Below, piece after piece: positions 1-64,000 of a stretch of DNA of 64,000 nucleotides. Source of the DNA: Priestia megaterium (GTDB lineage: Bacteria > Bacillota > Bacilli > Bacillales > Bacillaceae_H). Location: contig NZ_CP023317.1 of NCBI RefSeq assembly GCF_009497655.1, forward strand, positions 3,625,501 through 3,689,500. The letters are read 5' to 3'. Below the pieces are notes generated by a model. That model saw only the letters and a list, made by a program, of their open reading frames with translations, did not search any database and had not been told where the DNA came from. Position 1 is the first letter of the stretch; each line of letters starts with the position of its first letter. Both the position numbers and the translations under genes were made by a program.

Positions 1-350
1 AGTCAGGAAAAGAGCTGCGTGCTTCTATTCAAGACGGAGCGAATCAAGCACTTGCTAAAACAGGTCAAGTGAAAGAAACGGTATATGCAAAAGGCCAAGA
101 TTTCAAACAGCGCACGGCTCGTCTTTCACAAAAAGTCTCCGAACAATCTTCGCAAGTTGTCAACAAAGTGAAATCTCTACGCACTGCTAAAGAACAGCCG
201 CTTGCAGAAACGGCTGCAGCAGAAGAGCTTGAAACGACAGAAATCGTTCAAGATCCTGTTCTTGAAGCTGAAGCGGTGCAAGAAGAATTAAATACAATTA
301 CGCAAGAAGTAAGTGACTTAGAACAATCTGTCGATGAAACAAGACGTTAA
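1..350 (+). CDS. YtxH-domain protein, C-terminal part (5' end outside window)
   Basis: The frame is open to the left edge, so only the C-terminal ~115 residues are visible and no start can be assigned. The first visible residues read SGKELRASIQDG, which matches the 'SGKELR' signature at the end of the YtxH domain, a small family with an N-terminal glycine-rich membrane segment. The rest is Ala/Glu/Gln-rich and probably a long helix or coiled coil, ending acidic. YtxH proteins are often general-stress proteins of unknown function. A strong palindromic terminator follows six bases after the stop codon. The family call rests on a short motif. Confidence 0.6.
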   Translation, partial: SGKELRASIQDGANQALAKTGQVKETVYAKGQDFKQRTARLSQKVSEQSSQVVNKVKSLRTAKEQPLAETAAAEELETTEIVQDPVLEAEAVQEELNTITQEVSDLEQSVDETRR

Positions 351-355
351 TAACG

Positions 356-386
356 AGCTGTAGAGATATCTCTACAGCTTTTTTAT
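356..386 (+). terminator. Rho-independent terminator of the YtxH-type gene
   Basis: A perfect 24-nt palindrome (356-379, AGCTGTAGAGAT and its complement) runs straight into a T-run on the plus strand. Confidence 0.85.
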
Positions 387-395
387 GTATATTCG

Positions 396-734
396 CTATC
401 CTTCCTTCCACCCTTCAAAAAAATAGCCTCCATATGGACACGGCTCTGATTCCGGCAGTTCTTCATAACGCTGTCCGCTGTAATACTTCGCCAGCACAAT
501 CTTAGGCTTCAAAACCGCTATCCCTTCACTGTCTTCTTGCTCCGCTCCGCTTTCTCTCATCAAACAAAAAATATCCATTCCCGCAAACTCTCCGTACCCT
601 TGATAGCACGACTCATAATAAACTTTACCAGGTGTCACCAAATAACACTCCCGCTGCCACGACGGCTGCTTACTGTAGACACTCGCAATACTTATTCCAC
701 TCACTGCACACTTCCAGCTGCAAATTCCAACCAT
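396..734 (-). CDS. Hypothetical protein, 112 aa
   Basis: I chose the ATG at 734 (MVGICSW...) because GGAGG lies 7 bases upstream. An ATG eleven codons earlier (767) has no ribosome binding site. The protein has a Cys/Trp-rich start, no signal peptide and no membrane segment. It ends with an aromatic stretch (CPYGGYFFEGWKEG). I do not recognise the family. It stands alone, convergent to the YtxH-type gene, with which it may share a terminator. Confidence 0.6.
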   Translation of the reverse strand: MVGICSWKCAVSGISIASVYSKQPSWQRECYLVTPGKVYYESCYQGYGEFAGMDIFCLMRESGAEQEDSEGIAVLKPKIVLAKYYSGQRYEELPESEPCPYGGYFFEGWKEG

Positions 735-878
735 ATAACGCCTCCAACGACTTAATAGTCTATTCATCTACAACTTTTGATGAAATCAAACGTCCTGAGA
801 AATGTACAGCATTTTAACGTCGACCAAAAACCTACGCTACCAGATTCCCTGACCCCTTGAATTCCCCCAAAAAGGTCC

Positions 879-973
879 ACCTATGCGGAAGTTGGCAGCC
901 CGCAAGGGAGGACAACTTCCGCTTAGGTCTAGCTCTGTCTCCGTGGCTAAAGAGCAGCCACGGAGACAGAGCT
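879..973. repeat. Two adjacent long hairpins in the gap 735-1024
   Basis: The first inverted repeat pairs 885-894 with 913-922 (GCGGAAGTTG/CAACTTCCGC) and extends outward to 879/928 with one mismatch. The second is a perfect 18-bp stem, 931-948 with 956-973 and a 7-base loop. Neither is followed by a T-run on the plus strand, so they do not look like ordinary terminators. No gene with a ribosome binding site is seen between 735 and 1024. Confidence 0.7.
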
Positions 974-980
974 ACATCGA

Positions 981-1031
981 TAAAAATAAAAAAGGTCTGA
1001 TAAATCGACCATTTCTGGTGATTATCAGACC
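981..1031 (-). terminator. Terminator overlapping the stop of the 86-aa gene
   Basis: On the minus strand the stem 1031-1022/1003-994 (GGTCTGATAA/TTATCAGACC) is followed by TTTTTTATTTTTA. The TGA stop codon (1027-1025) lies inside the upstream arm. Confidence 0.8.
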
Positions 1032-1285
1032 TCAAGTTTTTCTGCATTTGAGCGGCTTATTTGCTGTTCAAGCGATTTAGCCAGCAGGACAATTTCATGA
1101 TCTACATATTTTGTTTTGATTTCTTCAATTTCCATTAATGTTTTAGAAAAGCTTTCTGCATTATTTCCCTGTCTGTGCTGCACATCTTTAAAGAAATCAA
1201 GCAGTGCCTCGTTAGACTGCGTTGGACGGCTAAAATCAATCGTGTACATTTTGTACCCCAGTGTTAAATTTGTTGTAGTTGTCAT
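1025..1285 (-). CDS. Hypothetical small protein, 86 aa
   Basis: I chose the start MTTTTNLTLGYK at 1285 because a GGGGGA tract lies about 9 bases upstream. The ATG five codons earlier sits too close to its own AGGAAG. The protein is soluble and mostly helical by composition, with a charged C-terminal half (EIEEIKTKYVDHEI...), no Cys and no membrane segment. No family is recognised. It is monocistronic with its own terminator. Confidence 0.55.
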   Translation of the reverse strand: MTTTTNLTLGYKMYTIDFSRPTQSNEALLDFFKDVQHRQGNNAESFSKTLMEIEEIKTKYVDHEIVLLAKSLEQQISRSNAEKLEV

Positions 1286-1394
1286 AATTATTTCCCCCAT
1301 TCTTCCTATAGTGATATATCTTCTATTCTTTACCCTTTAATTCCTTCTTTTTAACCTAAATTAATTATTTTTTTCAAAAAAACTTCCCATTATA

Positions 1395-1423
1395 AGAAAA
1401 AACACCCTTATAACAAGGATGTT
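1395..1423 (-). terminator. Terminator of the CxxC protein gene
   Basis: A 9-bp stem with one mismatch (AACATCCTT/AAGGGTGTT) on the minus strand, followed by TTTTTTCTT. It overlaps the end of the gene at 1422. Confidence 0.65.
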
Positions 1424-2030
1424 AGAGTATTCTTCCCTTCGGTACAATTCCAGATGCAAAGTCATCTTTGAACTTAAAGCTAGCAGAATTGTTTTCCTCT
1501 AGAAAATGTATTTCCCATTTAAAGACGGGATATTCAGGCTTGTACATTTCGACTTTCTGATTGGGATTTTCTTCTAATCTTGCAATTACTCGTTTGAATC
1601 CTTCATATGCAATCCACCAGTCGCTTCCGGTTTCATCGGTAATAAAACAAATAGAACCGTCAATTAAATGAAGGTTTTGCTTGATATCATCAGCATTGGT
1701 AAAATACGCATTTCCAAACGTTTGAAGACAACGATCGCAATAACCTGCTTTGCCTCCATCTTTATAAATCCAGTGTGCGATTGGCTCACTGCAGTCTTTA
1801 CACGTATTCGTCACTTCTTGAAGAAATGTCTTGCCGCTCCACTGTTCTTTTTCATTTTCAAACACGGTCCATACTAAATAATCCTCCATTTGCTCTGAAA
1901 TAAAAAGGCGAAACGGCTCGTCTCGATGCCAAAAATGAATATTCTGTTCGTCTGATTCTTCAAAGTCTATGACAAAATTATCTCGTTCTAATATATGTCG
2001 AATAACATTGGTTAAAAAGGTAACATCCAT
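1422..2030 (-). CDS. Hypothetical protein with CxxC...CxxC zinc-ribbon-like knuckle, 202 aa
   Basis: I chose the ATG at 2030 (MDVTFLTN) because GGGAGG lies 7 bases upstream; the ATG at 2054 has no such site. Near the middle CKDC and CDRC pairs lie about 22 residues apart, the spacing of a small zinc-binding knuckle. The flanking sequence is rich in Trp, Phe and acidic residues, with no signal peptide. I do not recognise the family. It is divergent from the lipoprotein gene at 2204 and has its own terminator. Confidence 0.6.
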   Translation of the reverse strand: MDVTFLTNVIRHILERDNFVIDFEESDEQNIHFWHRDEPFRLFISEQMEDYLVWTVFENEKEQWSGKTFLQEVTNTCKDCSEPIAHWIYKDGGKAGYCDRCLQTFGNAYFTNADDIKQNLHLIDGSICFITDETGSDWWIAYEGFKRVIARLEENPNQKVEMYKPEYPVFKWEIHFLEENNSASFKFKDDFASGIVPKGRIL

Positions 2031-2203
2031 ACAAGGACCTCCCGTACTAAGCATAGCTTCTAGTAATATAGCGTTTATGAGTTAAAACATATCACGCGCG
2101 CTGAAATAACGTCAATGATTACCTCTTGCTTTCTCCGAAAACTGGAAAAGAAATGGTCAAACGCGCTATAATGGTAGTCATGTTAAAACGGAAAGGAGAT
2201 TTT

Positions 2204-2569
2204 ATGAAGTTTACCGTTCAATCAGCTGCACTTTTTCTTCTCTTTTTTATTTGTTTAAGCGGCTGTTCGGATAACGCCGAGCAGTCAAAAAAGCCGGCCG
2301 GCTATTTAGTTCAAGGGCGCATTTTACAAGTGAAACAGAATGAAATTCTCATTGCAAACGTCATTCCGCGAGATACCGCGCTTGACTATACAACCAAAGA
2401 AATACTTGGTTCTAGCGATGTACAGCCTATTTATGTAAAAGTTGCAGATGATCAAACATACAAAAAAGGACAGCTCGTTAAAGCATGGCTCAAAAAAGAC
2501 AAAAGCGTTCAGTATTCTGTTCCCGCAAAAGGCGAGGCTGTGGAAGTCAACATTTTAAAACAGCCGTAG
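2204..2569 (+). CDS. Lipoprotein, DUF3221-like, 121 aa
   Basis: The start at 2204 is set by AAAGGAG 5 bases upstream. The N-terminus is a typical lipoprotein signal: positive start, FLLFFICL core and the lipobox LSGC, so the mature protein starts at Cys and sits on the outer face of the membrane. The mature part (GYLVQGRILQV..., ...YVKVAD..YKKGQLVKAWL) has the small beta-barrel pattern of DUF3221 proteins of unknown role. It is convergent with the patatin gene and shares a hairpin with it. Confidence 0.7.
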   Translation: MKFTVQSAALFLLFFICLSGCSDNAEQSKKPAGYLVQGRILQVKQNEILIANVIPRDTALDYTTKEILGSSDVQPIYVKVADDQTYKKGQLVKAWLKKDKSVQYSVPAKGEAVEVNILKQP

Positions 2570-2571
2570 AA

Positions 2572-2592
2572 AAGCTCCTGTTACAGGAGCTT
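2572..2592. terminator. Shared hairpin between lipoprotein and patatin genes
   Basis: Perfect 9-bp stem AAGCTCCTG/CAGGAGCTT with a 3-base loop. The loop TTA is the minus-strand TAA stop of the patatin gene. On the minus strand it is followed by a short TTTTC, so it mainly serves the patatin gene. Confidence 0.6.
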
Positions 2593-3513
2593 CCTTCGCG
2601 TCAGCGGACGTTCGGTCCGATTCATTTTATGCTGTTCAAAATCCCACTTTTCTAAAAAGCGCTTTGCTGATATATAACCAGATTCATATAAAAACTCGAT
2701 TTCTTCTTCTTTTAATGCAAAATCCGTTGCCGTAATCACACCCGTTGGAATTTGTACGGTTCGTTCTTTTGTCTCCGCGTTCAAATACCGCAAATCGTGA
2801 GCTTGCAGCATCGTTGTAAACATGCTTTTAAATAAATGGACAGGTGTTGGAATAATAGCAGCTGTATCAATTTCTTCTTTTACAAATCGAAAACCAAACG
2901 TCGGGAAACGCGGATGCTCCGTATCAAACAGCCAAATCGGAAAATTGCTTAAAAGCGCTCCATCGACAATGTATGACCTCTTGAACCCTTTGGATTTCCA
3001 AATGACGGGACGAAAGAAAAAAGGAATGGACGCACTCATCATCACGGCTTGTGAAATCTTCATATCGCTTGGCTGCATTCCGTATCGGGGCAAATCGTCA
3101 GGGAGCACAAGCATCTGTCCGTTCGAAATATCTGAGGCAATAATTTTCAGCTTATCTGCAGGCAAATCTGCAAACGTTTCGATTCCTTTTTCACGCAGCA
3201 GACCGTACACCCATTTTTCCAAATAATCATTTTTATAAAAACCTAAATGAACCATCAGTTCAATCAAGTTGCCAATGAGAGGAATTCGGTTAATGATCGT
3301 TTTTCCGCGAAACTTGGCATAGTCCATGTTTTGAAGCTCCTTGCGAATTTCCCCGCTTTTATAGCCGCTCGCCAAAAGTGCCGCAATCAACGCTCCGGCT
3401 GACGTACCTGCTAGACGCTGCCATTCTACATTGCTTTCTTCCATCGCTTCAATCGCACCGGTGAATGCGATTCCTCGAACTCCTCCCCCTTCAAACACAG
3501 CATCTGCTTTCAC
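2581..3513 (-). CDS. Patatin-like phospholipase family protein, 310 aa
   Basis: Predicted Ser-Asp dyad acyl hydrolase. Visible motifs are the oxyanion-hole loop GGGVRG (residues 9-14), the nucleophile elbow GTSAG (Ser38) and the catalytic Asp in VDGALLSNFP (Asp184). These are the full patatin set, in order and intact. There is no signal peptide, so it is probably cytoplasmic or peripheral on membranes. The GTG start at 3513 has GGAGG 8 bases upstream. The substrate is unknown; bacterial relatives are esterases or phospholipase A-like enzymes. It stands as a single gene. Confidence 0.85.
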   Translation of the reverse strand: MKADAVFEGGGVRGIAFTGAIEAMEESNVEWQRLAGTSAGALIAALLASGYKSGEIRKELQNMDYAKFRGKTIINRIPLIGNLIELMVHLGFYKNDYLEKWVYGLLREKGIETFADLPADKLKIIASDISNGQMLVLPDDLPRYGMQPSDMKISQAVMMSASIPFFFRPVIWKSKGFKRSYIVDGALLSNFPIWLFDTEHPRFPTFGFRFVKEEIDTAAIIPTPVHLFKSMFTTMLQAHDLRYLNAETKERTVQIPTGVITATDFALKEEEIEFLYESGYISAKRFLEKWDFEQHKMNRTERPLTRRKLL

Positions 3514-3606
3514 ATCTTTCCCCTCCTATACAACTCTCTAGTTTTTATATACCCTTTTTTATATTCAGGTTTTCGCTACTCCATACCTTTTATTTTTTTA
3601 ACAAAA

Positions 3607-3637
3607 AAAGACTGTTTCTTTGATCGAAACAGTCTTT
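3607..3637 (-). terminator. Terminator of the Bce-type operon
   Basis: A 12-bp stem, AAAGACTGTTTC/GAAACAGTCTTT with a 7-base loop, followed on the minus strand by T-runs. It lies four bases past the permease stop codon. Confidence 0.85.
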
Positions 3638-3640
3638 TCT

Positions 3641-5551
3641 TTACAGTCGCTTTATTACCATTCGATAGTAATTCATTGTCAGCCAGTAGAAAATGAAATA
3701 AATAACCCCGTATACTGCATCCGCTATTAAAACAGGAACGATCAGACTTTCACCGGTTAGATTCGTAATGACCTTCAGCGCAAATAGACTGTGCAAGATG
3801 CCAATTACTAAAGGCAAACCAAACGTAAACAGCTGCTGCTTTCGAACGGCGCTCATCATTTGAGACACTGAAAACCCAAGCTTGCGCAGTACTTCAAATC
3901 TTTTGCGCTCTTGTTCGGCTTCGGAGATTTGCTTAAAATAAATAATACTGCCCGTTGCCATCAAAAAGACGAGCCCTAAAAATCCTCCAATAAAAATAAA
4001 CAATCCTTTACTCATTAAGCCTGCCTGAAACACATCATAGTATGAAGTACGGCTTTCTCCAGCTTCTTTTGCGATTTGATGATAGTTCTTAGTAAGTTCG
4101 TTTTGTTTGTTTCCATCATCGGTATTAAATACGTACACCGCTTGCTTTTTTCCAGCCTTTGAAAGTTTGATAAACGTGTCGTGATTGACTACAAACTGAT
4201 AGCCGGCACTGTCAGAATCAAGAATGAGCAAAGGCTCGGATTTAACGACTTTTAAAGCAAGCTGTTCTGATTCCTTCAGCTGCACAGCTGCGGTTTTACC
4301 TGTACTAGGCTTAAACACTTTTCCTTTTGCCATTGAATCAAAAATAACGGTTTCATTTGCGCTTAGCGCAGGAACCGAAACGCCATTTTTCCGCACTTCT
4401 TCTTCATCTAAAAAGCTGATTTGTTCCCTATCTTTATAGTAGCCCGATGTAATAAATCGAAAATCCGATAAATCAGCGGAATGCTTCACGATATGATAGA
4501 CATACTGATTTGATTGGATATCTAACTCACGCAGTACATCCATAAAGCCTTGCGCTGCGTTTTTACTGTGCAGCGTATAGTCATAAGGCTGCATGCTTCT
4601 GGCATCGGCTTTTGTGTTATAGTACGAGGAATACGTCACACCAACTGCTACAAGTGTAGTAGCCGACAAAATCGTAATTAGGGTTAACACTCGTGCATTT
4701 GCTTTAATGCGATACATCATCGTAGAAACGCTTAGCATATTTGCAAACGAATAATATCGGCTTGCATGCTCTCGGTAAAGTCCCATCAGCCACTCAATTG
4801 TGGCTTTAAAAAGTAAAAATGTACCGAAAATGACCGAGAACAGTACAACGGCTACAATTAGAAAAAAATTAGGCGTCACAATGTTTCCCGATGAAAGGTA
4901 GTACCCATAGCCAACGAGTAAGATACCCAGTCCTCCCACTGCAATTGAGCGTTTCGAATTCATTTTATTTACGCGTTCACTTTTGCTTTCTGCTTGAAAC
5001 AAATCTAATAGCGTATAGCGGTACATAATAAAATAGCCTTGAAACGAGATAAAAATGGTAACAATCAAAAACACTACGGCTGTTTTCAAAACCGCTTGAA
5101 GAGAAAATGTGAGCGTAATAGAAAACGACAGTCCCATAAGCTTTAGTAAAAACAGCACAAACAGCCTTGAAAACACGGTACCTAGTAAAATACCGACCAC
5201 CAAAGAAAAAATCCCCAGCAGCATATTCTCGTAGAAAATCATTTTCCCAATCGTACGTTTTTCAATACCGACTAAATGATACAGTCCGAGCTCTCTCTTA
5301 CGCTGTCTGATAAAAAATGAGTTTGTGTACCAAATAAAGACAACAATAAAAGTAAGCAAAACGTAATTTGAAGCATTAAAAATGCCCTGCAGCCTCATCT
5401 CTTCTCCAATCACTTTTGAAATCGATTGGTCGTACTGAAGCGTAGCAAACACATAGTACACAACAATACTAAAAATCATTGAAAAGAAATAAAGGCTGTA
5501 CCGACTAATATTTTTGCGCATATTCTTTTTAACAAGATCAAATACGGTCAT
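3641..5551 (-). CDS. BceB/YxdM-type ABC transporter permease, 636 aa
   Basis: FtsX-family permease of the antimicrobial-peptide sensing/detoxification type. Size and layout match BceB-like proteins: an N-terminal helix ([18 protein letters not shown]), several more helices up to about residue 300, a large extracellular domain of ~200 residues, then three C-terminal helices. The ATG at 5551 ([10 protein letters not shown]) fits family starts better than the GTG three codons upstream (5560). The start lies inside the end of the ATPase gene (overlap 14-23 bp), so the two are translationally coupled. In this family the permease also presents the peptide signal to the partner kinase. Confidence 0.9.
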
Positions 5552-6305
5552 AGCCTTCACCGCCTAATGCGCCTTGAATGTTCATAATTCGTTTGAAAAA
5601 TTCTTGTCTCGTTTGTTCGCCTTTAAACAGCTCCGTGTAAATTTGTCCGTCTTTAATAAACAGCACGCGGCTGCAGTAGCTTGAAGCCAGCGGATCATGC
5701 GTCACCATAATAATGGTGGCACGGTCTTCTTGATTTAACTGGGACATCTTTTCAAGCAGGCTTGAAGCGGCCTTGGAATCAAGAGCTCCGGTAGGTTCAT
5801 CGGCGAAAATAACGGCTGGATTCGTAATAATTGCTCTCGCTGCTGCAACGCGCTGTTTTTGTCCACCAGAAATCTCATACGGGTACTTACCCGCCAGCTC
5901 ATAGATGCCTAGTCGCGTTGCGGTGTCTTTCAGCTTCGCTTCCATTTCTTTCTTAGACATTTTTGTAACCGTAAGCGGCAGAAGAATATTTTCTTTTACT
6001 GTTAACGTATCCAGTAAATTATAATCTTGAAAAATAAATCCTAGATGATTGCGTCTGAAAGCAGACAGCTTCTTATCTTTCATGAGCGCTACGTTTTCTC
6101 CTTGAATCCATACCTCGCCATCTGTGGGACGGTCAATCGTTGAAAGAATGTTCATCAGCGTCGTTTTTCCCGCTCCAGATGGTCCCATAATACCGACAAA
6201 CTCTCCTTCTTCGATTGTAAAATCAATTCCTTGTAGCGCTTCGTATACGTTTCCTCTTGATCCAAACGTTTTGGTTACATTTTTCCCTTCAAGGACAATA
6301 CTCAT
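5538..6305 (-). CDS. BceA/YxdL-type ABC transporter ATP-binding protein, 255 aa
   Basis: ATPase of the peptide-sensing transporter. The Walker A motif GPSGAGKTT, signature SGGQKQR, Walker [13 protein letters not shown] and switch His (MVTHD) are all intact. The ATG at 6305 is preceded by AGGAGG, and its ATGA overlaps the stop of the upstream YxeA-like gene. The family works as two ATPases on one large permease and either removes peptide antibiotics from their lipid target or reports flux to the BceS-like kinase. Confidence 0.92.
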
Positions 6306-6658
6306 TTCCCTTCCTCCTTTCGTTCTTTTGTAGGCCACACGCTTTTCACCCGCTGCGGCAGCTCATTTTTTGTTATAATGTCATATTTCCGAACTTCGTT
6401 ACCTCGAACAAAAAGGTCAATAACCGTTCCTTCTTTTAACTGTTTAATCGTCGTAAACGTTTGAAAAGTTGTTTGTCCTTTTTCGTTTATTACTGAAATG
6501 GTATATTGAACTCGTCCATAGTCGTCCACTTTTTTTGCTTCTTTTGGGATGATCCCGTATTGATGCTCCGTTGCGGCGTTTTGATAAATCTTTACTCCTC
6601 CTATACATGCTCCCACAATAAAAATCAGGGCTAAAAGGCTAATCCACTTTCGCTTCAT
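6302..6658 (-). CDS. YxeA-family (DUF1093) membrane-anchored or secreted protein, 118 aa
   Basis: Small protein with one N-terminal hydrophobic segment ([21 protein letters not shown]) followed by an extracytoplasmic domain of the YxeA/DUF1093 type ('[28 protein letters not shown]' region; [13 protein letters not shown]). In B. subtilis yxeA lies at the end of the yxdJKLM cluster; here it sits between kinase and ATPase genes. GGAGG lies 8 bases before the ATG. It overlaps the ATPase gene by 4 bp. Its function is unknown, but the conserved linkage suggests a role in the peptide-response module. Confidence 0.75.
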
Positions 6659-6745
6659 GTACGTTCCCTCCTTGTGTATAGCTCTATCTTACTTCGTAAC
6701 AAGGAAAGATTCGTTTGAAGCAGATGACAATCTCGGCTTTCAACC

Positions 6746-7780
6746 TTACATTTTTGAAAGGTTATCAAAAGAATTCGGTTTGTAGAAGGTCAAAATTACC
6801 GTGGTTCCTTCGTGTAAAAGTGAATGTACCTCTATTCGATGGCCAAGAGCATCTGTAATTTTTTTTGAAAAATACAGCCCTAGCCCCGTAGCTCCTTTCG
6901 ATTTTCTTCCGACATTTCCTGTAAATCCTTTTTCAAATATGCGCGGAAGGTCTTGTGGTGGAATGCCCTCCCCTTGGTCAACGATAAATAACTTCACATA
7001 CTTCGGCGTTTCTTCACTAAAAAAAGAAAGCTTTCCTTCTAGAGGGCTATATTTAATTGCATTGGATAACACTTGCTTCACAACAAACTGCATCCACTTT
7101 GGGTCAGTGTGCACTAACGTATCTAGATTCTTTTCATCAATATGCAGTCTTTTCTCAATACACCATTTCGAGAAATACGCAACGTTTGGAAAAACAAGTT
7201 CGCTTAGCGACACTGCCTGCACCTGGTAATCTTTTTCTAAGTGACGCAGACGTGCGGCATATAAATTCTGATCTACTAACCCATCAATTTTCATCCATTC
7301 ATCTTCAATATCCTTAAGCCAAGGCCATTTATAAAGCTCTGTACGACGAGCGTTAATAAGCAGCTTCATAGCAGTAAGCGGCGTTTTGATTTCATGAACC
7401 CACGTCGTTATATATTCCTGCTGTTCTCGCTGCTGTACGTGAAGAGCGTGAGTTTGTCTGCGATAGACACGATCTATACGCTGCAGCAGACTCAGCATGT
7501 CTTCATCTGCTTTCGTTCGCACGTATGAATGCATTTCTTGTAAATCGTACGCGTCATTCTGCAGCATTAAACTTAATCTTTTTATAAATCTTCTTTCTTT
7601 TACTCCTCTCCATAAAAGAAACAGAATTAGCATACACAGCGTTAAAAGATTCAAGTACCAAAACGAAGTAGACGATACCTTAATATCATACTCGAGAAGC
7701 AGCAGAGCATCGATTACACTCAGCCATAGAAGAACGAATAGAATCCAGCTTAGCCTTTCTCTTAAAAAACTTTTCCACAT
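6746..7780 (-). CDS. BceS-like intramembrane-sensing histidine kinase, 344 aa
   Basis: Two close transmembrane helices at the N-terminus (about 11-30 and 40-58) with almost no extracellular loop, typical of BceS/YxdK kinases, which sense through their ABC transporter. The phospho-acceptor His is in WVHEIKTPLTAMKLL; the N box SNAIKYSP, G1 box DQGEGIPP and G2 box GLGLYFSKK follow. It starts one base after the response-regulator stop. It ends before a gap of ~90 bp to the YxeA-like gene; that gap probably holds the target promoter of the regulator. Confidence 0.9.
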   Translation of the reverse strand: MWKSFLRERLSWILFVLLWLSVIDALLLLEYDIKVSSTSFWYLNLLTLCMLILFLLWRGVKERRFIKRLSLMLQNDAYDLQEMHSYVRTKADEDMLSLLQRIDRVYRRQTHALHVQQREQQEYITTWVHEIKTPLTAMKLLINARRTELYKWPWLKDIEDEWMKIDGLVDQNLYAARLRHLEKDYQVQAVSLSELVFPNVAYFSKWCIEKRLHIDEKNLDTLVHTDPKWMQFVVKQVLSNAIKYSPLEGKLSFFSEETPKYVKLFIVDQGEGIPPQDLPRIFEKGFTGNVGRKSKGATGLGLYFSKKITDALGHRIEVHSLLHEGTTVILTFYKPNSFDNLSKM

Positions 7781-7781
7781 T

Positions 7782-8453
7782 TTAATTCACCAGATATCCT
7801 TGACCTTTTTTGGTCACGATTTGATCATTCAGCCCGATTTCTTCCAGCTTGGTACGAATGCGTGTGATGTTGACTGAAAGCGTATTGTCACTTACAAATT
7901 TCTCATCTTCCCATAATCTTCGCATAAGCTCTTCTCGCGATACAATCTTGCCTCGCTCTTCCAAAAGAAGCCGTAAAATAAAAAATTCATTTTTCGTTAA
8001 ATGAACTTCTCGATCGTTATAATGCAAACTTCCTTTTTTTAAGTCTAGCACCGCGCCGTTCCACTCGATAACGTCTGAAATCGTGTCTCCATACGAATAC
8101 GTTCTGCGCAGAAGTGCCTGCACTTTAGCAATAAGAACATCCAAGTTAAACGGCTTTTGGATATAGTCATCCGCCCCAACATTCATTGCCATAACAATGT
8201 CCATTGGATGTTCACGAGACGACAGAAATACGATAGGAGTTTTTGAAACTGTACGTATTTGCTGACACCAGTAAAACCCGTCATATACAGGTAAATTCAC
8301 GTCTAAAATGACCAATTCTGGGCTTTCTGCAATAAATACTTCCATTACCTTTTGAAAATCTTCTACTCCAGCCACTTCAAATGACCACTGTTCGAATTTT
8401 TCTTTCACTAATTCATATATTTTGCTATCGTCTTCTACAATTAAAATTTTCAT
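7782..8453 (-). CDS. BceR/YxdJ-type OmpR-family response regulator, 223 aa
   Basis: N-terminal receiver domain with the acidic pair (VEDDS), phospho-acceptor Asp in VILDVNLPVYDG, the Thr/Ser switch (VFLSSR) and Lys in YIQKPF, followed by an OmpR winged-helix DNA-binding domain (EVHLTKNEFFILRLL..., VNITRIRTKLEEIG). AGAGGTG precedes the ATG. It is the first gene of the five-gene module and presumably activates the downstream ABC genes when the kinase is triggered by a peptide antibiotic. The specific peptide cannot be read from sequence. Confidence 0.92.
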   Translation of the reverse strand: MKILIVEDDSKIYELVKEKFEQWSFEVAGVEDFQKVMEVFIAESPELVILDVNLPVYDGFYWCQQIRTVSKTPIVFLSSREHPMDIVMAMNVGADDYIQKPFNLDVLIAKVQALLRRTYSYGDTISDVIEWNGAVLDLKKGSLHYNDREVHLTKNEFFILRLLLEERGKIVSREELMRRLWEDEKFVSDNTLSVNITRIRTKLEEIGLNDQIVTKKGQGYLVN

Positions 8454-8778
8454 ACCTTCACCTCTGTATTCTCCTATGTATTATGTATACCCGACTGTTG
8501 AGGGTTTTCTTAAAAGTTCATCTAACCCATTAGCATGACGGCAATTTTCTTAAAAATAAACTTTTTATGTCTGTAAAATGAAGAATGAACGAGTATTATC
8601 GTAGTGTAAACTTGTGCATGATACAAGTATCTCTGTTTAAATACTACAAAATAATGACAATATCGTTAATAAGTAATCTTTAAACTCCATTAAATGCTCA
8701 TTTTTTGTTACTATAGTATATAAGATGAAAACTTAAACTAATTTGACATGTGGATATGTAAAAAGGAGCTAGTTATCA
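8454..8778. other. Divergent intergenic region (325 bp), promoters only
   Basis: AT-rich spacer between the response-regulator gene and the squalene-synthase-family gene. No ORF here has a ribosome binding site. TATAGT/TATATAA-type -10 candidates lie around 8713-8725, 55-65 bp before the enzyme gene, but I do not see a convincing -35. Confidence 0.5.
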
Positions 8779-9597
8779 ATGAGTGTACCCAACAAATTAC
8801 GCGACAACGCAATGGTGATGTTAAAAGAGACAAGCCGAACATTTTTTATTCCAATTAGCCACTTGCCGGCAGAATTGCAAGATGCAGTAGGATCTGCTTA
8901 CTTATGTATGAGGGCAATTGATGAAATTGAAGATCACCCTGAGCTAGAAGCCGGTGTAAAAAGCCGCTTGCTTTACGCCATTAGTGACCTGTTAAAAAAG
9001 TCTTTTAACGAAGACGACTACATGGCATTAGTAGGTCCTTATCAAGCTGATTTACCTGACGTAACGCTTCAGCTCGGCAACTGGATTGCGCTTTGTCCGA
9101 CTGGAGTTGCAGATCAAGTATTAGATGCAACTTCTATTATGGCCAAAGGAATGGCCGATTGGGTAGAAAAAGACTGGCATATTCAAAATGAAGCGGATTT
9201 AGATGACTATACGTTCTATGTAGCTGGTCTAGTAGGCGTGATGCTTAACGACATTTGGAAATGGTATGACGGCACGGATACAGACAAAGAATTAGCCATT
9301 GCATTTGGACGCGGCTTGCAGTCTGTAAATATTCTGCGCAATACCTCGGAAGATTCAGAGCGTGGAGTCAGCTTCTTCCCTAACAACTGGAGCAGAGAAG
9401 ATATGTTTGCCTATGCTCGCCGCAATCTGTCACTAGGAAAGAAATATTTAGAAGATGTCAAATCGCTTCCGATTCTTCATTTCTGTAAAATTCCGTTAGC
9501 GCTTGCCGATGGAACGTTAAACGCCTTAATGAAAGGAAAAGAAAAAATGACGCGTGACGATGTAAATAAAACGGTAAGTGAAGTTGTGGATATGTAA
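8779..9597 (+). CDS. Squalene/phytoene synthase family protein, 272 aa
   Basis: Trans-isoprenyl-diphosphate synthase (head-to-head) fold. The first Asp-rich motif is YLCMRAIDEIED (D48, D52), and YTFYVAGLVG (145-153) is very like the squalene synthase motif HYVAGLVG. The third region is LQSVNILRNTSEDSERGVSFFP, where the first Asp of the second DxxxD motif is Asn188 (NTSED). It most resembles farnesyl-diphosphate condensing enzymes rather than YisP. AAGGAG lies 10 bases before the ATG. It is monocistronic; no cyclase or other terpenoid gene is adjacent. The product (squalene or another C30 compound) is inferred. Confidence 0.8.
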   Translation: MSVPNKLRDNAMVMLKETSRTFFIPISHLPAELQDAVGSAYLCMRAIDEIEDHPELEAGVKSRLLYAISDLLKKSFNEDDYMALVGPYQADLPDVTLQLGNWIALCPTGVADQVLDATSIMAKGMADWVEKDWHIQNEADLDDYTFYVAGLVGVMLNDIWKWYDGTDTDKELAIAFGRGLQSVNILRNTSEDSERGVSFFPNNWSREDMFAYARRNLSLGKKYLEDVKSLPILHFCKIPLALADGTLNALMKGKEKMTRDDVNKTVSEVVDM

Positions 9598-9602
9598 AAG
9601 CA

Positions 9603-9634
9603 AAAGCACGGAGCCCATTGGTTCCGTGCTTTTT
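9603..9634. terminator. Bidirectional terminator
   Basis: Stem AAAGCACGGA/TCCGTGCTTT (9603-9612/9623-9632) with a 10-base loop and T-runs on both sides, between the convergent squalene-synthase-type and FUSC genes. Confidence 0.85.
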
Positions 9635-11582
9635 ATATTTCTACCTGCAGACTTTCATATAAAGCAGTGATTTCCCCTTGAATAATGGGGTAGCGTTTCA
9701 GGGTCGGAACACTTGAAAGCTTTGGCGCTCGCTTTTGCTCTGCTGCTGCGGCTAGCTGAGCAAACGTTTCTTGAAGCTCTCGCTTTTCCGTTTCTGACAG
9801 CTCATATCCTTCATACGACGCAAGAAGCATATAACCTAACTGCTGCGTAGCGACAACTGCCGGCCACAGTCCTTCAAGCTTGACGGCCGTTTTAGAATAT
9901 TCTCCAATCACATTATCATAAAGCGCCCGAAGATTAACTAGTTCCCCTTGAAGCTTATTTCTTTCTTGTTTAATTCTTTCTTCATCTTGTTCAGTGCTTA
10001 GCATTTCTAAAAATTGTCCTTCTTTTCGAATGACATCTCCAAGTAAATACGGCAGACGAAGCGAAGAAGCTCGTTTAAAAACTAATACCGTACCGACCAC
10101 TCCAATAACAGAACCAATAACAATATCAATCACCCGAGCGGACGTAAAATAGCTAATCGCTTTGTCCGGATGACCGCTTTCAGCAATTAAAAGAGCATTC
10201 GGTGTGATAAAAAGCGTACCGAGCGCGTAGTTTTTAACAATCACAATTTCAATCGTTGACTGAAGCACAAAGACAATGAGCGCAATGACAATTCCCGTTG
10301 GTTCAAGCATGAGAATCCCGGTTCCAATTAAAATACCTAAAATGGTTCCGACAGAGCGTTGAATACCTCGCTGAACCGTTGCACGAACGGTTGCCCCAAG
10401 CATCACTCCTGCACACGTGAGAGGAATCCAGTAAGACCTTGGAATGTCTGTCGTGTAGGCAACAGCTGCGGCGATAATCATAATAATTCCGTAGCGCAAA
10501 GCGTTTTTAAGTACATACGAACGTTTGTGAAAAGCAGCTTTTAACCGTGCTTTTACGCTGCCTTGTGAAAATTGAATATACTCCGTTTCTTTTAATTCCT
10601 TCATTTGAAGAACGTCGTTTACATCTAGTAATAATGTGCGCAGCTCTTCTTTGATGGACAGCTCTTCAATTTCTTCTCGCACGTCTCGAATTTTTTTATG
10701 TTTTTTTAACGTGGCCATTTCGGATGCGAACGTTTCAATTACCGCTTGTGCTTTTTTCGAAACAGCCGGATTAAAATCATTCGCAGCGGCCATCACAAAA
10801 ATAAACAGCCCTTCAGCTTTTTGGTTTAATAAAAACAGCCGGTGAGAAAACGATGATTTTTTTCGATTAATTTTCGCTTGCTTCATCGCTGTTTCCGCTG
10901 CCCGAAGCTCTACAACCGTTTTGTGCTGCTCAGCGTGAAACGATTCCGTGCCAAGTGATCCAACAAATGAAGCTAGCTGCCTATAAGCTTTCGCCACAGC
11001 GGCCGTTTCAGGCCCTCGCGGATTAATAAGCCAGCCACTCATGCTAATACACCAAGATAGTGCTCCTCCTAAAAAAACGAGGCCTGCATGCAAAAAAACT
11101 GCCTGTAAATTCGGAGCTGGAATGCTTGTACTCACTGCAAATGAAAGGACAAAAAACATCGCGGAAGGTCCCGGAATTTTTAAAGCTCCGAAGATATAAA
11201 CCGATACGGCTCCAATCACACCAAATAAAATAGTTTTCATCCACTCCACGTCAGCAAATAAAGAGCCGAGTGTAAAGCACAGCGTAACGCCAAGCAAAGC
11301 TAAAAATAACTTAACGGCACGCTGCGCGTAAGGTTCATCTTTTGTATACAAATATGTAAAGCCGCCAATACTTGCAATGAGTCCGTACTGCAAATGACCA
11401 AACAAAATGCCTATTAAAATCGGCAAACTTGAAGACAAGCCCGAGCTGATTCCTCTTACCCACGGAGAAGAAGCGTGGTTAAAGCGAAAAGCAGCTTTGA
11501 TTCCCGGCGCTTTTGGAGAAGCTTCAATTTTATGATGAATTTCCGTATGGTTATATGTTGGTGACTTTTTGTCATCATTCAC
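9633..11582 (-). CDS. FUSC-family (fusaric acid/aromatic acid exporter-like) membrane protein, 649 aa
   Basis: Two blocks of about five hydrophobic helices, each followed by a cytoplasmic helical segment, the arrangement of FUSC/YccS-type proteins. The second block (SYWIPLTCAGVMLGATVRATVQR...) carries the recognisable FUSC signature. I chose a GTG start at 11582 (VNDDKKSP) because GGAGG lies 8 bases upstream. The ATG eight codons further upstream has no site. The substrate is unknown; relatives export aromatic acids. It is separated from the upstream CstR-type gene by two terminators, so it is probably transcribed alone. Confidence 0.8.
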   Translation of the reverse strand: MNDDKKSPTYNHTEIHHKIEASPKAPGIKAAFRFNHASSPWVRGISSGLSSSLPILIGILFGHLQYGLIASIGGFTYLYTKDEPYAQRAVKLFLALLGVTLCFTLGSLFADVEWMKTILFGVIGAVSVYIFGALKIPGPSAMFFVLSFAVSTSIPAPNLQAVFLHAGLVFLGGALSWCISMSGWLINPRGPETAAVAKAYRQLASFVGSLGTESFHAEQHKTVVELRAAETAMKQAKINRKKSSFSHRLFLLNQKAEGLFIFVMAAANDFNPAVSKKAQAVIETFASEMATLKKHKKIRDVREEIEELSIKEELRTLLLDVNDVLQMKELKETEYIQFSQGSVKARLKAAFHKRSYVLKNALRYGIIMIIAAAVAYTTDIPRSYWIPLTCAGVMLGATVRATVQRGIQRSVGTILGILIGTGILMLEPTGIVIALIVFVLQSTIEIVIVKNYALGTLFITPNALLIAESGHPDKAISYFTSARVIDIVIGSVIGVVGTVLVFKRASSLRLPYLLGDVIRKEGQFLEMLSTEQDEERIKQERNKLQGELVNLRALYDNVIGEYSKTAVKLEGLWPAVVATQQLGYMLLASYEGYELSETEKRELQETFAQLAAAAEQKRAPKLSSVPTLKRYPIIQGEITALYESLQVEI

Positions 11583-11640
11583 CTTGCCCTCCTCCTTTCT
11601 CTTCATATATCTTTCCTGTTCTTAAAACGAGATAAACCTA

Positions 11641-11682
11641 AAAAACCGCTGTTCCTATCCGTATTGTGTTTAGGAACAGCGC
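11641..11682 (-). terminator. Terminator upstream of FUSC gene
   Basis: Stem CGCTGTTCCTA/TAGGAACAGCG (11646-11656/11670-11680). On the minus strand it runs into GGTTTTTTAGG. It is the second of two terminators in tandem after the repressor gene. Confidence 0.75.
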
Positions 11683-11717
11683 TTTTTATCCTTTTAAGCA
11701 GCGTACAGAAAAAACAA

Positions 11718-11752
11718 AAAGCAGATGAAACGAATGTCTCATCTGCTTTTTA
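11718..11752 (-). terminator. Terminator of the CstR-type gene
   Basis: Stem AAAAAGCAGATGA/TCATCTGCTTTTT with the minus-strand TGA stop codon inside the first arm, followed by TTTTTGTTTTTTC. Confidence 0.85.
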
Positions 11753-12002
11753 CTAACAGCTCTACTGCTTCTTTTACTAAGTTTTCCGTGTTCTCGCCTT
11801 TTTCAATGCTTTCTCTTACGCATTGTTCAAGGTTTGTGCTGACAATAACACCCATCGTGCGATCAATTGCGCTTCTGGCTGCTGAGAGCTGTGTCACAAT
11901 GTCACGGCAGTCTTTTCCTTGTTCCATCATATTTAAGACGCCTTTTAACTGACCTTCAATACGTTTCAACCGATTTTTAACTTGCTTATCATATTCCATC
12001 AT
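11739..12002 (-). CDS. CsoR-family repressor of the CstR/YrkD persulfide-sensing type, 87 aa
   Basis: All-helical DUF156 repressor. The two conserved cysteines are present (GKDCRDIVTQ and NLEQCVRES), but the copper-ligand His of CsoR is replaced by Asn (STNLEQC), which is the C-N-C pattern of CstR-like persulfide sensors. Overall wording (YDKQVKNRLKRIEGQLKGV, VKEAVELLVKS) closely resembles S. aureus CstR. The start at 12002 follows GGAGG by 7 bases. A palindromic operator lies 77 bp upstream. No sulfur-transferase or sulfide-oxidation gene is adjacent, so only autoregulation can be inferred from this window. Confidence 0.82.
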   Translation of the reverse strand: MMEYDKQVKNRLKRIEGQLKGVLNMMEQGKDCRDIVTQLSAARSAIDRTMGVIVSTNLEQCVRESIEKGENTENLVKEAVELLVKSR

Positions 12003-12078
12003 ACTACTACCTCCGCTCATGCATGATTGCGTTTGTTGCTTTTAAGCTTACACAAGAAGTAAATGTACACACAACTTT

Positions 12079-12094
12079 ATACCTATTAGGGTAT
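12079..12094. promoter_or_regulatory. Candidate CstR-type operator
   Basis: ATACC-N6-GGTAT (ATACCTATTAGGGTAT), a near-perfect palindrome of the AT-flanked, GC-core form that CsoR/CstR repressors bind. It lies 77 bp upstream of the repressor start, where its own promoter should be. Confidence 0.65.
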
Positions 12095-12377
12095 GATGTC
12101 AAGTAAAGGAAGTTGACTCTTTTTTTTCACCTAGGACCCATAGACATACAATTAGACACTTCACACTCCATTTAAACTGAATCGTAAGTAAGGTACACAC
12201 CGTAAAGTATAACTCCTAGAATATTCTGAGGCCTTTTGAATCTTACAGATAAGACAAAATGATCATTTTTACATAATTGTTAATACTTGTTTACACCGTA
12301 TTTATTGTCCTGTAATCTAAACTTAGCAATCTGAGAGTATAGTTAAGCTGTAAAAACGACTACACTGGAGGTTTGAG
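12095..12377. promoter_or_regulatory. Upstream region of nucA-comJ with candidate ComK-like AT palindrome
   Basis: No gene is seen here. At 12256-12269 there is a perfect palindrome AAAATGATCATTTT. ComK half-sites are AAAA-N5-TTTT, and this has N6, so the match is imperfect. It is worth noting because nucA-comJ belongs to the ComK regulon in B. subtilis. A GGAGG ribosome site lies at 12367-12371. Confidence 0.35.
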
Positions 12378-12818
12378 ATGAGTACATACGGGAAAAAATT
12401 AATGGCAAGTCTATTCATTATCATTGCATGCGTTTTAGGGTTTATAGGACATGCGGCGTTTTTAGCTCCTGAAAAAACGGAAGCCGAAGTAAACTATGAT
12501 GCAACGCTTTATTTTCCACTGGACCGATATCCTGAAACGGGTGATCATATTCGCGACGCGATTGCCGCTGGTCACTCTTCCGTTTGCACAATTGATCGCG
12601 ACGGTGCTGAAGCGAATCGGGAAGAATCGCTGAAAGGATACCCAACAAAAACAGGATATGACCGCGACGAATGGCCAATGGCTATGTGCGAAGAAGGCGG
12701 AGCGGGAGCTGATATTCGCTATATTTCACCTTCTGATAACCGCGGAGCGGGCTCATGGGTTGGAAATCAATTAGAACAATACCCAGATGGTACACGCGTA
12801 CAATTTATCGTGCAATAA
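12378..12818 (+). CDS. nucA: NucA/NucB-family competence DNA-entry nuclease, 146 aa
   Basis: An N-terminal hydrophobic anchor ([17 protein letters not shown]) is followed by the NucA/NucB DNase domain: [15 protein letters not shown], the VCTIDRDGA block, the catalytic [16 protein letters not shown] motif, and [19 protein letters not shown] lies 6 bases before the ATG. The next gene encodes its inhibitor ComJ, so this is the competence-associated membrane nuclease NucA (ComI) rather than the secreted sporulation NucB. In B. subtilis NucA cuts incoming DNA at the cell surface and helps uptake. Confidence 0.9.
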
Positions 12819-12853
12819 TAGCTGAACAAGCTTTACTTTGAAGAGGTGAAAAG

Positions 12854-13261
12854 ATGAAAACAAAATGGAAAGAACAAGAGCTAACGATGTCATATCATCA
12901 GTTTACGCTGTTTCAAAAAGGACAGCCAAAGCCCCATCACGACTGGAGTGATGAAGATATTCAAAAAGGATATGTCGCAGACGATAAAGCTATTTCATTT
13001 GAAGCCGTGTCGAACACAAAAGCCATTGTCGAAGTGTGGGTAAACGAAACTCCAGACGCATCAAAGGCTGAAAAGACCACTCGCCTTCCTTTTCACGTCG
13101 AAAGCGATGGGATTGAAATCAAAAGCGTCCTATCTGAAACTTTAAGCTATGATATTCCAAAAGGATATTATTACGTTACGTGCCTGACCATTCCTCTTCA
13201 AGAAAAAACAAACTCAGGCCTTTATTTAGTGAAGTATTTGCTGCATTTTGAAAGTCAATAA
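12854..13261 (+). CDS. comJ: ComJ (Nin) inhibitor of the competence nuclease, 135 aa
   Basis: The protein matches the ComJ pattern: an N-terminal WKEQELTMSYHQFTLFQK block, then WSDEDIQKGYVADDKAISFEA, and PFHVE/IPKGYYYVTC segments. It has no signal peptide, and in B. subtilis Nin binds and inhibits NucA. It is 35 bp downstream of nucA with AGAGGTG before the ATG, so it forms a two-gene operon. Keeping enzyme and inhibitor together makes this pair a small toxin/antitoxin-like unit. Confidence 0.88.
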   Translation: MKTKWKEQELTMSYHQFTLFQKGQPKPHHDWSDEDIQKGYVADDKAISFEAVSNTKAIVEVWVNETPDASKAEKTTRLPFHVESDGIEIKSVLSETLSYDIPKGYYYVTCLTIPLQEKTNSGLYLVKYLLHFESQ

Positions 13262-13315
13262 AAAAAGACGACCTACTGTAGACAGTTCAGGTAATATACA
13301 ACACTAATAACTCAT

Positions 13316-13351
13316 AAAAAGCTCAGAGCGATATATAGCTCTGAGCTTTTT
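13316..13351. terminator. Bidirectional terminator
   Basis: Stem GCTCAGAGC/GCTCTGAGC (13321-13329/13338-13346), 8-base loop, A-run before and T-run after. It serves comJ and the convergent CPBP gene. Confidence 0.88.
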
Positions 13352-13362
13352 GGTGCAAGATA

Positions 13363-14145
13363 CTAAAATATCCATCCGTTAAAGACCATGCCTAAATTAA
13401 TAATAAAATGAAAAACTACGGCTGGGTATATGCTTTTCGTCTTTAAAACGACAAATGCATAGAAAAGTCCACCAAAAGAAAAAAGTAAACTTGTTACCAC
13501 AGGAATTCCTATTGATATGTGCAAGAGACCAAATCCAATACTCGTAATAAAAACAGCGTAAAAAGTCGATAGATTACTTTTTAATTGAGATAACATGATC
13601 CCTCTCCAAAGCACCTCTTCTAAAATAGCGTTTATGATTGAGAATACTATACCGTATATGACGAATGATTTTGTATAGCTTATATCTTCAGCGAATAGTA
13701 AAGGTACAAAAATTGTAGCCGAACCAATTAGACCAAACAGTAAAAAATACGTTAGTTTAATTGAATGATGTGCCATCACTATACGTTTCTGCCAGTCTGG
13801 TAATGATGCAAAAAGAAATACCTTTTGCTTGGACAATAAAATTGAAAGCAATAGTCCACCTATGATAAACAAAAGTAAAACTCTGTTTACAATGATTTTC
13901 ATCTCTTTAGATAGATCCCATTCAATGAAATAATTGCTTCCTACTTGAAACATACATGTCCCTACTAAAAAGAATAGAAACAGAGAAACCGTTGAACGAT
14001 ATTTAAAGGTTAAAGCATAGATAAAAAGCAAGCCTATGATAGGCAACAGTCCCGCAGCAAATAACTTATAAGAAAAAAGAATAATACCCGAGAAAAATAA
14101 ACTTATTATAAAGATGAGTAATACATTTATTCGTAAATATTGGAT
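13363..14145 (-). CDS. CPBP-family intramembrane metalloprotease, apparently without a normal start codon
   Basis: Polytopic protein with the CPBP/Abi signature: EEVLWRG (Glu-Glu-x-x-x-Arg), a His in FGLLHISIG and a His in VVFHFIINLG. Relatives of this family are prenyl proteases or bacteriocin self-immunity factors. The frame is open upstream to a TGA at 14163-14161, and the added residues (QYLRINVLLIFIISLFF) form a natural first membrane helix. A strong AAGGAGGAG lies just inside, but the codon 6 bases after it is ATC (14145-14143). The only standard start, TTG at 14046, has no clear site and would remove that helix. The start is therefore uncertain. Confidence 0.7.
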   Translation of the reverse strand: MQYLRINVLLIFIISLFFSGIILFSYKLFAAGLLPIIGLLFIYALTFKYRSTVSLFLFFLVGTCMFQVGSNYFIEWDLSKEMKIIVNRVLLLFIIGGLLLSILLSKQKVFLFASLPDWQKRIVMAHHSIKLTYFLLFGLIGSATIFVPLLFAEDISYTKSFVIYGIVFSIINAILEEVLWRGIMLSQLKSNLSTFYAVFITSIGFGLLHISIGIPVVTSLLFSFGGLFYAFVVLKTKSIYPAVVFHFIINLGMVFNGWIF

Positions 14146-14255
14146 ATAAAACTCCTCCTTTCACTGTCCTTCTGATTCGCTTTATGGTAGTTGGACTTTA
14201 ACCAAAGAAATTTTATTCAAGCAATGTAAATAAACTGAATCCATCCATAAAAATA

Positions 14256-14298
14256 AAAAATCGAGGGTAAAACCTTTGCGATTTCACTCTCGATTTTT
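14256..14298 (-). terminator. Terminator of helD
   Basis: A long imperfect stem (AAAAATCGAGAGTGAAA... with ...TTTTACCCTCGATTTTT on the minus strand) followed by TTATTTTTA, about 45 bp after the helD stop. Confidence 0.75.
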
Positions 14299-14341
14299 CG
14301 TACTACTATTTCAGACACTCAAGACACTGACCGTTCTCTGT

Positions 14342-16660
14342 TTATTTACCGTGGTATTCATAAGTTTCTTTATTTGATATAAACGGGCTAATTTCACCAA
14401 GTGAGAACAGGTGGAGCTCATGCATCGCTCTTGTGCATGCTGTATAAAATAAATTTCTCTCATATTCATCCTGATAACATTCACTCGAGGCATTGTAAAT
14501 GATGACTGCATCAAACTCAATTCCTTTTGCTAAGTAGGCTGGCAGGACAAGCATGCCTTTTTCAAATGAACTTGTTTCTTTTGTCAGTAGCCTTGCAGAC
14601 ATCGAATCAGGCAGTGCTTGGAATGCTTCTCGGCTTTCTTCAGCAGTTTTGGCAATAACAGCAATTGTTTTATAGTTTTGCTGCTTCAATTCATTAATTT
14701 TGTGTATAATTGCCTCATGCAGATCTTTGACGTTACCTGCAGCCGTCACGGTCGGCTTCGCTCCGTCTCGATTAAACGGATCGATTAAATGGCCGTTTGC
14801 CACCATATCCCTTGAAAACTCGACAATTTGACGCGTTGATCGATAGCTTCTTGTAAGAGTCAGCGTTTCTGCTTCTTTCTCTTCGTACAGTTCGCTTGAA
14901 AGAATGGTCGGTGCGTTCAAGGCGTGCGCATAAATCGCTTGATTCAAGTCTCCAAGCAGCGTCATTCTAGCATGCGGAAACAGCTCTTTTAAAAACGCTA
15001 GCTGAAACGGTGAATAATCTTGTGCTTCATCAATAAACAAATAGCGAATGACAGGATTGGCTTTTCGCCCTTCAATTTGATCTTTTATATACAAGTAAGG
15101 CGTTACATCTTCATAAGACAGCTTCATGTTCATAACTCTTTCCACCGTGTTTTTAGCTGTTTCGTCCCACCCTTCTACGTGGGAAAAAAGGTGATGTCTT
15201 TCAAACAGCTGCATATAGATACGGCGAATATCGATAAATTTAAGCTGTTTGATGGCCTGCTTAATAAATTTCATTTTCTTAGCTACAACGGCTTTAGCTA
15301 AATACGCTTGTTCACGGTCAAAGTCATCAAATGAACTTTCCGTATAGCCTTCCTTTTTCTGCAGATGCTGATAGGCCTCGACATAATCTTCTTTTTCTAA
15401 AAGCTGAATTTCTTCTTGAACCCAATCTTTTTTACGTTCAAGTTTTTCAAGCTGGTTGATGAGCTTAAGCGCCCACTCGGCTACGAGCTGCATTCTGTTA
15501 GGAATGGAAATTCCCGTATCAAGCGAATAGAAATAAGATAACAAACGCCGAGCAGATAACACGATTTCGCCGCGAAACTTAATATTTTTAAAAATGATGT
15601 CTTTAGTAGACAGCTCTTCGATATACGCATCTACCTGCTTTTTAAATTCACGGCTTGCTTTGTAGCGGATTTCCTGCATTTTTTGTTTTTTTACCGCAGC
15701 ATCTTTTTCCGTTAATAAATATTCAATTTGAACGAACAAATCCTCCACGTCAAACTCGTTTCCTAACCGTCCGTCGGCATATTGCTGAAACGTTGTTTGT
15801 TTCATATTGTCTTCTCCAAGCTCCGGAAGAACAGTTGAGACGTAGCTGTTAAAAAGCGGATTTGGCGAAAACAGCATCATGTTTTCTGCAGTCAGCTGCT
15901 TTCGGTGATGATAGAGAAGATAAGCCACCCGCTGAAGAGCTGCAGACGTTTTACCGCTCCCTGCTACTCCTTGGACGATCAGCACTTTATTTTTTTCATT
16001 TCGAATAATTTGGTTTTGTTCTTTTTGAATGGTCGCTACAATACTTTTCATTTGACTGCTTGCGTTGTGTCCGAGCACTTCTTGAAGCAGCTCGTCTCGA
16101 ATGGTAATTCCTGTATCAAACATGCTTTTAATTACGCTATTTTCGATAATAAACTGACGCTTTAGCTTCATCTCGCCTTTTATCGCTTCACCTGGCGTTT
16201 CGTACTGCGCTTTTCCCGGTGAATAATCATAATAAAGACTCGAAATAGGCGCACGCCAATCATAAATTAAAAACTCTTCATCTTTTTGATCCATTAAAGA
16301 GCCCACGCCCACATAAATAGCTTCCGCTTCTTTTTCACCATTCTCTATAAAATCAAAACGTCCAAAATAAGGGGATTGCGTTAGCTTTTTTAATGTTTTT
16401 AATTGATCATACGCTTGTCTATGGGTAATTTCACGTTCAGCTAAAAGTTCTGCCTGCTGCTTAATGCTCGTAAATGTCTCAATCACGTCATCCGGCTCAT
16501 CCATATTAACCGTGACATCGTCCCAAAACGTGCTTCGCAAATCGACAATTTCGCCTTTTACGCTTCCTACGCTTTTGCCTATTTTTTCAGCTTTTTGGCT
16601 GATTTCTTCGACTACCCAATCAACTCGCTGCTGTTCTTCTGTTAAATTTTTATCTTTCAC
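14342..16660 (-). CDS. helD: HelD, RNA-polymerase-associated UvrD/Rep-like helicase, 772 aa
   Basis: Superfamily 1 ATPase. Walker A is GVAGSGKTSAALQR. Motif II is IDEAQDYSPFQ. Motif IV/V-like segments are LTRSYRSTRQIVEF and ILVLPAYLAKGIEFDAVI-like. The N-terminal coiled-coil part and the length match HelD (YvgS), which binds RNA polymerase, reaches into its channels and recycles stalled enzyme using ATP. The GTG start at 16660 has AAGGGG 9 bases upstream. The leader holds a long hairpin (16683-16713). It is transcribed alone. Similar short UvrD-like proteins exist, but the length and N-terminus favour HelD. Confidence 0.88.
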   Translation of the reverse strand: MKDKNLTEEQQRVDWVVEEISQKAEKIGKSVGSVKGEIVDLRSTFWDDVTVNMDEPDDVIETFTSIKQQAELLAEREITHRQAYDQLKTLKKLTQSPYFGRFDFIENGEKEAEAIYVGVGSLMDQKDEEFLIYDWRAPISSLYYDYSPGKAQYETPGEAIKGEMKLKRQFIIENSVIKSMFDTGITIRDELLQEVLGHNASSQMKSIVATIQKEQNQIIRNEKNKVLIVQGVAGSGKTSAALQRVAYLLYHHRKQLTAENMMLFSPNPLFNSYVSTVLPELGEDNMKQTTFQQYADGRLGNEFDVEDLFVQIEYLLTEKDAAVKKQKMQEIRYKASREFKKQVDAYIEELSTKDIIFKNIKFRGEIVLSARRLLSYFYSLDTGISIPNRMQLVAEWALKLINQLEKLERKKDWVQEEIQLLEKEDYVEAYQHLQKKEGYTESSFDDFDREQAYLAKAVVAKKMKFIKQAIKQLKFIDIRRIYMQLFERHHLFSHVEGWDETAKNTVERVMNMKLSYEDVTPYLYIKDQIEGRKANPVIRYLFIDEAQDYSPFQLAFLKELFPHARMTLLGDLNQAIYAHALNAPTILSSELYEEKEAETLTLTRSYRSTRQIVEFSRDMVANGHLIDPFNRDGAKPTVTAAGNVKDLHEAIIHKINELKQQNYKTIAVIAKTAEESREAFQALPDSMSARLLTKETSSFEKGMLVLPAYLAKGIEFDAVIIYNASSECYQDEYERNLFYTACTRAMHELHLFSLGEISPFISNKETYEYHGK

Positions 16661-16682
16661 TTATCCACACCCCTTACACACG

Positions 16683-16713
16683 TTACCCGATAACAAAACT
16701 TGTTACCGGGTAA
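16683..16713. repeat. 14-bp hairpin in the helD leader
   Basis: TTACCCGATAACAA / TTGTTACCGGGTAA pair with one mismatch and a 3-base loop. The hairpin lies 23 bp upstream of the helD start and has no T-run after it on the minus strand. Confidence 0.6.
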
Positions 16714-16840
16714 AAGCGATCATTGTTTATTTTTTCAGAGTCTACATACTTCCCTACTAAGTTCGTAAATCCCTGCTATGTAACCATATTATGTCTTAAT
16801 TTCCACCGTTAGTATACTGAAAAATAATGAGCTCCACAAC

Positions 16841-16870
16841 AAAAAGGGCTGAGAAAGTCTCAAGCCCCTT
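16841..16870 (-). terminator. Terminator of the 41-aa membrane ORF
   Basis: On the minus strand a GGGCTTGAGA/TCTCAGCCC stem (one bulge) is followed by TTTTTG. It lies about 35 bp after the micro-ORF stop. Confidence 0.7.
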
Positions 16871-16903
16871 ATCTTTATAAGTTGTTCCTCTACTTATTAG
16901 CTA

Positions 16904-17029
16904 TTACTGTTTCCAAAAAGTTAGCATATGAATGATGGCTGTCACCACTTCTACTCCTTGAAACGCCAGTAAACCTGCTGCTGCCGCTGTAAACAATCCG
17001 ACTACCGCTTCTTTAAAAATGAATGGCAT
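16904..17029 (-). CDS. Hydrophobic micro-protein, 41 aa
   Basis: ATG at 17029 with AAAGGAG 8 bases upstream and TAA at 16906-16904. The translation starts MPFIFKEAVVGLFTAAAAG, continues through a second hydrophobic stretch (EVVTAIIHMLTFW) and ends KQ. It therefore looks like a short membrane-active protein with one or two helices. A terminator follows at once, which supports a real transcription unit. No family is recognised. Bacteriocin-like, toxin-like or spore micro-protein are all possible, and none is shown. Confidence 0.6.
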   Translation of the reverse strand: MPFIFKEAVVGLFTAAAAGLLAFQGVEVVTAIIHMLTFWKQ

Positions 17030-17130
17030 TGATACCAGCTCCTTTGCTTATTTAAAATAAGTAGATTTGTTATCATTCTACTCCTTTTTTCAGAATTTTC
17101 AATACCATTTTGCCAATGAAATAAAATAAA

Positions 17131-17170
17131 AACGCTTTCACTTTATAGGAAATAAAGTGAAAGCGCTTTT
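17131..17170 (-). terminator. Terminator of the crotonase-like gene
   Basis: Perfect 14-bp stem CGCTTTCACTTTAT/ATAAAGTGAAAGCG (17133-17146/17152-17165) with a 5-base loop. On the minus strand it ends in GTTTTTATTTTATTT. It starts directly at the stop codon. Confidence 0.88.
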
Positions 17171-17685
17171 TAAGCTTCCTTTTCTAATGCATTGAGCGCA
17201 AGTGAATATTCTAATCCTTTCCCTTTTTGCACAATATGCTGCACTTTACCCATGTTGCATGCTTCTTGCGCACTAACGGTCATACCGTTTGTTAACTTCA
17301 GCTGCACAGGTTCTTCTGCAATTCGTACGTCGCATGCTAAAGCTAACTCATACCCTCCGCCAAACGTAAAGTTTGTAAGAAGCGCAATCGTTTGTTTGGA
17401 GCTGCATGAAATGCGCTGAAAAATCGCTCGAGCTGTTACTGCATGAATCGGCTGATAAAGCCTTCCTGTTTCTTCACGCAGGAAAGAAGTTGTTCTATGA
17501 TCGCCGTTCATTTTATAGTACTCTCCCATAAATACAATAGATCCAACCGACGCATCGTGCTGCAGCTCATTCATCGTTTCTTGCAGCTCATACATAACTT
17601 CACTGTTCAAACGATTAAGCATCGACTGATTCATTCGTACAACCGCCACGTGATTTCTTTTTTCTACTTTGATAAATCTTTTCAT
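17170..17685 (-). CDS. Shortened enoyl-CoA hydratase/isomerase (crotonase)-like protein, 171 aa
   Basis: Crotonase-fold signatures are present: VAVVRMNQSMLNRLN at the N-terminus, a GSIVF strand, and FTFGGGYELALACDVRIAEE (oxyanion GGG turn). Normally ~45-50 residues carrying the second catalytic segment follow; here the sequence jumps directly to QLKLTNGMTVSAQEACNMGKVQHIV, and the C-terminal trimerisation helices are missing (171 versus ~260 aa). The frame is intact. It is either a minimal, possibly non-catalytic paralogue or an internally deleted gene. A cre-like box lies at 17721-17734. It is divergent from the HxlR regulator. Confidence 0.65.
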   Translation of the reverse strand: MKRFIKVEKRNHVAVVRMNQSMLNRLNSEVMYELQETMNELQHDASVGSIVFMGEYYKMNGDHRTTSFLREETGRLYQPIHAVTARAIFQRISCSSKQTIALLTNFTFGGGYELALACDVRIAEEPVQLKLTNGMTVSAQEACNMGKVQHIVQKGKGLEYSLALNALEKEA

Positions 17686-17720
17686 CGTTCCTCCGCCCTT
17701 TCCCCTGTCGTCCTTTATAA

Positions 17721-17734
17721 ATAAAGCGCTTTCA
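17721..17734 (-). promoter_or_regulatory. Candidate cre (CcpA) box
   Basis: TGAAAGCGCTTTAT on the minus strand matches the cre consensus TGWAARCGYTWNCW at 13 of 14 positions. It lies 36 bp upstream of the crotonase-like gene, which fits catabolite control of an acyl-CoA gene. Confidence 0.45.
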
Positions 17735-17868
17735 AAATATTTCGCTTTTTAATAGAAAAGTTATTTTCATAGTTTCATCATACAACAAACTCATAATTAT
17801 TTCCATTACTTTTTTAATTTTCCGTCAATAATTCCATGAATCATTTCCATGTTTTTATCAAATAAGAC

Positions 17869-17889
17869 GTGCTATAGTATAGACAGCAC
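17869..17889. promoter_or_regulatory. Promoter/operator of the HxlR-family gene
   Basis: GTGCT-N11-AGCAC flanks a TATAGT -10-like element (17873-17878), about 40-60 bp upstream of the regulator start. An inverted repeat over a -10 suggests autorepression. Confidence 0.4.
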
Positions 17890-17927
17890 AAATTCAGCTG
17901 GACTCACGGATAAAAGGAGTAATCACT

Positions 17928-18296
17928 ATGAAATACGACTTAACAAAATGGGAGCCTCACGGCTATTCTTGCCCTGTGGAAGCAGCCGTTGATGTAGTCG
18001 GAGGCAAATGGAAAAGCGTCATTTTATATCAATTATCGAAGGAACGCCGGCGCTTTAATGAACTGCGCAGACTCATTCCAGGCGTGACGCAGCGAATGCT
18101 CACGCTGCAGCTTCGCGAACTTGAGCGCGACGGAATTATCCACCGCGAAGTCTACAAACAAGTTCCGCCTAAAGTAGAATATTATTTAACGCCTTTTGGA
18201 GAAACTCTCATTCCTATTATCGAGCTGATGTTTAAATGGGGATATGATCATACGGATAAAATTGCTGAAGCGAGAATTCAGGCAGAGAAAGAGTAA
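17928..18296 (+). CDS. HxlR-family winged-helix regulator, 122 aa
   Basis: MarR-like HxlR domain: the conserved N-terminal Cys in YSCPVEAAVDVVGGKWK, the recognition-helix segment GVTQRMLTLQLRELERDGIIHR, and the wing VPPKVEYYLTPFGETL. A single N-terminal Cys is typical of redox- or electrophile-sensing members (YodB, HypR). AAAAGGAG lies 9 bases upstream of the ATG. The likely target is unclear: the divergent crotonase-like gene is the nearest candidate besides itself. It is convergent with the P450 gene across a shared terminator. Confidence 0.85.
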   Translation: MKYDLTKWEPHGYSCPVEAAVDVVGGKWKSVILYQLSKERRRFNELRRLIPGVTQRMLTLQLRELERDGIIHREVYKQVPPKVEYYLTPFGETLIPIIELMFKWGYDHTDKIAEARIQAEKE

Positions 18297-18320
18297 AAAG
18301 CACGCAAAGCGTGCTTTTTT
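18295..18320. terminator. Bidirectional terminator
   Basis: Stem AAAAAGCACGC/GCGTGCTTTTT with a 3-base loop between the convergent HxlR and P450 genes. Confidence 0.88.
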
Positions 18321-19534
18321 TATACATGTTTACGAATCAATAATTCTTCTAACCCGTACACAAACGTGCTTTCAATCGGCTTTAACTCAAATGCCGGGCT
18401 CCAGTCCATATGCGGATAGCGGTCAATCAGTTCAGCCAGCATAACTTTTGCTTCTATTCGAGCAAGCGGTGCTCCTAAGCAAAAATGAATCCCTCTTCCA
18501 AATGCCATATGGATATTTGGCTTTCGATCGATTTGAAATACATCCGGGTCTTCAAAATACTGCGCATCTCGGTGCGCGGATCCCATCCATGGAACGACGT
18601 GTTCGCCCGCTTTTAATTTCTTCCCTGCAAGAACCACATCTTTTTTTACGATTCGGTGAAGAGCCTGAACGGGTGAACGATAGCGAAGAACTTCTTCAAT
18701 CGCAGAAGGTAAAAGTTCTTTTTCTCGTTTGAGTCGTTCAAAAGAAGCTTTATCTTCCATTAAACAATAAATCGTATTTGAAATTAAGTTCGTGGTTGTT
18801 TCGTTGCCTGCAATCAGCAGCAAAATGGAAAACCCGACGATTTCTTCATCCGTTAGCTGCTTCCCTTCTTCTTTTGCCTGAAGAAGCACGGAGATAATAT
18901 CATCCCCTGGATGCGTGCGTTTTTCTTCAATGATTTTATAAAAATAAGTTTCGAGCTCATCATTTGCTTTCATTTTATCTTGCTGCAATTTTTCGAGCGT
19001 TTCGCGTTCATTATTCGACGGACCCGCTACGATAATATCCGACCAATCTTTAAACTGACGCTGATCTTCTATCGGCACGCCTAAAATATCGGCAATTACC
19101 ATAACCGGAAGCGGATAGGAAAGATGCTCGACTATATCAATATCTTCAAGATGCTCAACTTCTTGTAATAATTCGTGTGTAATACGCGCAATTTTAGGCT
19201 CCCATGCTTTCATTGCTTTAGGCGTAAAAGCTTTATTAACAAGCGCTCTCATTTCAGCATGCTTAGGCGGATCAATATTAATTAGGCTCGTTCCTAGAGC
19301 AGTTTGTCTTTGGTTTTGTGGAGGTCTTCGATCAGAAGAAAAAATATTCTTTTGTTCTAGCACTTCTTTGACTCCAGCATAGTGAAAAACATCCCATACC
19401 TGCCTTTCTTCGTCCCATTGCACAGGCGCGCTGTTTCTCATCTCTTCATACCATGAAAAAGGATTAAAGCGCTCTTCTTTTGATTGAATCGTATTCACTT
19501 GACGGACAATTCCGTTTTCTCTTTCGGTTTTCAT
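18320..19534 (-). CDS. Cytochrome P450, CYP109-like, 404 aa
   Basis: Soluble bacterial P450. The I-helix oxygen-activation motif is LLIAGNETTTNLISN, the K-helix ExxR is AIEEVLRYR, and the heme-binding loop FGRGIHFCLGAPLAR has the thiolate Cys352. The protein resembles CYP109-family enzymes (INIDPPKHAEMRALVNKAFTP, YPLPVMVIADILGVP) more than CYP106. CYP109 members oxidise fatty acids, terpenoids or steroids; the substrate here cannot be read from sequence. GGGGAGG precedes the ATG. No ferredoxin or reductase gene is adjacent. A palindrome at 19566-19579 may be its operator. Confidence 0.88.
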   Translation of the reverse strand: MKTERENGIVRQVNTIQSKEERFNPFSWYEEMRNSAPVQWDEERQVWDVFHYAGVKEVLEQKNIFSSDRRPPQNQRQTALGTSLINIDPPKHAEMRALVNKAFTPKAMKAWEPKIARITHELLQEVEHLEDIDIVEHLSYPLPVMVIADILGVPIEDQRQFKDWSDIIVAGPSNNERETLEKLQQDKMKANDELETYFYKIIEEKRTHPGDDIISVLLQAKEEGKQLTDEEIVGFSILLLIAGNETTTNLISNTIYCLMEDKASFERLKREKELLPSAIEEVLRYRSPVQALHRIVKKDVVLAGKKLKAGEHVVPWMGSAHRDAQYFEDPDVFQIDRKPNIHMAFGRGIHFCLGAPLARIEAKVMLAELIDRYPHMDWSPAFELKPIESTFVYGLEELLIRKHV

Positions 19535-19565
19535 GTTAAAACCTCCCCGTATCGTTCAAATAGAC

Positions 19566-19579
19566 TGACTATGTAGTCA
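19566..19579. promoter_or_regulatory. Candidate operator upstream of the P450 gene
   Basis: TGACTA-TG-TAGTCA, a 14-nt palindrome 32 bp upstream of the start codon. A related half-site GTCAT follows at 19583-19587. The binding protein is unknown. Confidence 0.35.
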
Positions 19580-19672
19580 TCTATGACCAAATAGTACCAT
19601 ATATACGAATTTCCTTAAAAATGATAGCTGTATATTTTAGTAAAAATGAATCGATAGAAGGATATATTTTAC

Positions 19673-19705
19673 AAAAAAAAGGTAGGCGCATAGCGCCTAC
19701 CCTTT
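19673..19705 (-). terminator. Terminator of the DoxX gene
   Basis: Stem GGTAGGCGC/GCGCCTACC with a 3-base loop, and a long T-run (19673-19680) on the minus strand. Confidence 0.88.
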
Positions 19706-20101
19706 TTAAGAATAATGTTCTTCTGGCTTTTGTAATCGGTTGTCTAACGCGTACGCGCCGCTTCCTGCTAGAATCACATGAAGCGAAACAGCAAAAAGGG
19801 CAATCTCAAGCTCATAGCCGCCTGTAAAACCAGCACCGCTTTTCGCTGTAAAAATAGCGCCAATCATCACGATCGCAAACAGAACACCTATTAAGCGCGT
19901 TTGAAACCCAAGAATCATAGCAGCTCCTCCTACGAATTCAATAACAGCAACTGCGTAAGCGAAAAACGCGGGAATCCCCATGCTGTGGAAAAAACCGACC
20001 GTATTATCAATACCGCTTTGAAATTTGCCAAGTCCATGAATAAAAAACGTTAGTCCTAACATAAGACGAAGTAAAAACGTTCCAAGCTGATAGCTTTTCA
20101 T
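19706..20101 (-). CDS. DoxX-family membrane protein, 131 aa
   Basis: Four hydrophobic helices (LGTFLLRLMLGLTFFIHGLGK; FFAYAVAVIEFVGGAAMILG; LIGVLFAIVMIGAIFT; LEIALFAVSLHVILAGSGAYALD) with the DoxX pattern, as in B. subtilis CatD/MhqP/YfiD. The ATG at 20101 has AGGAGG 8-9 bases upstream; longer readings of the frame have no site. Relatives are induced by quinones and oxidative stress, usually beside a dioxygenase. No such gene is adjacent here. It is monocistronic. Confidence 0.8.
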   Translation of the reverse strand: MKSYQLGTFLLRLMLGLTFFIHGLGKFQSGIDNTVGFFHSMGIPAFFAYAVAVIEFVGGAAMILGFQTRLIGVLFAIVMIGAIFTAKSGAGFTGGYELEIALFAVSLHVILAGSGAYALDNRLQKPEEHYS

Positions 20102-20256
20102 TTCTTTTCCTCCTTTTTTACTTTTGTCTGCACATGTAACAATTTTAGTTACAACTGTGAACAAATTCAAGAGGTTAGAACAGAAAAACAAGATATCAGC
20201 AAATTTCTTTACCTCATTTTAAACATTTTTTTTGAAAATAAGACCATGCTTCCTGC

Positions 20257-21678
20257 TCAGTCACGCTGAAGATACGATAGAAATGCAAAAATATGATCCT
20301 GAATAATGAGTTCTGCCGTAGCAGAATGGCTCTTTAATGATAAGTGTTCAGAATATCGAAATCTGTTAAATTTATTTACATCAACATGGTGAACGGCCTG
20401 CACATGGAAACCCCCTACTATGGCTTTTACTTGGGCAAAAGGCGGTACAGCAAGAGATTCGGGCTCAATTTTCTCGAGGCACTCTCTGCTTATGGCATGA
20501 GGAACAGCTGTCATGGAGCTCATTAATAAATCTTTTCTTCCTATTGTCTCGTTCAACACGTACTTCCACCCCTGGACCACATGCGTGAGCTTTTCTTCAT
20601 CTTCACATATGTTTAAAGCTACATCGACACCGCTCGCTACCGCTGCAGCAAACGGATACAACTCCTGAGCTGAAAGAACAAAGTCCCCGTCTATGAAGAG
20701 AAGAATATCTCCCGTTGCTGCAAGTGCTCCTGCAGCTCTTCCGCAATCATGCCCTAACCGCTCATCGTAAACAATAGTTTTAACACCCTGTTCTTTGGCA
20801 TACTTCTCCGACTGATCCGTAGAGCCGTTAATCACAACAATAATTTCTAACGGTTCAAGTTTTCTTGCTTCTGCAATCACTTGTTTGATTGTTCCTTCTT
20901 CGTTGCAAACCGGAACAATAACAGACAGCTGTTTGCCTCCATAAAAAGAAGATAATTTCCCCCAGCCGTGCTCCACAACTGGAAGAGGCTGTGCGAGCAT
21001 ATCCACTCGCCTTTTACGATTTGACGCAAGCGTATAATATGTTTGAAGAAGCTGCTGGTAGGATTGAATTCGTTCTCTGCTACGCAGCGGCCGATCAAAC
21101 GGACGAAAGCTTCCCTTTCCCTGCGTTTCGATCGTAATATGCGAGCTTACACGATACTGTGTTAAGAACGTCACAAATAAAGAAAGAGGCGGCAACTCCC
21201 AGTGGTTCTTTAATACGCTTACTAGCACACCGTAAGGCGCTTTTAAACAAGCGTTGGCACGATGAGGCTTTCCAAGTGCATGATGCAGAACCGTACTCCA
21301 CGTCAGCTCGCTGCGGTTAAAAGCATTCATCTTTGTTTTTTCCCACTTGTTTAGCACCACATCGCTATGTTCAAATAACAGCGGCTGAACAAAACGCTCA
21401 AGCTCGGAAGCCGAAAGAATAATATCGCCGTCTACAAATAAGACGGCATCTCCTTTAGCAGCCTTTGCCCCTTCCATTCTCGCTTCATGTGGAAAAAGGC
21501 GTTTTTCTACTACTTTTACCGTACATCCCTCTTCTTTCGCTATTTTAACTGAAGCATCGGTACAGCCGTTTGCAACTACGATAATCTCAAGCACGTTCAC
21601 TTTTTTAATTTGTTTAAGCACGTTTTTTAACATTTCTTCTTCATTGTAAACGGGCAGAACGACAGAAAGAGTTTTCAT
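20257..21678 (-). CDS. Double-domain family 2 glycosyltransferase, 473 aa
   Basis: Two GT2 modules in one chain. The first opens with LSVVLPVYNEEEMLKNV and has the nucleotide/metal motif FVDGDI; the second opens with LSVIVPVCNEEGTIKQV and has FIDGDF. Both carry the NGCTD/NGSTD loop. The second half also has TAVPHAI and a C-terminal HHVDVNKFNRFR block, shared with the related gene at 22939; the first half has lost these. There is no signal or membrane helix. The start at 21678 has AGGGGGGA 5 bases upstream. It is the last gene of the DUF2642/GT2 operon, behind an internal hairpin. Confidence 0.82.
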   Translation of the reverse strand: MKTLSVVLPVYNEEEMLKNVLKQIKKVNVLEIIVVANGCTDASVKIAKEEGCTVKVVEKRLFPHEARMEGAKAAKGDAVLFVDGDIILSASELERFVQPLLFEHSDVVLNKWEKTKMNAFNRSELTWSTVLHHALGKPHRANACLKAPYGVLVSVLKNHWELPPLSLFVTFLTQYRVSSHITIETQGKGSFRPFDRPLRSRERIQSYQQLLQTYYTLASNRKRRVDMLAQPLPVVEHGWGKLSSFYGGKQLSVIVPVCNEEGTIKQVIAEARKLEPLEIIVVINGSTDQSEKYAKEQGVKTIVYDERLGHDCGRAAGALAATGDILLFIDGDFVLSAQELYPFAAAVASGVDVALNICEDEEKLTHVVQGWKYVLNETIGRKDLLMSSMTAVPHAISRECLEKIEPESLAVPPFAQVKAIVGGFHVQAVHHVDVNKFNRFRYSEHLSLKSHSATAELIIQDHIFAFLSYLQRD

Positions 21679-21691
21679 TGATATCCCCCCT

Positions 21692-21723
21692 AAAAAAAGA
21701 ACCACTGAACAATTCAGCGGTTT
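21692..21723 (-). terminator. Internal terminator/attenuator within the GT2 operon
   Basis: On the minus strand AACCGCTGAA/TTCAGTGGTT (one mismatch, 3-base loop) is followed by CTTTTTTTA. It starts directly after the dehydrogenase stop and ends in the ribosome site of the last GT2 gene, so it may reduce expression of that gene. Confidence 0.7.
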
Positions 21724-22946
21724 CATTCATTTAAAATACCTCTTGTATCCACAACTTTTTTTGCGTATTTTACAATTGACCAATCGATTTGACTGTGATC
21801 GGTTAATACAAGTACAATATCGCTTTTTTCAACTTCTTCTTTTGTCAGCGGTACAGAAAAATACGTTTGCTTATTTAATATAGCGGAGTCAATATAAGGG
21901 TCATGATACGTCAGCTCATATCCTTTTGCTAAAAGACCTTCACATACCGTCAGCGCCGGCGATTCACGCATATCATTTACATCTTTTTTATACGCCATGC
22001 CTACAACAAACACTCGTTTCTCATTTGCTGCCAGCTGCTTTTCAACACGTCTAATCACTTTATTTGGCATTTCTTCATTAATATGATGAGCGGCTTCAAT
22101 AAGTTCGCTCGTTAAGCCATTTTGCTTTAGTTTCCATAGGAAATAAAGCGGATCAACGGGTATGCAGTGTCCTCCAATTCCAGGACCTGGATAATAAGGA
22201 GTGAATCCAAATGGCTTAGTAGATGCAGCTTGTAAGACCTCATAAAAGTCTATTCCTAATTCCTCACACAGCTCGTTTGTTTCGTTCACCAACGAAATAT
22301 TGACCAGGCGCTGAATGTTTTCAAACAGTTTGCACATTTCTGCTACTTTTGGAGAAGAAACAGGCACCACCTGTTGAAAAATACTTTCATAAAACGTCTG
22401 CACGTGATGAAGGCAGTCTTTGCTGTAGCCGCTAATTACTTTTGGAATATGCTCAATATCGTATGATTTGTTTGCCGGATCAACTCGTTCTGGAGAATAA
22501 GCTAGATAAAAATCTTTACCTGCCTGTAAGTTGGAATCTTTCAAAATAGGCAACACGACTTCTTCAAGCGTGCCTGGGTAAGTAGAGCTTTCATAAATAA
22601 CGGTTTGCCCTTTTACCATCTGTTCTTTTAAGAATGCAGATGCGCTAATGACTGGTCCTAGATCGGGGTTATGATTTTCTGTAATAGGAGTTGGCACGGT
22701 CACAACTACATAATCGCATGCTTGAAATGCAGAGATACCTTTTTGTAACTCATATGCTTCAAAATTTTTCTCGCTTTGAATCACATCACTATGCACATCT
22801 GGAATATAGCTTTTCCCTTGTTTTAGCGCCTCAATTTTTCGTGCGTCAATATCAAGACCAACGACGCTATAGTTTTTCTTTGCAAATAAAAGAGCAAGCG
22901 GCAATCCAACATAGCCAAGACCAATAACAGCAACTTTTTTATTCAT
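21723..22946 (-). CDS. UDP-sugar 6-dehydrogenase (UDP-glucose/UDP-HexNAc type), 407 aa
   Basis: N-terminal Rossmann fold ([18 protein letters not shown], GxGxxG), central helices with the Lys-containing [25 protein letters not shown] segment, the catalytic Cys loop [14 protein letters not shown], and a C-terminal domain ([18 protein letters not shown]). The enzyme oxidises C6 of a UDP-sugar to a uronic acid with two NAD. The segment [17 protein letters not shown] resembles the UDP-N-acetylhexosamine dehydrogenases more than UgdA, but the substrate is not certain. It overlaps the upstream GT2 gene by 8 bp and probably supplies uronate to the flanking glycosyltransferases. Confidence 0.88.
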
Positions 22947-24471
22947 TCTTCAACACCTCAAACAAGATATCATGTCTTCGTATGTCCGGAAGAAACTCGC
23001 CTCTTTCACTTGTTTGGCTAATATAGTATGCAAGGGCCTCAACATAATCTCCTAGAATGCGCTGCGTTGATGCCGCCAAACCTTTGACTTTCATGTGCTC
23101 CTTTCGAATCCGGTTCGTTCGCGCCACATCAACAAAATGAACGGGCTGAACCATAAAGCCGTACATAATACTTTTTAATTGAAATAAAGGTGGAATAATA
23201 AGAGATTCGTAGCCAACTTTCTCCATTACATCCCGTTTAATTGCATGCGGAATCGCCGTCGTTGTATTGATTGTCAAATCGGGACGTTTGCAAATGATAT
23301 TAAGAAAATATTTCGCCGCACTTACAGAGTGAATAGGATGCACTTCATCCAGCAGACACTCTAAATTATTAAGCGCTACATCAATTCCTTGATCAGCTGC
23401 TTCTAGATACGGACGTAAATTTTCTGCAGAAATGACGATATCCCCATCTACGAACAAGCAAACTTCACCGCTGCTGTACATGGCACCGATTGCTCGAGGT
23501 ACATTATGTCCAAGCCGCTGCTTGTAATGAAGAACAGTAGCACCCGCTTCAATTGCTCGCTTAACCGTCACTTCATCGGCTCCGTTAGCAACCACGATGA
23601 TTTCTTCCACTCCTGCTTTTTTCACTTCTTGGATCACGCTTGCAATCGTTTCTTTTTCTTCACCTACTGGAATAACGGCACTGTACTTAACGCCTGCTTT
23701 CCGCTTCACGCTTGGTGTATAAGCGGAAACAACTTCTCGGTTTCGATTGCCGTCTGTTAGTCCGCCTCTTATTCCTTTTTCTTCAATAAGATGAGCTAAC
23801 GCTTTAATGTGATCTCCAATGATATAGTTAGTGGAAATAGGAAAAGGGGAATTGGTAGGAATGGTTTTATGAGTGTTTCGAATCTTGTTTGTATAAATAA
23901 CGTCTGAAGAACACGGTGCAACAATTGACATTCCTTTTAAAAGAGCAATCGTATGAGCGAGGGGTGGATGAGCTAAGTTTTCGTATCCGATTTTAGCTGC
24001 TGATGTTTTTTTGATGGCATGAGGAATAGCTGTTAAGGCTTGAACAGATAAATCTTCACGCTGTAAGCACAAGTTCAGCATATATTTGGCAACAGAAACA
24101 GGATGAGGACGCACCTTTCGTTTCATAATCCATGTTAGATTATTTAAAGCGATATCATGACCGGTTTCTATAGCTTGAGTATATTTCATCAGCTCCTCAT
24201 GAGAAACCGCTATATCTCCGTCCAAAAAAAGCAAAATATCTCCTTTTGCTTTTTTAGCCCCAATGGCTCTTCCAATATTAATACCTAGAGCTTCTTCATA
24301 GTAAATGACGCGGCACCCTGCACCCTCGGCTATTGCCTTAGTTGCATCACTAGATCCATTTACTACGACAATAATTTCTAACGGCTTTATTTTTTGAGCT
24401 TCTTTAAGCACAGGTAATAATGAATCTTCTTCGTTACAGACTGGAATAATGACTGATACTTTCAATCTCAC
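22939..24471 (-). CDS. Double-domain family 2 glycosyltransferase, 510 aa
   Basis: Two GT2 modules: [17 protein letters not shown] with FLDGDI, and [17 protein letters not shown] with FVDGDI. Each is followed by the same unusual block TAIPHAIK...IGYENL/VGYESL...PPL and a [13 protein letters not shown]-type tail, so the halves arose by internal duplication. The GTG start at 24471 overlaps the TGA stop of the upstream small gene (GTGA), and the stop overlaps the dehydrogenase start. It is cytosolic. The acceptor is unknown. Confidence 0.82.
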
Positions 24472-24668
24472 TCAACTCCGCTGAAAATTCGAACATACGT
24501 GATGGCTACTAGTGGGATGGTTACGTCCGTGGGCTCACCATATGAGCTTGATGTACGCACAACAGCCGCTGCGTCCGTAACAGCAAGCAGTGTTCCATTA
24601 ATAACGTCGATAGCTGTGATGATTTGCACAAATGAACCCACATTTTCTCTTAATGCATCTTGAAACAT
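24468..24668 (-). CDS. Small Sm-like beta-barrel protein (DUF2642-like), 66 aa
   Basis: The core reads ENVGSFVQIITAIDVINGTLLAVTDAAAVVRT...VTIPLVAITYVRIF, a five-strand pattern like DUF2642 (V.G..V.I.T..G.L..V..D.V.L...IPL..I..I). It has no signal or membrane segment. AAAGGAG precedes the ATG. It overlaps the following GT2 gene by 4 bp, indicating translational coupling. Several DUF2642 proteins in bacilli are linked to spores, but none has a clear biochemical role. Confidence 0.6.
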   Translation of the reverse strand: MFQDALRENVGSFVQIITAIDVINGTLLAVTDAAAVVRTSSSYGEPTDVTIPLVAITYVRIFSGVE

Positions 24669-24686
24669 ACTTTTCTCTCCTTTCGT

Positions 24687-25034
24687 TTAAGCGCTTTGAA
24701 TAGTAACAATGCTTGTAAATGGAAGTAATACTGTTGATGTTGGAGACTCTACTAATTCTAAATAATCATCTCCTACAAATATCACAACACCTTCTAGTGG
24801 ACCAGCCGTTGTTTCAATCACAACTTCTTTTCCAATATACTGCTCGGCAATTTCTTTAAAAGGTGATTCTTGAGATTCTTTAATAATATTTATTACGTAT
24901 TCTTTGAACGTGTCAGAATAAACGACTTCTTCTACCGCTTTCTTTGTGTTTTCCTGAATAAATTCAGCAAATCGATTTGAAAACAACAGGTGTTTTATCT
25001 TTTCTACATAGCGACGGTAACAACAAAAAAACAT
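24687..25034 (-). CDS. Protein with C-terminal DUF2642/Sm-like domain, 115 aa
   Basis: The N-terminal ~60 residues are helical and charged (FAEFIQENTKKAVEEVVYSDTF). The C-terminal half (YIGKEVVIETTAGPLEGVVI, then FVGDDYLELVE, LLPFTSIVTIQSA) has the same beta pattern as the next gene, with which it is probably paralogous. A Cys pair (FFCCYR) sits at the N-terminus. AAGGAGG precedes the ATG at 25034. It is the first gene of the five-gene operon, 18 bp before the next. Function is unknown. Confidence 0.6.
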   Translation of the reverse strand: MFFCCYRRYVEKIKHLLFSNRFAEFIQENTKKAVEEVVYSDTFKEYVINIIKESQESPFKEIAEQYIGKEVVIETTAGPLEGVVIFVGDDYLELVESPTSTVLLPFTSIVTIQSA

Positions 25035-25239
25035 AAATTTTGTTCCTCCTTTTTATACGGTTCTCCCTTCAAATTACCTACAACCATTGACGTAACTTAA
25101 GAGATTACTTTACCAATATATACAAGCTTTATCATAAAGGTGACAGAACTTTTATCACATTGTTATACAAATACGCACATGACCAGCCCGTTTTGCATAG
25201 GATTATTCCCTACTTCCTCCTACCTATTGAAACCCAAAC

Positions 25240-25275
25240 AAAAAAAGACAAAGCTCCTAAGCTTTGTCTTTTCTT
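25240..25275 (-). terminator. Terminator of the NlpC/P60 gene
   Basis: Stem AAAAGACAAAGC/GCTTTGTCTTTT with a 6-base loop; on the minus strand it ends in TTTTTTTGTTTGG. Confidence 0.88.
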
Positions 25276-25292
25276 ATCTATTAAATGAAGAA

Positions 25293-25967
25293 TCAGTTGG
25301 CTGCAATACGCTTTGCTCCTATATAGCGCTCTTTCCAATAGCTTGAATTTTTATCGCTAATTGTAACGCCTTTAGAAGACGATGCGTTAATAAACTTTCC
25401 GTCTCCAAGATAAATACCTGCATGAGAAGGACCTTCTTTGTACGTTTCAAAGAACACAAGATCTCCTACCTGCGGTTCACTTACATTTTCACCTGCTTTA
25501 TAGATATCTTCAACCGTTCTTGGAATATCAACGCCTACGCTTTCTTTATATACATACTGAAGATATCCGCTGCAGTCAAATCCTGAAGGTGTAGTGCCGC
25601 CCCATTTGTACGGCGTGCCCATTAAGGATTTTGCTTTGCTGATTACTTTATCCGTATTCACTTCTGATTCGCCTTCTACAACGCCGCCTTTACCTAATGC
25701 ATTGTATGTATTCTCTCCAACAATTCCATCTGCTTCTAGGTTATGTTTCTCTTGAAAAGCCATAACCGCTTTTTTTGTTTCATAATTAAAATAACGCGAT
25801 ACTTCGCCTTTTAAAAATCCTTTATCTTTTAACACCGTTTTAACTTGTTCAACATCATCATTTGTCATCCCTTGTTTTAAAACCATGTCGCCAAACGCAG
25901 CATGTCCCATTGCCGGACTTGCAAATAAAGCTCCTCCTACAAGAAGCGCCGATAGCATTTTTTTCAT
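25293..25967 (-). CDS. Secreted NlpC/P60 cell-wall endopeptidase with peptidoglycan-binding domain, 224 aa
   Basis: Signal peptide (MKKMLSALLVGGALFASPAMGHA), then a PG_binding_1 domain (LKQGMTNDDVEQVKTVLKDKGF...AVMAFQEKHNLEADGIVGENTY) at about 30-95. The C-terminal NlpC/P60 domain has catalytic Cys in GFDCSGYLQYVY and His in SHAGIYLGDG. It most likely cleaves D-gamma-glutamyl-diamino-acid bonds in wall peptides. The start at 25967 is fixed by GGGGAGG 9 bases upstream. It is monocistronic, with its own terminator. Confidence 0.88.
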   Translation of the reverse strand: MKKMLSALLVGGALFASPAMGHAAFGDMVLKQGMTNDDVEQVKTVLKDKGFLKGEVSRYFNYETKKAVMAFQEKHNLEADGIVGENTYNALGKGGVVEGESEVNTDKVISKAKSLMGTPYKWGGTTPSGFDCSGYLQYVYKESVGVDIPRTVEDIYKAGENVSEPQVGDLVFFETYKEGPSHAGIYLGDGKFINASSSKGVTISDKNSSYWKERYIGAKRIAAN

Positions 25968-26152
25968 TTCGTTTCCTCCCCGAATCATGTTTTAAGCACC
26001 GTACAACCATACCATCTGCGGATAACAATTCAATTAATAGAAGATAACAATTTGATAACAATCTTTTTAAACAGCCTCAACTCTTGGACGTAAAACGCCG
26101 AAATATAAGAAGAAGAGAAAAACAACTATTCTAGCAAATAAAGGTGATAAAC

Positions 26153-27442
26153 ATGAATTGGTTTAAACGAAACAACGTGCACGCCGAAGCCGCGGCTGTC
26201 GAATCCATCACTGTAAAGCTTCATGTATCGGATCCGATGATAAAAAAGCAGATTAACATGATTTCCTTAACAGCAGAGGATCTCGAACGAATTGCCAGAT
26301 TTCAAGTTCACGCGCTGAACGCCATCGAAGAAATCGTGAATGATTTTTATAAAGCTATTGGCGAACAGGCTCATTTGGTTGCGATTATCGAAAAGCACAG
26401 CAGCGTCCATGCATTAAAACAAACGTTAAAACAGCACATCTTAGAAATGTTTGATGGACAAATAGACGACGCTTTTGTGGTAAAACGTCAAAAAATTTCC
26501 AAGATGCACGTTAAAATTGGACTTGAGCCAAACTGGTATTTGTGCGCATTCCAAAATTTATTTACGTCGCTTCTTTCAGTATGTGAACGTACGATGGAAT
26601 CAAAAGAAGAATGTCTAGCTTTTATCGCAAGTATGACAAAACTTATTAGTCTAGAACAGCAAATTGTGTTAAAAGCCTATGAGCTTGAATATGACGAGCA
26701 GCGCGCTGGACTTCAGACTCAAAAAGAGAAAATTCAGCTAGAAATCTCTCGTACATCATCTATCCTTTCTTCGTTATCTGAAGAAACGAAGAAATTTATG
26801 AATCAAATGCACAGTCAGTCTTCTGACGTCGTTTCTTATGCAAACAAAAGCTCTGAACTAGCAGAAGTCATTGAGAAGGAATCCGTTACGAGTCAAGCAA
26901 AATTAAAAGAAGAACAAAACATGCTTGGAAGCATACAAAAAAATACGTCGCTCATTCAAAACAAAATGAAAACGCTCGAACATACATCACAGCAAATTCA
27001 TCAAATTGTTTCCATTGTTACTTCTATTGCGGAGCAAACGAATTTATTGGCATTAAACGCTTCGATTGAGTCTGCTCGAGCAGGTGAGCATGGAAAAGGA
27101 TTTGCAGTGGTGGCACAGGAAGTACGGAAGCTTGCAGAAGAAACGAAGAAATCGATTTCTAATATTTCTACTTTTATCGGAGACATTCAAAAACAAATCG
27201 AAAGCGTTTCGGCGTTAGGTGGAGAAGTCGCTACATTAACAAAAGATACAGCTGACAATATGAACAACATTACTTCTTTTTTCACGAACGTCCTTAGCAT
27301 AACAACCGAGAACAAACAGCAAACCGTTCTAACAAAAAAAGAGCTTGATAAAATCGCTGACGCAATGAAGCAGCTATCTCTGCGGATTGAGAAGATGGCC
27401 CATTCCTCAGAAGAACTTGAACGGTTAACTGAAAAAAGTTGA
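26153..27442 (+). CDS. hemAT: HemAT-type heme aerotaxis transducer, 429 aa
   Basis: An N-terminal globin-coupled sensor domain (about 1-180) with proximal His119 in [14 protein letters not shown] is followed by a coiled coil and a soluble MCP signalling domain with the hairpin tip ([28 protein letters not shown] split around residues 295-325). It has no membrane segment. Length and domain order match B. subtilis HemAT, which binds O2 on heme and signals through CheA/CheW. The ATG at 26153 (AAAGGTG upstream) is preferred over GTG 26144. It is monocistronic, with a convergent terminator shared with scoC. Confidence 0.9.
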
Positions 27443-27447
27443 TATGC

Positions 27448-27484
27448 AAAAAAGCCTTCTCAGCTTGCACAAGAAGGCTTTTTT
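27448..27484. terminator. Bidirectional terminator
   Basis: Stem AAAAAAGCCTTCT/AGAAGGCTTTTTT with an 11-base loop between hemAT and scoC. Confidence 0.88.
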
Positions 27485-28013
27485 ATTTTTTCAAGCTAGC
27501 GGGCTCTTGAGAAGAACGTTCGATGAACTGGACAAAATCATCTCCGTATATGCTTCGAATCAGAGCCGTCAGCTCAACAAAGTCAGGCAGCTCTCCATAA
27601 ACATCTCGCAGCGGCATCGCTCCTTGAAACAAAGGATTTTCAAGAGGGTTATAATCCTCGATCGTTTTTAAAAACATCTTTTTTCCTTCTTCTGTGAGCT
27701 GCACGTATGTATTCCGCTTATCTTTCTCATTTTTAGAAAGGGTAAGATAGCCCCGCAGGTGCAATTTTTTTGCAAAGTTAAAAGCTGTGGATAAATGCAT
27801 GACGCCTAGCTTTGAAATGTCGGTCATCGACGCAATTTCCAGCTGATAAGCAATCCCTAAAATGTGATGCTCATTAATGCTCAGATCGTACGGCTTAACC
27901 CACTGTTCCCAATCCTTTTCAGTAGACTTCCAAAGAGCTTTGCTTACTTGCATCACAAGCTGATTAAACAGCATGGCATCTTTAATCGTATCTTGATTTA
28001 ACGTGCGTTTCAC
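27483..28013 (-). CDS. scoC: ScoC (Hpr) transition-state regulator, MarR family, 176 aa
   Basis: The middle is nearly identical in wording to B. subtilis Hpr: ALWKSTEKDWEQWVKPYDL, INEHHILGIAYQL, GVMHLSTAFNFAKKL, DKRNTYVQLTEEG, and IYGDDFVQF near the end. ScoC binds upstream of protease, oligopeptide-permease and sporulation genes and represses them during growth. This protein is ~27 residues shorter than the B. subtilis one, lacking the variable charged tail. It stands alone, with a leader region (28014-28170) that holds no other gene. Confidence 0.92.
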   Translation of the reverse strand: MKRTLNQDTIKDAMLFNQLVMQVSKALWKSTEKDWEQWVKPYDLSINEHHILGIAYQLEIASMTDISKLGVMHLSTAFNFAKKLHLRGYLTLSKNEKDKRNTYVQLTEEGKKMFLKTIEDYNPLENPLFQGAMPLRDVYGELPDFVELTALIRSIYGDDFVQFIERSSQEPASLKK

Positions 28014-28169
28014 CTCTTCACTTCCTCTCTAGAAATGCAACCGTTCACATCATTTGTCCCTAAGACTTTATAAATAAAAAGAATGAAAATATATACAGAA
28101 TATTATACATGATTGCTTATATATTTCAACTTATTTTGCATAAAAATAAATTTAAACGTTTCTTTATGT

Positions 28170-28211
28170 AAAAACCAGGCGTGAACGTTCAGTGTTCACG
28201 CCTGGTTTTTA
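28170..28211 (-). terminator. Terminator of sigV-rsiV
   Basis: Perfect 17-bp stem AAAAACCAGGCGTGAAC/GTTCACGCCTGGTTTTT with a 7-base loop; the rsiV stop lies at its edge. Confidence 0.9.
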
Positions 28212-29072
28212 ATGAATATACCGTTTACCAACTAGAAGGTTTGAAATAACGTCCGTTGGAATTTCAAACTCAATGTTTCCCATATATCCTGGAGCGACTT
28301 TGTATTTATCAAATACAATTCTAAGCTTGTGATCTTTTGTAATGTAGAAGCTTTGATTTTCAGCAATCTCTTTAAAAGGATCCATATCTTCTTCAGTCAG
28401 CCAATAGATTTTGCCTTCTTCATGCTTCATTTGATCTTTCATTTGCTGTTTAATATTTTCACTAATGACCTTTATATAGCTTTTATCTTTGAACAAACTT
28501 GGAAGCGTAACGAGCACTTCGTGTTTTTTATCAATCGTGTCGTACTGATTAACGCTCGACGTTGAAGCTCTCGATTCTTCCACATATCGATGAACCACAA
28601 GCAAATCATCAGTATCCGTCATAATATCATAGCCGCTGCTGACAGCCACGTTTCCTTTCTCTTCTTTTCGTAATGTTTTCATCTCTTTTTTAAACTGTTC
28701 ATACAGCTGTTCATTTTCTTTTATATACTTTTCATTTAAGTTTGTTTGAAGACCTTTGTTTTCCAAGCCTGAAATCGATGGTGTTTTCACGTCAATACGA
28801 GAATGCTTTTCTTCTTGTTTTAGTTCCTCAAATGTAATTACTTCTACTACTTTTCCCAGTACAGGAATTTTTGCCATTGCATTTGCCGCATCTGGACTTA
28901 CATTCACCGTTGTGATAAAAATCATCGCTGCTGCCGCAATCGAGCTCGGCCAAATATAGAATTTCTTTTTACGAGGGTGTGAAAAAAGTGCCTGTGCAAC
29001 AACACCATCTAATTCGTCTGGAATAGGAATGTCATGATACTGCTTCTTTAACTTTTCTATTTTTTCATTCAT
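28209..29072 (-). CDS. rsiV: RsiV, anti-sigma factor for SigV, 287 aa
   Basis: Short cytoplasmic N-terminus, one membrane helix (IWPSSIAAAAMIFITTV), then a long extracellular domain of the DUF4179/DUF3298 type (SSGYDIMTDTDDLLVVHRYVEE, HEVLVTLPSLFKDKSY, ITKDHKLRIVFDKYKVAPGYMG). An Ala-x-Ala sequence just after the helix (DAANAMA) fits the signal-peptidase cleavage known for RsiV. In B. subtilis lysozyme binds the extracellular domain and triggers cleavage, freeing SigV. The ATG overlaps the sigV stop (ATGA). Confidence 0.9.
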   Translation of the reverse strand: MNEKIEKLKKQYHDIPIPDELDGVVAQALFSHPRKKKFYIWPSSIAAAAMIFITTVNVSPDAANAMAKIPVLGKVVEVITFEELKQEEKHSRIDVKTPSISGLENKGLQTNLNEKYIKENEQLYEQFKKEMKTLRKEEKGNVAVSSGYDIMTDTDDLLVVHRYVEESRASTSSVNQYDTIDKKHEVLVTLPSLFKDKSYIKVISENIKQQMKDQMKHEEGKIYWLTEEDMDPFKEIAENQSFYITKDHKLRIVFDKYKVAPGYMGNIEFEIPTDVISNLLVGKRYIH

Positions 29073-29569
29073 TGTTCTAAGTCCTCCTCCGTCATCGTAA
29101 TCCGCAACAGGTTCAACGCTCTGTATAGCCTTGTCTTTACTGTATTTACATTTTCCTCAATGATTTCCGCAATTTCGTCCATTTTTAAATCTTCGAAAAA
29201 CCGCAGAATAATAATGGTCTTATATTTAATCGGCAGCTGATCCATTGCTTGCTTTAAATCAATATCTTCATACTGATCTTCACGTCCGCTGCTCAGATAC
29301 TCAAGCTCTTCATCGCCCATAAGCGTTAAACGTTTATGCTTACGCAGGAAATCGATTGCTGTTCGTACAACAATTTTATAAAGCCAGCTGTTAATCGATT
29401 GAATATCTTTGATACTGTCTATTGAAATGAGTGCTTTTTTAATCGATTCTTGCACAATATCAAGCGCATCTTCTTGATTTTTTACATAGCTAAAAGCAAG
29501 CCGGTAAAAATCTGCTTTATGCTCGGTTATGCATGCTACGAGCATCTGATGTGCATCGTGTTTTTTCAT
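29069..29569 (-). CDS. sigV: SigV, ECF sigma factor, 166 aa
   Basis: Region 2 reads FYRLAFSYVKNQEDALDIVQES, and region 4 reads YKTIIILRFFEDLKMDEIAEI then NTVKTRLYRAL. Wording and length match B. subtilis SigV closely. The gene order sigV-rsiV with a 4-bp overlap is the usual ECF/anti-sigma pair. Upstream on the minus strand is an AAAC-N17-CGTCTA promoter of ECF type, so it is probably autoregulated. oatA, the usual next gene in B. subtilis, is absent; a PdaC-like gene sits divergently instead. Confidence 0.93.
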   Translation of the reverse strand: MKKHDAHQMLVACITEHKADFYRLAFSYVKNQEDALDIVQESIKKALISIDSIKDIQSINSWLYKIVVRTAIDFLRKHKRLTLMGDEELEYLSSGREDQYEDIDLKQAMDQLPIKYKTIIILRFFEDLKMDEIAEIIEENVNTVKTRLYRALNLLRITMTEEDLEQ

Positions 29570-29618
29570 TGTCTTTCATACCCCTTCTATTTTCTCTTGC
29601 TGAAGTACATCTATAAGG

Positions 29619-29645
29619 TAGACGGAATGAGTAGAAAAATAGTTT
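29619..29645 (-). promoter_or_regulatory. ECF-type promoter of sigV-rsiV
   Basis: On the minus strand the -35 AAAC (29645-29642) and -10 CGTCTA (29624-29619) are separated by 17 bases, the pattern of SigV/SigX/SigM-type promoters. Confidence 0.75.
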
Positions 29646-29666
29646 GGTTTTTTTAAAAAAAAAGTA

Positions 29667-29693
29667 AAACTAAATGATGGTCTCATGCGTCTA
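29667..29693 (+). promoter_or_regulatory. ECF-type promoter of the PdaC-like gene
   Basis: The -35 AAAC (29667-29670), 17-base spacer and -10 CGTCTA (29688-29693) have exactly the same elements and spacing as the opposing sigV promoter. Transcription would start near 29700, which supports the ATG at 29730. Confidence 0.78.
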
Positions 29694-29729
29694 TTAGGTA
29701 GATATATACAAAAAGGGGAATATTACTAC

Positions 29730-31139
29730 ATGAAAACCATGGGCTACAAACGTATTTTGACACTGCTTGGATGCTGTATTTTGTTTCTTGGTACAGCAGG
29801 GTATATCGTCAAAGCAAACAGTACAGAGAAAAAAACGGCAAGTATTCAAACAGATCAAACCTATCCAGACGTTGAAATTCAAACGCTAGTTAAGGACCTT
29901 ACCGACGGAGGCTATGCCATTAGCTACCCTTCCTTTGGTAAAAAAGAAATTGATCAATCCATTCAAGCTTACGTAATAGATCAAGTGGCACACTATGAAA
30001 AAAAGCTGAAGAAGCAGTCAAAAAAGAAAAAATCTGAATTAACGATTACATATAAAATCGTCCATTACAGCAAGCAAACGCTAAGCGTTGTCTTTGATGA
30101 ATATGAATCTGTAAATGGAGAGAAAGGAACGTCTTCTCTCAAAACCTTTACATTTGACCTGCCTGCTCAAAAACAAATGACGTTAAAAGATTTATTTAAC
30201 GAGAATGCAAACTATTTAGATCGCCTTTCGGCTATTTCATATGCTGAATTAAAAAAACAAATGAAAAAAGCTGATTTTGACCCGGGCCTTCAAAAAGGAA
30301 CTCAGGCAGCCAATCAAAATTTCAGTCAGTTTGCGCTGCTTGAAAACAGTATTGTGATCTACTTTAAGCCTTATCAGCTAGGTGCTGAACAAACGAAAAC
30401 CAAAACGATCGCTATCCAAAAAGATTTATTTAAAGACATGCTGAGCGATGCTTACAAAGACGAAGCAGCAAATAAAAATAAAGTCAAAGAAACGCCTCCA
30501 AAACATATCGTTAACGAAATGCCGCAGCAAGGAGCGCCTATTGATCCAACTAAAAAAGTCGTTGCGATGACCTTTGATGATGGACCTAACCCTGCATCTA
30601 CCAATGTGATTTTAGATGGATTAAAAGAAGTGAACGGACACGCTACCTTTTTTGTGTTAGGAAGCCGCGTTCAATATTATCCTGAAACAATCGAACGTAT
30701 GGTGAAGGAAGGCAACGAAGTCGGAAATCACTCTTGGGACCACCCTCAGCTCACACGTTTAAATGAAGCGCAGGTCAAACACCAAATAGGCGATACCCAA
30801 GCCCTTATTAAACAAGTGAGCGGCTATGAACCACTGCATGTACGTCCTCCTTATGGAGCTGTGAATGCAAATGTAAGACGTTATGTCGGAAATGTTGGCG
30901 TGACTCTATGGGATATCGATCCTGAAGACTGGAAATATCGAAACGTTCCTCACTCCGTTCAAGCAGTTATGAGCCAAGTCGGAGACGGAAAAGTTATTTT
31001 AATGCATGATATTTATCAAACAAGTGCCGAAGCAGCGGTTGAAATTATGAAGCAGCTTCACGCACAAGGATATCAGCTTGTTACGATTTCACAGCTAGAA
31101 CAAGTAAAAAAAGAGCGGGAACAGCTGCACTTGCAGTAG
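29730..31139 (+). CDS. pdaC: PdaC-like secreted polysaccharide deacetylase with DUF4163/DUF3298 domain, 469 aa
   Basis: An N-terminal anchor (ILTLLGCCILFLGTAGYIV) is followed by DUF4163 and DUF3298 modules (about 50-245), then a NodB deacetylase domain. Its five motifs are visible: TFDDGPN, HSWDHPQL, RPPYGAV, LWDIDPEDW and ILMHDIYQ. The layout is that of B. subtilis PdaC, which deacetylates MurNAc/GlcNAc in peptidoglycan and raises lysozyme resistance. The start at 29730 is chosen because the promoter -10 lies at 29688-29693, past the longer in-frame start at 29685. The ribosome site AAGGGG is 11 bases away, rather far. Confidence 0.88.
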   Translation: MKTMGYKRILTLLGCCILFLGTAGYIVKANSTEKKTASIQTDQTYPDVEIQTLVKDLTDGGYAISYPSFGKKEIDQSIQAYVIDQVAHYEKKLKKQSKKKKSELTITYKIVHYSKQTLSVVFDEYESVNGEKGTSSLKTFTFDLPAQKQMTLKDLFNENANYLDRLSAISYAELKKQMKKADFDPGLQKGTQAANQNFSQFALLENSIVIYFKPYQLGAEQTKTKTIAIQKDLFKDMLSDAYKDEAANKNKVKETPPKHIVNEMPQQGAPIDPTKKVVAMTFDDGPNPASTNVILDGLKEVNGHATFFVLGSRVQYYPETIERMVKEGNEVGNHSWDHPQLTRLNEAQVKHQIGDTQALIKQVSGYEPLHVRPPYGAVNANVRRYVGNVGVTLWDIDPEDWKYRNVPHSVQAVMSQVGDGKVILMHDIYQTSAEAAVEIMKQLHAQGYQLVTISQLEQVKKEREQLHLQ

Positions 31140-31154
31140 AGGATCGCAGACGAA

Positions 31155-31190
31155 TGCGCTGCAGCCATTAGGATGGCTGCAGCGCTTTTG
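31155..31190 (+). terminator. Terminator of the pdaC-like gene
   Basis: Perfect 13-bp stem GCGCTGCAGCCAT/ATGGCTGCAGCGC with loop TAGG, then TTTTGTTTTTTT. The loop region contains the minus-strand stop codon of the gerB gene, whose last codons form the stem. Confidence 0.88.
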
Positions 31191-32283
31191 TTTTTTTTAT
31201 GCGATGTTTAATAAAGGCTATACAGAGCAGCGTAAGCGGAATCACTACGTGAAAAGGGATAAAAAGTAGCACCGGCATAATCGTTAAGCCTTCTTTTAAA
31301 TGCTCTTGAAAATTACTTGCAATCGTCAGAGAAAAAAATAAAATCACCGTGCCAACAGGATATGTCAGCGCAGAAGGTCGTTTTACCTTAAACAGCGTGG
31401 AAAGCCCCACAATTACCGCGTAAAAAAAGACGCTGATTTTAACAAACCCTCCAATGACTAACGCAATCATAAAAAACACGTCTAGCCGCTCTAAAAAATC
31501 AGCTACTCTAATGCTCTCTACCGTACTTAAAAGCGGAAAGACCGACCTGTTAGTCAACCCTATCCCTAATACACTCACGTTGATCGCCATTGTAATTGCT
31601 AAATTAATGCCGCTTAACACAATGCCGCAAAGGCCTACAAGCTTTACTTTTTTAGGATCTTTTACATATGGAAAAATCATCGTAAACACAACAGCTTCTC
31701 CATACGGAATATACAGAGTCTGAGTGGCGACTGTTTTTAAAACCGGCCAAATCCCATCTCCAAGTATCGGTTTTAAAGAAGTAAAATCAATTAATCCTGA
31801 AACAAAAATAAGCACAAATCCTGCTACAGCCAAGATATACATCAAAATAAACATGAGCTCTCCTGCCCGAGCCACTACTTCAAGTCCTTTGTGCACAGTA
31901 TAAATAATCAACAGCATCAGCATCGCGTTCACGACAAACAAAGGGCTGTCGGGGTAGCCAAATGTCAGCAGCATTTCTCCAAAATCACGAAGTACGCGAG
32001 CGGCAGCATATGAAAAATGAAGCAAATATAAAAAAGCAAGTGCAGATCCCAAGACTTTCCCTAGCAGCTTTTGCATGTATTCTGTCGGCAGCATGTTAGG
32101 ATAGTACCTATACAGCCGGTAGTAAATGAGGTAAAGCAATAAGCTCCCAAACATACCGAGTAAAATAGCAAGCCAGGCGTCTTGTTTTGCATCCATTGCA
32201 AGCGGAATGAGCAATGCGCTTCCATGTTCAAAAAGGACGATTAAAATAAAAAACTGCACAGAGCTAATTTTCACTTTTTCCAC
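31168..32283 (-). CDS. Germinant receptor B subunit (GerAB/GerKB family), 371 aa
   Basis: Ten hydrophobic segments of the spore-germination permease family (APC-like): ISSVQFFILIVLFEHGSALLIPLAMD at the N-terminus and AGELMFILMYILAVAGFVLIFV in the middle. In the receptor the B subunit binds the nutrient. The GTG start at 32283 has AGGAGG 9 bases upstream. It is the third gene of an A-C-B operon, 17 bp after the C gene. The C-terminal residues are encoded in the stem of the opposing terminator. The nutrient specificity cannot be told. Confidence 0.88.
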   Translation of the reverse strand: MEKVKISSVQFFILIVLFEHGSALLIPLAMDAKQDAWLAILLGMFGSLLLYLIYYRLYRYYPNMLPTEYMQKLLGKVLGSALAFLYLLHFSYAAARVLRDFGEMLLTFGYPDSPLFVVNAMLMLLIIYTVHKGLEVVARAGELMFILMYILAVAGFVLIFVSGLIDFTSLKPILGDGIWPVLKTVATQTLYIPYGEAVVFTMIFPYVKDPKKVKLVGLCGIVLSGINLAITMAINVSVLGIGLTNRSVFPLLSTVESIRVADFLERLDVFFMIALVIGGFVKISVFFYAVIVGLSTLFKVKRPSALTYPVGTVILFFSLTIASNFQEHLKEGLTIMPVLLFIPFHVVIPLTLLCIAFIKHRIKKTKALQPS

Positions 32284-32300
32284 TCATTGCTCCCTCCTGT

Positions 32301-33530
32301 TTACTGGCGTTGTTTTACCGCATCAGACATAAACGACTTGTTTCGCAAACCTGCTCGTCTTACATACGCTTCTACTTTCACATCCATCTCCACTTCAGGA
32401 AAATACACATCGCTCCACTCATGCTGAAGCCTTTTCCACTGCCTCGGATAATTTTCGTGCACGACTTCTCCAAATCCCACAACATCCGTCTGTTTTTTTT
32501 GAGCAAAAGCAAACGCTTCTTTTATTTCGTTTTCAATCGCTGCTTCTATTTTTTTTTCAATATCAAGAATCACAAATGGATTTTTAATATCTATAGGTAC
32601 TTCCATTTCACCAATATCTCCTTCTACTCTAGTTCGTACAATCATCTTTGGTTTGCCGTTTACCATATTTGCACTCACATTTGTTCGCTGACGGACGACT
32701 TGATAAGCAATGGCTTTCTTTTTATCTTTCCATGAAATATTCACATCTGTTCCCTGCACTTTATCCCGCAGCCACATCACGCCTCGCGCTTTTTTTCCAT
32801 ATAAAAATGTAATCAACTTCCCATCTTTAAACATGCCGAGTCCTTCTGCACGAAGAGTCGATTCAGGAGCAGTTTGCTGAAGATTTTGCAGCGTTTGGGC
32901 TTTTTGAGCGCTACCTCTTATTCCAAACCCTGACATCAGCGCTTGACTTCCCGGGGATTCAAGGTTTTTCATAACTTCTTGAGCCGATACTTTCATATGT
33001 TCTCCCCACTTTTGTTCGGTGAGTTCCAGCGTTTTAAGGACTTTATTAGCTGGAATTTTATCAATTGGCGTAAGAGATTTTACAAAACTGGAAGCTTTTA
33101 CGCCGTTTGCAATGACCATATCAGATGTAATTCGAAATTCCGGATCTCGGTCAATGCCATCAATAATAACATCAATGCCCTCCGTTCTCGCTAGGCTTTC
33201 TCCGATCACAATTAAGTTTGTATGAGCGTAGTACAGTCTTCTTGATACCGTGCTCGATGCTCTTCTGCTTGCTTCTACTAAGTTTGCGCCTTTTGCTCCG
33301 TATACGGAAACAGACGGACTTTGGGTACCACCCCCGCCGCCTTGAAGACCGCCGGCTACGTTACCTGGATTAATAATTTGTAGCGTGATTTGATACTGAC
33401 CATCTTTTGTTTTATCAATTCCCATCGCTGCGACAATCGCTAAATCGGTTAATTCCTTACTGCTCCAGCAGCTTGAAAGGATGCAAATCGAAAATGCCAT
33501 AACTGTACATAAAAGCCCTTTACGCATCAC
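32301..33530 (-). CDS. Germinant receptor C subunit, Ger(x)C lipoprotein, 409 aa
   Basis: Lipoprotein signal (CTVMAFSICILSSC, lipobox LSSC), then CWSSKELTDLAIVAAMGIDK, the typical Ger(x)C opening, and the C-terminal conserved part (FQWKRLQHEWSDVYFPEVE-like, near residue 370). A Gly-rich stretch (GGLQGGGGGTQ) lies at about 65-75. It overlaps the A gene by 8-11 bp; ATG 33527 or GTG 33530 can start it. The order A-C-B differs from the more usual A-B-C. Confidence 0.88.
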   Translation of the reverse strand: MMRKGLLCTVMAFSICILSSCWSSKELTDLAIVAAMGIDKTKDGQYQITLQIINPGNVAGGLQGGGGGTQSPSVSVYGAKGANLVEASRRASSTVSRRLYYAHTNLIVIGESLARTEGIDVIIDGIDRDPEFRITSDMVIANGVKASSFVKSLTPIDKIPANKVLKTLELTEQKWGEHMKVSAQEVMKNLESPGSQALMSGFGIRGSAQKAQTLQNLQQTAPESTLRAEGLGMFKDGKLITFLYGKKARGVMWLRDKVQGTDVNISWKDKKKAIAYQVVRQRTNVSANMVNGKPKMIVRTRVEGDIGEMEVPIDIKNPFVILDIEKKIEAAIENEIKEAFAFAQKKQTDVVGFGEVVHENYPRQWKRLQHEWSDVYFPEVEMDVKVEAYVRRAGLRNKSFMSDAVKQRQ

Positions 33531-35142
33531 TTTGATCGCCTTCTTTCACCGTAGTGTTTGCCATTCCCCGGCTTTTAGGAGGCATTGGGCGCTGGTTGTC
33601 TCCTTCTCTCACCATATTTCCACTACTGATGAGCCTTGGTCTTTGTCTAAGCGTCCACCACGGCATGCGAACAATGGTATCACCTGAATTGCTCGGAATA
33701 AATGGAGCAAGAGGCGTCATGTATGGAACACCGAATGAACGAAGACTGCAGAGATGAACAATCATCATTAAAAAGCACAGGATAATGCCATAAAACCCGA
33801 AAGTAGCCGCTGCAATCATAAAAACAAAGCGAATGAGCCGAGCAGAAATCGCAATGGCAAATGAAGGCGTCGCAAAGCTTGCAATCGCCGTCATCGCTAC
33901 AACAATAACCATCGCTGGAGATACAATCCCTGCTTGAACCGATGCTTGCCCAATCACGAGCGCTCCTACAATTGAAACTGCAGAACCGATCGCCCTTGGA
34001 AGTCGAATACCAGCTTCTCGCAAAATTTCAAATGTGACTTCCATAATGAGCGCTTCAACCAAGGAAGGAAACGGAACATCTTCCCGCTGTGCAGCAATGG
34101 CGATGAGCAGCTTCGTCGGAACCATTTCTTGATGAAAAGTTGTGATCGCTACATACGTAGCCGGTGCAATCAGTGAAATAAAAAAAATAAGAATGCGTAA
34201 AAAACGAATCGACGTGGCAATATCAAAGCGTGAATAATAATCTTCAGGAGACTGAAAAAACTGAATGAAGACAGCAGGTGCAATCAGCACGAATGGCGTT
34301 CCGTCTACAAAAATCGCAATACGCCCTTCTAAGAGATTTCCTGCAACGATATCGGGACGCTCCGTGTGATACATTGTAGGAAAAGTAGTGTACGTTTGGT
34401 CTTCAATAAGCTGCTCTACATAGCCTGATTCTAAAATGCTATCGATATTAATTTGGTTAAGACGCTTCTTTACTTCTTTTACGATTTTGTCATTGGCAAT
34501 CCCATTAATGTACATCATTGAAACGTCTGTCTGCGTTACTTTCCCAATCTTCATCGTTTCTACCCATAAGTCAGGCGATTTGATAATTCGCCTGACCATG
34601 GGCATGTTTTTAGCAATCGATTCCGTGAACCCTTCCTTAGAACCCCGAACGACAAGCTGTGTAGTCGGTTCTTGAATGGAACGCCACTCCCCGCCTTTCG
34701 TACCTGCACTCATCGCATGGTTGTTTCCATCTATCAAGATAAGCGTGTCTCCTGACATCAAGGCGGGAAACACTTCACTCCACGTATGTAAAATCGCAAT
34801 GTCTCCAATTCCTACTACATCTTCTTTTAATAACGTAAAAGCATTTTGAGGTGTTATTGGTTCAGAAAACACGTCATCTTTCATCATGGTGTCTACTAAA
34901 AGCTCTTGGATAGACTGATTGTCTACAATTCCGTCTATATAGATAACAGCGGCTTGAATGACTGCCCTTTCCCCAATTTTTATATAGCGGATCACCATAT
35001 CCGAGCTGTTCCCCGTTCGCTTTTTTATGTTAGCTATATTACCTTCAAGCGACTGCATCAGCAGTTCTTGTTCCTCTGGTAGCGAACCTTCTGTTTCCTT
35101 TTTATTGTCTTTGCTTTTTTTATTTTTAAATAAAGAAGGCAC
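33520..35142 (-). CDS. Germinant receptor A subunit (GerA family), 540 aa
   Basis: An N-terminal soluble domain (about 1-290) with EELLMQSLEGNIANIKKRTG-like opening, then the conserved NLLEGRIAIFVDGTPFVLIAPAVF transition and five or so membrane helices (IATSIRFLRILIFFISLIAPATYVA..., LPRAIGSAVSIVGALVIGQASVQAG). I chose the GTG at 35142 (VPSLFKNKKS) because AAAGG lies upstream; the much longer open frame (to 35391) would run through the promoter and into the divergent gene. It is the first gene of the receptor operon. Confidence 0.88.
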   Translation of the reverse strand: MPSLFKNKKSKDNKKETEGSLPEEQELLMQSLEGNIANIKKRTGNSSDMVIRYIKIGERAVIQAAVIYIDGIVDNQSIQELLVDTMMKDDVFSEPITPQNAFTLLKEDVVGIGDIAILHTWSEVFPALMSGDTLILIDGNNHAMSAGTKGGEWRSIQEPTTQLVVRGSKEGFTESIAKNMPMVRRIIKSPDLWVETMKIGKVTQTDVSMMYINGIANDKIVKEVKKRLNQINIDSILESGYVEQLIEDQTYTTFPTMYHTERPDIVAGNLLEGRIAIFVDGTPFVLIAPAVFIQFFQSPEDYYSRFDIATSIRFLRILIFFISLIAPATYVAITTFHQEMVPTKLLIAIAAQREDVPFPSLVEALIMEVTFEILREAGIRLPRAIGSAVSIVGALVIGQASVQAGIVSPAMVIVVAMTAIASFATPSFAIAISARLIRFVFMIAAATFGFYGIILCFLMMIVHLCSLRSFGVPYMTPLAPFIPSNSGDTIVRMPWWTLRQRPRLISSGNMVREGDNQRPMPPKSRGMANTTVKEGDQSDA

Positions 35143-35192
35143 GATTAAAAACACCTTTCTTTTCTTTTTTTTAGCTTTTTCCAAATAAATGC

Positions 35193-35223
35193 TTTGTATG
35201 CAATTTTTAATAGAACAATCAAA
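35193..35223 (-). promoter_or_regulatory. Candidate SigG-type promoter of the germinant receptor operon
   Basis: On the minus strand GCATACAAA (-10, around 35201-35193) is preceded by a TTTGAT/TGATTGTT -35-like stretch 17-18 bases earlier. Forespore SigG drives ger operons, with -10 CATAMTA. This is a moderate match only. Confidence 0.4.
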
Positions 35224-35299
35224 GCGTAAGACCAAAAAAATAACAAAAACTATCAGTAGAATGTTTTTAAGAAAAAAATAAAAACGGAGAGTGAGACAT

Positions 35300-35533
35300 A
35301 TGAAAATCGTTTGGATATCAGCTTTGCTGTTAGGATGCTTAATGGGATTTTCTATCGGTGTGGATATGATGCAAGGATTTAGTTTTTCCATGGCCTTGCA
35401 AAATGCCTACAGTCCGTTTCGTGTTATGGAGTTTGCTGAATTATTTGTCCTTTTTTTCCTTTTGTTCTGTTTTGTAGTTGAAGTATTTTACCGCTCATTT
35501 AAAGTAAAAAAAGCAAAACAGCAGCAAAAATAA
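35300..35533 (+). CDS. Germinant receptor D-subunit-like two-helix membrane protein, 77 aa
   Basis: Two membrane helices (VWISALLLGCLMGFSIGV and FAELFVLFFLLFCFVVEVFY) and a short basic tail (FKVKKAKQQQK). It is divergently transcribed from the gerA-type gene. Bacilli encode small (~75 aa) two-helix D subunits beside or inside ger operons; size, topology and position fit that class. The ATG at 35300 has GGAG about 10 bases upstream. The divergent arrangement, not co-transcription, is somewhat unusual. The assignment is from context. Confidence 0.6.
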   Translation: MKIVWISALLLGCLMGFSIGVDMMQGFSFSMALQNAYSPFRVMEFAELFVLFFLLFCFVVEVFYRSFKVKKAKQQQK

Positions 35534-35697
35534 AACTCCGTAAAAAACACATATTTCTCCTTTTTACCACCTATTCTCCTTTCCATTTAAATGTTATAAT
35601 TTTCATAATTGGAGAAACTTTTACACGCCTTTCTTCATGGAAAGCTGTACGCTTAAACTACAAAATAAATATTAACTTTGAACTAAAAGGTGAAGAA

Positions 35698-36873
35698 ATG
35701 ATGAAAAAAAAATTAGCCGTTATTAGTACAGCTTGCTTACTTATTCTTGCAAGTGACCCCATCTCTTCTTATGCTACTCCTGATTCCCCGGATTCCTCTT
35801 CCGATGTTTTGGACCAGTCAACGGACGTGGATACAACTGAAGATGTAAAAGCTATTTTTGACTCTCTCTATCAAGAAGGCTATTCGCTCGGAGAAGAAGA
35901 TGGATACGCACAGAAAAAATTCGAGCAGTTCGATCAAACAACAGGACTGGACAAATCTTCTGAAGAATTCACGTGGTTTATGATGGGGTATACGGTAGGA
36001 TATAAAAAAGGACAGCAGCAAAAAGAGGAAGAACTCAAGACTGAACAAGAAAATGAAATGGCTGCCGGCGAAGAGGAAGGCTATCAGCAAGGCGTCCTTG
36101 ATTACAAACATGCTACTATTCAATCGGAAATCGACCCTTTCCCTTCTAAGTCATCCGACTGGAATAAAGGTTATGTTCAAGGCTACAAAAAAGCTATTTC
36201 TTTAATGGACCTATCTGTTAAAGCAAAAAAAGAAGGCTATGAACAAGGTCTTGAAAATGATTCGATGAGTGTTCCCAGCATGTATGATGATGAGGATGTC
36301 ACACGTCAGGCTTTTACAGAAGGCTTTGAAACCGCTCAAGCCGAAGTACTGAATCAGCAAAAAAAGCAGTTTGAAAAGCAAGGCTACGTACAAGGCTATC
36401 ACGACCTTCCACTCGAAGTACCTGCAGAAGCAGAGGGCGAATTGCAAACAGCCTTTGAACAAGGATATGAAAAAGGACAGAAACAAAAACAAAAAGACGT
36501 AAAAGCAGATGGATACGACTCAGCTTTCACTTATCAGACCTATAGAGCGCCTAAAAGTCTTCAGGACAAGCCTCAACTAGAAAAATGGTACAAAGCAGGT
36601 TTTTATTCGAATAAAGATGTGAAATCTTTACAGCAAAAAGCTTATAAAGACGGCTGGAAACTAGGAAAAGAAATGAGCGTTCCGAAAAAATACAAGCAAA
36701 ATAAAGCTGCGGTGGCGATGTACAAGAAATATTTTGAACAAGGCCAAAAAAAGCAGGATAAAACAGTGAGTCATATCCTGCTCGGCAGCGGTATCGTTCT
36801 TACACTGCTTGCCCTTATCACGCTATGGAGACTTCGCCGCCGTAAAAATGAAGATACAACACTAGATAGCTAA
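35698..36873 (+). CDS. Surface protein with about twelve degenerate GYxxG repeats, 391 aa
   Basis: Signal peptide (LAVISTACLLILASDPISSYA), a Ser/Asp-rich linker, then repeats of a Glu/Lys/Gln-rich helix closing with Gly-Tyr-x-x-Gly: EGYSLGEEDG, MGYTVGYKKG, EGYQQGVLD, KGYVQGYKK, EGYEQGLEN, EGFETAQ, QGYVQGYHD, QGYEKGQKQ, DGYDSAF, AGFYSN, DGWKLGKE, FEQGQKK. It ends with one membrane helix (HILLGSGIVLTLLALITLW) and a basic RLRRRK tail. It is therefore tethered to the membrane by its C-terminus with the repeats outside. AAAGGTG precedes the ATG. No family or function is recognised. Confidence 0.7.
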   Translation: MMKKKLAVISTACLLILASDPISSYATPDSPDSSSDVLDQSTDVDTTEDVKAIFDSLYQEGYSLGEEDGYAQKKFEQFDQTTGLDKSSEEFTWFMMGYTVGYKKGQQQKEEELKTEQENEMAAGEEEGYQQGVLDYKHATIQSEIDPFPSKSSDWNKGYVQGYKKAISLMDLSVKAKKEGYEQGLENDSMSVPSMYDDEDVTRQAFTEGFETAQAEVLNQQKKQFEKQGYVQGYHDLPLEVPAEAEGELQTAFEQGYEKGQKQKQKDVKADGYDSAFTYQTYRAPKSLQDKPQLEKWYKAGFYSNKDVKSLQQKAYKDGWKLGKEMSVPKKYKQNKAAVAMYKKYFEQGQKKQDKTVSHILLGSGIVLTLLALITLWRLRRRKNEDTTLDS

Positions 36874-36885
36874 AGACAAGTACAT

Positions 36886-36921
36886 AAAAAACCCGAAAAA
36901 TCATGATTTTTCGGGTTTTTA
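36886..36921. terminator. Bidirectional terminator
   Basis: A perfect palindrome of 15-17 bp arms (AAAACCCGAAAAATCA and complement) flanked by A- and T-runs, between the repeat protein and rocE. Confidence 0.9.
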
Positions 36922-36923
36922 TG

Positions 36924-38357
36924 TTAAATAATCATTCGTTTATTTTCCGCAAGCTGAACTTCTTGCTCCTGTTTTGACTGATTTTGTTTTCGAATTTTCA
37001 AATAATAATAAACATAACAGCCTATAAAGAAGATACCTCCGCAGTATAACGCCATTCGCTGCTCAGGATCAAACGCAAGACTGATCATAACAATACAGTT
37101 CGTAATAAGCGCTACGATAGGCAGAACCGGATAAAGAGGTGTTCTAAATTTCAGATCTTCTACTTTTCCACCTTTAGCCACGTAAGCACGACGGAATGCA
37201 AGCAGTGAAGCTGTAATCGCAATCCAGCCAATTTGAGCGCCAAGTCCAGCGAGTGAAATCAGCCATACGAAAACGGTTTTAGCTGCCACTACGCTTGAAA
37301 GCAGCGAAAAGCATGAAATCACAAGCGTAATTAATAGTGCATTAAACGGTACACCTCTTTTGTTGACTTTTCCAAGCGCAGGACTTGCCATTCCTTCTCT
37401 TGAAAGAGAATAAAGCATACGTGTAGCCGCGTAAAACCCAGAGTTTGCGACTGAAAGAAGAGCTGTTAAAATGATAAAGTTCATAATATCCGCCGCGTAA
37501 GGTACACCTACACTATCTAACACAACAACAAACGGGCTTTCTACAACGCCTGCTTTTTCACGAGGAATCATGCTTGCTAAGACAAACACGGATAAGACGA
37601 AAAAGAAAAGCGTACGCCAAACCGTTTGCTTGATCGCTTTTGGAATTGTTTTTTCCGGATTTTCACTTTCTCCCGCCGCAATTCCAATCAATTCTGTTCC
37701 TTGAAACGAAAAGTTCACCGTAATCATTGTAATCAGTAAAGCCGTTACACCGTTTGGAAACAGCCCTTCGGCAAAGAAGTTTGATAGAAGCGGTGCTTCC
37801 TGTCCGCTTTTCATATCAATAAGTCCAAACATTGCCGCTCCGCCTACCACAATAAACATAATGATGGCGAAAATTTTAACGCTTGAAAACCAAAATTCTG
37901 TTTCACCAAATGCTTTGGCTGAAAGTGCATTTAGTGAAAAAATTAACGCTCCAAAAATGGCGCACCATAACCAAACGGGCGAGCCTGGGAACCATCTTTG
38001 CATTAATTGTCCGGCAGCTAAAAACTCAAGTGCCACCGTTACTGCCCATCCTAGCCAGTACAGCCATCCAATCGCAAAACCTGTTGCAGGGCCGATAAAT
38101 TTAGTGGAGTACGTTTGAAACGATCCTGCAACTGGCATAGCAACGGATAATTCTCCAAGACACAGCATCGTTAGATACATAATGATCCCTCCTACTAAGT
38201 AGGAAATCATTGCTCCCATCGGACCTGCTTCATTGATGGTATAACCTGAACCAAGAAAAAAACCGGTACCAATACATCCTCCTAGTGATATCATAAAAAG
38301 ATGCCTTGTTTTCATCGTTCTTTTTAATTCTCCTGGCTGTCCCTGTGGAATATTCAT
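36924..38357 (-). CDS. rocE: RocE-type arginine/ornithine amino acid permease, 477 aa
   Basis: APC-family transporter with 12 helices. The N-terminus LKRTMKTRHLFMISLGGCIGTGFFLGSG and the segments WRTLFFFVLSVFVLASMIP and FRTPLYPVLPIVAL align closely with B. subtilis RocE. It lies downstream of rocF (arginase) on the same strand, which supports uptake of arginine or ornithine. A perfect cre box lies 29 bp upstream of the start. The gap to rocF is 230 bp, so rocE probably has its own promoter as well. Confidence 0.87.
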   Translation of the reverse strand: MNIPQGQPGELKRTMKTRHLFMISLGGCIGTGFFLGSGYTINEAGPMGAMISYLVGGIIMYLTMLCLGELSVAMPVAGSFQTYSTKFIGPATGFAIGWLYWLGWAVTVALEFLAAGQLMQRWFPGSPVWLWCAIFGALIFSLNALSAKAFGETEFWFSSVKIFAIIMFIVVGGAAMFGLIDMKSGQEAPLLSNFFAEGLFPNGVTALLITMITVNFSFQGTELIGIAAGESENPEKTIPKAIKQTVWRTLFFFVLSVFVLASMIPREKAGVVESPFVVVLDSVGVPYAADIMNFIILTALLSVANSGFYAATRMLYSLSREGMASPALGKVNKRGVPFNALLITLVISCFSLLSSVVAAKTVFVWLISLAGLGAQIGWIAITASLLAFRRAYVAKGGKVEDLKFRTPLYPVLPIVALITNCIVMISLAFDPEQRMALYCGGIFFIGCYVYYYLKIRKQNQSKQEQEVQLAENKRMII

Positions 38358-38385
38358 CCCATTTCCTCCCTTTGCTGCACAAAAA

Positions 38386-38399
38386 TGAAATCGCTTTCA
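38386..38399 (-). promoter_or_regulatory. cre (CcpA) box upstream of rocE
   Basis: TGAAAGCGATTTCA on the minus strand fits the cre consensus TGWAARCGNTNNCA at every position and is palindromic. It lies 29 bp before the rocE start, so binding would block transcription. Confidence 0.7.
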
Positions 38400-38421
38400 T
38401 TTTTTTAGGTTTATTTTGTTT

Positions 38422-38586
38422 TTATAGCCGCTTATTAGGCAGCTCTTCCTGACTGAAGTCAATTGGTGCCGGATGATTTTCAAATGGCGCCACCCCCGTA
38501 ACGAAGATGGCAGCCGCTTAGTCCTGCATGACCGTTTCTTGGATCACAACAGATTTTCTCCACACGATACCTGTAAGTAGCTTTTT
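38422..38586 (-). other. Protein-like sequence with an in-frame stop between rocF and rocE
   Basis: One minus-strand frame reads KKLLTGIVWRKSVVIQETVMQD, a TAA at 38520-38518, then AAAIFVTGVAPFENHPAPID and on to ELPNKRL with a stop at 38422. The second part could start at GTG 38493 (23 codons). The composition is protein-like and may be a decayed remnant. No family is recognised. Confidence 0.25.
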
Positions 38587-38587
38587 C

Positions 38588-39487
38588 CTATAAAAGCTTA
38601 TCGCCAAACAATGAACTCATTAACGCAACCGCTACTTCTGCAGTTTTGTTATGCTGATCTAAAATGGGGTTCACTTCTACAAATTCAGCAGATGTCACCA
38701 TGTCTGCTTCCGCTAGCATTTCCATTGCTAAATGACTTTCTCGGTAGCTGATGCCGCCTTTTACAGGTGTACCTACGCCTGGTGCATCATCTGGATCTAA
38801 GCCGTCTAAGTCCAGCGACAGGTGCACACCGTCTGTACCGCTTAAATAATCAATCGTTTCTTTCATCACTTGCGTCATACCTAAACGATCAATTTCATGC
38901 ATCGTATACACTTTAATTCCTTTTTCTTTAATTAACTCTTTTTCACCATCATCTAGTGAGCGTGCACCGATAATAACTAGATTTTCAGGTTTAATTTTTG
39001 GTGTATACCCTCCAATATTTAAAAGTACAGGATGTCCTATACCCAGGCTCACCGCTAACGGCATGCCGTGAATGTTGCCCGATGGAGATGTTTCAGCGGT
39101 ATTTAAATCACCATGAGCATCATACCAAATAACGCCTAAATTTTCTGAACCTTTCGCCACTCCTGCAAGCGTTCCAATTGCAATACTGTGATCTCCGCCT
39201 AATATTAACGGAAAGCGGTCTTGCTCTTTCACTTCTTCAACTCTTGCAGCAAGCTGTTCATTTCCGCTGGCTACAGCCGCTAAGTTTTTCAAATTCGTAT
39301 TTTTATCCACGTCTGCCCGTTCTTTAATCTCTACTTTAATATCGCCTTCATCATGTACGGTATAGCCAAGAGCTTCTAAGCGTGTATTCATGCCCGCATA
39401 GCGGATTGCGCTCGGCCCCATGTCTACGCCCCTTCTTGTTTGCCCGTAATCCATTGGTACACCGATAATTGAAATTTCTTTTTTCAT
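38588..39487 (-). CDS. rocF: Arginase RocF, 299 aa
   Basis: Ureohydrolase that converts arginine to ornithine and urea. Manganese ligands are visible in GGDHSIAIG, WYDAHGDLNT and SLDLDGLDPDDAPG; DxxHxD and SxDxDxxDP blocks are intact. The end EVNPILDQHNKTAEVAVAL is typical. A sigma-54 promoter lies ~100 bp upstream. It is followed by rocE, so it forms part of the arginine catabolic set; rocD, rocG and rocR are not in the window. Confidence 0.93.
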   Translation of the reverse strand: MKKEISIIGVPMDYGQTRRGVDMGPSAIRYAGMNTRLEALGYTVHDEGDIKVEIKERADVDKNTNLKNLAAVASGNEQLAARVEEVKEQDRFPLILGGDHSIAIGTLAGVAKGSENLGVIWYDAHGDLNTAETSPSGNIHGMPLAVSLGIGHPVLLNIGGYTPKIKPENLVIIGARSLDDGEKELIKEKGIKVYTMHEIDRLGMTQVMKETIDYLSGTDGVHLSLDLDGLDPDDAPGVGTPVKGGISYRESHLAMEMLAEADMVTSAEFVEVNPILDQHNKTAEVAVALMSSLFGDKLL

Positions 39488-39585
39488 TTTCTATACCTCC
39501 GTTGCATGTTAGTCTGTGTGAAGTAAACATAGGCGTTTATTTAACTATGTATTTTTTCATTGATACAGCCCCTCATCTATTTCTT

Positions 39586-39603
39586 ATGCAAAAATGATGC
39601 CAA
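39586..39603 (-). promoter_or_regulatory. Sigma-54 (SigL) -24/-12 promoter of rocF
   Basis: On the minus strand TTGGCAT-N4-TTTGCAT carries GG at -24 and GC at -12 with the canonical 10-base gap. Transcription would start near 39576, giving a leader of ~90 bases. Roc genes in B. subtilis are SigL/RocR dependent. An inverted repeat TGCCAAAAA/TTTTTGGCA (39654-39662/39682-39690) about 50-85 bp further upstream is a candidate activator site. Confidence 0.78.
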
Positions 39604-39771
39604 CTTTGTTTGTAGCATTCTATCAGTCTTTTTATCACAGTTTTTCTTACACATGCCAAAAAAACTGTCGATTTCTACAACTTTTTGGCAAACTACGCAA
39701 ATTTTTTTGTCGTTTGGTTTAAAATCGCCAATTTTATTTGCTTTCTTAAAAAGGAGTGAGCCAATATATAA

Positions 39772-39876
39772 ATGAAACCTACGTTTACCATCGCAATAAA
39801 AAATCCGAACGCTTTAGATTCTCTATCAAGAATCAAACGCGTTCGGATCTTCCTTCAACTAAGCTACTTTTATTCC
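39772..39876. repeat. Dispersed hairpin repeat, copy A (ggt terminator)
   Basis: Copy A of an ~80-bp element also found at 47123 and 61309. Shared parts are TGAAA-N2-TACGTNYACC, AATAAAAA-ATCCGAACG, CGTTCGGATCTTC and ACTAA-N-CTACTT. In this copy the loop is enlarged by ~25 bases that form their own stem (AGATTCT/AGAATC). On the minus strand the stem ends in CGGATTTTTTATT, so it works as the terminator of ggt. Confidence 0.75.
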
Positions 39877-39878
39877 AT

Positions 39879-41957
39879 TTAATTTGTAATAACGTCTCCG
39901 TCTTCATCATCGCCGGTATCGTTTTCACCAGGATCTTTTTCTAATGAGACTACTTTCTTTTCTTCATCCCATTTCACTTTGTAGCCAAGTGATTTGGCTA
40001 CTTTGATAACCGATAAATAGGAGTGGTGATTTGGCTTATACAGCTTTAAATCACTCGAATCAATGACGCCTAATCCTAGCAGCAGGCGGTCGGACTGAAC
40101 GTAAGGCTTTCCATCAATCAGTTTTACTTGCTTATCAGTAAATGGATACACGGCACGGTTGACTTCGACCGTAAACTCTCCTTTTTTCTCTTCTTTAATT
40201 GGTTTTGGCTGTTTGGATACATATTTAATTGCGTCTACTCCTAATACCGTGCCTTGGCGCGTATTATCAGCACCTCCGTACATTTTCCCCGTTTCATAGT
40301 CATAGATAACCGCTTGGACATTTCCAATATGCTCTGGCTTTTCTTCAAACGCATGTCCTTTAGCCATCATTTCAAGGAGTGTATCTTGGCTAAAACCAGG
40401 TTCCCATCTTACGGTTGGATAGCCGCTTGAATAAATACGAGGCGTTAAAATCGCTTTTTGAATCGGCATCTTATGGTCAATAACATTCATAATCGTTTCT
40501 GCTACAGACGCAATAATGGTTGGGCCTCCCGGTGAACCAATTGCCATGAACGGATTTCCGTCTTTTAACAGCATCGTTGGAGACATGCTGCTTCGAGGGC
40601 GTTTTTTAGGCTCAACCTGGTTCACGCCTCCCGGAGTGGCATCAAAATCCGTCATTTCATTGTTGAGCATAAATCCGTAGTCAGGAACCATAATTCCTGA
40701 ACCAAAAACTTGTTCAATGGTAGTCGTGTAAGAAACCATGTTTCCCCATTTGTCTACAACAGAGAAATGAGTCGTTTGGCCGATTGGATTTTCTTCCGTT
40801 ACCGTTGCTTTATTTGGATTTTCTTTTCCTTCATATTTCCAAGGGTCTCCTTCTTTAACATTAGGCGTTGCTTTATTTGGATTAATTAATTTACGACGTT
40901 CTTTAATATAATCTTCATCTAACAGGCCTTTTTTCGGCACTTCGTAAAAGTCTTCATCTGCCATATACGCCGCGCGGTCCGCAAAAGCTAAGTGCATCGC
41001 TTCCGTTAAATGCTGCAAATACTGTGGCGTATTGGAACCCATTTTTTCTACATCATAACCTTCCATTAGCTTTAAAATTTGCTGCACGGTTAATCCGCCG
41101 GAGCTAGGAGGAGCCGCACTAACCACATCGTAGCCTCGATAAGTTGTTTTGACCGGCTCGCGTTCTTTTACAACATAATTTTTTAAATCATCCATGGTCA
41201 TGCTTCCATCGCGTTTTTGAACTTCTTTAACAAGCGCTTTTCCAATTTCTCCTTTATAAAGAGCGTCTGACCCTTCTTTTTGAATAAGCTTTAATGTTTT
41301 CGCAAGATCAGGCTGAACAAGCTTATCTCCTTCTTTTAACGGCTTGCCATTCGGTACAAATACATTACCGGCCGTTTGGTATCTTTCAAGCTTGTCCGCA
41401 TTTTCATCGATATACTGAGCCATCGACCAATTCACTTTAATTCCTTGTTCCGCTTGAGTAATAGCAGGTTTAATAACATCTGATAAGTCCATGGTTCCAT
41501 AATCTTCAAGGGCTGTTTCTACTCCTTTTAACGTACCAGGAACTCCAACTGCTTTTCCTGTTATGTGACGCTTACTGAAAGGAATGACTTTTCCTTTTGA
41601 ATCTAAAAACAGCTTAGGCGTGACATCAGCCGGTGCCATTTCACGGCTGTCTAGCATCGTAATTTTATCTTTCTTTTTTTCATAAATCATCATAAAACCG
41701 CCGCCGCCGATACCAGACATCATCGGTTCCACAACGTTTAGAGATAGTTGAATGGCCGCTGCCGCATCTACAGCGTTTCCGCCTTCAGCTAACACTTTCC
41801 TCCCCGCTTCAGCAGCCAGCGGGTGAGATGCCGCTACAATTCCTTGTGTAGCACCCCGTTTCATTGAATGGTCGACACCCGGAACTTCAGCAGCAGCTGG
41901 TGTGACAACTAAACATAAACTAAATAACGTAATAGCCAACATCTTCATAACCTTCAT
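39879..41957 (-). CDS. ggt: Gamma-glutamyltransferase with C-terminal copper-amine-oxidase-N-like domain, 692 aa
   Basis: Signal peptide (MLAITLFSLCLVVTPAAA), then an intact GGT fold: GGNAVDAAAAIQLSLNVVEP, SGIGGGGF, and the autoprocessing nucleophile Thr in PIGQTTHFSVVD. The end of the small subunit is GSPGGPTIIASV. About 110 extra residues follow (EFTVEVNRAVYPFTDKQVKL, PYVQSDRLLLGLG, SVIKVAKSLGYKVKWDEEKK), a copper-amine-oxidase N1/stalk-like module, plus an acidic tail. Usual GGTs are ~580 aa. The start at 41957 has GGAGGAG upstream. The enzyme hydrolyses glutathione or poly-gamma-glutamate. Confidence 0.88.
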   Translation of the reverse strand: MKVMKMLAITLFSLCLVVTPAAAEVPGVDHSMKRGATQGIVAASHPLAAEAGRKVLAEGGNAVDAAAAIQLSLNVVEPMMSGIGGGGFMMIYEKKKDKITMLDSREMAPADVTPKLFLDSKGKVIPFSKRHITGKAVGVPGTLKGVETALEDYGTMDLSDVIKPAITQAEQGIKVNWSMAQYIDENADKLERYQTAGNVFVPNGKPLKEGDKLVQPDLAKTLKLIQKEGSDALYKGEIGKALVKEVQKRDGSMTMDDLKNYVVKEREPVKTTYRGYDVVSAAPPSSGGLTVQQILKLMEGYDVEKMGSNTPQYLQHLTEAMHLAFADRAAYMADEDFYEVPKKGLLDEDYIKERRKLINPNKATPNVKEGDPWKYEGKENPNKATVTEENPIGQTTHFSVVDKWGNMVSYTTTIEQVFGSGIMVPDYGFMLNNEMTDFDATPGGVNQVEPKKRPRSSMSPTMLLKDGNPFMAIGSPGGPTIIASVAETIMNVIDHKMPIQKAILTPRIYSSGYPTVRWEPGFSQDTLLEMMAKGHAFEEKPEHIGNVQAVIYDYETGKMYGGADNTRQGTVLGVDAIKYVSKQPKPIKEEKKGEFTVEVNRAVYPFTDKQVKLIDGKPYVQSDRLLLGLGVIDSSDLKLYKPNHHSYLSVIKVAKSLGYKVKWDEEKKVVSLEKDPGENDTGDDEDGDVITN

Positions 41958-42061
41958 CTGGGTCTCCTCCTTCAAATACATTATTTCACATCGCCTGAGA
42001 CGATGGATTTCACGAAGAATAAATTGGTTTATTATGATATTTTTTACATATGCGTATAAAT

Positions 42062-42094
42062 AAAAAGCAAAGTAAATCATACCTTTGCTTTTTT
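42062..42094 (-). terminator. Terminator-like hairpin in the ggt leader
   Basis: AAAAAGCAAAG/CTTTGCTTTTT with a 10-base loop. On the minus strand it ends in TTTTTATTTA, about 105 bp before the ggt start. No gene ends here (the TPR gene has its own terminator at 42345), so it could be an attenuator. The rest of 41958-42366 is AT-rich with no gene. Confidence 0.5.
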
Positions 42095-42344
42095 AGTTAA
42101 TCGCATGTTTAACTTTTCTCTCTATTCATTTACAATTATCTATATTTTCTAACAATTTATCCATAGGCTGATAGTTTCTTACTATTTTTGGAACTATGTA
42201 GACTGAACGCTCTAATAATGTAGAAAATCTAGCAGTTAAGAAGTCGTTCGACTTACATGCACTTCTTAAATTTTTTATAAATATTCTTATTGTTATATAA
42301 AAAGCAATCCTTTATGAAAATCAGCATACGTTTTCTGAAAATCA

Positions 42345-42380
42345 AAAATAAAACAGGACTTTAGATTCATCGTCCTGTTT
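42345..42380 (-). terminator. Terminator of the TPR gene
   Basis: Stem AAACAGGAC/GTCCTGTTT around the stop codon, followed by TTATTTTTG on the minus strand. Confidence 0.8.
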
Positions 42381-42864
42381 GGAGCATGTTTTCGACTTTT
42401 TTAATGTCCGCGTGCGTAGGATTGATTTCCCGAGCATAGGCGATTTGTTCTTTCGCTTTTTCCATTTCTTTTAATTGAATATAGGTTTTGGCGAGTTCGA
42501 GCGGCAGCATAATCCCTTCAAAACCAAGATCTTGCGCCTTCTGCAAATAAAACAGCGATTTTTCGTAATTCCCTCCAAACATAAGCGGAGTTTCCCGATA
42601 TTTTATTCCTCGAACGAAGTGCGCCAAGCTTGAAGATGGATTTAATGTTAATGCCTGATGAAGAGCCCGGTCCATTTCTAAGTTCAATACCATTTTTTCA
42701 AAGATAATTGATTCTTCAATTTGCTTTGCTAAACAAACGGCTAAGTAACAGTACAAATCAGATGCTTGAGGTTTTTTCTTCATTTCTTGTTGAATTTCGC
42801 GCTTGATCTCTTTCCACTTTCCCTCTTCTAGCTGATTCATGACGTATTGTGCATGTATTCCCAC
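42367..42864 (-). CDS. TPR-repeat protein, 165 aa
   Basis: Helix-turn-helix repeats of the tetratricopeptide type: SDLYCYLAVCLAKQI, then DRALHQALTLNPSSSLAHFVRG, EKSLFYLQKAQDLGF, and EKAKEQIAYAREINPTHADI. There is no signal peptide, so it is a cytoplasmic scaffold or regulator of unknown partner. The GTG start at 42864 has GGAGG 8 bases upstream. It is monocistronic. Confidence 0.75.
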   Translation of the reverse strand: MGIHAQYVMNQLEEGKWKEIKREIQQEMKKKPQASDLYCYLAVCLAKQIEESIIFEKMVLNLEMDRALHQALTLNPSSSLAHFVRGIKYRETPLMFGGNYEKSLFYLQKAQDLGFEGIMLPLELAKTYIQLKEMEKAKEQIAYAREINPTHADIKKVENMLQTGR

Positions 42865-43037
42865 CTGTTTGCCCTCCTTTTCCTCTTTATCATAAAGGAT
42901 TTCTGCGCAAATGAAAAAAGTAAGTGTTCTTCATTCTTCACAAAAAACGTTACCATTAAAAAATAGGCAAATTTCTCAATCACTTAACCCAATTAGTACA
43001 TAGGATATAGAGACTTTTATTAAAGGAGGTTACACAT

Positions 43038-43124
43038 ATGGGCGCAAAAGGCGGTTTTGGTTTTTCATTTATCGTTGTTTTATTTATCCTATTAGTAATC
43101 GTAGGGTGTTCTTGCTACTACTAA
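43038..43124 (+). CDS. YjcZ-family micro-protein, 28 aa
   Basis: MGAKGGFGFSFIVVLFILLV followed by IVGCSCYY: a Gly-rich start, one membrane helix and a short Cys/Tyr tail, the YjcZ/YtmI-like 'sporulation protein' pattern. AAAGGAGG lies 10 bases before the ATG, and a hairpin (43131-43157) follows. Such 25-50 aa proteins are abundant in spore formers and their role is unclear. Confidence 0.8.
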   Translation: MGAKGGFGFSFIVVLFILLVIVGCSCYY

Positions 43125-43130
43125 TTTCTA

Positions 43131-43157
43131 GAGAGGATGAACATCATTCATCCTCTC
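43131..43157 (+). terminator. Hairpin after the YjcZ-type gene
   Basis: Perfect 11-bp stem GAGAGGATGAA/TTCATCCTCTC with a 5-base loop. The T-run after it is weak (CTATTTC). Confidence 0.6.
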
Positions 43158-43312
43158 CTATTTCAAAAAAACCATGCTTTCGCATGGCTACATACCGATT
43201 AGATGAATGAGTAGAGGAACTCATTGTTCGGCAATATTGAAGAAATTTTTGGTTTTTACTTCCGCCTAGTATGCCTTTTTTGAAGGGGACTATGCGCAAA
43301 TAAAGTTAACGT

Positions 43313-43393
43313 TTAAAAGCGAAAGCCAGACGCACCTACAATAACAAGTAAAACAAATAACACAACGATTAACGCAAAATTTTGTTTTCCCAC
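43313..43393 (-). CDS. YjcZ-family micro-protein, 26 aa
   Basis: A GTG start at 43393 (GAGG 8 bases upstream) gives MGKQNFALIVVLFVLLVIVG, then ASGFRF and TAA at 43315-43313. The FALIVVLFVLLVIVGAS core is the YjcZ signature. A nearby ATG at 43400 is in another frame. It is the second such gene within 300 bp, on the opposite strand. Confidence 0.75.
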   Translation of the reverse strand: MGKQNFALIVVLFVLLVIVGASGFRF

Positions 43394-43582
43394 GTACCAT
43401 CCCTCACTTCCTGTTATCTGCTTTTAGTGTATGCAACAGCTTGGCAAAATGTTTAGGACAGGGGTGCGGATTTTTCCAATGAGAAAAACCTTCAAATTTC
43501 GCCAAAAAAAGTGAATCATATTTTTGTTTCTTTCGTTATATATAGTAAGAGATTTTTTTACTATAAAAAAGGAGGGGCTTTA

Positions 43583-43675
43583 ATGCGCCGACATTCCAAA
43601 TTGCCCATTGTTCTTGTTTTTGCCTTCTTTTTATTCATCGCAACTGTTTTGTGCGTAACCTCTTATATGTCTTGA
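43583..43675 (+). CDS. Small membrane protein, 30 aa
   Basis: ATG at 43583 with GGAGG 7 bases upstream. It reads MRRHSKLPIVLVFAFFLFIA, then TVLCVTSYMS and TGA. It has a basic N-terminus and one membrane helix. It is not of the YjcZ type, and no family is recognised. The terminator at 43693-43720 follows. Confidence 0.6.
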   Translation: MRRHSKLPIVLVFAFFLFIATVLCVTSYMS

Positions 43676-43692
43676 ACGTATAAATAATATAA

Positions 43693-43722
43693 AAAAATCG
43701 CCTCATCGAAGGCGATTTTTCT
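43693..43722. terminator. Bidirectional terminator
   Basis: Stem AAAAATCGCC/GGCGATTTTT with an 8-base loop, at the ktrB stop. Confidence 0.85.
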
Positions 43723-45040
43723 ATCCTAGCATTATATCTTCGTTTGGATAGCGAACGGCTTCACGCTTTTGCTTAGATAATGAAAACGCAAGGGTTAATG
43801 GCCCCACTTTTCCTAAAAACATGATAAAGATAATAATCACGCGTCCAAAGTATGAAAGCTCAGGAGTTGCTCCCATCGATAACCCCACTGTTCCAAACGC
43901 AGAAACCACTTCAAACATAATTTTTATAAACGGCAGGTTTTCTGAGATATTTAATAGAAAAATGGCCCCAAACACAAACATAATCGAAATCATCGTAATG
44001 GCTAGTGCCTTAAACACATGAAGAGGAAGAAGCCGTCTCTTTAACAGCACAATATCTTCCCTGCTTCGTAAAAATGCCCATACAGAAAAGACAATCACCA
44101 CAAACGTTGTTAGTTTAATACCTCCTCCTGTTGACGCACTCCCTGCACCTATGAACATTAACATAACCATTAAAAATATGGTGGAATCATGTAGACTTCC
44201 TATATCGATACTATTAAAACCTGCTGTGCGTGTTGTTACCGCTTGAAAATAAGACGCCCACACTTTGTCTCCTAATGACAAACTTCCAAGTGTATGTGAA
44301 TTGCCGTACTCTAAGAAAAAAATAAAAAGCATGGCAATCACGTTAATGGCAAACGTGCTGATAATCATAATTTTTGAATGCAGCGTTAGTTTTTTATACG
44401 ATTTTTTTACCCACATATCAGCAAGAACGGTAAATCCTAACCCACCAATAATAAACAAAAAGGAAATCGTTATGTTAATAACGGGATCTCCTACATACTG
44501 AACTAAGCTGTCAGATAATAGTCCGAACCCTGCGTTATTAAAAGCTGAAATTGAATGAAACAAGCTAAAGAATAGCCCCTTAGACCATCCGAATTCCGGA
44601 ACCCAGCGTATCGCTAAAAAGATAAGTGCAACAAACTCAATTAAAAATGAAAAGATAAACAGCCTTTTAACTAGCAGGACAACTCCGCCGACGCTCGTTT
44701 GATTTAATGCCTGCTGAACGAGCATACGCTCTTTAAATCCAATTTTTTTACCTAGCATCATAAAAATCAGCACGGCAAATGACATAATGCCAAGACCGCC
44801 TATTTGAATTAACAGCATAATAATCGTTTGACCGATGACGGTAAAACGCGTACCTGTATCTACGACGGCTAAGCCGGTCACTGTCATAGCGGAAGTAGAT
44901 GTAAAAAGGGCGTCTACCCACCGGATTGGCTCAGTAGTAGAAAAAGGCATCATTAATAAAAGAGCACCAATAATAATTCCTCCGCCAAAAATGGAGACAA
45001 GCAGCTGCGGCGGCGTAAGCCTAACAATTTTTTTTTTCAT
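43721..45040 (-). CDS. ktrB: KtrB-type potassium channel/transporter subunit, 439 aa
   Basis: Trk/Ktr/HKT superfamily, four M1-P-M2 repeats with a filter glycine in each: AMTVTGLAV, AFNNAGFGL, TRTAGFNSI and FGTVGLSMG. It carries K+ (Na+-coupled) across the membrane as a dimer on a KtrA octameric ring. It starts 3 bp after the ktrA stop with AAGGAG upstream, so it forms an operon. KtrB and KtrD are hard to separate, but linkage to ktrA favours KtrB. Confidence 0.9.
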   Translation of the reverse strand: MKKKIVRLTPPQLLVSIFGGGIIIGALLLMMPFSTTEPIRWVDALFTSTSAMTVTGLAVVDTGTRFTVIGQTIIMLLIQIGGLGIMSFAVLIFMMLGKKIGFKERMLVQQALNQTSVGGVVLLVKRLFIFSFLIEFVALIFLAIRWVPEFGWSKGLFFSLFHSISAFNNAGFGLLSDSLVQYVGDPVINITISFLFIIGGLGFTVLADMWVKKSYKKLTLHSKIMIISTFAINVIAMLFIFFLEYGNSHTLGSLSLGDKVWASYFQAVTTRTAGFNSIDIGSLHDSTIFLMVMLMFIGAGSASTGGGIKLTTFVVIVFSVWAFLRSREDIVLLKRRLLPLHVFKALAITMISIMFVFGAIFLLNISENLPFIKIMFEVVSAFGTVGLSMGATPELSYFGRVIIIFIMFLGKVGPLTLAFSLSKQKREAVRYPNEDIMLG

Positions 45041-45043
45041 AAG

Positions 45044-45703
45044 TTAAACTCCTTCTTCTTCAAAACGGTTTAAATCGCGATTATGTCCGATAACAATCAG
45101 CATATCTCCTTGTTCAATTGTTTCATGCGCCGTAGGCGAAATCACCATTTCCCCGTCTTTTCGCTGAAAACCGATAATATTACAGCCGTACTTTGCACGA
45201 ATATTTAAATCAAACAGCGTTTTATTATGAAGTTTCTTAGAAGCGACAATTTCAACAATACTATAGTCTTTAGACAGTTCAATATAGTCAATAATTTTTT
45301 CTGACACCACGTGATGAGCAATCCGCTTCGCAATATCGCGCTCAGGATGAATGACTTTGTCCGCTCCTATTTTCTCCAGCACTTTTTGATGATACATATT
45401 CACCGCTTTTACCCATACTTGCTTAACGCCCATATCTTTTAAAAGCATCGTTGCAAGCACGCTTGCTTCGATATCGTCTCCAAACGAAATAAGAGCATGA
45501 TCAACGTTACGAATGCCTAGCCCTTTTAAGCTAGCTTCATCAATTGCGTTCGCTTGCACGACATATGTAGCTGAGTTGCTATATTTCTTTACTACCTCCT
45601 GATTGCGGTCAATAGCGAGCACATCCACATCCAAATTAGCAAACTCTTCAACCAAACTGCCTCCAAAACGACCTAATCCCAATACAGCAAACTGTTTTTT
45701 CAT
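45044..45703 (-). CDS. ktrA: KtrA, cytosolic RCK regulatory subunit, 219 aa
   Basis: RCK_N Rossmann domain with GLGRFGGSLVEEF and the acidic end of strand 2 (AIDRNQE), then a TrkA_C domain at about 135-219 (TLFDLNIRAKYGCNIIGFQR), the site of c-di-AMP binding in this family. ATP/ADP binding to RCK_N gates KtrB. The gene is the former yuaA, and the c-di-AMP riboswitch lies directly upstream. Confidence 0.93.
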   Translation of the reverse strand: MKKQFAVLGLGRFGGSLVEEFANLDVDVLAIDRNQEVVKKYSNSATYVVQANAIDEASLKGLGIRNVDHALISFGDDIEASVLATMLLKDMGVKQVWVKAVNMYHQKVLEKIGADKVIHPERDIAKRIAHHVVSEKIIDYIELSKDYSIVEIVASKKLHNKTLFDLNIRAKYGCNIIGFQRKDGEMVISPTAHETIEQGDMLIVIGHNRDLNRFEEEGV

Positions 45704-45784
45704 AATGTATTTATTCCTTTCTTCAACTGCTGTGTGTTCTCTTAGCTTATACTTTTTCTAAAAAATTACATGTTTTTCTTAAAA

Positions 45785-45822
45785 AAAGCGCAAAAAAACA
45801 CAGGAAGGCTCCTGTGTTTTTT
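45785..45822 (-). terminator. Riboswitch-controlled terminator upstream of ktrA
   Basis: Perfect 13-bp stem AAAAAACACAGGA/TCCTGTGTTTTTT with a 4-base loop, then T-rich on the minus strand. It lies between the aptamer and ktrA and is the expected expression platform. Confidence 0.88.
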
Positions 45823-45842
45823 CACACTCTTCCCCCTCAAAA

Positions 45843-45962
45843 CGCTTGCGAAGTTAGCTGTCGGGTTCGGGTTTTAAGAGTAACCCTACCTTTTTAAGGA
45901 TTCACCCCGGAGCACAATATGTGCGTAAATAATGGGTCCTCCGCTCCGTAATGGATTAAGCG
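45843..45962 (-). ncRNA. ydaO-yuaA (c-di-AMP) riboswitch aptamer
   Basis: Minus-strand landmarks of the class appear in order: CGCTTAATCC, ACGGAGCGGAGGACCCA, GGGGTGAATCC, GGTAGGGTTACTC, CCCGAACCCGACAGCTAAC and CGCAAGCG. The ends pair (CGCTT with AAGCG). The position before ktrA (yuaA), with a terminator in between, is the textbook one. High c-di-AMP should stop transcription of the potassium importer. Confidence 0.92.
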
Positions 45963-46087
45963 ATTTTTATTCAAATGTCTATGATCTATTTTTTAGAATA
46001 ATCGATTCGATTCATGATACGTTTCACTTCACGAAAGCTATCTTACTCCTGTGGATTTTGTCTGTCAAGATATTTTTAGGGAAGACA

Positions 46088-46546
46088 TCACTTGCGCTGC
46101 AAACTGCAAAAATCATATAAATCTAAACTGACAATCAGTTTGTGAAATTGATCAAACAAATTAATAACAGCCAAAAGCTCTAATAGCTGCGTATCACTGT
46201 AAAATTTCTTTAATTGATCCATATCAGCATCCGTCAAATCCCTTGGACGCACTCGGTATACATCTATAAATCGAAACAGCAGTCGATCTTTTTCTTCCAG
46301 CTCTTTTTCTCTTAACACTTTTTGATTAAGCGTCTTATCGCCTACATATGACATGCTCATACACGTCTCACAGCCGTTAACACCTGCTAGATAAAGCCTG
46401 ATTTTTTCCTTAGTCTCTCTTTTTATTATATCACTGTTCCAAAGCTTGTCGTATAGCTCATCATACAACCTTTTTACATCTGGAATTAAATTCAGTGCTT
46501 TTTCAAAATTTGTTCCCTCTTCGTTTGTTAACAAAACTCTTGCCAT
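46088..46546 (-). CDS. AhpD/carboxymuconolactone decarboxylase-like protein, 152 aa
   Basis: All-helical protein with the CxxC motif in LAGVNGCETCMSMSY, the arrangement of AhpD-like peroxidase adaptors, and a following acidic helix. The usual His a few residues after CxxC is not obvious, so peroxidase activity is uncertain. It is divergent from the Lrp gene. The gap to the riboswitch (45963-46087) is AT-rich and should hold the ktrAB promoter. Confidence 0.65.
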   Translation of the reverse strand: MARVLLTNEEGTNFEKALNLIPDVKRLYDELYDKLWNSDIIKRETKEKIRLYLAGVNGCETCMSMSYVGDKTLNQKVLREKELEEKDRLLFRFIDVYRVRPRDLTDADMDQLKKFYSDTQLLELLAVINLFDQFHKLIVSLDLYDFCSLQRK

Positions 46547-46666
46547 TTTTTACTCACTCCTTTTTAATTATTATAGTAAGAAAAATGGAGATTTCAGATA
46601 ACAAATAAAACATATTATCTGCTGTTACTAATCAAATGAAACATTAATATGAAAGAAGGTTTTCAA

Positions 46667-47122
46667 TTGAAAATTGATGAAATTGATTTATCGATTTTGC
46701 AGGCACTGCAGCAAAACAGCCGTCTTTCCTTAAGAGAGCTAGGAAAACAAATTAACCTGTCTCCTCCTTCAGTGGCAGAGCGAGTAAGACAGCTAGAGAG
46801 CTTTGGTATTATAAAAGGATATACAATCGATATTGATTATGAAAAGCTGCAGTTGCCCGTCTCGTGTTTTATTGAAGTAACCATGAAAAACGGAGAGCAC
46901 GAGCGTTTTAAACGATTTATTTCTCAGTATCCCTATGCTTTATTCTGTGAACGCATCGCCGGACAGGCTTGCTTCATTACAAAGCTTCAGCTTCCTCACC
47001 TGCACGTACTCGAGCAATTTATTAACGAAATTACACCTTATGCCAAAACGATTTCACACATCGCCCTTTCTCACGTGGAGATGTCTTCTGCATTATTGAG
47101 TCATTTAAAAGATGAAAAGTGA
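46667..47122 (+). CDS. Lrp/AsnC-family transcriptional regulator, 151 aa
   Basis: An N-terminal helix-turn-helix (DEIDLSILQALQQNSRLSLRELGKQ, then SPPSVAERVRQLESFGII) is followed by a RAM ligand domain. I prefer the TTG at 46667, which has AAAGAAGG 7 bases upstream; the ATG at 46649 has no ribosome site. It may sense an amino acid and regulate the divergent AhpD-like gene. Its stop directly abuts repeat copy B. Confidence 0.85.
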   Translation: MKIDEIDLSILQALQQNSRLSLRELGKQINLSPPSVAERVRQLESFGIIKGYTIDIDYEKLQLPVSCFIEVTMKNGEHERFKRFISQYPYALFCERIAGQACFITKLQLPHLHVLEQFINEITPYAKTISHIALSHVEMSSALLSHLKDEK

Positions 47123-47205
47123 TTGAAACATACGTTCACCGTACTAACGAAAAGATCCGAACGATTCATCGTTCGGATCTTCTTTCCACTAAACTACTTC
47201 TGTCC
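47123..47205. repeat. Dispersed hairpin repeat, copy B
   Basis: Same element as 39772 and 61309, with the compact palindrome GATCCGAACGAT-TC-ATCGTTCGGATC (47155-47180). It begins at the base after the Lrp stop codon. On the minus strand the stem ends in TTTTCGTTAG. Confidence 0.75.
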
Positions 47206-47240
47206 TAGCCTCTTTTATTCGTCCAAAAGCATAAAAAATA

Positions 47241-47270
47241 ACCCTCCAAAGCTGGAGGGTATAAATTTTC
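47241..47270 (+). terminator. Terminator after the Lrp gene
   Basis: Stem ACCCTCCA/TGGAGGGT with a 4-base loop, followed by ATAAATTTTC, a weak T-run. Confidence 0.5.
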
Positions 47271-47333
47271 CGAATAATGAAAGTTTTACAACTTCATTCT
47301 ATCAGGTACCGACATTTCTGTCTACTTAAAAAT

Positions 47334-47369
47334 GTAAAAGAGCTCTCTATTAATAGAAAGCTCTTTTAC
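47334..47369. terminator. Terminator of the PrsA-like gene
   Basis: Stem GTAAAAGAGCT/AGCTCTTTTAC with further pairing inside the loop, 40 bp after the stop on the minus strand. The rest of 47206-47410 holds no gene. Confidence 0.75.
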
Positions 47370-47410
47370 CTGCTTGTTTTTTGAAAACAATCAATCTATA
47401 TAAAAGGGAA

Positions 47411-48313
47411 CTACCTAAGGCTGAAAGTCACGTGAAACCTTGGCAGTTGATCCTGGATATACCGGTTGATATGATTCAAAACAAGTTCTTTCATCATTTC
47501 TTCTTTGACTTCTGATTCCGTTTTTTTATCTTTTTGTTTTAAAATAAGAATATAATAGACTTTACCCATTTTAATGGGCTTACTACACTCTCCGATGTGC
47601 TGTTTTTTTAAAACATCTATAAAAGAGGGAGATAGATTCGAAAGCTTTAGATTATCATCATTCTCTATTTTGCTGATGGTCTGGACATCAGCATATTTTT
47701 TTTGAACGTCTTGAAGCGATGTTCCTTTTTGCAGCTCAGCCGCAACGGTCTCGGCATCATGTAAAGTTGTAAAAGTTAGCTGCGAAAAAGATACGCGCGT
47801 TACATCGTTCTCAATACGTGTATAGTAAGCGTCTAGTTCATCAGACGTAATTTGTTTACGGAAATATTCTTCTAATTTAAACTGATTTATTAGCTGTTTA
47901 GTTACATCGCTAGAACGAATGTGCAAGACTTCATAGCCTTGTTTTCTTGTATCTTCGTCATATGAACGTTTGATTTGTTTCCACATATCCTCGACTTTTT
48001 TCTGTACCCTGTCACTTGTCTTTAGATGCGAAATTAAGATTTTTTGCATGACAAGCTGCCGCAACAACTCTTTGCGGTAGCTTGTATCATTTAGCGGCGC
48101 ATCGGGATTTAAGAACCCTTCAACTGCTAAAAAACGATTGAATTCAGCTCCTGTCACCTTTCCTCCTTCATACGCTGCCACTTCTTTGGCAGAAGATAGC
48201 TGACTAATTTCTACAGAAGGAAACATCGTGTTTGAATGCTTCCCTCCGCAGCCTGTTAAAAATCCGAACGCTGTTAATACTGCTAGCAGCAGCTTTAACG
48301 GTGCTGAACTCAT
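47411..48313 (-). CDS. PrsA/SurA-like peptidyl-prolyl isomerase lipoprotein, 300 aa
   Basis: Lipoprotein signal (LLLAVLTAFGFLTGC, lipobox LTGC), a SurA-N-like chaperone part (YEGGKVTGAEFNRFLAVEGF, LLRQLVMQKILISHL), and a central parvulin-like region (VSFSQLTFTTLHDAETVAAELQ) that is weakly conserved. The fold suggests a membrane-bound foldase for secreted proteins. Its ATG overlaps the htrB stop (ATGA), so it is co-expressed with the quality-control protease. Confidence 0.78.
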   Translation of the reverse strand: MSSAPLKLLLAVLTAFGFLTGCGGKHSNTMFPSVEISQLSSAKEVAAYEGGKVTGAEFNRFLAVEGFLNPDAPLNDTSYRKELLRQLVMQKILISHLKTSDRVQKKVEDMWKQIKRSYDEDTRKQGYEVLHIRSSDVTKQLINQFKLEEYFRKQITSDELDAYYTRIENDVTRVSFSQLTFTTLHDAETVAAELQKGTSLQDVQKKYADVQTISKIENDDNLKLSNLSPSFIDVLKKQHIGECSKPIKMGKVYYILILKQKDKKTESEVKEEMMKELVLNHINRYIQDQLPRFHVTFSLR

Positions 48314-49584
48314 CCATTGTTATCCTGCTGCTCTGAAAGCTTCAGAGAAATAGTTTGTTTTTTTCCATTTCGGTACACGTCTAATTTTACCGTGTCTCCT
48401 ACTTTGCGTTTTGTGTATAGATATTGACGTAAATCACTGGATGTTTTGACTTCATTTCCATCGATGGCAACAATCACGTCTTTTGATTGTAAACCAGCAT
48501 CAGAAGCAGAAGAGAACGGTTCAACCGTCGTTACGACAACTCCTTCAGACGTATCGCTTGTTAGGCCTAGCTGATCTTGTTTTGTTGCAGCTGAAAGCTG
48601 ACCTACATCTTGAAGACCTACCCCCATATATGGACGCGTTATTTTTCCGTTTTTCATCAGCTGTTCAATCGTTGGCTGCACTTCATCACTTGGAAGAGCA
48701 AAGCCGATTCCTTCTACATTGTCTTCTGAAATTTTCATACTGTTGATACCAACTACTTCACCGGAAGAATTGATCAAGGCACCGCCGCTGTTTCCTGGAT
48801 TAATCGCCGCATCCGTTTGAATTGCATCTACGTTCCAATTCTCTGAAATAGGGACAGAGCGTTTTGCTGCGCTCACGATACCTTGTGTGACCGTACGAGA
48901 AAATTGTTCACCAAGAGGGTTTCCGATTGCAAGAACCGTTTCACCCGCCACTAAATCTGATGATTTTCCGAACTTCGCCACTTGTTCAACATTTTTGTCG
49001 GACATTTCAAGCACCGCTAAATCCGTTAGCGCATCAGCTCCCACAATTTTAGCTTTTTCTTTTTGCCCGTTTGAAAGTGACACTTCTACTTCGCTTGCGC
49101 CATCGATAACGTGGTTATTTGTTACAACGTATGCTTTTCCATTTTCTTTTTTGAAAATAACACCGGAACCCGTTCCTGCTTCTTGCGTTTGGGTATCTCC
49201 AGAAAATGGATTTGTTTGCTGCTGGATGTTGTTCACGCCTACAACAGCGGCTGATACTTTATTTACAACTGAAACAAGATCTGACTGATTCACGGTGGTG
49301 CTTACTGTTCGAGGCGTTGTGCTCGTTGTTGTTGCGGTTTGAGTCTGCGTTGTTTGATTCACTGTATGCGTATCCGCTGAATCCATTAACCCTAGCTGCG
49401 GAGCGCCGTATAGCACAATTCCTCCCCCTAGCACTGCTCCCGCGATGGAAGATGCGATCACTGGAAATAAGCGTCTTTTTGGAGGCTGTGATGATGACGC
49501 AGGCTGATACTGATCATAGCGCCGCTGGCGGTTTTCATATTCTTCTTTTCGTTCTTCCTCTCTTTCATAATCACGTGGATCCAT
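48310..49584 (-). CDS. htrB: HtrB (YvtA)-type membrane-anchored serine protease, 424 aa
   Basis: Charged cytoplasmic N-terminus, one membrane helix (VIASSIAGAVLGGGIVLYG), a Ser/Thr-rich linker and a trypsin-like domain with triad His in TNNHVIDG, Asp in LTDLAVLE and Ser in GNSGGALIN, then a PDZ domain (PYMGVGLQDV..., SDAGLQSKDVIVAIDG). The start at 49584 follows AAAAGGAG. It is divergent from cssRS, as htrB is in B. subtilis, and so is the expected secretion-stress target. Confidence 0.92.
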   Translation of the reverse strand: MDPRDYEREEERKEEYENRQRRYDQYQPASSSQPPKRRLFPVIASSIAGAVLGGGIVLYGAPQLGLMDSADTHTVNQTTQTQTATTTSTTPRTVSTTVNQSDLVSVVNKVSAAVVGVNNIQQQTNPFSGDTQTQEAGTGSGVIFKKENGKAYVVTNNHVIDGASEVEVSLSNGQKEKAKIVGADALTDLAVLEMSDKNVEQVAKFGKSSDLVAGETVLAIGNPLGEQFSRTVTQGIVSAAKRSVPISENWNVDAIQTDAAINPGNSGGALINSSGEVVGINSMKISEDNVEGIGFALPSDEVQPTIEQLMKNGKITRPYMGVGLQDVGQLSAATKQDQLGLTSDTSEGVVVTTVEPFSSASDAGLQSKDVIVAIDGNEVKTSSDLRQYLYTKRKVGDTVKLDVYRNGKKQTISLKLSEQQDNNG

Positions 49585-49806
49585 GAAAATCACTCCTTTT
49601 AACGTAGCAAATTTTATGTTATCTATACTATAAAATAAAAGTTTGGGATAAGTATCAAAACAATATGTGAAATTGTGAAAAATTTCTTTATAACAGCAAA
49701 CACGTAGTATAATAGCGGGTACATAAACCTTTAAAGAAACGCGCATAGATGGCGTAATATGCTTTATTTACCTTAATTTTCATATATTCAGAGGAAGGTG
49801 TCAAAT
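49585..49806. promoter_or_regulatory. Divergent htrB/cssRS control region
   Basis: No gene is seen. A TATAAT at 49709-49714 can serve cssRS, and TATAGT on the minus strand near 49629-49634 can serve htrB. A repeated TGTGAAATTGTGAAAAATT stretch (49665-49685) could hold CssR sites, but no defined consensus was available to test. Confidence 0.4.
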
Positions 49807-50478
49807 TTGAGCTTTACACTATATTTAGTAGAGGATGAACAAAATTTAAACGAAGTTTTAACCCTTTACCTTCAAAAAGAAGGCTGGGACGTTCGCTCAT
49901 TTTTTAACGGCACGGACGCAAAAGAAATGATTGCAACTCCTCCGCACCTGTGGATTTTAGATATTATGCTGCCTGATATTGACGGGTATCAGCTCATTCG
50001 CGAAATCAAGCAGCAAACGCCACATGTGCCTGTTATTTTCATTTCAGCACGCGATGCCGATATTGACCGGGTTCTTGGACTTGAAATGGGCAGCGACGAC
50101 TATTTATCAAAGCCTTTTTTGCCTCGTGAACTAGTTATTCGAGCAAACAAACTGCTAAACCTCGTATATGGTTCCAATCAAAAGAAAACCGATACCATTA
50201 CGCTGACTCCTTATGAAATCGATTTACATACGCGTACAGTCAGTGAAAATGGAAAGCCGATTGATTTGACGTCTAAAGAATTTGATTTTCTTGTCACTAT
50301 CTCAAAAGACCTTGGACAGGCTTTTTCAAGGGAGCAGCTGTTGAATCTCATTTGGGGAGAAGATTATTTCGGCACAGACCGAGTGGTGGATGATTTAGTG
50401 AGGCGCGTGCGTAAAAAAATGCCGCAAGCACGAATTGAAACGATTTACGGATACGGATACCGGATGATGAAAGCATGA
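49807..50478 (+). CDS. cssR: CssR secretion-stress response regulator, 223 aa
   Basis: OmpR-family regulator with receiver Asp in LWILDIMLPDIDGY and the DNA-binding end FGTDRVVDDLVRRVRKKMP...YGYGYRMM. The wording PVIFISARDADIDRVLGLEMGSDDY and PFLPRELVIR matches B. subtilis CssR. The TTG at 49807 has GAGGAAGG 8 bases upstream; the GTG at 49798 is too close to it. It overlaps cssS by 4 bp. Confidence 0.92.
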   Translation: MSFTLYLVEDEQNLNEVLTLYLQKEGWDVRSFFNGTDAKEMIATPPHLWILDIMLPDIDGYQLIREIKQQTPHVPVIFISARDADIDRVLGLEMGSDDYLSKPFLPRELVIRANKLLNLVYGSNQKKTDTITLTPYEIDLHTRTVSENGKPIDLTSKEFDFLVTISKDLGQAFSREQLLNLIWGEDYFGTDRVVDDLVRRVRKKMPQARIETIYGYGYRMMKA

Positions 50479-51824
50479 AAAACAAGTCGCTTGCATTTCA
50501 AATTTGGCTCGTCATCTCGGGTATTTTACTGCTCATTTCAATTTTGCTCGCTATTTTATTCCCAACGACGCTCAGGCAGTTCTTCACGAATGAAATTTAT
50601 ACCACTATTGAAAATGAACAGCATATTTTAAAAGAATACGGCCTGCCAAGCCGCTCAGGTGAATACTACTTTAGCAATGAAGACAGTGAACCAACGCTTG
50701 GCAATCGAACCGTGGATCATATTTTATTGCCTGAACATGCGGATATCTCTTATTTTTCATCACGGGTGTTGCCTCAAGACTTTTTGAGAAAAGCACAGGA
50801 AGATGCAATCAGTCAGCGGAAAATCGTCGCTCGCTATGAAAAAGATCTCGGCAACCGGACGCTTTTTTATGTGATTCGAAAAGTAAGCGTAAACGGACAG
50901 CCTGCTTTTTTACTTTCATTTTCGTGGGATACGTATCGCAACGCGCTCACTTCTACTCTTTTTAAACAGCTGCTTCTTGTCATTTCAATTGTATTTCTAT
51001 TCAGCTGGCTTCCATCTATTTGGCTATCAAGATACTTAAGCAAGCCGCTTGTATCGCTTGAAAAAGATGTAAAAAAAATCGCCGAACAAAATTGGCATGA
51101 ACCTGTTACAGTCAACCGTTCCGATGAAATCGGCAAGCTAGGCGCGTCCATCGAGCAAATGCGCAAAAGGCTCGTATCTAAAGATGAAGCACAGCAAACG
51201 CTGCTTCAAAATATTTCACATGATTTAAAAACACCGGTAATGGTTATTCAAAGCTACGCTCAGTCGATTCAAGACGGCATTTATCCAAAAGGTGATTTAT
51301 CCCAAACGGTAAAAGTCATTGAAGATGAATCCAAAAATCTTGAGAAAAAAATCCGCGATTTGCTTTACTTAACCAAGCTTGACTATATGTCCACTCACCA
51401 GCTTGCACAAGACGACTTTGATTTTACTGCACTTCTTCATGAAGTAGTGGATCGCTTGCGGTGGAGGCGCCCTGAAATACAGTGGGAATTTGACGACGTA
51501 AATGCAACGATTAAAGGAGACAAAGAGCTGTGGACAAAAGTCCTTGAAAATGTACTCGACAATCAGCTGCGCTATGCTGATACGAAGGTTTCACTTTCAC
51601 TTACTAAACACCAAACGAACGTTCAATGTACCATCAGCAACGATGGTCCGCCGATTGATCAAAGCGTGCTTCAACACTTGTTTGAACCGTTTAAAAAAGG
51701 AGCAAACGGTGAATTCGGTATTGGCCTAAGTATCGTAAAGCGTATTGTTACGATGCACGATGCAGCCATTACGGCTGAAAACACAGACGCCGGAGTGACG
51801 TTTTCACTTACTATTCCTATATAA
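50475..51824 (+). CDS. cssS: CssS secretion-stress sensor kinase, 449 aa
   Basis: Two membrane helices (about 9-28 and 165-185) bracket an extracellular sensor domain. A HAMP linker follows, then His in LLQNISHDLKTPVMVIQ, the N box ENVLDNQLRYA and G2 GIGLSIVKR. It senses misfolded secreted protein at the membrane-wall interface in B. subtilis. Coupled to cssR (ATGA overlap) and ended by a strong terminator. Confidence 0.92.
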   Translation: MKNKSLAFQIWLVISGILLLISILLAILFPTTLRQFFTNEIYTTIENEQHILKEYGLPSRSGEYYFSNEDSEPTLGNRTVDHILLPEHADISYFSSRVLPQDFLRKAQEDAISQRKIVARYEKDLGNRTLFYVIRKVSVNGQPAFLLSFSWDTYRNALTSTLFKQLLLVISIVFLFSWLPSIWLSRYLSKPLVSLEKDVKKIAEQNWHEPVTVNRSDEIGKLGASIEQMRKRLVSKDEAQQTLLQNISHDLKTPVMVIQSYAQSIQDGIYPKGDLSQTVKVIEDESKNLEKKIRDLLYLTKLDYMSTHQLAQDDFDFTALLHEVVDRLRWRRPEIQWEFDDVNATIKGDKELWTKVLENVLDNQLRYADTKVSLSLTKHQTNVQCTISNDGPPIDQSVLQHLFEPFKKGANGEFGIGLSIVKRIVTMHDAAITAENTDAGVTFSLTIPI

Positions 51825-51827
51825 ACT

Positions 51828-51862
51828 AAAAAGGCAAGGGAGTCGACTCCCTTGCTTTTTTA
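51828..51862. terminator. Bidirectional terminator
   Basis: Palindrome GCAAGGGAGT-CG-ACTCCCTTGC flanked by A- and T-runs between cssS and the desulfhydrase gene. Confidence 0.88.
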
Positions 51863-52852
51863 TGAAAAAACCGATGTATATGCATAAAGAGCTGGTGAAC
51901 CCCCAGAGTGAATGAACACCACATTCTCATCTTTTTTAAAATAACCTTTTCGAATTAAATCAATCAGGCCGGCCATCGCTTTTCCCGTATACACAGGATC
52001 CAATAAAATTCCTTCCGTACCGGCCACAAGTTTGACTGCTTCCACCATCTCTTCTGTTGGAACAGCATAGCCTGGACCGACATATTCATCCATACAAACA
52101 ATATCTTCTTTTTTAAAAGGCGTTTTGCTATGTAAATGATCATAAAGTTCACTCGTCAGCTTGGCAACTTTCATTTCTTGCTCTTCTTTAGCACGACTCA
52201 CATTCATTCCAATAACAGACACCCCGCTTTGAAGGCCTTGAAAGCCTGCCACTAGCCCTGCGTGCATGCCTCCGCTTCCGCTTGTGCAAACTACGTGGCT
52301 AAGCTTTATTTGTTGCTCATAGCTTTGCATAAGCAGCTCCTGTGCGCAGGCAGCGTAGCCTGTTGCACCGATAACATTTGAACCTCCTACGGGGATTAGG
52401 TACGGCTTATGACCTTTTTCACTTAGCTCGCGCGCTACTTTTTCCATTTCCGCTGTCAAATCCGAACCTTCAGCGACAAACCGCATGTCATGAGCCCCTA
52501 ATAAATGATAAAGAAAATAGTTTCCCGTCGGCTGATCACTTGCTTTATTTTCCCCTTCTTCTAATACGAGCACGCATTTCATTTGCTCTTTTACGGCAGC
52601 AGCAAGCGTCAAACGACAGTGATTGGATTGTATCGCACCGCACGTTACAAGCACGTCTGCCCCTTGTGCTTTTGCATCAGCTACTAGATATTCAAGCTTA
52701 CGCGTCTTATTTCCGCCCCCTGTCAGTCCAAGCATATCATCGCGCTTCATATAAATTGAAGGTCCGTTTAACTGCTGAGATAAAACCGATAGCTTTTCTA
52801 AAGGTGTAGGGGAATCCGTATATTTTCTTCTAAAAAATTGCGTTAAGTTCAT
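51860..52852 (-). CDS. D-cysteine desulfhydrase/ACC-deaminase family PLP enzyme, 330 aa
   Basis: Fold-type II PLP enzyme. Lys of the Schiff base is in GGGNKTRKLEYL, with IYMKRDDMLGLTGG before and CGAIQSNHCRLTLAAA after; the phosphate loop is CTSGSGGMHAGL. These fit D-cysteine desulfhydrase (pyruvate, sulfide and ammonia from D-cysteine); ACC deaminase is the main alternative. The C-terminal end is FIHSGGSPALYAY. Monocistronic. Confidence 0.85.
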   Translation of the reverse strand: MNLTQFFRRKYTDSPTPLEKLSVLSQQLNGPSIYMKRDDMLGLTGGGNKTRKLEYLVADAKAQGADVLVTCGAIQSNHCRLTLAAAVKEQMKCVLVLEEGENKASDQPTGNYFLYHLLGAHDMRFVAEGSDLTAEMEKVARELSEKGHKPYLIPVGGSNVIGATGYAACAQELLMQSYEQQIKLSHVVCTSGSGGMHAGLVAGFQGLQSGVSVIGMNVSRAKEEQEMKVAKLTSELYDHLHSKTPFKKEDIVCMDEYVGPGYAVPTEEMVEAVKLVAGTEGILLDPVYTGKAMAGLIDLIRKGYFKKDENVVFIHSGGSPALYAYTSVFS

Positions 52853-53002
52853 GCTCTCATCCTCTCTTTCATATTTGTTCTATTTTACCATATAGAAGCT
52901 TTTGAAGAGCTTTTTACGAAAGGGCTTTCTATAACTTGTATACATAAGAACAAGTAGTCAACATACATTAAACCATATAAACAGTTTGAAGGAGTGTTTT
53001 CA

Positions 53003-53521
53003 ATGAGTGAAAAAGCAGTACTTTGCAGCGTCTCACGAGTAGTCAAATCACAGCACATTTTTCCAAATGACCTAAACAATCACCACACCCTTTTTGGCGG
53101 CAAAATTGTCGCTGACATGGACATGACGGCTTCTCTTTCAGCAGCTAAACATTCCAGAAAGTCGTGTGTTACAGCTTCCATTGATCATGTTGACTTTATC
53201 GAGCCCGTCACAGAAGAAGATTTTATTTCATATGAGGCATTCGTTGTTGTCACAGGAAAAAGTTCCATGATTATTTTTGTTAAAGTCATTGCCGAAAATT
53301 TGTTAACGGGCATTAAACGTATTGCTGCTACTTCTTTTCTTACCTTCGTCGCATTAGAAAATGGGAAGCCTGCTCCCGTTCCTCAAGTTATTGCTCAAAC
53401 TGAAGAAGAAAAAAGCCTTCAAAAAGTAGCTCTTGAACGAAAAGAGTCCAAAAAAACGCAGGTTGAGCACAGCAAAGCAATTGCGCGCATCTTATCTAAA
53501 TCTTTGCGCAGCAGTAATTAA
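53003..53521 (+). CDS. YkhA-type acyl-CoA thioesterase, 172 aa
   Basis: Single hotdog domain with the BFIT/YkhA signature: NHHTLFGGKIVADMDMTASLSA (active-site loop) and CVTASIDHVDFIEPV. It hydrolyses acyl-CoAs, probably medium to long chain. The ATG at 53003 has GAAGGAG upstream and is preferred over GTG 52994. The C-terminal tail is Lys/Glu-rich. Confidence 0.87.
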   Translation: MSEKAVLCSVSRVVKSQHIFPNDLNNHHTLFGGKIVADMDMTASLSAAKHSRKSCVTASIDHVDFIEPVTEEDFISYEAFVVVTGKSSMIIFVKVIAENLLTGIKRIAATSFLTFVALENGKPAPVPQVIAQTEEEKSLQKVALERKESKKTQVEHSKAIARILSKSLRSSN

Positions 53522-53528
53522 GCTCTTC

Positions 53529-53571
53529 ATCTAAAAAGCAGCTGTCTGCTTTTTAGACGAAGTTTTTTAAT
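53529..53571 (+). terminator. Terminator of the thioesterase gene
   Basis: Stem CTAAAAAGCAG/CTGCTTTTTAG with a 4-base loop, then ACGAAGTTTTTTAA. Confidence 0.7.
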
Positions 53572-53595
53572 TTTCACATTGTTATTTAATGTGAT

Positions 53596-54276
53596 ATGCG
53601 ATATATTGGTTTTATGAAAAATAACATTCAACCTCTCAAACGACTTTCCCTACGGGAGGAAGTCTATCAAACACTTAAACACAATATCGTTATGCTTGAA
53701 TTTCAGCCGGAACAAAAGCTTCAGGATAAAGAACTGGCTGAGCAATTTGGAGTTAGCCGCACTCCTGTTCGAGAAGCATTAAAAAGGCTCGAAGATGAAG
53801 GCCTTGTACAAACGACACCTGGTTCTTCTACAAAAGTGGCTCCATTAAACCTTGAGGAGGCAAAACAATCCTTTATTGTCGTCGCAGCTCTTCATGCACT
53901 TGCTGCTAAGCTGGCTTGTACTTCGTTACAAGAAGAAGATATGGGCGAACTAATCAAACATAATCAATCTCTAGAACATGCAATCAAAACAAGAAATGTA
54001 CTGAAAGCGATCGAAGCGGATGAAGCATTTCATTCCGTTTTTTTAAACCGGGCGAATAATTTAGAGCTAGAACGTGTTGTAAAACAAACAAGCGCCAAAA
54101 TTCAACGTCTGGAAATCGCTCGCTTTTCTTCTCTTGCTAGCCTTGCTTCCGTTGATCAGCACAAAGAAATCATAAATGCTTGCCGTCAAAAAGATTCCGC
54201 ACTGACATCACAGCTTGTCGAAACAAACTGGCTGACACTAGGTGAAGCGCTGACAAGTGAGGAGGAAGCAAAGTGA
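53596..54276 (+). CDS. GntR-family (FadR/FCD) transcriptional regulator, 226 aa
   Basis: Winged helix (LREEVYQTLKHNIVMLEFQPEQKL, FGVSRTPVREALKRLEDEGLV) and a C-terminal helical FCD domain with the metal-ligand pattern DEAFHSVFLN and DQHKEIINAC. FCD regulators bind small carboxylates. No good ribosome site is seen for this start or for ATG 53614. The stop overlaps the exporter gene (GTGA), so it probably controls its own operon. Confidence 0.85.
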   Translation: MRYIGFMKNNIQPLKRLSLREEVYQTLKHNIVMLEFQPEQKLQDKELAEQFGVSRTPVREALKRLEDEGLVQTTPGSSTKVAPLNLEEAKQSFIVVAALHALAAKLACTSLQEEDMGELIKHNQSLEHAIKTRNVLKAIEADEAFHSVFLNRANNLELERVVKQTSAKIQRLEIARFSSLASLASVDQHKEIINACRQKDSALTSQLVETNWLTLGEALTSEEEAK

Positions 54277-55214
54277 AGCCTCTTTTATTAGGCGTTGCTG
54301 CATCATTCTTTTTTGCTTTTACATTCGTTTTAAATCGAGCGATGGATTTATCTGGAGGCAGCTGGGCGTGGAGCGCATCTCTACGCTATTTTTTTATGGT
54401 ACCTCTTTTGCTTATGCTTGTTTATTTTTGGGGTGGCATCAAACCTGTGGTGGCAGAAATAAAAGCCCAGCCGCAAAAATGGCTGCTATGGAGCACGGTC
54501 GGATTTGGCTTATTTTACGCTCCTCTTTGTTTTGCTTCCGCCTACGGTCCCGGCTGGCTTATTGCAGGAACTTGGCAAATCACGATTTTATCGGGGTCTC
54601 TCCTAGCTCCTTTGTTTTACAAGGAAGGAAAAAAGCGAGGAGCCATTCCTTTCAAGCAGCTAGGTTTTTCGCTTATTATTTTAATAGGAGTTGTGCTCAT
54701 GCAGCTTGAGCATGCGACTGAACTGTCGGCGGCTACTGCCTTGCTTTGTACGATTCCCATTTTAATTGCGTCTTTTGCGTATCCGCTTGGCAACCGTAAG
54801 ATGATGGAGCTGTCGTCGCTTAATACGTTTCAGCGCGTGCTTGGAATGACGCTTTCAAGCCTGCCGTTTTGGATTATTCTTTCTGTCTATGCCTACTTGA
54901 CCGATGGACTACCAAAACCAACTCAGATGTATCAAAGCAGTTTAGTTGCTTTACTTTCAGGAGTGTGTGCAACGATTTTATTTTTTGCGGCAACTGACCT
55001 TGTGAAAAAAGATTCTCACAAGTTAGGTGCAGTTGAAGCTACACAATCGATGGAAGTTTTATTTGCCCTGCTAGGAGAGGTCTTCCTTCTATCAAGTCCT
55101 TTGCCATCGATTCTTTCTTGGGTTGGAATGGGAGTTATCGTAGCAGGCATGGTGCTTCACAGCTACCAAACGAGTCATAAAAAAGCTATACCTCAAAAAG
55201 AATTGACCTACTAA
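54273..55214 (+). CDS. EamA/EmrE-like (DMT superfamily) efflux transporter, 313 aa
   Basis: Ten hydrophobic helices in two halves. The opening LLLGVAASFFFAFTFVLNRAMDLSGGSWAWSASLRYFFM fits the multidrug-resistance efflux branch of the DMT superfamily. The GTG start overlaps the regulator stop by 4 bp, so expression is coupled. Substrate unknown; export of an amino acid or drug is possible. Confidence 0.8.
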   Translation: MKPLLLGVAASFFFAFTFVLNRAMDLSGGSWAWSASLRYFFMVPLLLMLVYFWGGIKPVVAEIKAQPQKWLLWSTVGFGLFYAPLCFASAYGPGWLIAGTWQITILSGSLLAPLFYKEGKKRGAIPFKQLGFSLIILIGVVLMQLEHATELSAATALLCTIPILIASFAYPLGNRKMMELSSLNTFQRVLGMTLSSLPFWIILSVYAYLTDGLPKPTQMYQSSLVALLSGVCATILFFAATDLVKKDSHKLGAVEATQSMEVLFALLGEVFLLSSPLPSILSWVGMGVIVAGMVLHSYQTSHKKAIPQKELTY

Positions 55215-55222
55215 TCAATAAC

Positions 55223-55254
55223 AAAAAAGAGCGTCTCAGTCGGCGCTCTTTTTG
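55223..55254. terminator. Bidirectional terminator
   Basis: Stem AAAAAGAGCG/CGCTCTTTTT with a 10-base loop. Confidence 0.85.
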
Positions 55255-55255
55255 T

Positions 55256-55834
55256 TTATACAACAGATCTTCTTTCTAAATTGAAGACATTAACCTGCTC
55301 AGCATCAAAGCGGCTTAGCAACGAATCTACTCCGTACTCAAGTGCAAAAGCACGTTCATTTTCTGAAATCGGAACGGCCTGCAGGAACGTTACTTTTTTA
55401 TCAGATAGTTCAATCGTTGAAAAATTATCCCATAAAAACGGCGGAATCAGCAAAATGTGCTGCATATGAAAGCTGTCATCAAGGACTGCAATAACGTCTT
55501 TATAAATAGCTCCTGGGAAAATGGAGACATGAGATTTCATCATATGGAAAATACAGTTTGCTAAAATAGCAGAATAAATACCGAACTCCTCATGACAAGC
55601 CCCAACAATTTCAATTCGAAGCGGGATCCCTCCAACTGTATAACCTGTCGGACATTGATGTCCACCGAGCGTTGCATACGCGGTTACGTCTTGACGCGGA
55701 TGATTTTCACATGCCACAACGTGAATACCATGCTTTTTTCGTTCATCTGAATAATCTTCAATTCGGTCCTTTTGACCAAATACATCTATTGCTTTATGTA
55801 TAATTAATTCTTCATCTTTTGTAAAATTACTCAT
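55256..55834 (-). CDS. Suppressor-of-fused (SUFU)-domain protein, YqcF-like, 192 aa
   Basis: SUFU-fold protein: VTAYATLGGHQCPTGYTVGGIPLRIEIVGAC, GIYSAILANCIFHMM, HILLIPPFLW, VTFLQAVPISENERAFALEYG and SLLSRFD. B. subtilis YqcF, of this family, is the immunity protein for the LXG toxin YqcG. No toxin gene lies beside this one. The ATG at 55834 has AAGGAGG 6 bases upstream; the longer frame to 56032 has no site. It may be an orphan immunity protein. Confidence 0.8.
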   Translation of the reverse strand: MSNFTKDEELIIHKAIDVFGQKDRIEDYSDERKKHGIHVVACENHPRQDVTAYATLGGHQCPTGYTVGGIPLRIEIVGACHEEFGIYSAILANCIFHMMKSHVSIFPGAIYKDVIAVLDDSFHMQHILLIPPFLWDNFSTIELSDKKVTFLQAVPISENERAFALEYGVDSLLSRFDAEQVNVFNLERRSVV

Positions 55835-56014
55835 AAAAAACCTCCTTGCTTGCGACCTTAAAAAGTCCCCTACCGTACAGCATATACTACCGCACTCGCT
55901 TACGATATAGTTTTTAGAAAATGTGATAGAAATGTTATCGTTTCGTAACATACTATGAAATTGTCTCAAGAAGCAAACAAGAAACCTTAACCAATTTTTT
56001 CTTTTCCCATAAAA

Positions 56015-56053
56015 AAATAGAGCCTGCACCATGGCAGCCTCTATTTTTTATGA
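56015..56053 (-). terminator. Terminator of the M24 peptidase gene
   Basis: Stem AAATAGAG/CTCTATTT with an inner CTGC/GCAG pair, ending in TTTTTTTATG on the minus strand. Confidence 0.8.
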
Positions 56054-56058
56054 CATTA

Positions 56059-57159
56059 TTATGAAATAATTTGTAATTCTTTTGGGTACTTCGTTAACGT
56101 TTCGTATCCATCTTTTGTGATGATTACATCATCTTCAATACGCACGCCTCCGAGTCCTGGAATATAGATACCCGGTTCAATCGTATACACCATGCCTTCT
56201 TGAAGCACATCATCATTGTTGCGGCTCATTGAAGGAAACTCATGCACGCTGATACCAAGGCCATGACCAAGACGATGCAAGAAATACTCTCCATACCCTG
56301 CTTCTGTAATAATATTGCGTGCTACCATATCCAAGTCGCCAATGCGAGTGCCAGGCTTGGAAGCTTCAAGAGCTGCCTGCTCGGCGCGCTGTACCGTTTC
56401 ATAGATTTCTTTTTGCTTATCATTAATCGACTTGTACGCGACTGTACGCGTAATATCTGAACAGTATCCATCTAGCACTACACCTAAATCGAAGAGAACC
56501 ATATCTCCTGGCTTTAACGTGCGAAGACCTGGGTTCCCGTGCGCTTCTCCCGTTTTTTCACCAAATAACACCATCGTTGAAAACGACATCTCACGAATTC
56601 CTTTTCGCTTTAGCTCGTATTCAATTTTAGCCAGAACATCCATTTCCGTAACGCCTTCTTTTAAGGCAGCTACGCCTACTTCTACGCCAAAATCAGCTAA
56701 TGCAGCTGCCTTTTGCAGAATCTCAACTTCACGCTCATCTTTAATTAAACGCAGCTGATTTAATTTCTCTTCTGCTCCGACTAGCTCAGCATTTGGATAT
56801 AAATTAAGCAGTTCTTCAGCTCTCGCATACAGCAGCTGCTCTTTCTCTACAGCAACTTTTTTCACATCCATTACGTTTCGTTTATGTAAAGCTTCTTTAA
56901 TAAGTTCCCAAGGATTTTGATGGTCTTCATATCCGATCACATCAAATTTCCAGCCGGCTTCTTTTGCTTGACCCACTTCCATTGATGGACAAACAAGCAT
57001 CGGCTCCGCTTCATTAAATAAAAATAAACCAAGCAGACGCTCATGCGGATCCGTGTGAAATCCAGTTAAATAAAATACGTTTTCAGTTGACGAAATAAAG
57101 GCCGTTTCTACATTCTTTTCCTTCAGCCATGATACGACTTTTTGCAAACGTGCTTCCAT
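56059..57159 (-). CDS. Xaa-Pro dipeptidase/aminopeptidase (M24B), 366 aa
   Basis: Creatinase N-domain (1-~135) and pita-bread metallopeptidase domain. The five metal ligands can be placed: Asp in LFDLGVV, Asp in YCSDITRTV, His in HRLGHGLGISVHE, Glu in TIEPGIYI and Glu in VRIEDDV. It removes N-terminal residues before proline or splits X-Pro dipeptides. The ATG at 57159 (AAAGGGG upstream) is preferred over 57177. Monocistronic. Confidence 0.88.
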   Translation of the reverse strand: MEARLQKVVSWLKEKNVETAFISSTENVFYLTGFHTDPHERLLGLFLFNEAEPMLVCPSMEVGQAKEAGWKFDVIGYEDHQNPWELIKEALHKRNVMDVKKVAVEKEQLLYARAEELLNLYPNAELVGAEEKLNQLRLIKDEREVEILQKAAALADFGVEVGVAALKEGVTEMDVLAKIEYELKRKGIREMSFSTMVLFGEKTGEAHGNPGLRTLKPGDMVLFDLGVVLDGYCSDITRTVAYKSINDKQKEIYETVQRAEQAALEASKPGTRIGDLDMVARNIITEAGYGEYFLHRLGHGLGISVHEFPSMSRNNDDVLQEGMVYTIEPGIYIPGLGGVRIEDDVIITKDGYETLTKYPKELQIIS

Positions 57160-57234
57160 TAAAAAAACCCCTTTCATTGTGCAATATTACTATTATAACA
57201 TAGTTATTTAGCAACATTGTACAATGAATAGAGG

Positions 57235-57909
57235 TTAAGACAAAGCCGCGTGAAGAGTAGTAAGCTGCTCTTTAATCGCTTTTCGCTGAATACTTACTTT
57301 CATCAGCCAGCCATTTTCTCCGTATCTATAAATAAATTCGTACGTACCTTTAGGAAAATATTCTTTTACCAGCATGTCTCGGTTTTCAACAAATCCCGGA
57401 TCGCCAATAAAATAGCTACCTTCTTCAAGCGGGAGCTCATGAACTTTTTTTTCTAGCTGCTTCTCTTCGTCTTCGTCATCATCTATCACAATGTGAAGAC
57501 CACCTTCATCACGCACAACGTCAAATTCACCGTTTTGTTCAAGCTCAAGCACCGGTACCACTTGTCCATTTACCGTTAGCAGCTGCTTGGTTCCTTCAAG
57601 GACCTGGGACCAATGATCATCGTATAAAGTAGAAGAATAAAAAATATAGCCCTGAGATTTATATAATAAAAGCAGCTGTTCAAAATGATTTTTCACTTGT
57701 TCTTTATCAAATAGAATAACAAAATGCTTTCGATAGAAAAAACTTGTAAAAGGCAGAATAGACGATTGATTAAGCTCTCTAATTATTTCAGCACTATCCT
57801 TACCTGAAATAATAGCTCCGGTCAATTCCCCCGCGCCATAAGGTTTCCAATGACTTAACGCCGCTTCTGGAATCAGCACAAGGTTCGAAGATGACACATA
57901 TATACTCAT
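57235..57909 (-). CDS. Hypothetical protein, 224 aa
   Basis: Soluble protein with a very acidic stretch in the middle (IDDDEDEEKQLEKKVHELPLEEG) and two mixed alpha/beta parts (SIYVSSSNLVLIPEAALSHWKPYG; GTYEFIYRYGENGWLMKVSIQRK). No signal or membrane helix. The ATG at 57909 has GGAG upstream; the GTG at 57918 overlaps that site. I do not recognise the family. Monocistronic. Confidence 0.6.
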   Translation of the reverse strand: MSIYVSSSNLVLIPEAALSHWKPYGAGELTGAIISGKDSAEIIRELNQSSILPFTSFFYRKHFVILFDKEQVKNHFEQLLLLYKSQGYIFYSSTLYDDHWSQVLEGTKQLLTVNGQVVPVLELEQNGEFDVVRDEGGLHIVIDDDEDEEKQLEKKVHELPLEEGSYFIGDPGFVENRDMLVKEYFPKGTYEFIYRYGENGWLMKVSIQRKAIKEQLTTLHAALS

Positions 57910-58221
57910 TCGCTTCACTCCTTTTTTCTACACTTAGACCTATATTTAATTCTCAACAAACAGAGACTTTTCTCTTATACCCTTCTTAAAAGACAGAACT
58001 TTTTCCCTAACTATGATAGATTATAACAAATATCCTCGAAAAAAATAACCTTTATTTCCTCTTTCTTCTATTTGTACACTTCTCTTATTTTAGCTGTCTT
58101 CGCAGATTTACTAGTGAACGTACTTGCTAATCTAATTCCTTAGTGTTAATTTTATTATGTCGTTTTATAATTTTTTGCATAATTGGTTTTAAACAAAAAA
58201 GTATTAATATTTTTGAATGCG
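57910..58221. other. Divergent intergenic region (312 bp)
   Basis: No gene is seen. A TATAAT at 58166-58171 on the plus strand would place transcription start near 58178, fitting an LCP start at 58222 and not at 58183. No clear -35 is seen. Confidence 0.45.
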
Positions 58222-59178
58222 ATGGTGAGACATTTGGAAGAACGTACAGAACGTAAACAACATAAAAGAAAAAAGCAAAGAAAAAAGAAACGCTTTAGAA
58301 AGCTACTTCTTTTCTTTCTCATTCTTGTAATCGCCGCTGGTGCATATGTGTATTATCAATACCAACAAGGATTAGCAGAAGCAGACGGAGCTTTTGGGAA
58401 AGATGGACAGTTTGATTTTAATGGTGCAAGTGCCAATTTAGATAGCATGAATGTGCTGCTTCTCGGAATTGACTCTCGCGGTGAAGAACATTCGCGTGCC
58501 GATACAATCATGATTGCTCATTATGACAAAGACAGCAATCAGCCTAAAATTGTTTCTTTGATGCGTGATTCATATGTGGATATTCCTGGACATGGCAAAA
58601 ACAAATTAAATTCAGCCTATGCATTTGGCGGGCCCGAATTAATGCGTAAGACAATTAAAGAAAATTTCGGCGTAGATGTAAACTATTATGCCGTTGTTGA
58701 TTTTAAAGGTTTTTCTAAAGTTGCCGATACGATTGCCCCTGAGGGAATTACGGTTACCGTGCCACATGAAATGTCGTCAGGAATTGGCATGACGCTAAAA
58801 CCTGGAAAACAAACTCTTCACGGAGATAAATTACTAGGATACGTGCGATTCCGCCATGATAGCCAAAGTGATTTCGGGCGCGTGAAGCGTCAACAAGAAG
58901 TGATTGGTAAATTAATGGATGAAGCTCTTCAAGTAAAGACACTGGCGAAAGCTCCTAAGCTATGGGGTGTCATTGATCCATATGTGGATACAAATATTCC
59001 GCCAAAAACATTTATTGTGATAGGAAAAGATTTTTTAGTTGGAAATCAGCCAGATTTAAAATCTCTTCGTTTACCGGTTGAAGGTTCCTATTCAAATGAA
59101 CGAATATCCGGTATTGGTGCTGTTTTAAGCATCGACCTTGAAGAAAACAAACAAGCGTTACAGTCATTTTTAAATTAG
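58222..59178 (+). CDS. LytR-CpsA-Psr (LCP) cell-wall polymer ligase, 318 aa
   Basis: Very basic cytoplasmic tail (RKQHKRKKQRKKKRFRK), one helix (LLLFFLILVIAAGAYVYYQY), then the LCP domain: MNVLLLGIDSRGEEHSRADTIMI, VSLMRDSYVDIPGHGKNKLNSAYAFGG, and LGYVRFRHDSQSDFGRVKRQQEV with the conserved Arg/Asp residues that bind polyprenyl pyrophosphate. These enzymes attach teichoic acids or capsule to peptidoglycan. Start chosen from the promoter position; no good ribosome site is visible. Confidence 0.87.
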   Translation: MVRHLEERTERKQHKRKKQRKKKRFRKLLLFFLILVIAAGAYVYYQYQQGLAEADGAFGKDGQFDFNGASANLDSMNVLLLGIDSRGEEHSRADTIMIAHYDKDSNQPKIVSLMRDSYVDIPGHGKNKLNSAYAFGGPELMRKTIKENFGVDVNYYAVVDFKGFSKVADTIAPEGITVTVPHEMSSGIGMTLKPGKQTLHGDKLLGYVRFRHDSQSDFGRVKRQQEVIGKLMDEALQVKTLAKAPKLWGVIDPYVDTNIPPKTFIVIGKDFLVGNQPDLKSLRLPVEGSYSNERISGIGAVLSIDLEENKQALQSFLN

Positions 59179-59179
59179 G

Positions 59180-59210
59180 AAAAGGTGTCCATTAGAGGAC
59201 ACCTTTTTTT
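59180..59210 (+). terminator. Terminator of the LCP gene
   Basis: Stem AAAAGGTGTCC/GGACACCTTTT with a 6-base loop and further T. The rest of 59211-59400 has no gene; a palindrome GTTTTCTAGAAAAC at 59295-59308 could be a binding site for the cupin gene. Confidence 0.88.
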
Positions 59211-59400
59211 ATACTATTCAAAAAAACTTCTGTTTTTCCTCCCTATCCTTCAAAAAATTTTCAGCTTCGACAAAAAATGGAGATAAAATGGAGTTGTTTT
59301 CTAGAAAACAGCTGTTTCTTTGGAGTTCTATTTTTTCTCCTGTATGCGTATATGAAAAGAGAAGGACTTCTTTTTTATATTTTTTAGTCAAGGAGATGAA

Positions 59401-59769
59401 ATGATGAAATTATATGGTTTTCAATCTGAAGAAGAGCGTTCCTTTCTTCATTCTACCTATAAAGTAAACCCATTACTTTCTCATACTGGAGATGTCAAAA
59501 TCAGCTTTTTATCTTTTCAAGAAAATGATTATACCCCCCGTCAAGAAGCTACGATTCCACAGCTTCTTTTAGTCGTTCACGGGGAAGGCTGGGTAGCTGG
59601 CGATAACGGACTGAAAATTTATATCAAACAAGGTGAATCAGCATTTTGGAGAGCTGGGGAATCTTTTGAAGTCGGGAGTCTAACGGCTATGACAGGACTA
59701 CTGATTGAAGGATTAGATATTGCTCCTCAAAAGCTGCTTACTTCTTTCTCACGAACAAACGCAAATTAA
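59401..59769 (+). CDS. Small cupin-fold protein, 122 aa
   Basis: Beta-rich single cupin, like the N-terminal sensor of AraC regulators: QLLLVVHGEGWVAGDNG, then KIYIKQGESAFWRAGESFEVGS. The usual metal His residues are missing, so it is more likely a binding than a catalytic cupin. AAGGAG lies before the ATG pair at 59401. Convergent with the quinone reductase gene. Confidence 0.7.
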   Translation: MMKLYGFQSEEERSFLHSTYKVNPLLSHTGDVKISFLSFQENDYTPRQEATIPQLLLVVHGEGWVAGDNGLKIYIKQGESAFWRAGESFEVGSLTAMTGLLIEGLDIAPQKLLTSFSRTNAN

Positions 59770-59796
59770 AAAGCCGCTTTGACGCGGCTTTTTTTA
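59768..59796. terminator. Bidirectional terminator
   Basis: Stem AAAAAGCCGC/GCGGCTTTTT with a 6-base loop. Confidence 0.88.
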
Positions 59797-60315
59797 TTAT
59801 CTTAGTAATTGAGCGTAGTTTTCTGCGCTATCTTGAATAACTTTGTCACTCAGGTCACCGCCTGCTCCTTGAAATAAAAATGGAGTTTGGAACTTCATAC
59901 CTGTTAAATTTGCCATAGCTTGGAAAGGAAGAAGCAGATGATTCATTGGGTAACGGTTGTATCCCCCTTCTTGATAAGCTTCTGCAGGGCCTCCTGTCGA
60001 AGTAGCTACGACAAACTCTTTTCCCTGAAGTTTAGTACCTTTGCTTCCATAAGCCCATCCGTATGTTAAAACAACATCTTGCCACTCTTTTAAGAGTGCT
60101 GGTGAGCTGTACCAGTAAAATGGAAATTGAAAAACAATACGATCGAATTGAACAGCTAACTCCTGCTCTTTTTCTACATCAATTTTGAAATCGGGATAGT
60201 TTGCGTATAAATCATGAACGTACACATCCTCCTCTTTTTTTACTCGCTCTGCCCACGCTTTATTAATACGAGAAGATGCTAGATTTGGATGCGCTAAAAT
60301 AACCAGTGTTTTCAT
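59797..60315 (-). CDS. NAD(P)H:quinone oxidoreductase, flavodoxin-like (KefF/YwrO type), 172 aa
   Basis: Flavodoxin-like fold with LVILAHPNLASSRINKAWAE (FMN phosphate loop), FQFPFYWYSSPALLKEWQDVVL (YSSPA and W-D motifs) and TSTGGPAEAYQEGGYN. It reduces quinones with two electrons and may protect from electrophiles. No potassium efflux partner (KefC) is next to it. Confidence 0.87.
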   Translation of the reverse strand: MKTLVILAHPNLASSRINKAWAERVKKEEDVYVHDLYANYPDFKIDVEKEQELAVQFDRIVFQFPFYWYSSPALLKEWQDVVLTYGWAYGSKGTKLQGKEFVVATSTGGPAEAYQEGGYNRYPMNHLLLPFQAMANLTGMKFQTPFLFQGAGGDLSDKVIQDSAENYAQLLR

Positions 60316-60455
60316 TTTGATACTCTCCTTCTGATGTCTGTGCTTGCTTTTTTCTTTTCTATTTTTTACGCTTGCCTCTCACGGCTTGTTCACTCATTCT
60401 TTCCTTTTCCTTCAGGAAATCCGAGTTCGTTTACACTTATAAATTACCAGTATTA

Positions 60456-61202
60456 TCATTCTGCTTCAATAAAATTGACTTTGCTTTTATCACCTTTAAT
60501 TTTTTTATGTACCCAAAACGGAAGATAAAGGACAAGAAAACTAAGAATCATGATTCCTTCAATCCATACTAAATACCAAGGATGAGGTCCAAGAACATCC
60601 AGCAAGGAAGCGTGCTCTGGCTTTTTCATCATGTATAAATAATTCGCACCCAGTAAACGATTCATGACATAGATAAAACCTCCGTACAGATTAACAAATA
60701 CTACGCTTACCCATAAAGAACGAAACGTCGGCTCATATCTGCAGGCAGCAATTAGCATACAGCAAGCAAGTACCACACCGCCATGCGATACATAGAACTG
60801 CACATAGCGAAACTGGGCATACGCATAGCCGCCAAGGTCTGGGGTAATCATCGCTTGAACAGAGCTGCTGATTCCTGCGAAGTACACAAAATAAAAAAGA
60901 AATCTGCTTTTGGTTATCAGCATAACAGCAGCAAGCAGCACGACTATATCACTGAGCTGAAGAGGCAAGGAAGTTTCAACGGACCACTGATGACATCCGA
61001 TTTCCCAAGCCTGGTAGGCCGTTTCTGAAACCATTAGAATGAATGAAAGCAAAACGAATACAAACCTCTTTTTTCGCAGCTGCTTTCGACATAAAAAAAT
61101 AAATGCTCCTATGATTACGATAATGGCTAAAGTTACAAGATGTTCAACTGAAAAAAGCTGAAAAGAATGCTGTACAGGATGACATGTAAAAAATGAATTC
61201 AT
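60456..61202 (-). CDS. YwaF-type TIGR02206 membrane protein, 248 aa
   Basis: Six or seven hydrophobic helices. Landmarks are FSVEHLVTLAIIVIIGAF at the start, LPLQLSDIVVLLAAVML, and LGANYLYMMKKPEHASLLDVLGPHPWYL near the end, the TIGR02206 pattern of B. subtilis YwaF. Function is unknown. The 3' neighbour is the quinone reductase on the same strand, 140 bp away. Confidence 0.8.
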   Translation of the reverse strand: MNSFFTCHPVQHSFQLFSVEHLVTLAIIVIIGAFIFLCRKQLRKKRFVFVLLSFILMVSETAYQAWEIGCHQWSVETSLPLQLSDIVVLLAAVMLITKSRFLFYFVYFAGISSSVQAMITPDLGGYAYAQFRYVQFYVSHGGVVLACCMLIAACRYEPTFRSLWVSVVFVNLYGGFIYVMNRLLGANYLYMMKKPEHASLLDVLGPHPWYLVWIEGIMILSFLVLYLPFWVHKKIKGDKSKVNFIEAE

Positions 61203-61308
61203 AACGGCGCCTCCTCTCCATCAGAAAACAAATTTGGTACCTTTAGCTTGTTCATAAGACCTCATTTTCATTAACGCTTCTCTCACATTAAAAAGAGATT
61301 GAAACATA

Positions 61309-61391
61309 ATGAAAGCTACGTCCACCATGCTAATAAAAAGATCCGAACGATTTATCGTTCGGATCTTCTTTTAACTAAAATAATTTTGTAC
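61309..61391. repeat. Dispersed hairpin repeat, copy C (transporter operon terminator)
   Basis: Same element as at 39772 and 47123, with the palindrome GATCCGAACGAT-TT-ATCGTTCGGATC (61339-61364). On the minus strand it ends in CTTTTTATTAG and lies about 50 bp after the transporter gene stop, so it can terminate that operon. Confidence 0.78.
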
Positions 61392-61411
61392 TAATCTTTT
61401 TGTCTTCATTT

Positions 61412-62935
61412 TTATTTTTTAATTAATCCTTTTTTCAGTAAGAATTGATGAGCGACTTCTTCAGCCGTTTTTCCTTTTGCATTTACTTGATAGTTCATTT
61501 CACGCATTTCGTCGTCACTGATTTTGCCACCCAGTTGATTTAAGATCTTTTTCAGTTCAGGGTGCTCTTTTAGTGTATCTTCACGAAGCACAGGCGCTCC
61601 TTGATACGGAGGGAAGAACTGCTGGTCGTCTTTTAAGACTTTTAAACCAAACTGTTTGATTTCAGGATCCGTTGCGTAAGCATCAAGCATGTTAATATCG
61701 CCTTTTTCAACAGCGCGATAGCGAAGCTTCGGCTCCATCGTTTTAATATTCGGGAAAGTAAGGCCATATTCTTTTTGAATGCCTACGTAGCCGTCTTCAC
61801 GATCTTTAAACTCAAGCGTAAATCCTGCTTTTACTTTATCTGTTGCATTTGCCAAATCTGAAATGGTCGTTAGATTATTTTCTTTGGCAAATTCTTTTGT
61901 CACGGTCAATGTGTACGTATTATTAAACTTCATTGGATCTAAATAGACAAGCCCGAATTTCTTTTTAAATCCTTCTTTTGCCTGCTTGTACACCTGTGTT
62001 TCATCTTTGCTGTCCGGCTGTTCCTTTAGATGCGTCACAATGGCTGTCCCCGTATATTCAGGGTACAAATCAATTTCCTTGTTACGCAGAGCCTCAAATA
62101 CAAATACCGTTTTCCCAAGCGACGAACGAAGGTTTACTTTCATATCGGTTTGATCTTCAATTAATTCTTTGTACATATTGATTAAAATATCTTGTTCTGC
62201 GCCAATTTTCCCTCCGATAACAAGGTCTGGTTTTGTTGCGCTCATCGCTGCAAACGGAGAAACAAGAATAAGTACTAATACGATGATCATGATGAACGAG
62301 CGTTTTTTGGACCCTTTTTTAGCAGAGTGTTCAATCGTTCGCAGAATTCCATCAAAAATAAGCGCTAATAATGCTGCTGGAACGGCTCCTAATAAAATCA
62401 AACTATTATCGCTTCGGTCAATACCAAGCAAAATTAAGCTTCCGAGTCCGCCTGCTCCGATAAGAGCCACGATTGTCGCTGTACCAATAATGAGTACCAT
62501 CGCTGTGCGAATTCCGGCCATAATGACAGGAAGCGCTAGAGGAAGTTCTACTTTGATTAATCGTCTCCACGAGTTCATCCCCATGGCTTTGGATGCTTCA
62601 ATTAAAGATGGGTCCACTTCTTTGATTCCGGTATATGTATTTCGTACAATAGGAAGAAGCGAATATAAAAACAGTGCAATAACCGCGGGAAAGGTTCCAA
62701 TTCCGACAAGAGGAATCAGTAATCCTAATAAAGCGAGTGAAGGAATGGTTTGCAGTACGGCTGTTACGCCAATGATCGGTTCAGCAATGCGGTCATGCCT
62801 CGTTAAGTACAGTCCAAGCGGCACTGAAATTAATACGGCGATCACAAGAGCCAGTACTGAAATTTGAATGTGTTCAAGAAGAGCTTGAAACAGGGCATCT
62901 CCTCGTTGATCTAATAATGCGCTTAGTGCATTCAT
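61412..62935 (-). CDS. Fused ABC permease and substrate-binding protein, OpuB/OpuC- or EgtU-like, 507 aa
   Basis: The N-terminal ~200 residues are an OpuCB-type permease with the EAA-like loop IEASKAMGMNSWRRLIKVELPLALP. One helix (FIMIIVLVLILVSPFAAM) leads to a type II binding domain (DLVIGGKIGAEQDILINMYKELIE, DLYPEYTGTA, AYATDPEIKQFGL). Such fusions carry glycine betaine/choline-type solutes or, in the EgtU group, ergothioneine. The length is that of EgtU. TAATG overlap with the ATPase gene. Confidence 0.85.
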   Translation of the reverse strand: MNALSALLDQRGDALFQALLEHIQISVLALVIAVLISVPLGLYLTRHDRIAEPIIGVTAVLQTIPSLALLGLLIPLVGIGTFPAVIALFLYSLLPIVRNTYTGIKEVDPSLIEASKAMGMNSWRRLIKVELPLALPVIMAGIRTAMVLIIGTATIVALIGAGGLGSLILLGIDRSDNSLILLGAVPAALLALIFDGILRTIEHSAKKGSKKRSFIMIIVLVLILVSPFAAMSATKPDLVIGGKIGAEQDILINMYKELIEDQTDMKVNLRSSLGKTVFVFEALRNKEIDLYPEYTGTAIVTHLKEQPDSKDETQVYKQAKEGFKKKFGLVYLDPMKFNNTYTLTVTKEFAKENNLTTISDLANATDKVKAGFTLEFKDREDGYVGIQKEYGLTFPNIKTMEPKLRYRAVEKGDINMLDAYATDPEIKQFGLKVLKDDQQFFPPYQGAPVLREDTLKEHPELKKILNQLGGKISDDEMREMNYQVNAKGKTAEEVAHQFLLKKGLIKK

Positions 62936-63897
62936 TACAGCGTTCCTCCTTCTTTCGTTTTATCAGAAAGAAACGCTAATAGAGTTTTGCGCGTTACAAC
63001 GCCAATGCGTTTGCTCCCTTTTTTCACAGCTATTGCTTCATGGTCGTAAAGGGCGTCCATTGCCTGCTGAACAGTGGCGGTTGAAGCTAGCTCTTCAGTA
63101 GGTTCTACGTCTGGCTGTTCACTTTCTTTGACAAACATATCCAATGTCTCAAATAAAGCATTTCCTTGATTTCCAATAAATGTTTTTACAAACTCATTTT
63201 TAGGCTTTTGAATGAATTCCTCCGGGGTGCCAACTTGAACAATTTCCCCATCTTTCATCAGGCAGATACGATCTCCAAGCGTCATGGCTTCGCTCATATC
63301 ATGCGTAACAAACACAAATGTTTTTTTGATTTTTTCCTTTAAGCTAATAACATCTTGTTGAAGCTGTTCGCGGCTTAACGGATCGAGGGCACTAAAGGGT
63401 TCGTCCATTAAAATAACGGGGGGATCAGCTGCGAGGGCACGTGCTACACCTACACGTTGCTGCTGGCCACCTGAGAGCTCAGACGGCTTTCGGTTTCGAT
63501 ATTGCTTTGGGTCTAGTCCTACCAAGGTAAGCAGTTCATCAATACGCGTTTTGATTTTGTTTTTCTTCCAATGCTTCATCTCCGGTACAATGGCTATATT
63601 CTCAGCAATGGTCATATGAGGAAAAAGAGCAATCTGCTGTAGCACATAACCAATGTTCCAGCGTAGCTCATGTATGTTGTGGTCCGATACGAGCTTATCT
63701 TTTATGTATAGTTCTCCTTCGGTAATATCATGAAGACGGTTAATCATTTTTAAGGTGGTTGTTTTCCCACATCCACTCGGACCAATTAAAACGAAAAACT
63801 CTCCTTCTTTTATTTCTAGATTAATATTTTTCACGGCGGTCGTACCGTCTGGATATTGCTTTGACACATTCTTAAACGTAATCAAATTATCGTTCAC
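62935..63897 (-). CDS. ABC transporter ATP-binding protein with C-terminal CBS part (OpuCA/EgtV-like), 320 aa
   Basis: Walker [14 protein letters not shown] loop ([11 protein letters not shown]), signature [12 protein letters not shown] and Walker [13 protein letters not shown]. The C-terminal ~60 residues ([34 protein letters not shown]) are a single CBS-like motif, shorter than the two CBS repeats of OpuCA. The GTG start at 63897 is the first codon, with GGGAG very close. It pairs with the fused permease/binding protein. Confidence 0.87.
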
Positions 63898-64000
63898 ACT
63901 CCCTGTTGAAATTTAACCCCTAGTTTCGTGTACCCAATACTTAGAGGCAATAAACATTCTTTTAAGAATATTTCTAAATATGATTCATAAGACATAGTGG
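63898..64000. promoter_or_regulatory. Upstream region of the Opu/EgtUV-type operon
   Basis: No gene is visible. An ATTCTT-TT-AAGAAT palindrome (63957-63970) lies ~60 bp before the ATPase start and may bind a regulator. The window ends here. Confidence 0.35.

Follow-up and report, generated by a model that had tools for sequence, protein, structure and literature searches.

A Priestia operon of two Sm-like proteins, two double GT2 glycosyltransferases and a nucleotide-sugar dehydrogenase with a probable role in spore-surface glycosylation

Described systems at the spore surface

The outermost layers of spores decide adhesion, hydrophobicity and recognition. Many glycan-building enzymes and carrier proteins of these layers lack assigned roles (PMC7439481). 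That account presents the crust glycan genes of B. subtilis, i.e., sps, yfnHGFED, ytdA-ytcABC and cgeAB-cgeCDE, as spore-surface sugar genes that include the gene for the GT2 enzyme SpsA. The locus described here is like these operons, by description only, in joining sugar genes with GT2 enzymes. Two other systems share some of its parts. First, the pBM600 region of P. megaterium QM B1551 encodes a tandem DUF2642 protein with a 72-aa partner, together with an adjoining GT2 enzyme, many sugar genes and two spore coat genes; however, the adjoining GT2 gene is convergent and of another type, and no nucleotide-sugar dehydrogenase is listed within 32 kb. Second, in the BMQ_0737 family spore clusters of Bacillaceae (L047, L048, L156, L161 and L162), GT2 genes related to GTA of the present locus, UGD-like genes and epimerase-like genes lie beside the gene for a BMQ_0737 family morphogenetic coat protein, but not in the order described below. 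One of these clusters, L047, encodes a single small Sm-like protein, which matches LSM (E 0.0085) and SM-ATX (E 0.0054) weakly. For the spore coat protein GerQ (YwdL), we know of no glycosyltransferase partner. The fold of GerQ, which forms filaments (8zra, PMC11405398), aligns with that predicted for Sm1 of the present locus; however, the rmsd is larger than for most Hfq comparisons, and no GerQ family is among the Pfam matches of Sm1 at E≤0.1.

Layout and conservation of the operon

The window analyzed here, a 64,000-nucleotide stretch from a genome of the soil bacterium Priestia, contains the following features:

24687..25034, minus strand: Sm1, 115 aa; helical N-terminal half and C-terminal Sm-like (DUF2642-type) barrel at residues about 57-115, as predicted
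24468..24668, minus strand: Sm2, 66 aa; stand-alone Sm-like protein and partner of Sm1, by homology
22939..24471, minus strand: GTA, 510 aa; double GT2 glycosyltransferase, by PF00535, motif table and alignment
21723..22946, minus strand: UGD, 407 aa; nucleotide-sugar 6-dehydrogenase, by TIGR03026, likeness to Cap5O and fusions to GTA
20257..21678, minus strand: GTB, double GT2 glycosyltransferase; 473 aa if read from the likely start and 489 aa if read from an upstream ATG at 21726
21700..21722, minus strand: intrinsic-terminator-like hairpin followed by a T run, in the UGD/GTB interval
25114..25142, minus strand: promoter-like element CACC-N16-TATATATTG, conserved, upstream of Sm1
25243..25272, listed on the plus strand: palindromic terminator-like hairpin between an NlpC/P60 gene and Sm1, the upstream edge of the unit

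All five genes of 20257-25034 are present on one strand, as the original prediction stated. Its claim that most of them overlap by 4-8 bp is correct for Sm2/GTA (4 bp) and GTA/UGD (8 bp), whereas Sm1 and Sm2 are separated by 18 bp, and a 4-bp overlap of UGD with GTB requires ATG 21726 to be the GTB start. GTB probably starts 48 bp downstream, at ATG 21678, which is preceded by AGGGGGG and with which six of seven more distant aligned frames begin level, while L044 begins three residues before. The hairpin and T run ahead of this ATG (21722-21700) are the same in the window and in four close species; this hairpin was not seen at seven other junctions, although a hairpin and T run of another kind occur in L042.

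Upstream of Sm1, TGTATATATTR is identical in all 12 upstream regions of the family, and CACC-N16-TATATATTR has its sole match in the genome here. As a match to the SigK consensus, the element of the window does not score above shuffled sequences (p=0.36). Scans of 20 upstream regions with the SigK, SigE and SigA consensus sequences likewise did no better overall than shuffled sequences (p≤0.1 in 4, 0 and 0 of the 20, respectively), and we therefore limit our claim to the conservation of the element.

Comparison of gene neighborhoods supported co-conservation as an operon but not as a fixed unit of five genes. Of 16 genomes of the family, 12 have Sm1, Sm2, GTA and GTB grouped together, one of them with GTB in pieces. 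UGD lies between GTA and GTB in eight of these 12 operons and is missing from the other four; the dehydrogenase is outside the core of the unit. In two other families the gene order is unchanged except that an extra gene or a gap precedes GTB. The Fictibacillus and Cytobacillus loci and the decayed locus of G013/CH447_14T yielded no Sm pair.

The glycosyltransferases and the dehydrogenase

PF00535 (cut-off 23.3) matches two stretches in each of GTA (116 bits) and GTB (147.8 bits), confirming four GT2 modules in two proteins. All four modules in the window have kept NG and DGD in the motif table; NG and DxD are motifs of GT2 enzymes. A TAIPHAI..PP..NxxR tail had been ascribed to every GT2 half. 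This was wrong because module 1 of GTB lacks the tail and has CLKAPYGVL in its place, whereas both modules of GTA (each with NG, DGD, PHA, PP and NxxR) and module 2 of GTB (with the full motif set) carry it. The PHA motif was also not found, by the pattern used, in seven double GT2 proteins of family f68. Judged by its sequence, module 1 of GTB decays in relatives, where it has long branches and has lost NG in six and DxD in four of the nine GTB proteins tabulated.

The tails were not traced to any characterized family with a fixed role. TIGR04283, GpgS, MftF, AglJ and other glycosyltransferase equivalogs stayed far below their cut-offs (best, 98.6 vs. 182 bits), and solved structures mostly match just the nucleotide-binding part of one module. 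In PHROGs, the only matches of GTA and GTB were GtrB-like, other GT2-type or unnamed. A search of plasmid DNA with the whole operon gave no match, and a protein search with GTA gave no Priestia plasmid at E≤1e-5 and short GT2 matches only. A fourth GTA match in the same genome (C1:1950257, L006) covers residues 5-96 only and was set aside.

UGD is a nucleotide-sugar dehydrogenase, as had been proposed, scoring 437.4 bits against TIGR03026 (subfamily cut-off 189.8). Its closest solved relative is Cap5O (3ojl; phmmer E 2.5e-60), and it remains below the equivalog cut-offs of WecC (223.5 vs. 459 bits), TviB (221.7 vs. 592) and TuaD (141.7 vs. 700). In two genera (L055 and L057), GTA and UGD are fused into one protein. 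We suggest that UGD would oxidize UDP-N-acetylhexosamine (or UDP-glucose) to the UDP-uronate, and that GTA, with two competent-looking GT2 modules, would add sugars including the uronate, because of this fusion. Module 2 of GTB may add a further residue, module 1 being a putative decaying binding or structural part.

The Sm-like pair and its link to spores

Sm1 lies at the DUF2642 (PF10842) cut-off of 22.7 bits, with 22.0 bits in the protein scan and 22.7 in the genome scan, where it was flagged as exceeding the threshold. Its predicted fold consists of helices and an Sm/Hfq barrel, including an N-terminal helix and a five-stranded bent barrel. Sm2 had no Pfam match of its own in the protein scan; however, eight of 20 aligned Sm2 proteins match DUF2642 at E≤1, and profile comparison by hhalign shows that Sm2 is homologous to the Sm1 domain (E 1.3e-13). 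Both barrels of the original prediction are thus supported, Sm1 by fold prediction and Sm2 by homology to Sm1. Neither protein had a match in PHROGs. Literature searches returned nothing on DUF2642 and, for YuzC, which we take to be a DUF2642 protein, mostly chance letter strings, judging by titles.

The fold raises the question of whether Sm1 and Sm2 bind RNA as Hfq does and thereby regulate the glycan genes. We consider this highly unlikely because a fold in common proves no function, because Sm proteins in the PDB are only marginally related to Sm1 in sequence (E 0.37 and 0.021) and none is among the 16 weak matches (E 0.05-0.94) of the whole Sm1 profile, and because Sm1 relatives have long, variable N-terminal extensions. 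These are Thr-rich in L049 and coiled-coil-like in L195 and contain a short Gly/Pro-rich stretch in L198.

The Sm1 profile is positive in 35 of 199 genomes vs. 21 of 199 for Sm2, and single DUF2642-type genes occur apart from sugar genes (L241 and L242); thus, a barrel by itself does not mark the module. The Sm pair, in turn, lies beside GT2 genes far above chance and recurs in many spore-forming bacteria. Tandem pairs have a GT2 gene within 8 kb in 14 of 17 cases vs. 0.5 expected, kinship being ignored, and in a second set a glycosyltransferase gene is nearby in 15 of 20; the remaining three and five pairs, respectively, have none.

Such proximity could mean that the pair is a cytoplasmic, non-structural adaptor, a hetero-oligomer that holds or stabilizes the double GT2 enzymes rather than a component of the spore surface. 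In two-component glycosyltransferases, an inactive subunit holds or stabilizes the enzyme, and Sm folds commonly form rings. Moreover, Sm2 overlaps GTA by the 4 bp noted above, and the window, L155, L247 and seven loci of f68 all have a double GT2 gene directly after the pair. However, at many loci the pair lies next to GT2 or GT4 genes of other types and in varying orientations, which makes a fixed enzyme partner doubtful, and the variable extensions of Sm1 would suit a surface protein. Altogether, we regard an adaptor as rather unlikely.

The link to spores, originally a guess from DUF2642, is supported by homology through the spore-surface neighbors of paralogues. A paralogous Sm pair lies near the two coat genes on pBM600, a plasmid that has been connected with the formation of the exosporium in strain QM B1551; other Sm pairs have CotX-type genes nearby; and of 24 loci with GTA-related genes, 12 have a BMQ_0737, NTTRR-F1 or collagen-like gene next to these. 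Of 299 genomes, 45 are positive for Sm2, and SpoIVA is present in every one of them, kinship again being ignored. No recognized coat gene was found at 14 operon-type loci of 16-19 kb each; thus, for the chromosomal operon the link is by homology. This lack of coat genes and the uronate-type dehydrogenase would also fit a vegetative, teichuronic-acid-like glycan of the cell envelope that is unrelated to spores. Nevertheless, the neighbors of the paralogues and the co-occurrence with SpoIVA argue against it, as do the scores for TuaD and also TuaG, which are below the equivalog cut-offs, and we find this explanation quite improbable. A literature search for exosporium uronic acid in megaterium gave nothing but an unrelated review.

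We consider it probable that these genes form a mother-cell operon that makes an acidic glycan and places it on the outer spore layers, i.e., coat or exosporium. The analysis establishes the genes themselves, their folds as given by prediction or family, their co-conservation, the fusion and the neighborhoods; from these we infer the substrate, the timing, the location and the role of the Sm pair. Sm1 and Sm2, which have no catalytic domain, would form a hetero-oligomeric Sm-like pair seated in the growing spore surface and may act as a scaffold for the glycan, accept it or tether the enzymes there, comparable to polymerizing GerQ, a filament subunit of similar fold. More tentatively, and with clearly less confidence, we envisage a function for Sm-like proteins outside RNA biology: across spore-forming Bacilli, the two-gene Sm pair might assemble within the outer spore layers into a ring or filament of hetero-oligomeric make-up that is glycosylated by the neighboring double GT2 enzymes, or templates glycosylation by them, and thereby carries a glycan of amino-uronic acid, GerQ being a single-gene relative in fold.

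A cassette of two Sm-like proteins and double glycosyltransferases that is traceable over several families gives DUF2642-type proteins a testable role. Through the paralogous pair, this cassette can also be linked to the exosporium plasmid found in a laboratory strain, and it offers a short list of candidate genes.

Layout and conservation of the operon

The five genes lie on contig C1 of a three-contig, 5.24-Mb genome. GTA is 95% identical to that of Priestia aryabhattai B8W22, the closest named relative among the loci fetched, a collection that may omit records very near the window's own. The organism is accordingly placed, tentatively, among the Priestia of the megaterium group.

Genes of the operon in order of transcription (window positions)
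24687-25034, minus strand: Sm1, small Sm-like (DUF2642-type) protein, first
24468-24668, minus strand: Sm2, small Sm-like protein, second
22939-24471, minus strand: GTA, double GT2 protein, third
21723-22946, minus strand: UGD, nucleotide-sugar dehydrogenase, fourth
20257-21726 as longest frame, minus strand: GTB, double GT2 protein, fifth

Sm2 and GTA overlap by 4 bp, and GTA and UGD by 8 bp. In an alignment, an internal ATG of GTB at 21678, preceded by AGGGGGG, is level with the start of six of seven more distant GTB reading frames; the seventh (L044) starts three residues ahead of it. Between UGD and this start is a hairpin followed by a T run, which the window shares with four close species. 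It was not seen at seven other junctions inspected, although in L042 another hairpin and T run separate GTA from GTB. Because of the element before the GTB start, expression of GTB may be lower than that of the preceding genes in the window and these four species. Upstream of the operon, beyond an NlpC/P60 gene, lies a gene for a chemoreceptor-like protein (26144-27442, by eye), which is in two frames in P. aryabhattai (L035).

The co-conserved core comprises four of the five genes: 12 of the family's 16 genomes have Sm1, Sm2, GTA and GTB together (GTB in two pieces in G006), and UGD stands between GTA and GTB in eight of these operons and was not found in the other four. GTA is present in 13 of the 16 genomes; in the thirteenth, G013, UGD and GTB are kept, GTA is cut short, and no Sm pair was found at the decayed locus. 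This decayed version of the operon is at loci L044 and L056; the latter, titled P. megaterium CH447_14T, shares its contig coordinates with G013. The flanking genes vary between lineages of the family.

Outside the family, G141 (L155) has Sm1-Sm2-GTA-UGD, then ∼0.9 kb starting like an epimerase gene, then GTB, and G336 (L247) has the same order with an epimerase-like gene (by eye) between UGD and GTB, its GTA being 49% identical. Just upstream of the latter operon (L247:5576-7234) is a recombinase-like gene, also by eye (552 aa, CGYVRVSTEEQ), a placement also known from sporulation genes that excisable elements interrupt. In Fictibacillus gelatini (L055) and Cytobacillus purgationiresistens (L057), GTA and UGD are fused in a single open reading frame (921 aa and 927 aa, respectively) followed by GTB, and neither Sm profile found an Sm pair at these loci. 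Directly after GTB, both encode small proteins that are related to one another (79-98 aa, with QNCFDICFKVVI) and may stand in for the Sm pair; the L055 protein matched nothing in NCBIfam, and its sole Pfam match was weak and under the cut-off (COG2_N, E 0.009).

Small proteins after GTB
L055:12289-12552, F. gelatini
L057:12447-12686 and 12793-13089, C. purgationiresistens

A further locus, L157 (G184:C2), has several GTA/GTB-like genes in tandem, with no Sm pair listed.

Three full GT2 modules and a decaying one

GTA and GTB each contain two PF00535 stretches, and the original prediction ascribed a TAIPHAI..PP..NxxR tail to every one of these halves. In a motif table of 18 proteins, nine GTA (one truncated, lacking module 1) and nine GTB, this holds for both GTA modules and GTB module 2, and fails for GTB module 1. 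The three former share NG, DxD, PHA, PP and NxxR, with some rows departing at single positions; in GTB module 2, PP is altered in L052, L055 and L057, where NG, DxD and PHA are intact. In GTB module 1, PHA is missing in all nine rows and NxxR in eight (L054 has LNRFR); six rows have lost NG and four DxD. Each of the four module types forms a group of its own in the module tree, that of GTA module 1 being weakly supported (80/51); terminal branches measure 0.42-3.56 for GTB module 1, the window/aryabhattai pair excepted, and 0.01-0.77 for the other three types. On the basis of the motif table and these branch lengths, three modules are full, and GTB module 1 is decaying.

GTA and GTB match several NCBIfam equivalogs (TIGR04283, GpgS, MftF, AglJ and others), in each case far under cut-off. 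Their best solved structures in a profile search are GpgS and other GT2 enzymes (E about 1e-12), with matches mostly limited to the nucleotide-binding part of one module. UGD belongs to TIGR03026; among equivalogs, all under cut-off, UDP-ManNAc dehydrogenase and TviB rank above TuaD, and Cap5O is the closest relative of solved structure. A substrate of the N-acetylhexosamine type therefore seems a little likelier than UDP-glucose.

Sm pairs beside glycosyltransferases

Among 199 genomes of the order, the Sm2 profile gave 29 matches in 21 genomes, and the Sm1 profile matched in 35 genomes. A first set from the Sm2 search, drawn from 14 genomes, comprised 17 tandem pairs, counting that of the window, and omitted the operon's copies in four other Priestia genomes (G008, G010, G012, G015) and three single-gene matches (G072, G055, G094). 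A GT2 place lies within 8 kb of 14 of the 17 pairs (0.51 expected) and within 2 kb of 12 (0.15 expected), expectations that ignore shared descent, three genera supplying two genomes each. A second set comprised 20 loci, one per genome, from the higher-scoring of 45 Sm2-positive genomes (the similar-scoring G555, G446, G496, G523 and G372 are not in it). All 20 are tandem pairs, and home-made GT profiles detected a GT2 or GT4 gene at 15, within 9.5-16.5 kb per locus and without a background rate. In eight, a double GT2 matching GTA or GTB over its length directly follows Sm2; a pattern search did not find PHA in the seven of these that belong to family f68.

Three pair loci (L204, L203, L240) have a nucleotide-sugar dehydrogenase, a DegT-type aminotransferase and a Gfo/Idh dehydrogenase, the latter two assigned by eye in L240 and its nucleotide-sugar dehydrogenase by search; such a combination is of the kind found in diacetamido-uronic acid pathways (WbpA/B/E). 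A protein of 426-439 aa whose second half contains a GT2 domain (confirmed with Pfam at five of six loci) recurs next to the pair, convergent in L049, L194 and L200, divergent in L196 and L197, and upstream in L199. Lone DUF2642-type genes also occur away from sugar clusters, e.g., L241 and L242; the latter (G012:C6, 6379-6555) is a single 58-aa Sm-like gene over the DUF2642 cut-off, with phage-like neighbors by eye.

Proposed links to the spore surface

On the genome's own contig C3 (76.5 kb) lies another Sm pair, next to a GT2 gene convergent with it, and two CotX-type genes lie 2-3 kb from the pair. The contig (L209, L049, L210) is plasmid-like and rich in features of the spore surface; it also has several GT2/GT4 genes and a frame with collagen-like sequence (GPQGPQGP). 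Like pBM600, it contains genes that by eye are UDP-GlcNAc 2-epimerase-like and DUF1796-like. Sm2 of this pair recurs in 26 Priestia plasmid records at 44-100% identity, among them pBM600 of P. megaterium QM B1551. On this plasmid, two genes labeled "spore coat protein" follow the pair at a distance of ∼2.5-3.5 kb, among many sugar genes. In PMC4674009, every exosporium-less strain among plasmid-cured strains lacked pBM600; its authors were unable to rule out a contribution from pBM500, and pBM600 also bears other genes, including bxpB.

Several further observations concern sporulation. First, L194 and L200 have Coat_X genes close to the pair. Second, of 24 distant loci with GTA-related genes, 12 encode a BMQ_0737 family morphogenetic coat protein, an NTTRR-F1 protein or a collagen-like protein, as do none of 59 control loci, a weak control consisting mostly of GT2 loci of non-spore-formers; none of 14 operon-type loci scanned has such a neighbor. 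Third, among 299 genomes of the class, all 45 with Sm2 are among the 210 with SpoIVA (P 2.5e-8, without correction for descent). Fourth, TGTATATATTR upstream of Sm1 is invariant in 12 of 12 family members, with CAC or ACC 15-16 bases ahead of it (by eye), and CACC-N16-TATATATTR occurs once in the genome. This element resembles a SigK promoter. A SigK mismatch scan of 20 upstream regions was overall no better than shuffles; four regions had p<=0.1, including that of the plasmid pair, with zero mismatches.

GerQ, a polymerizing spore-coat protein of filaments, contains a barrel of a fold similar to the Sm-like one. The words Hfq, Sm-like and barrel are absent from the text of PMC11405398 on GerQ, and the fold relation is therefore our own. 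The literature searched gave no mention of DUF2642 by name, and no title among the matches listed concerned a module of Sm-like proteins, spore coat and glycosyltransferases; spore-surface sugar operons are already known in B. subtilis (PMC7439481). The simplest account of these findings is a spore-surface glycan module in which the Sm pair is the protein side and the enzyme side is variable, one version of the latter being the double GT2 proteins, whether or not a uronate-making dehydrogenase accompanies them. In such a module, the Sm pair may serve as scaffold, acceptor or enzyme adaptor.
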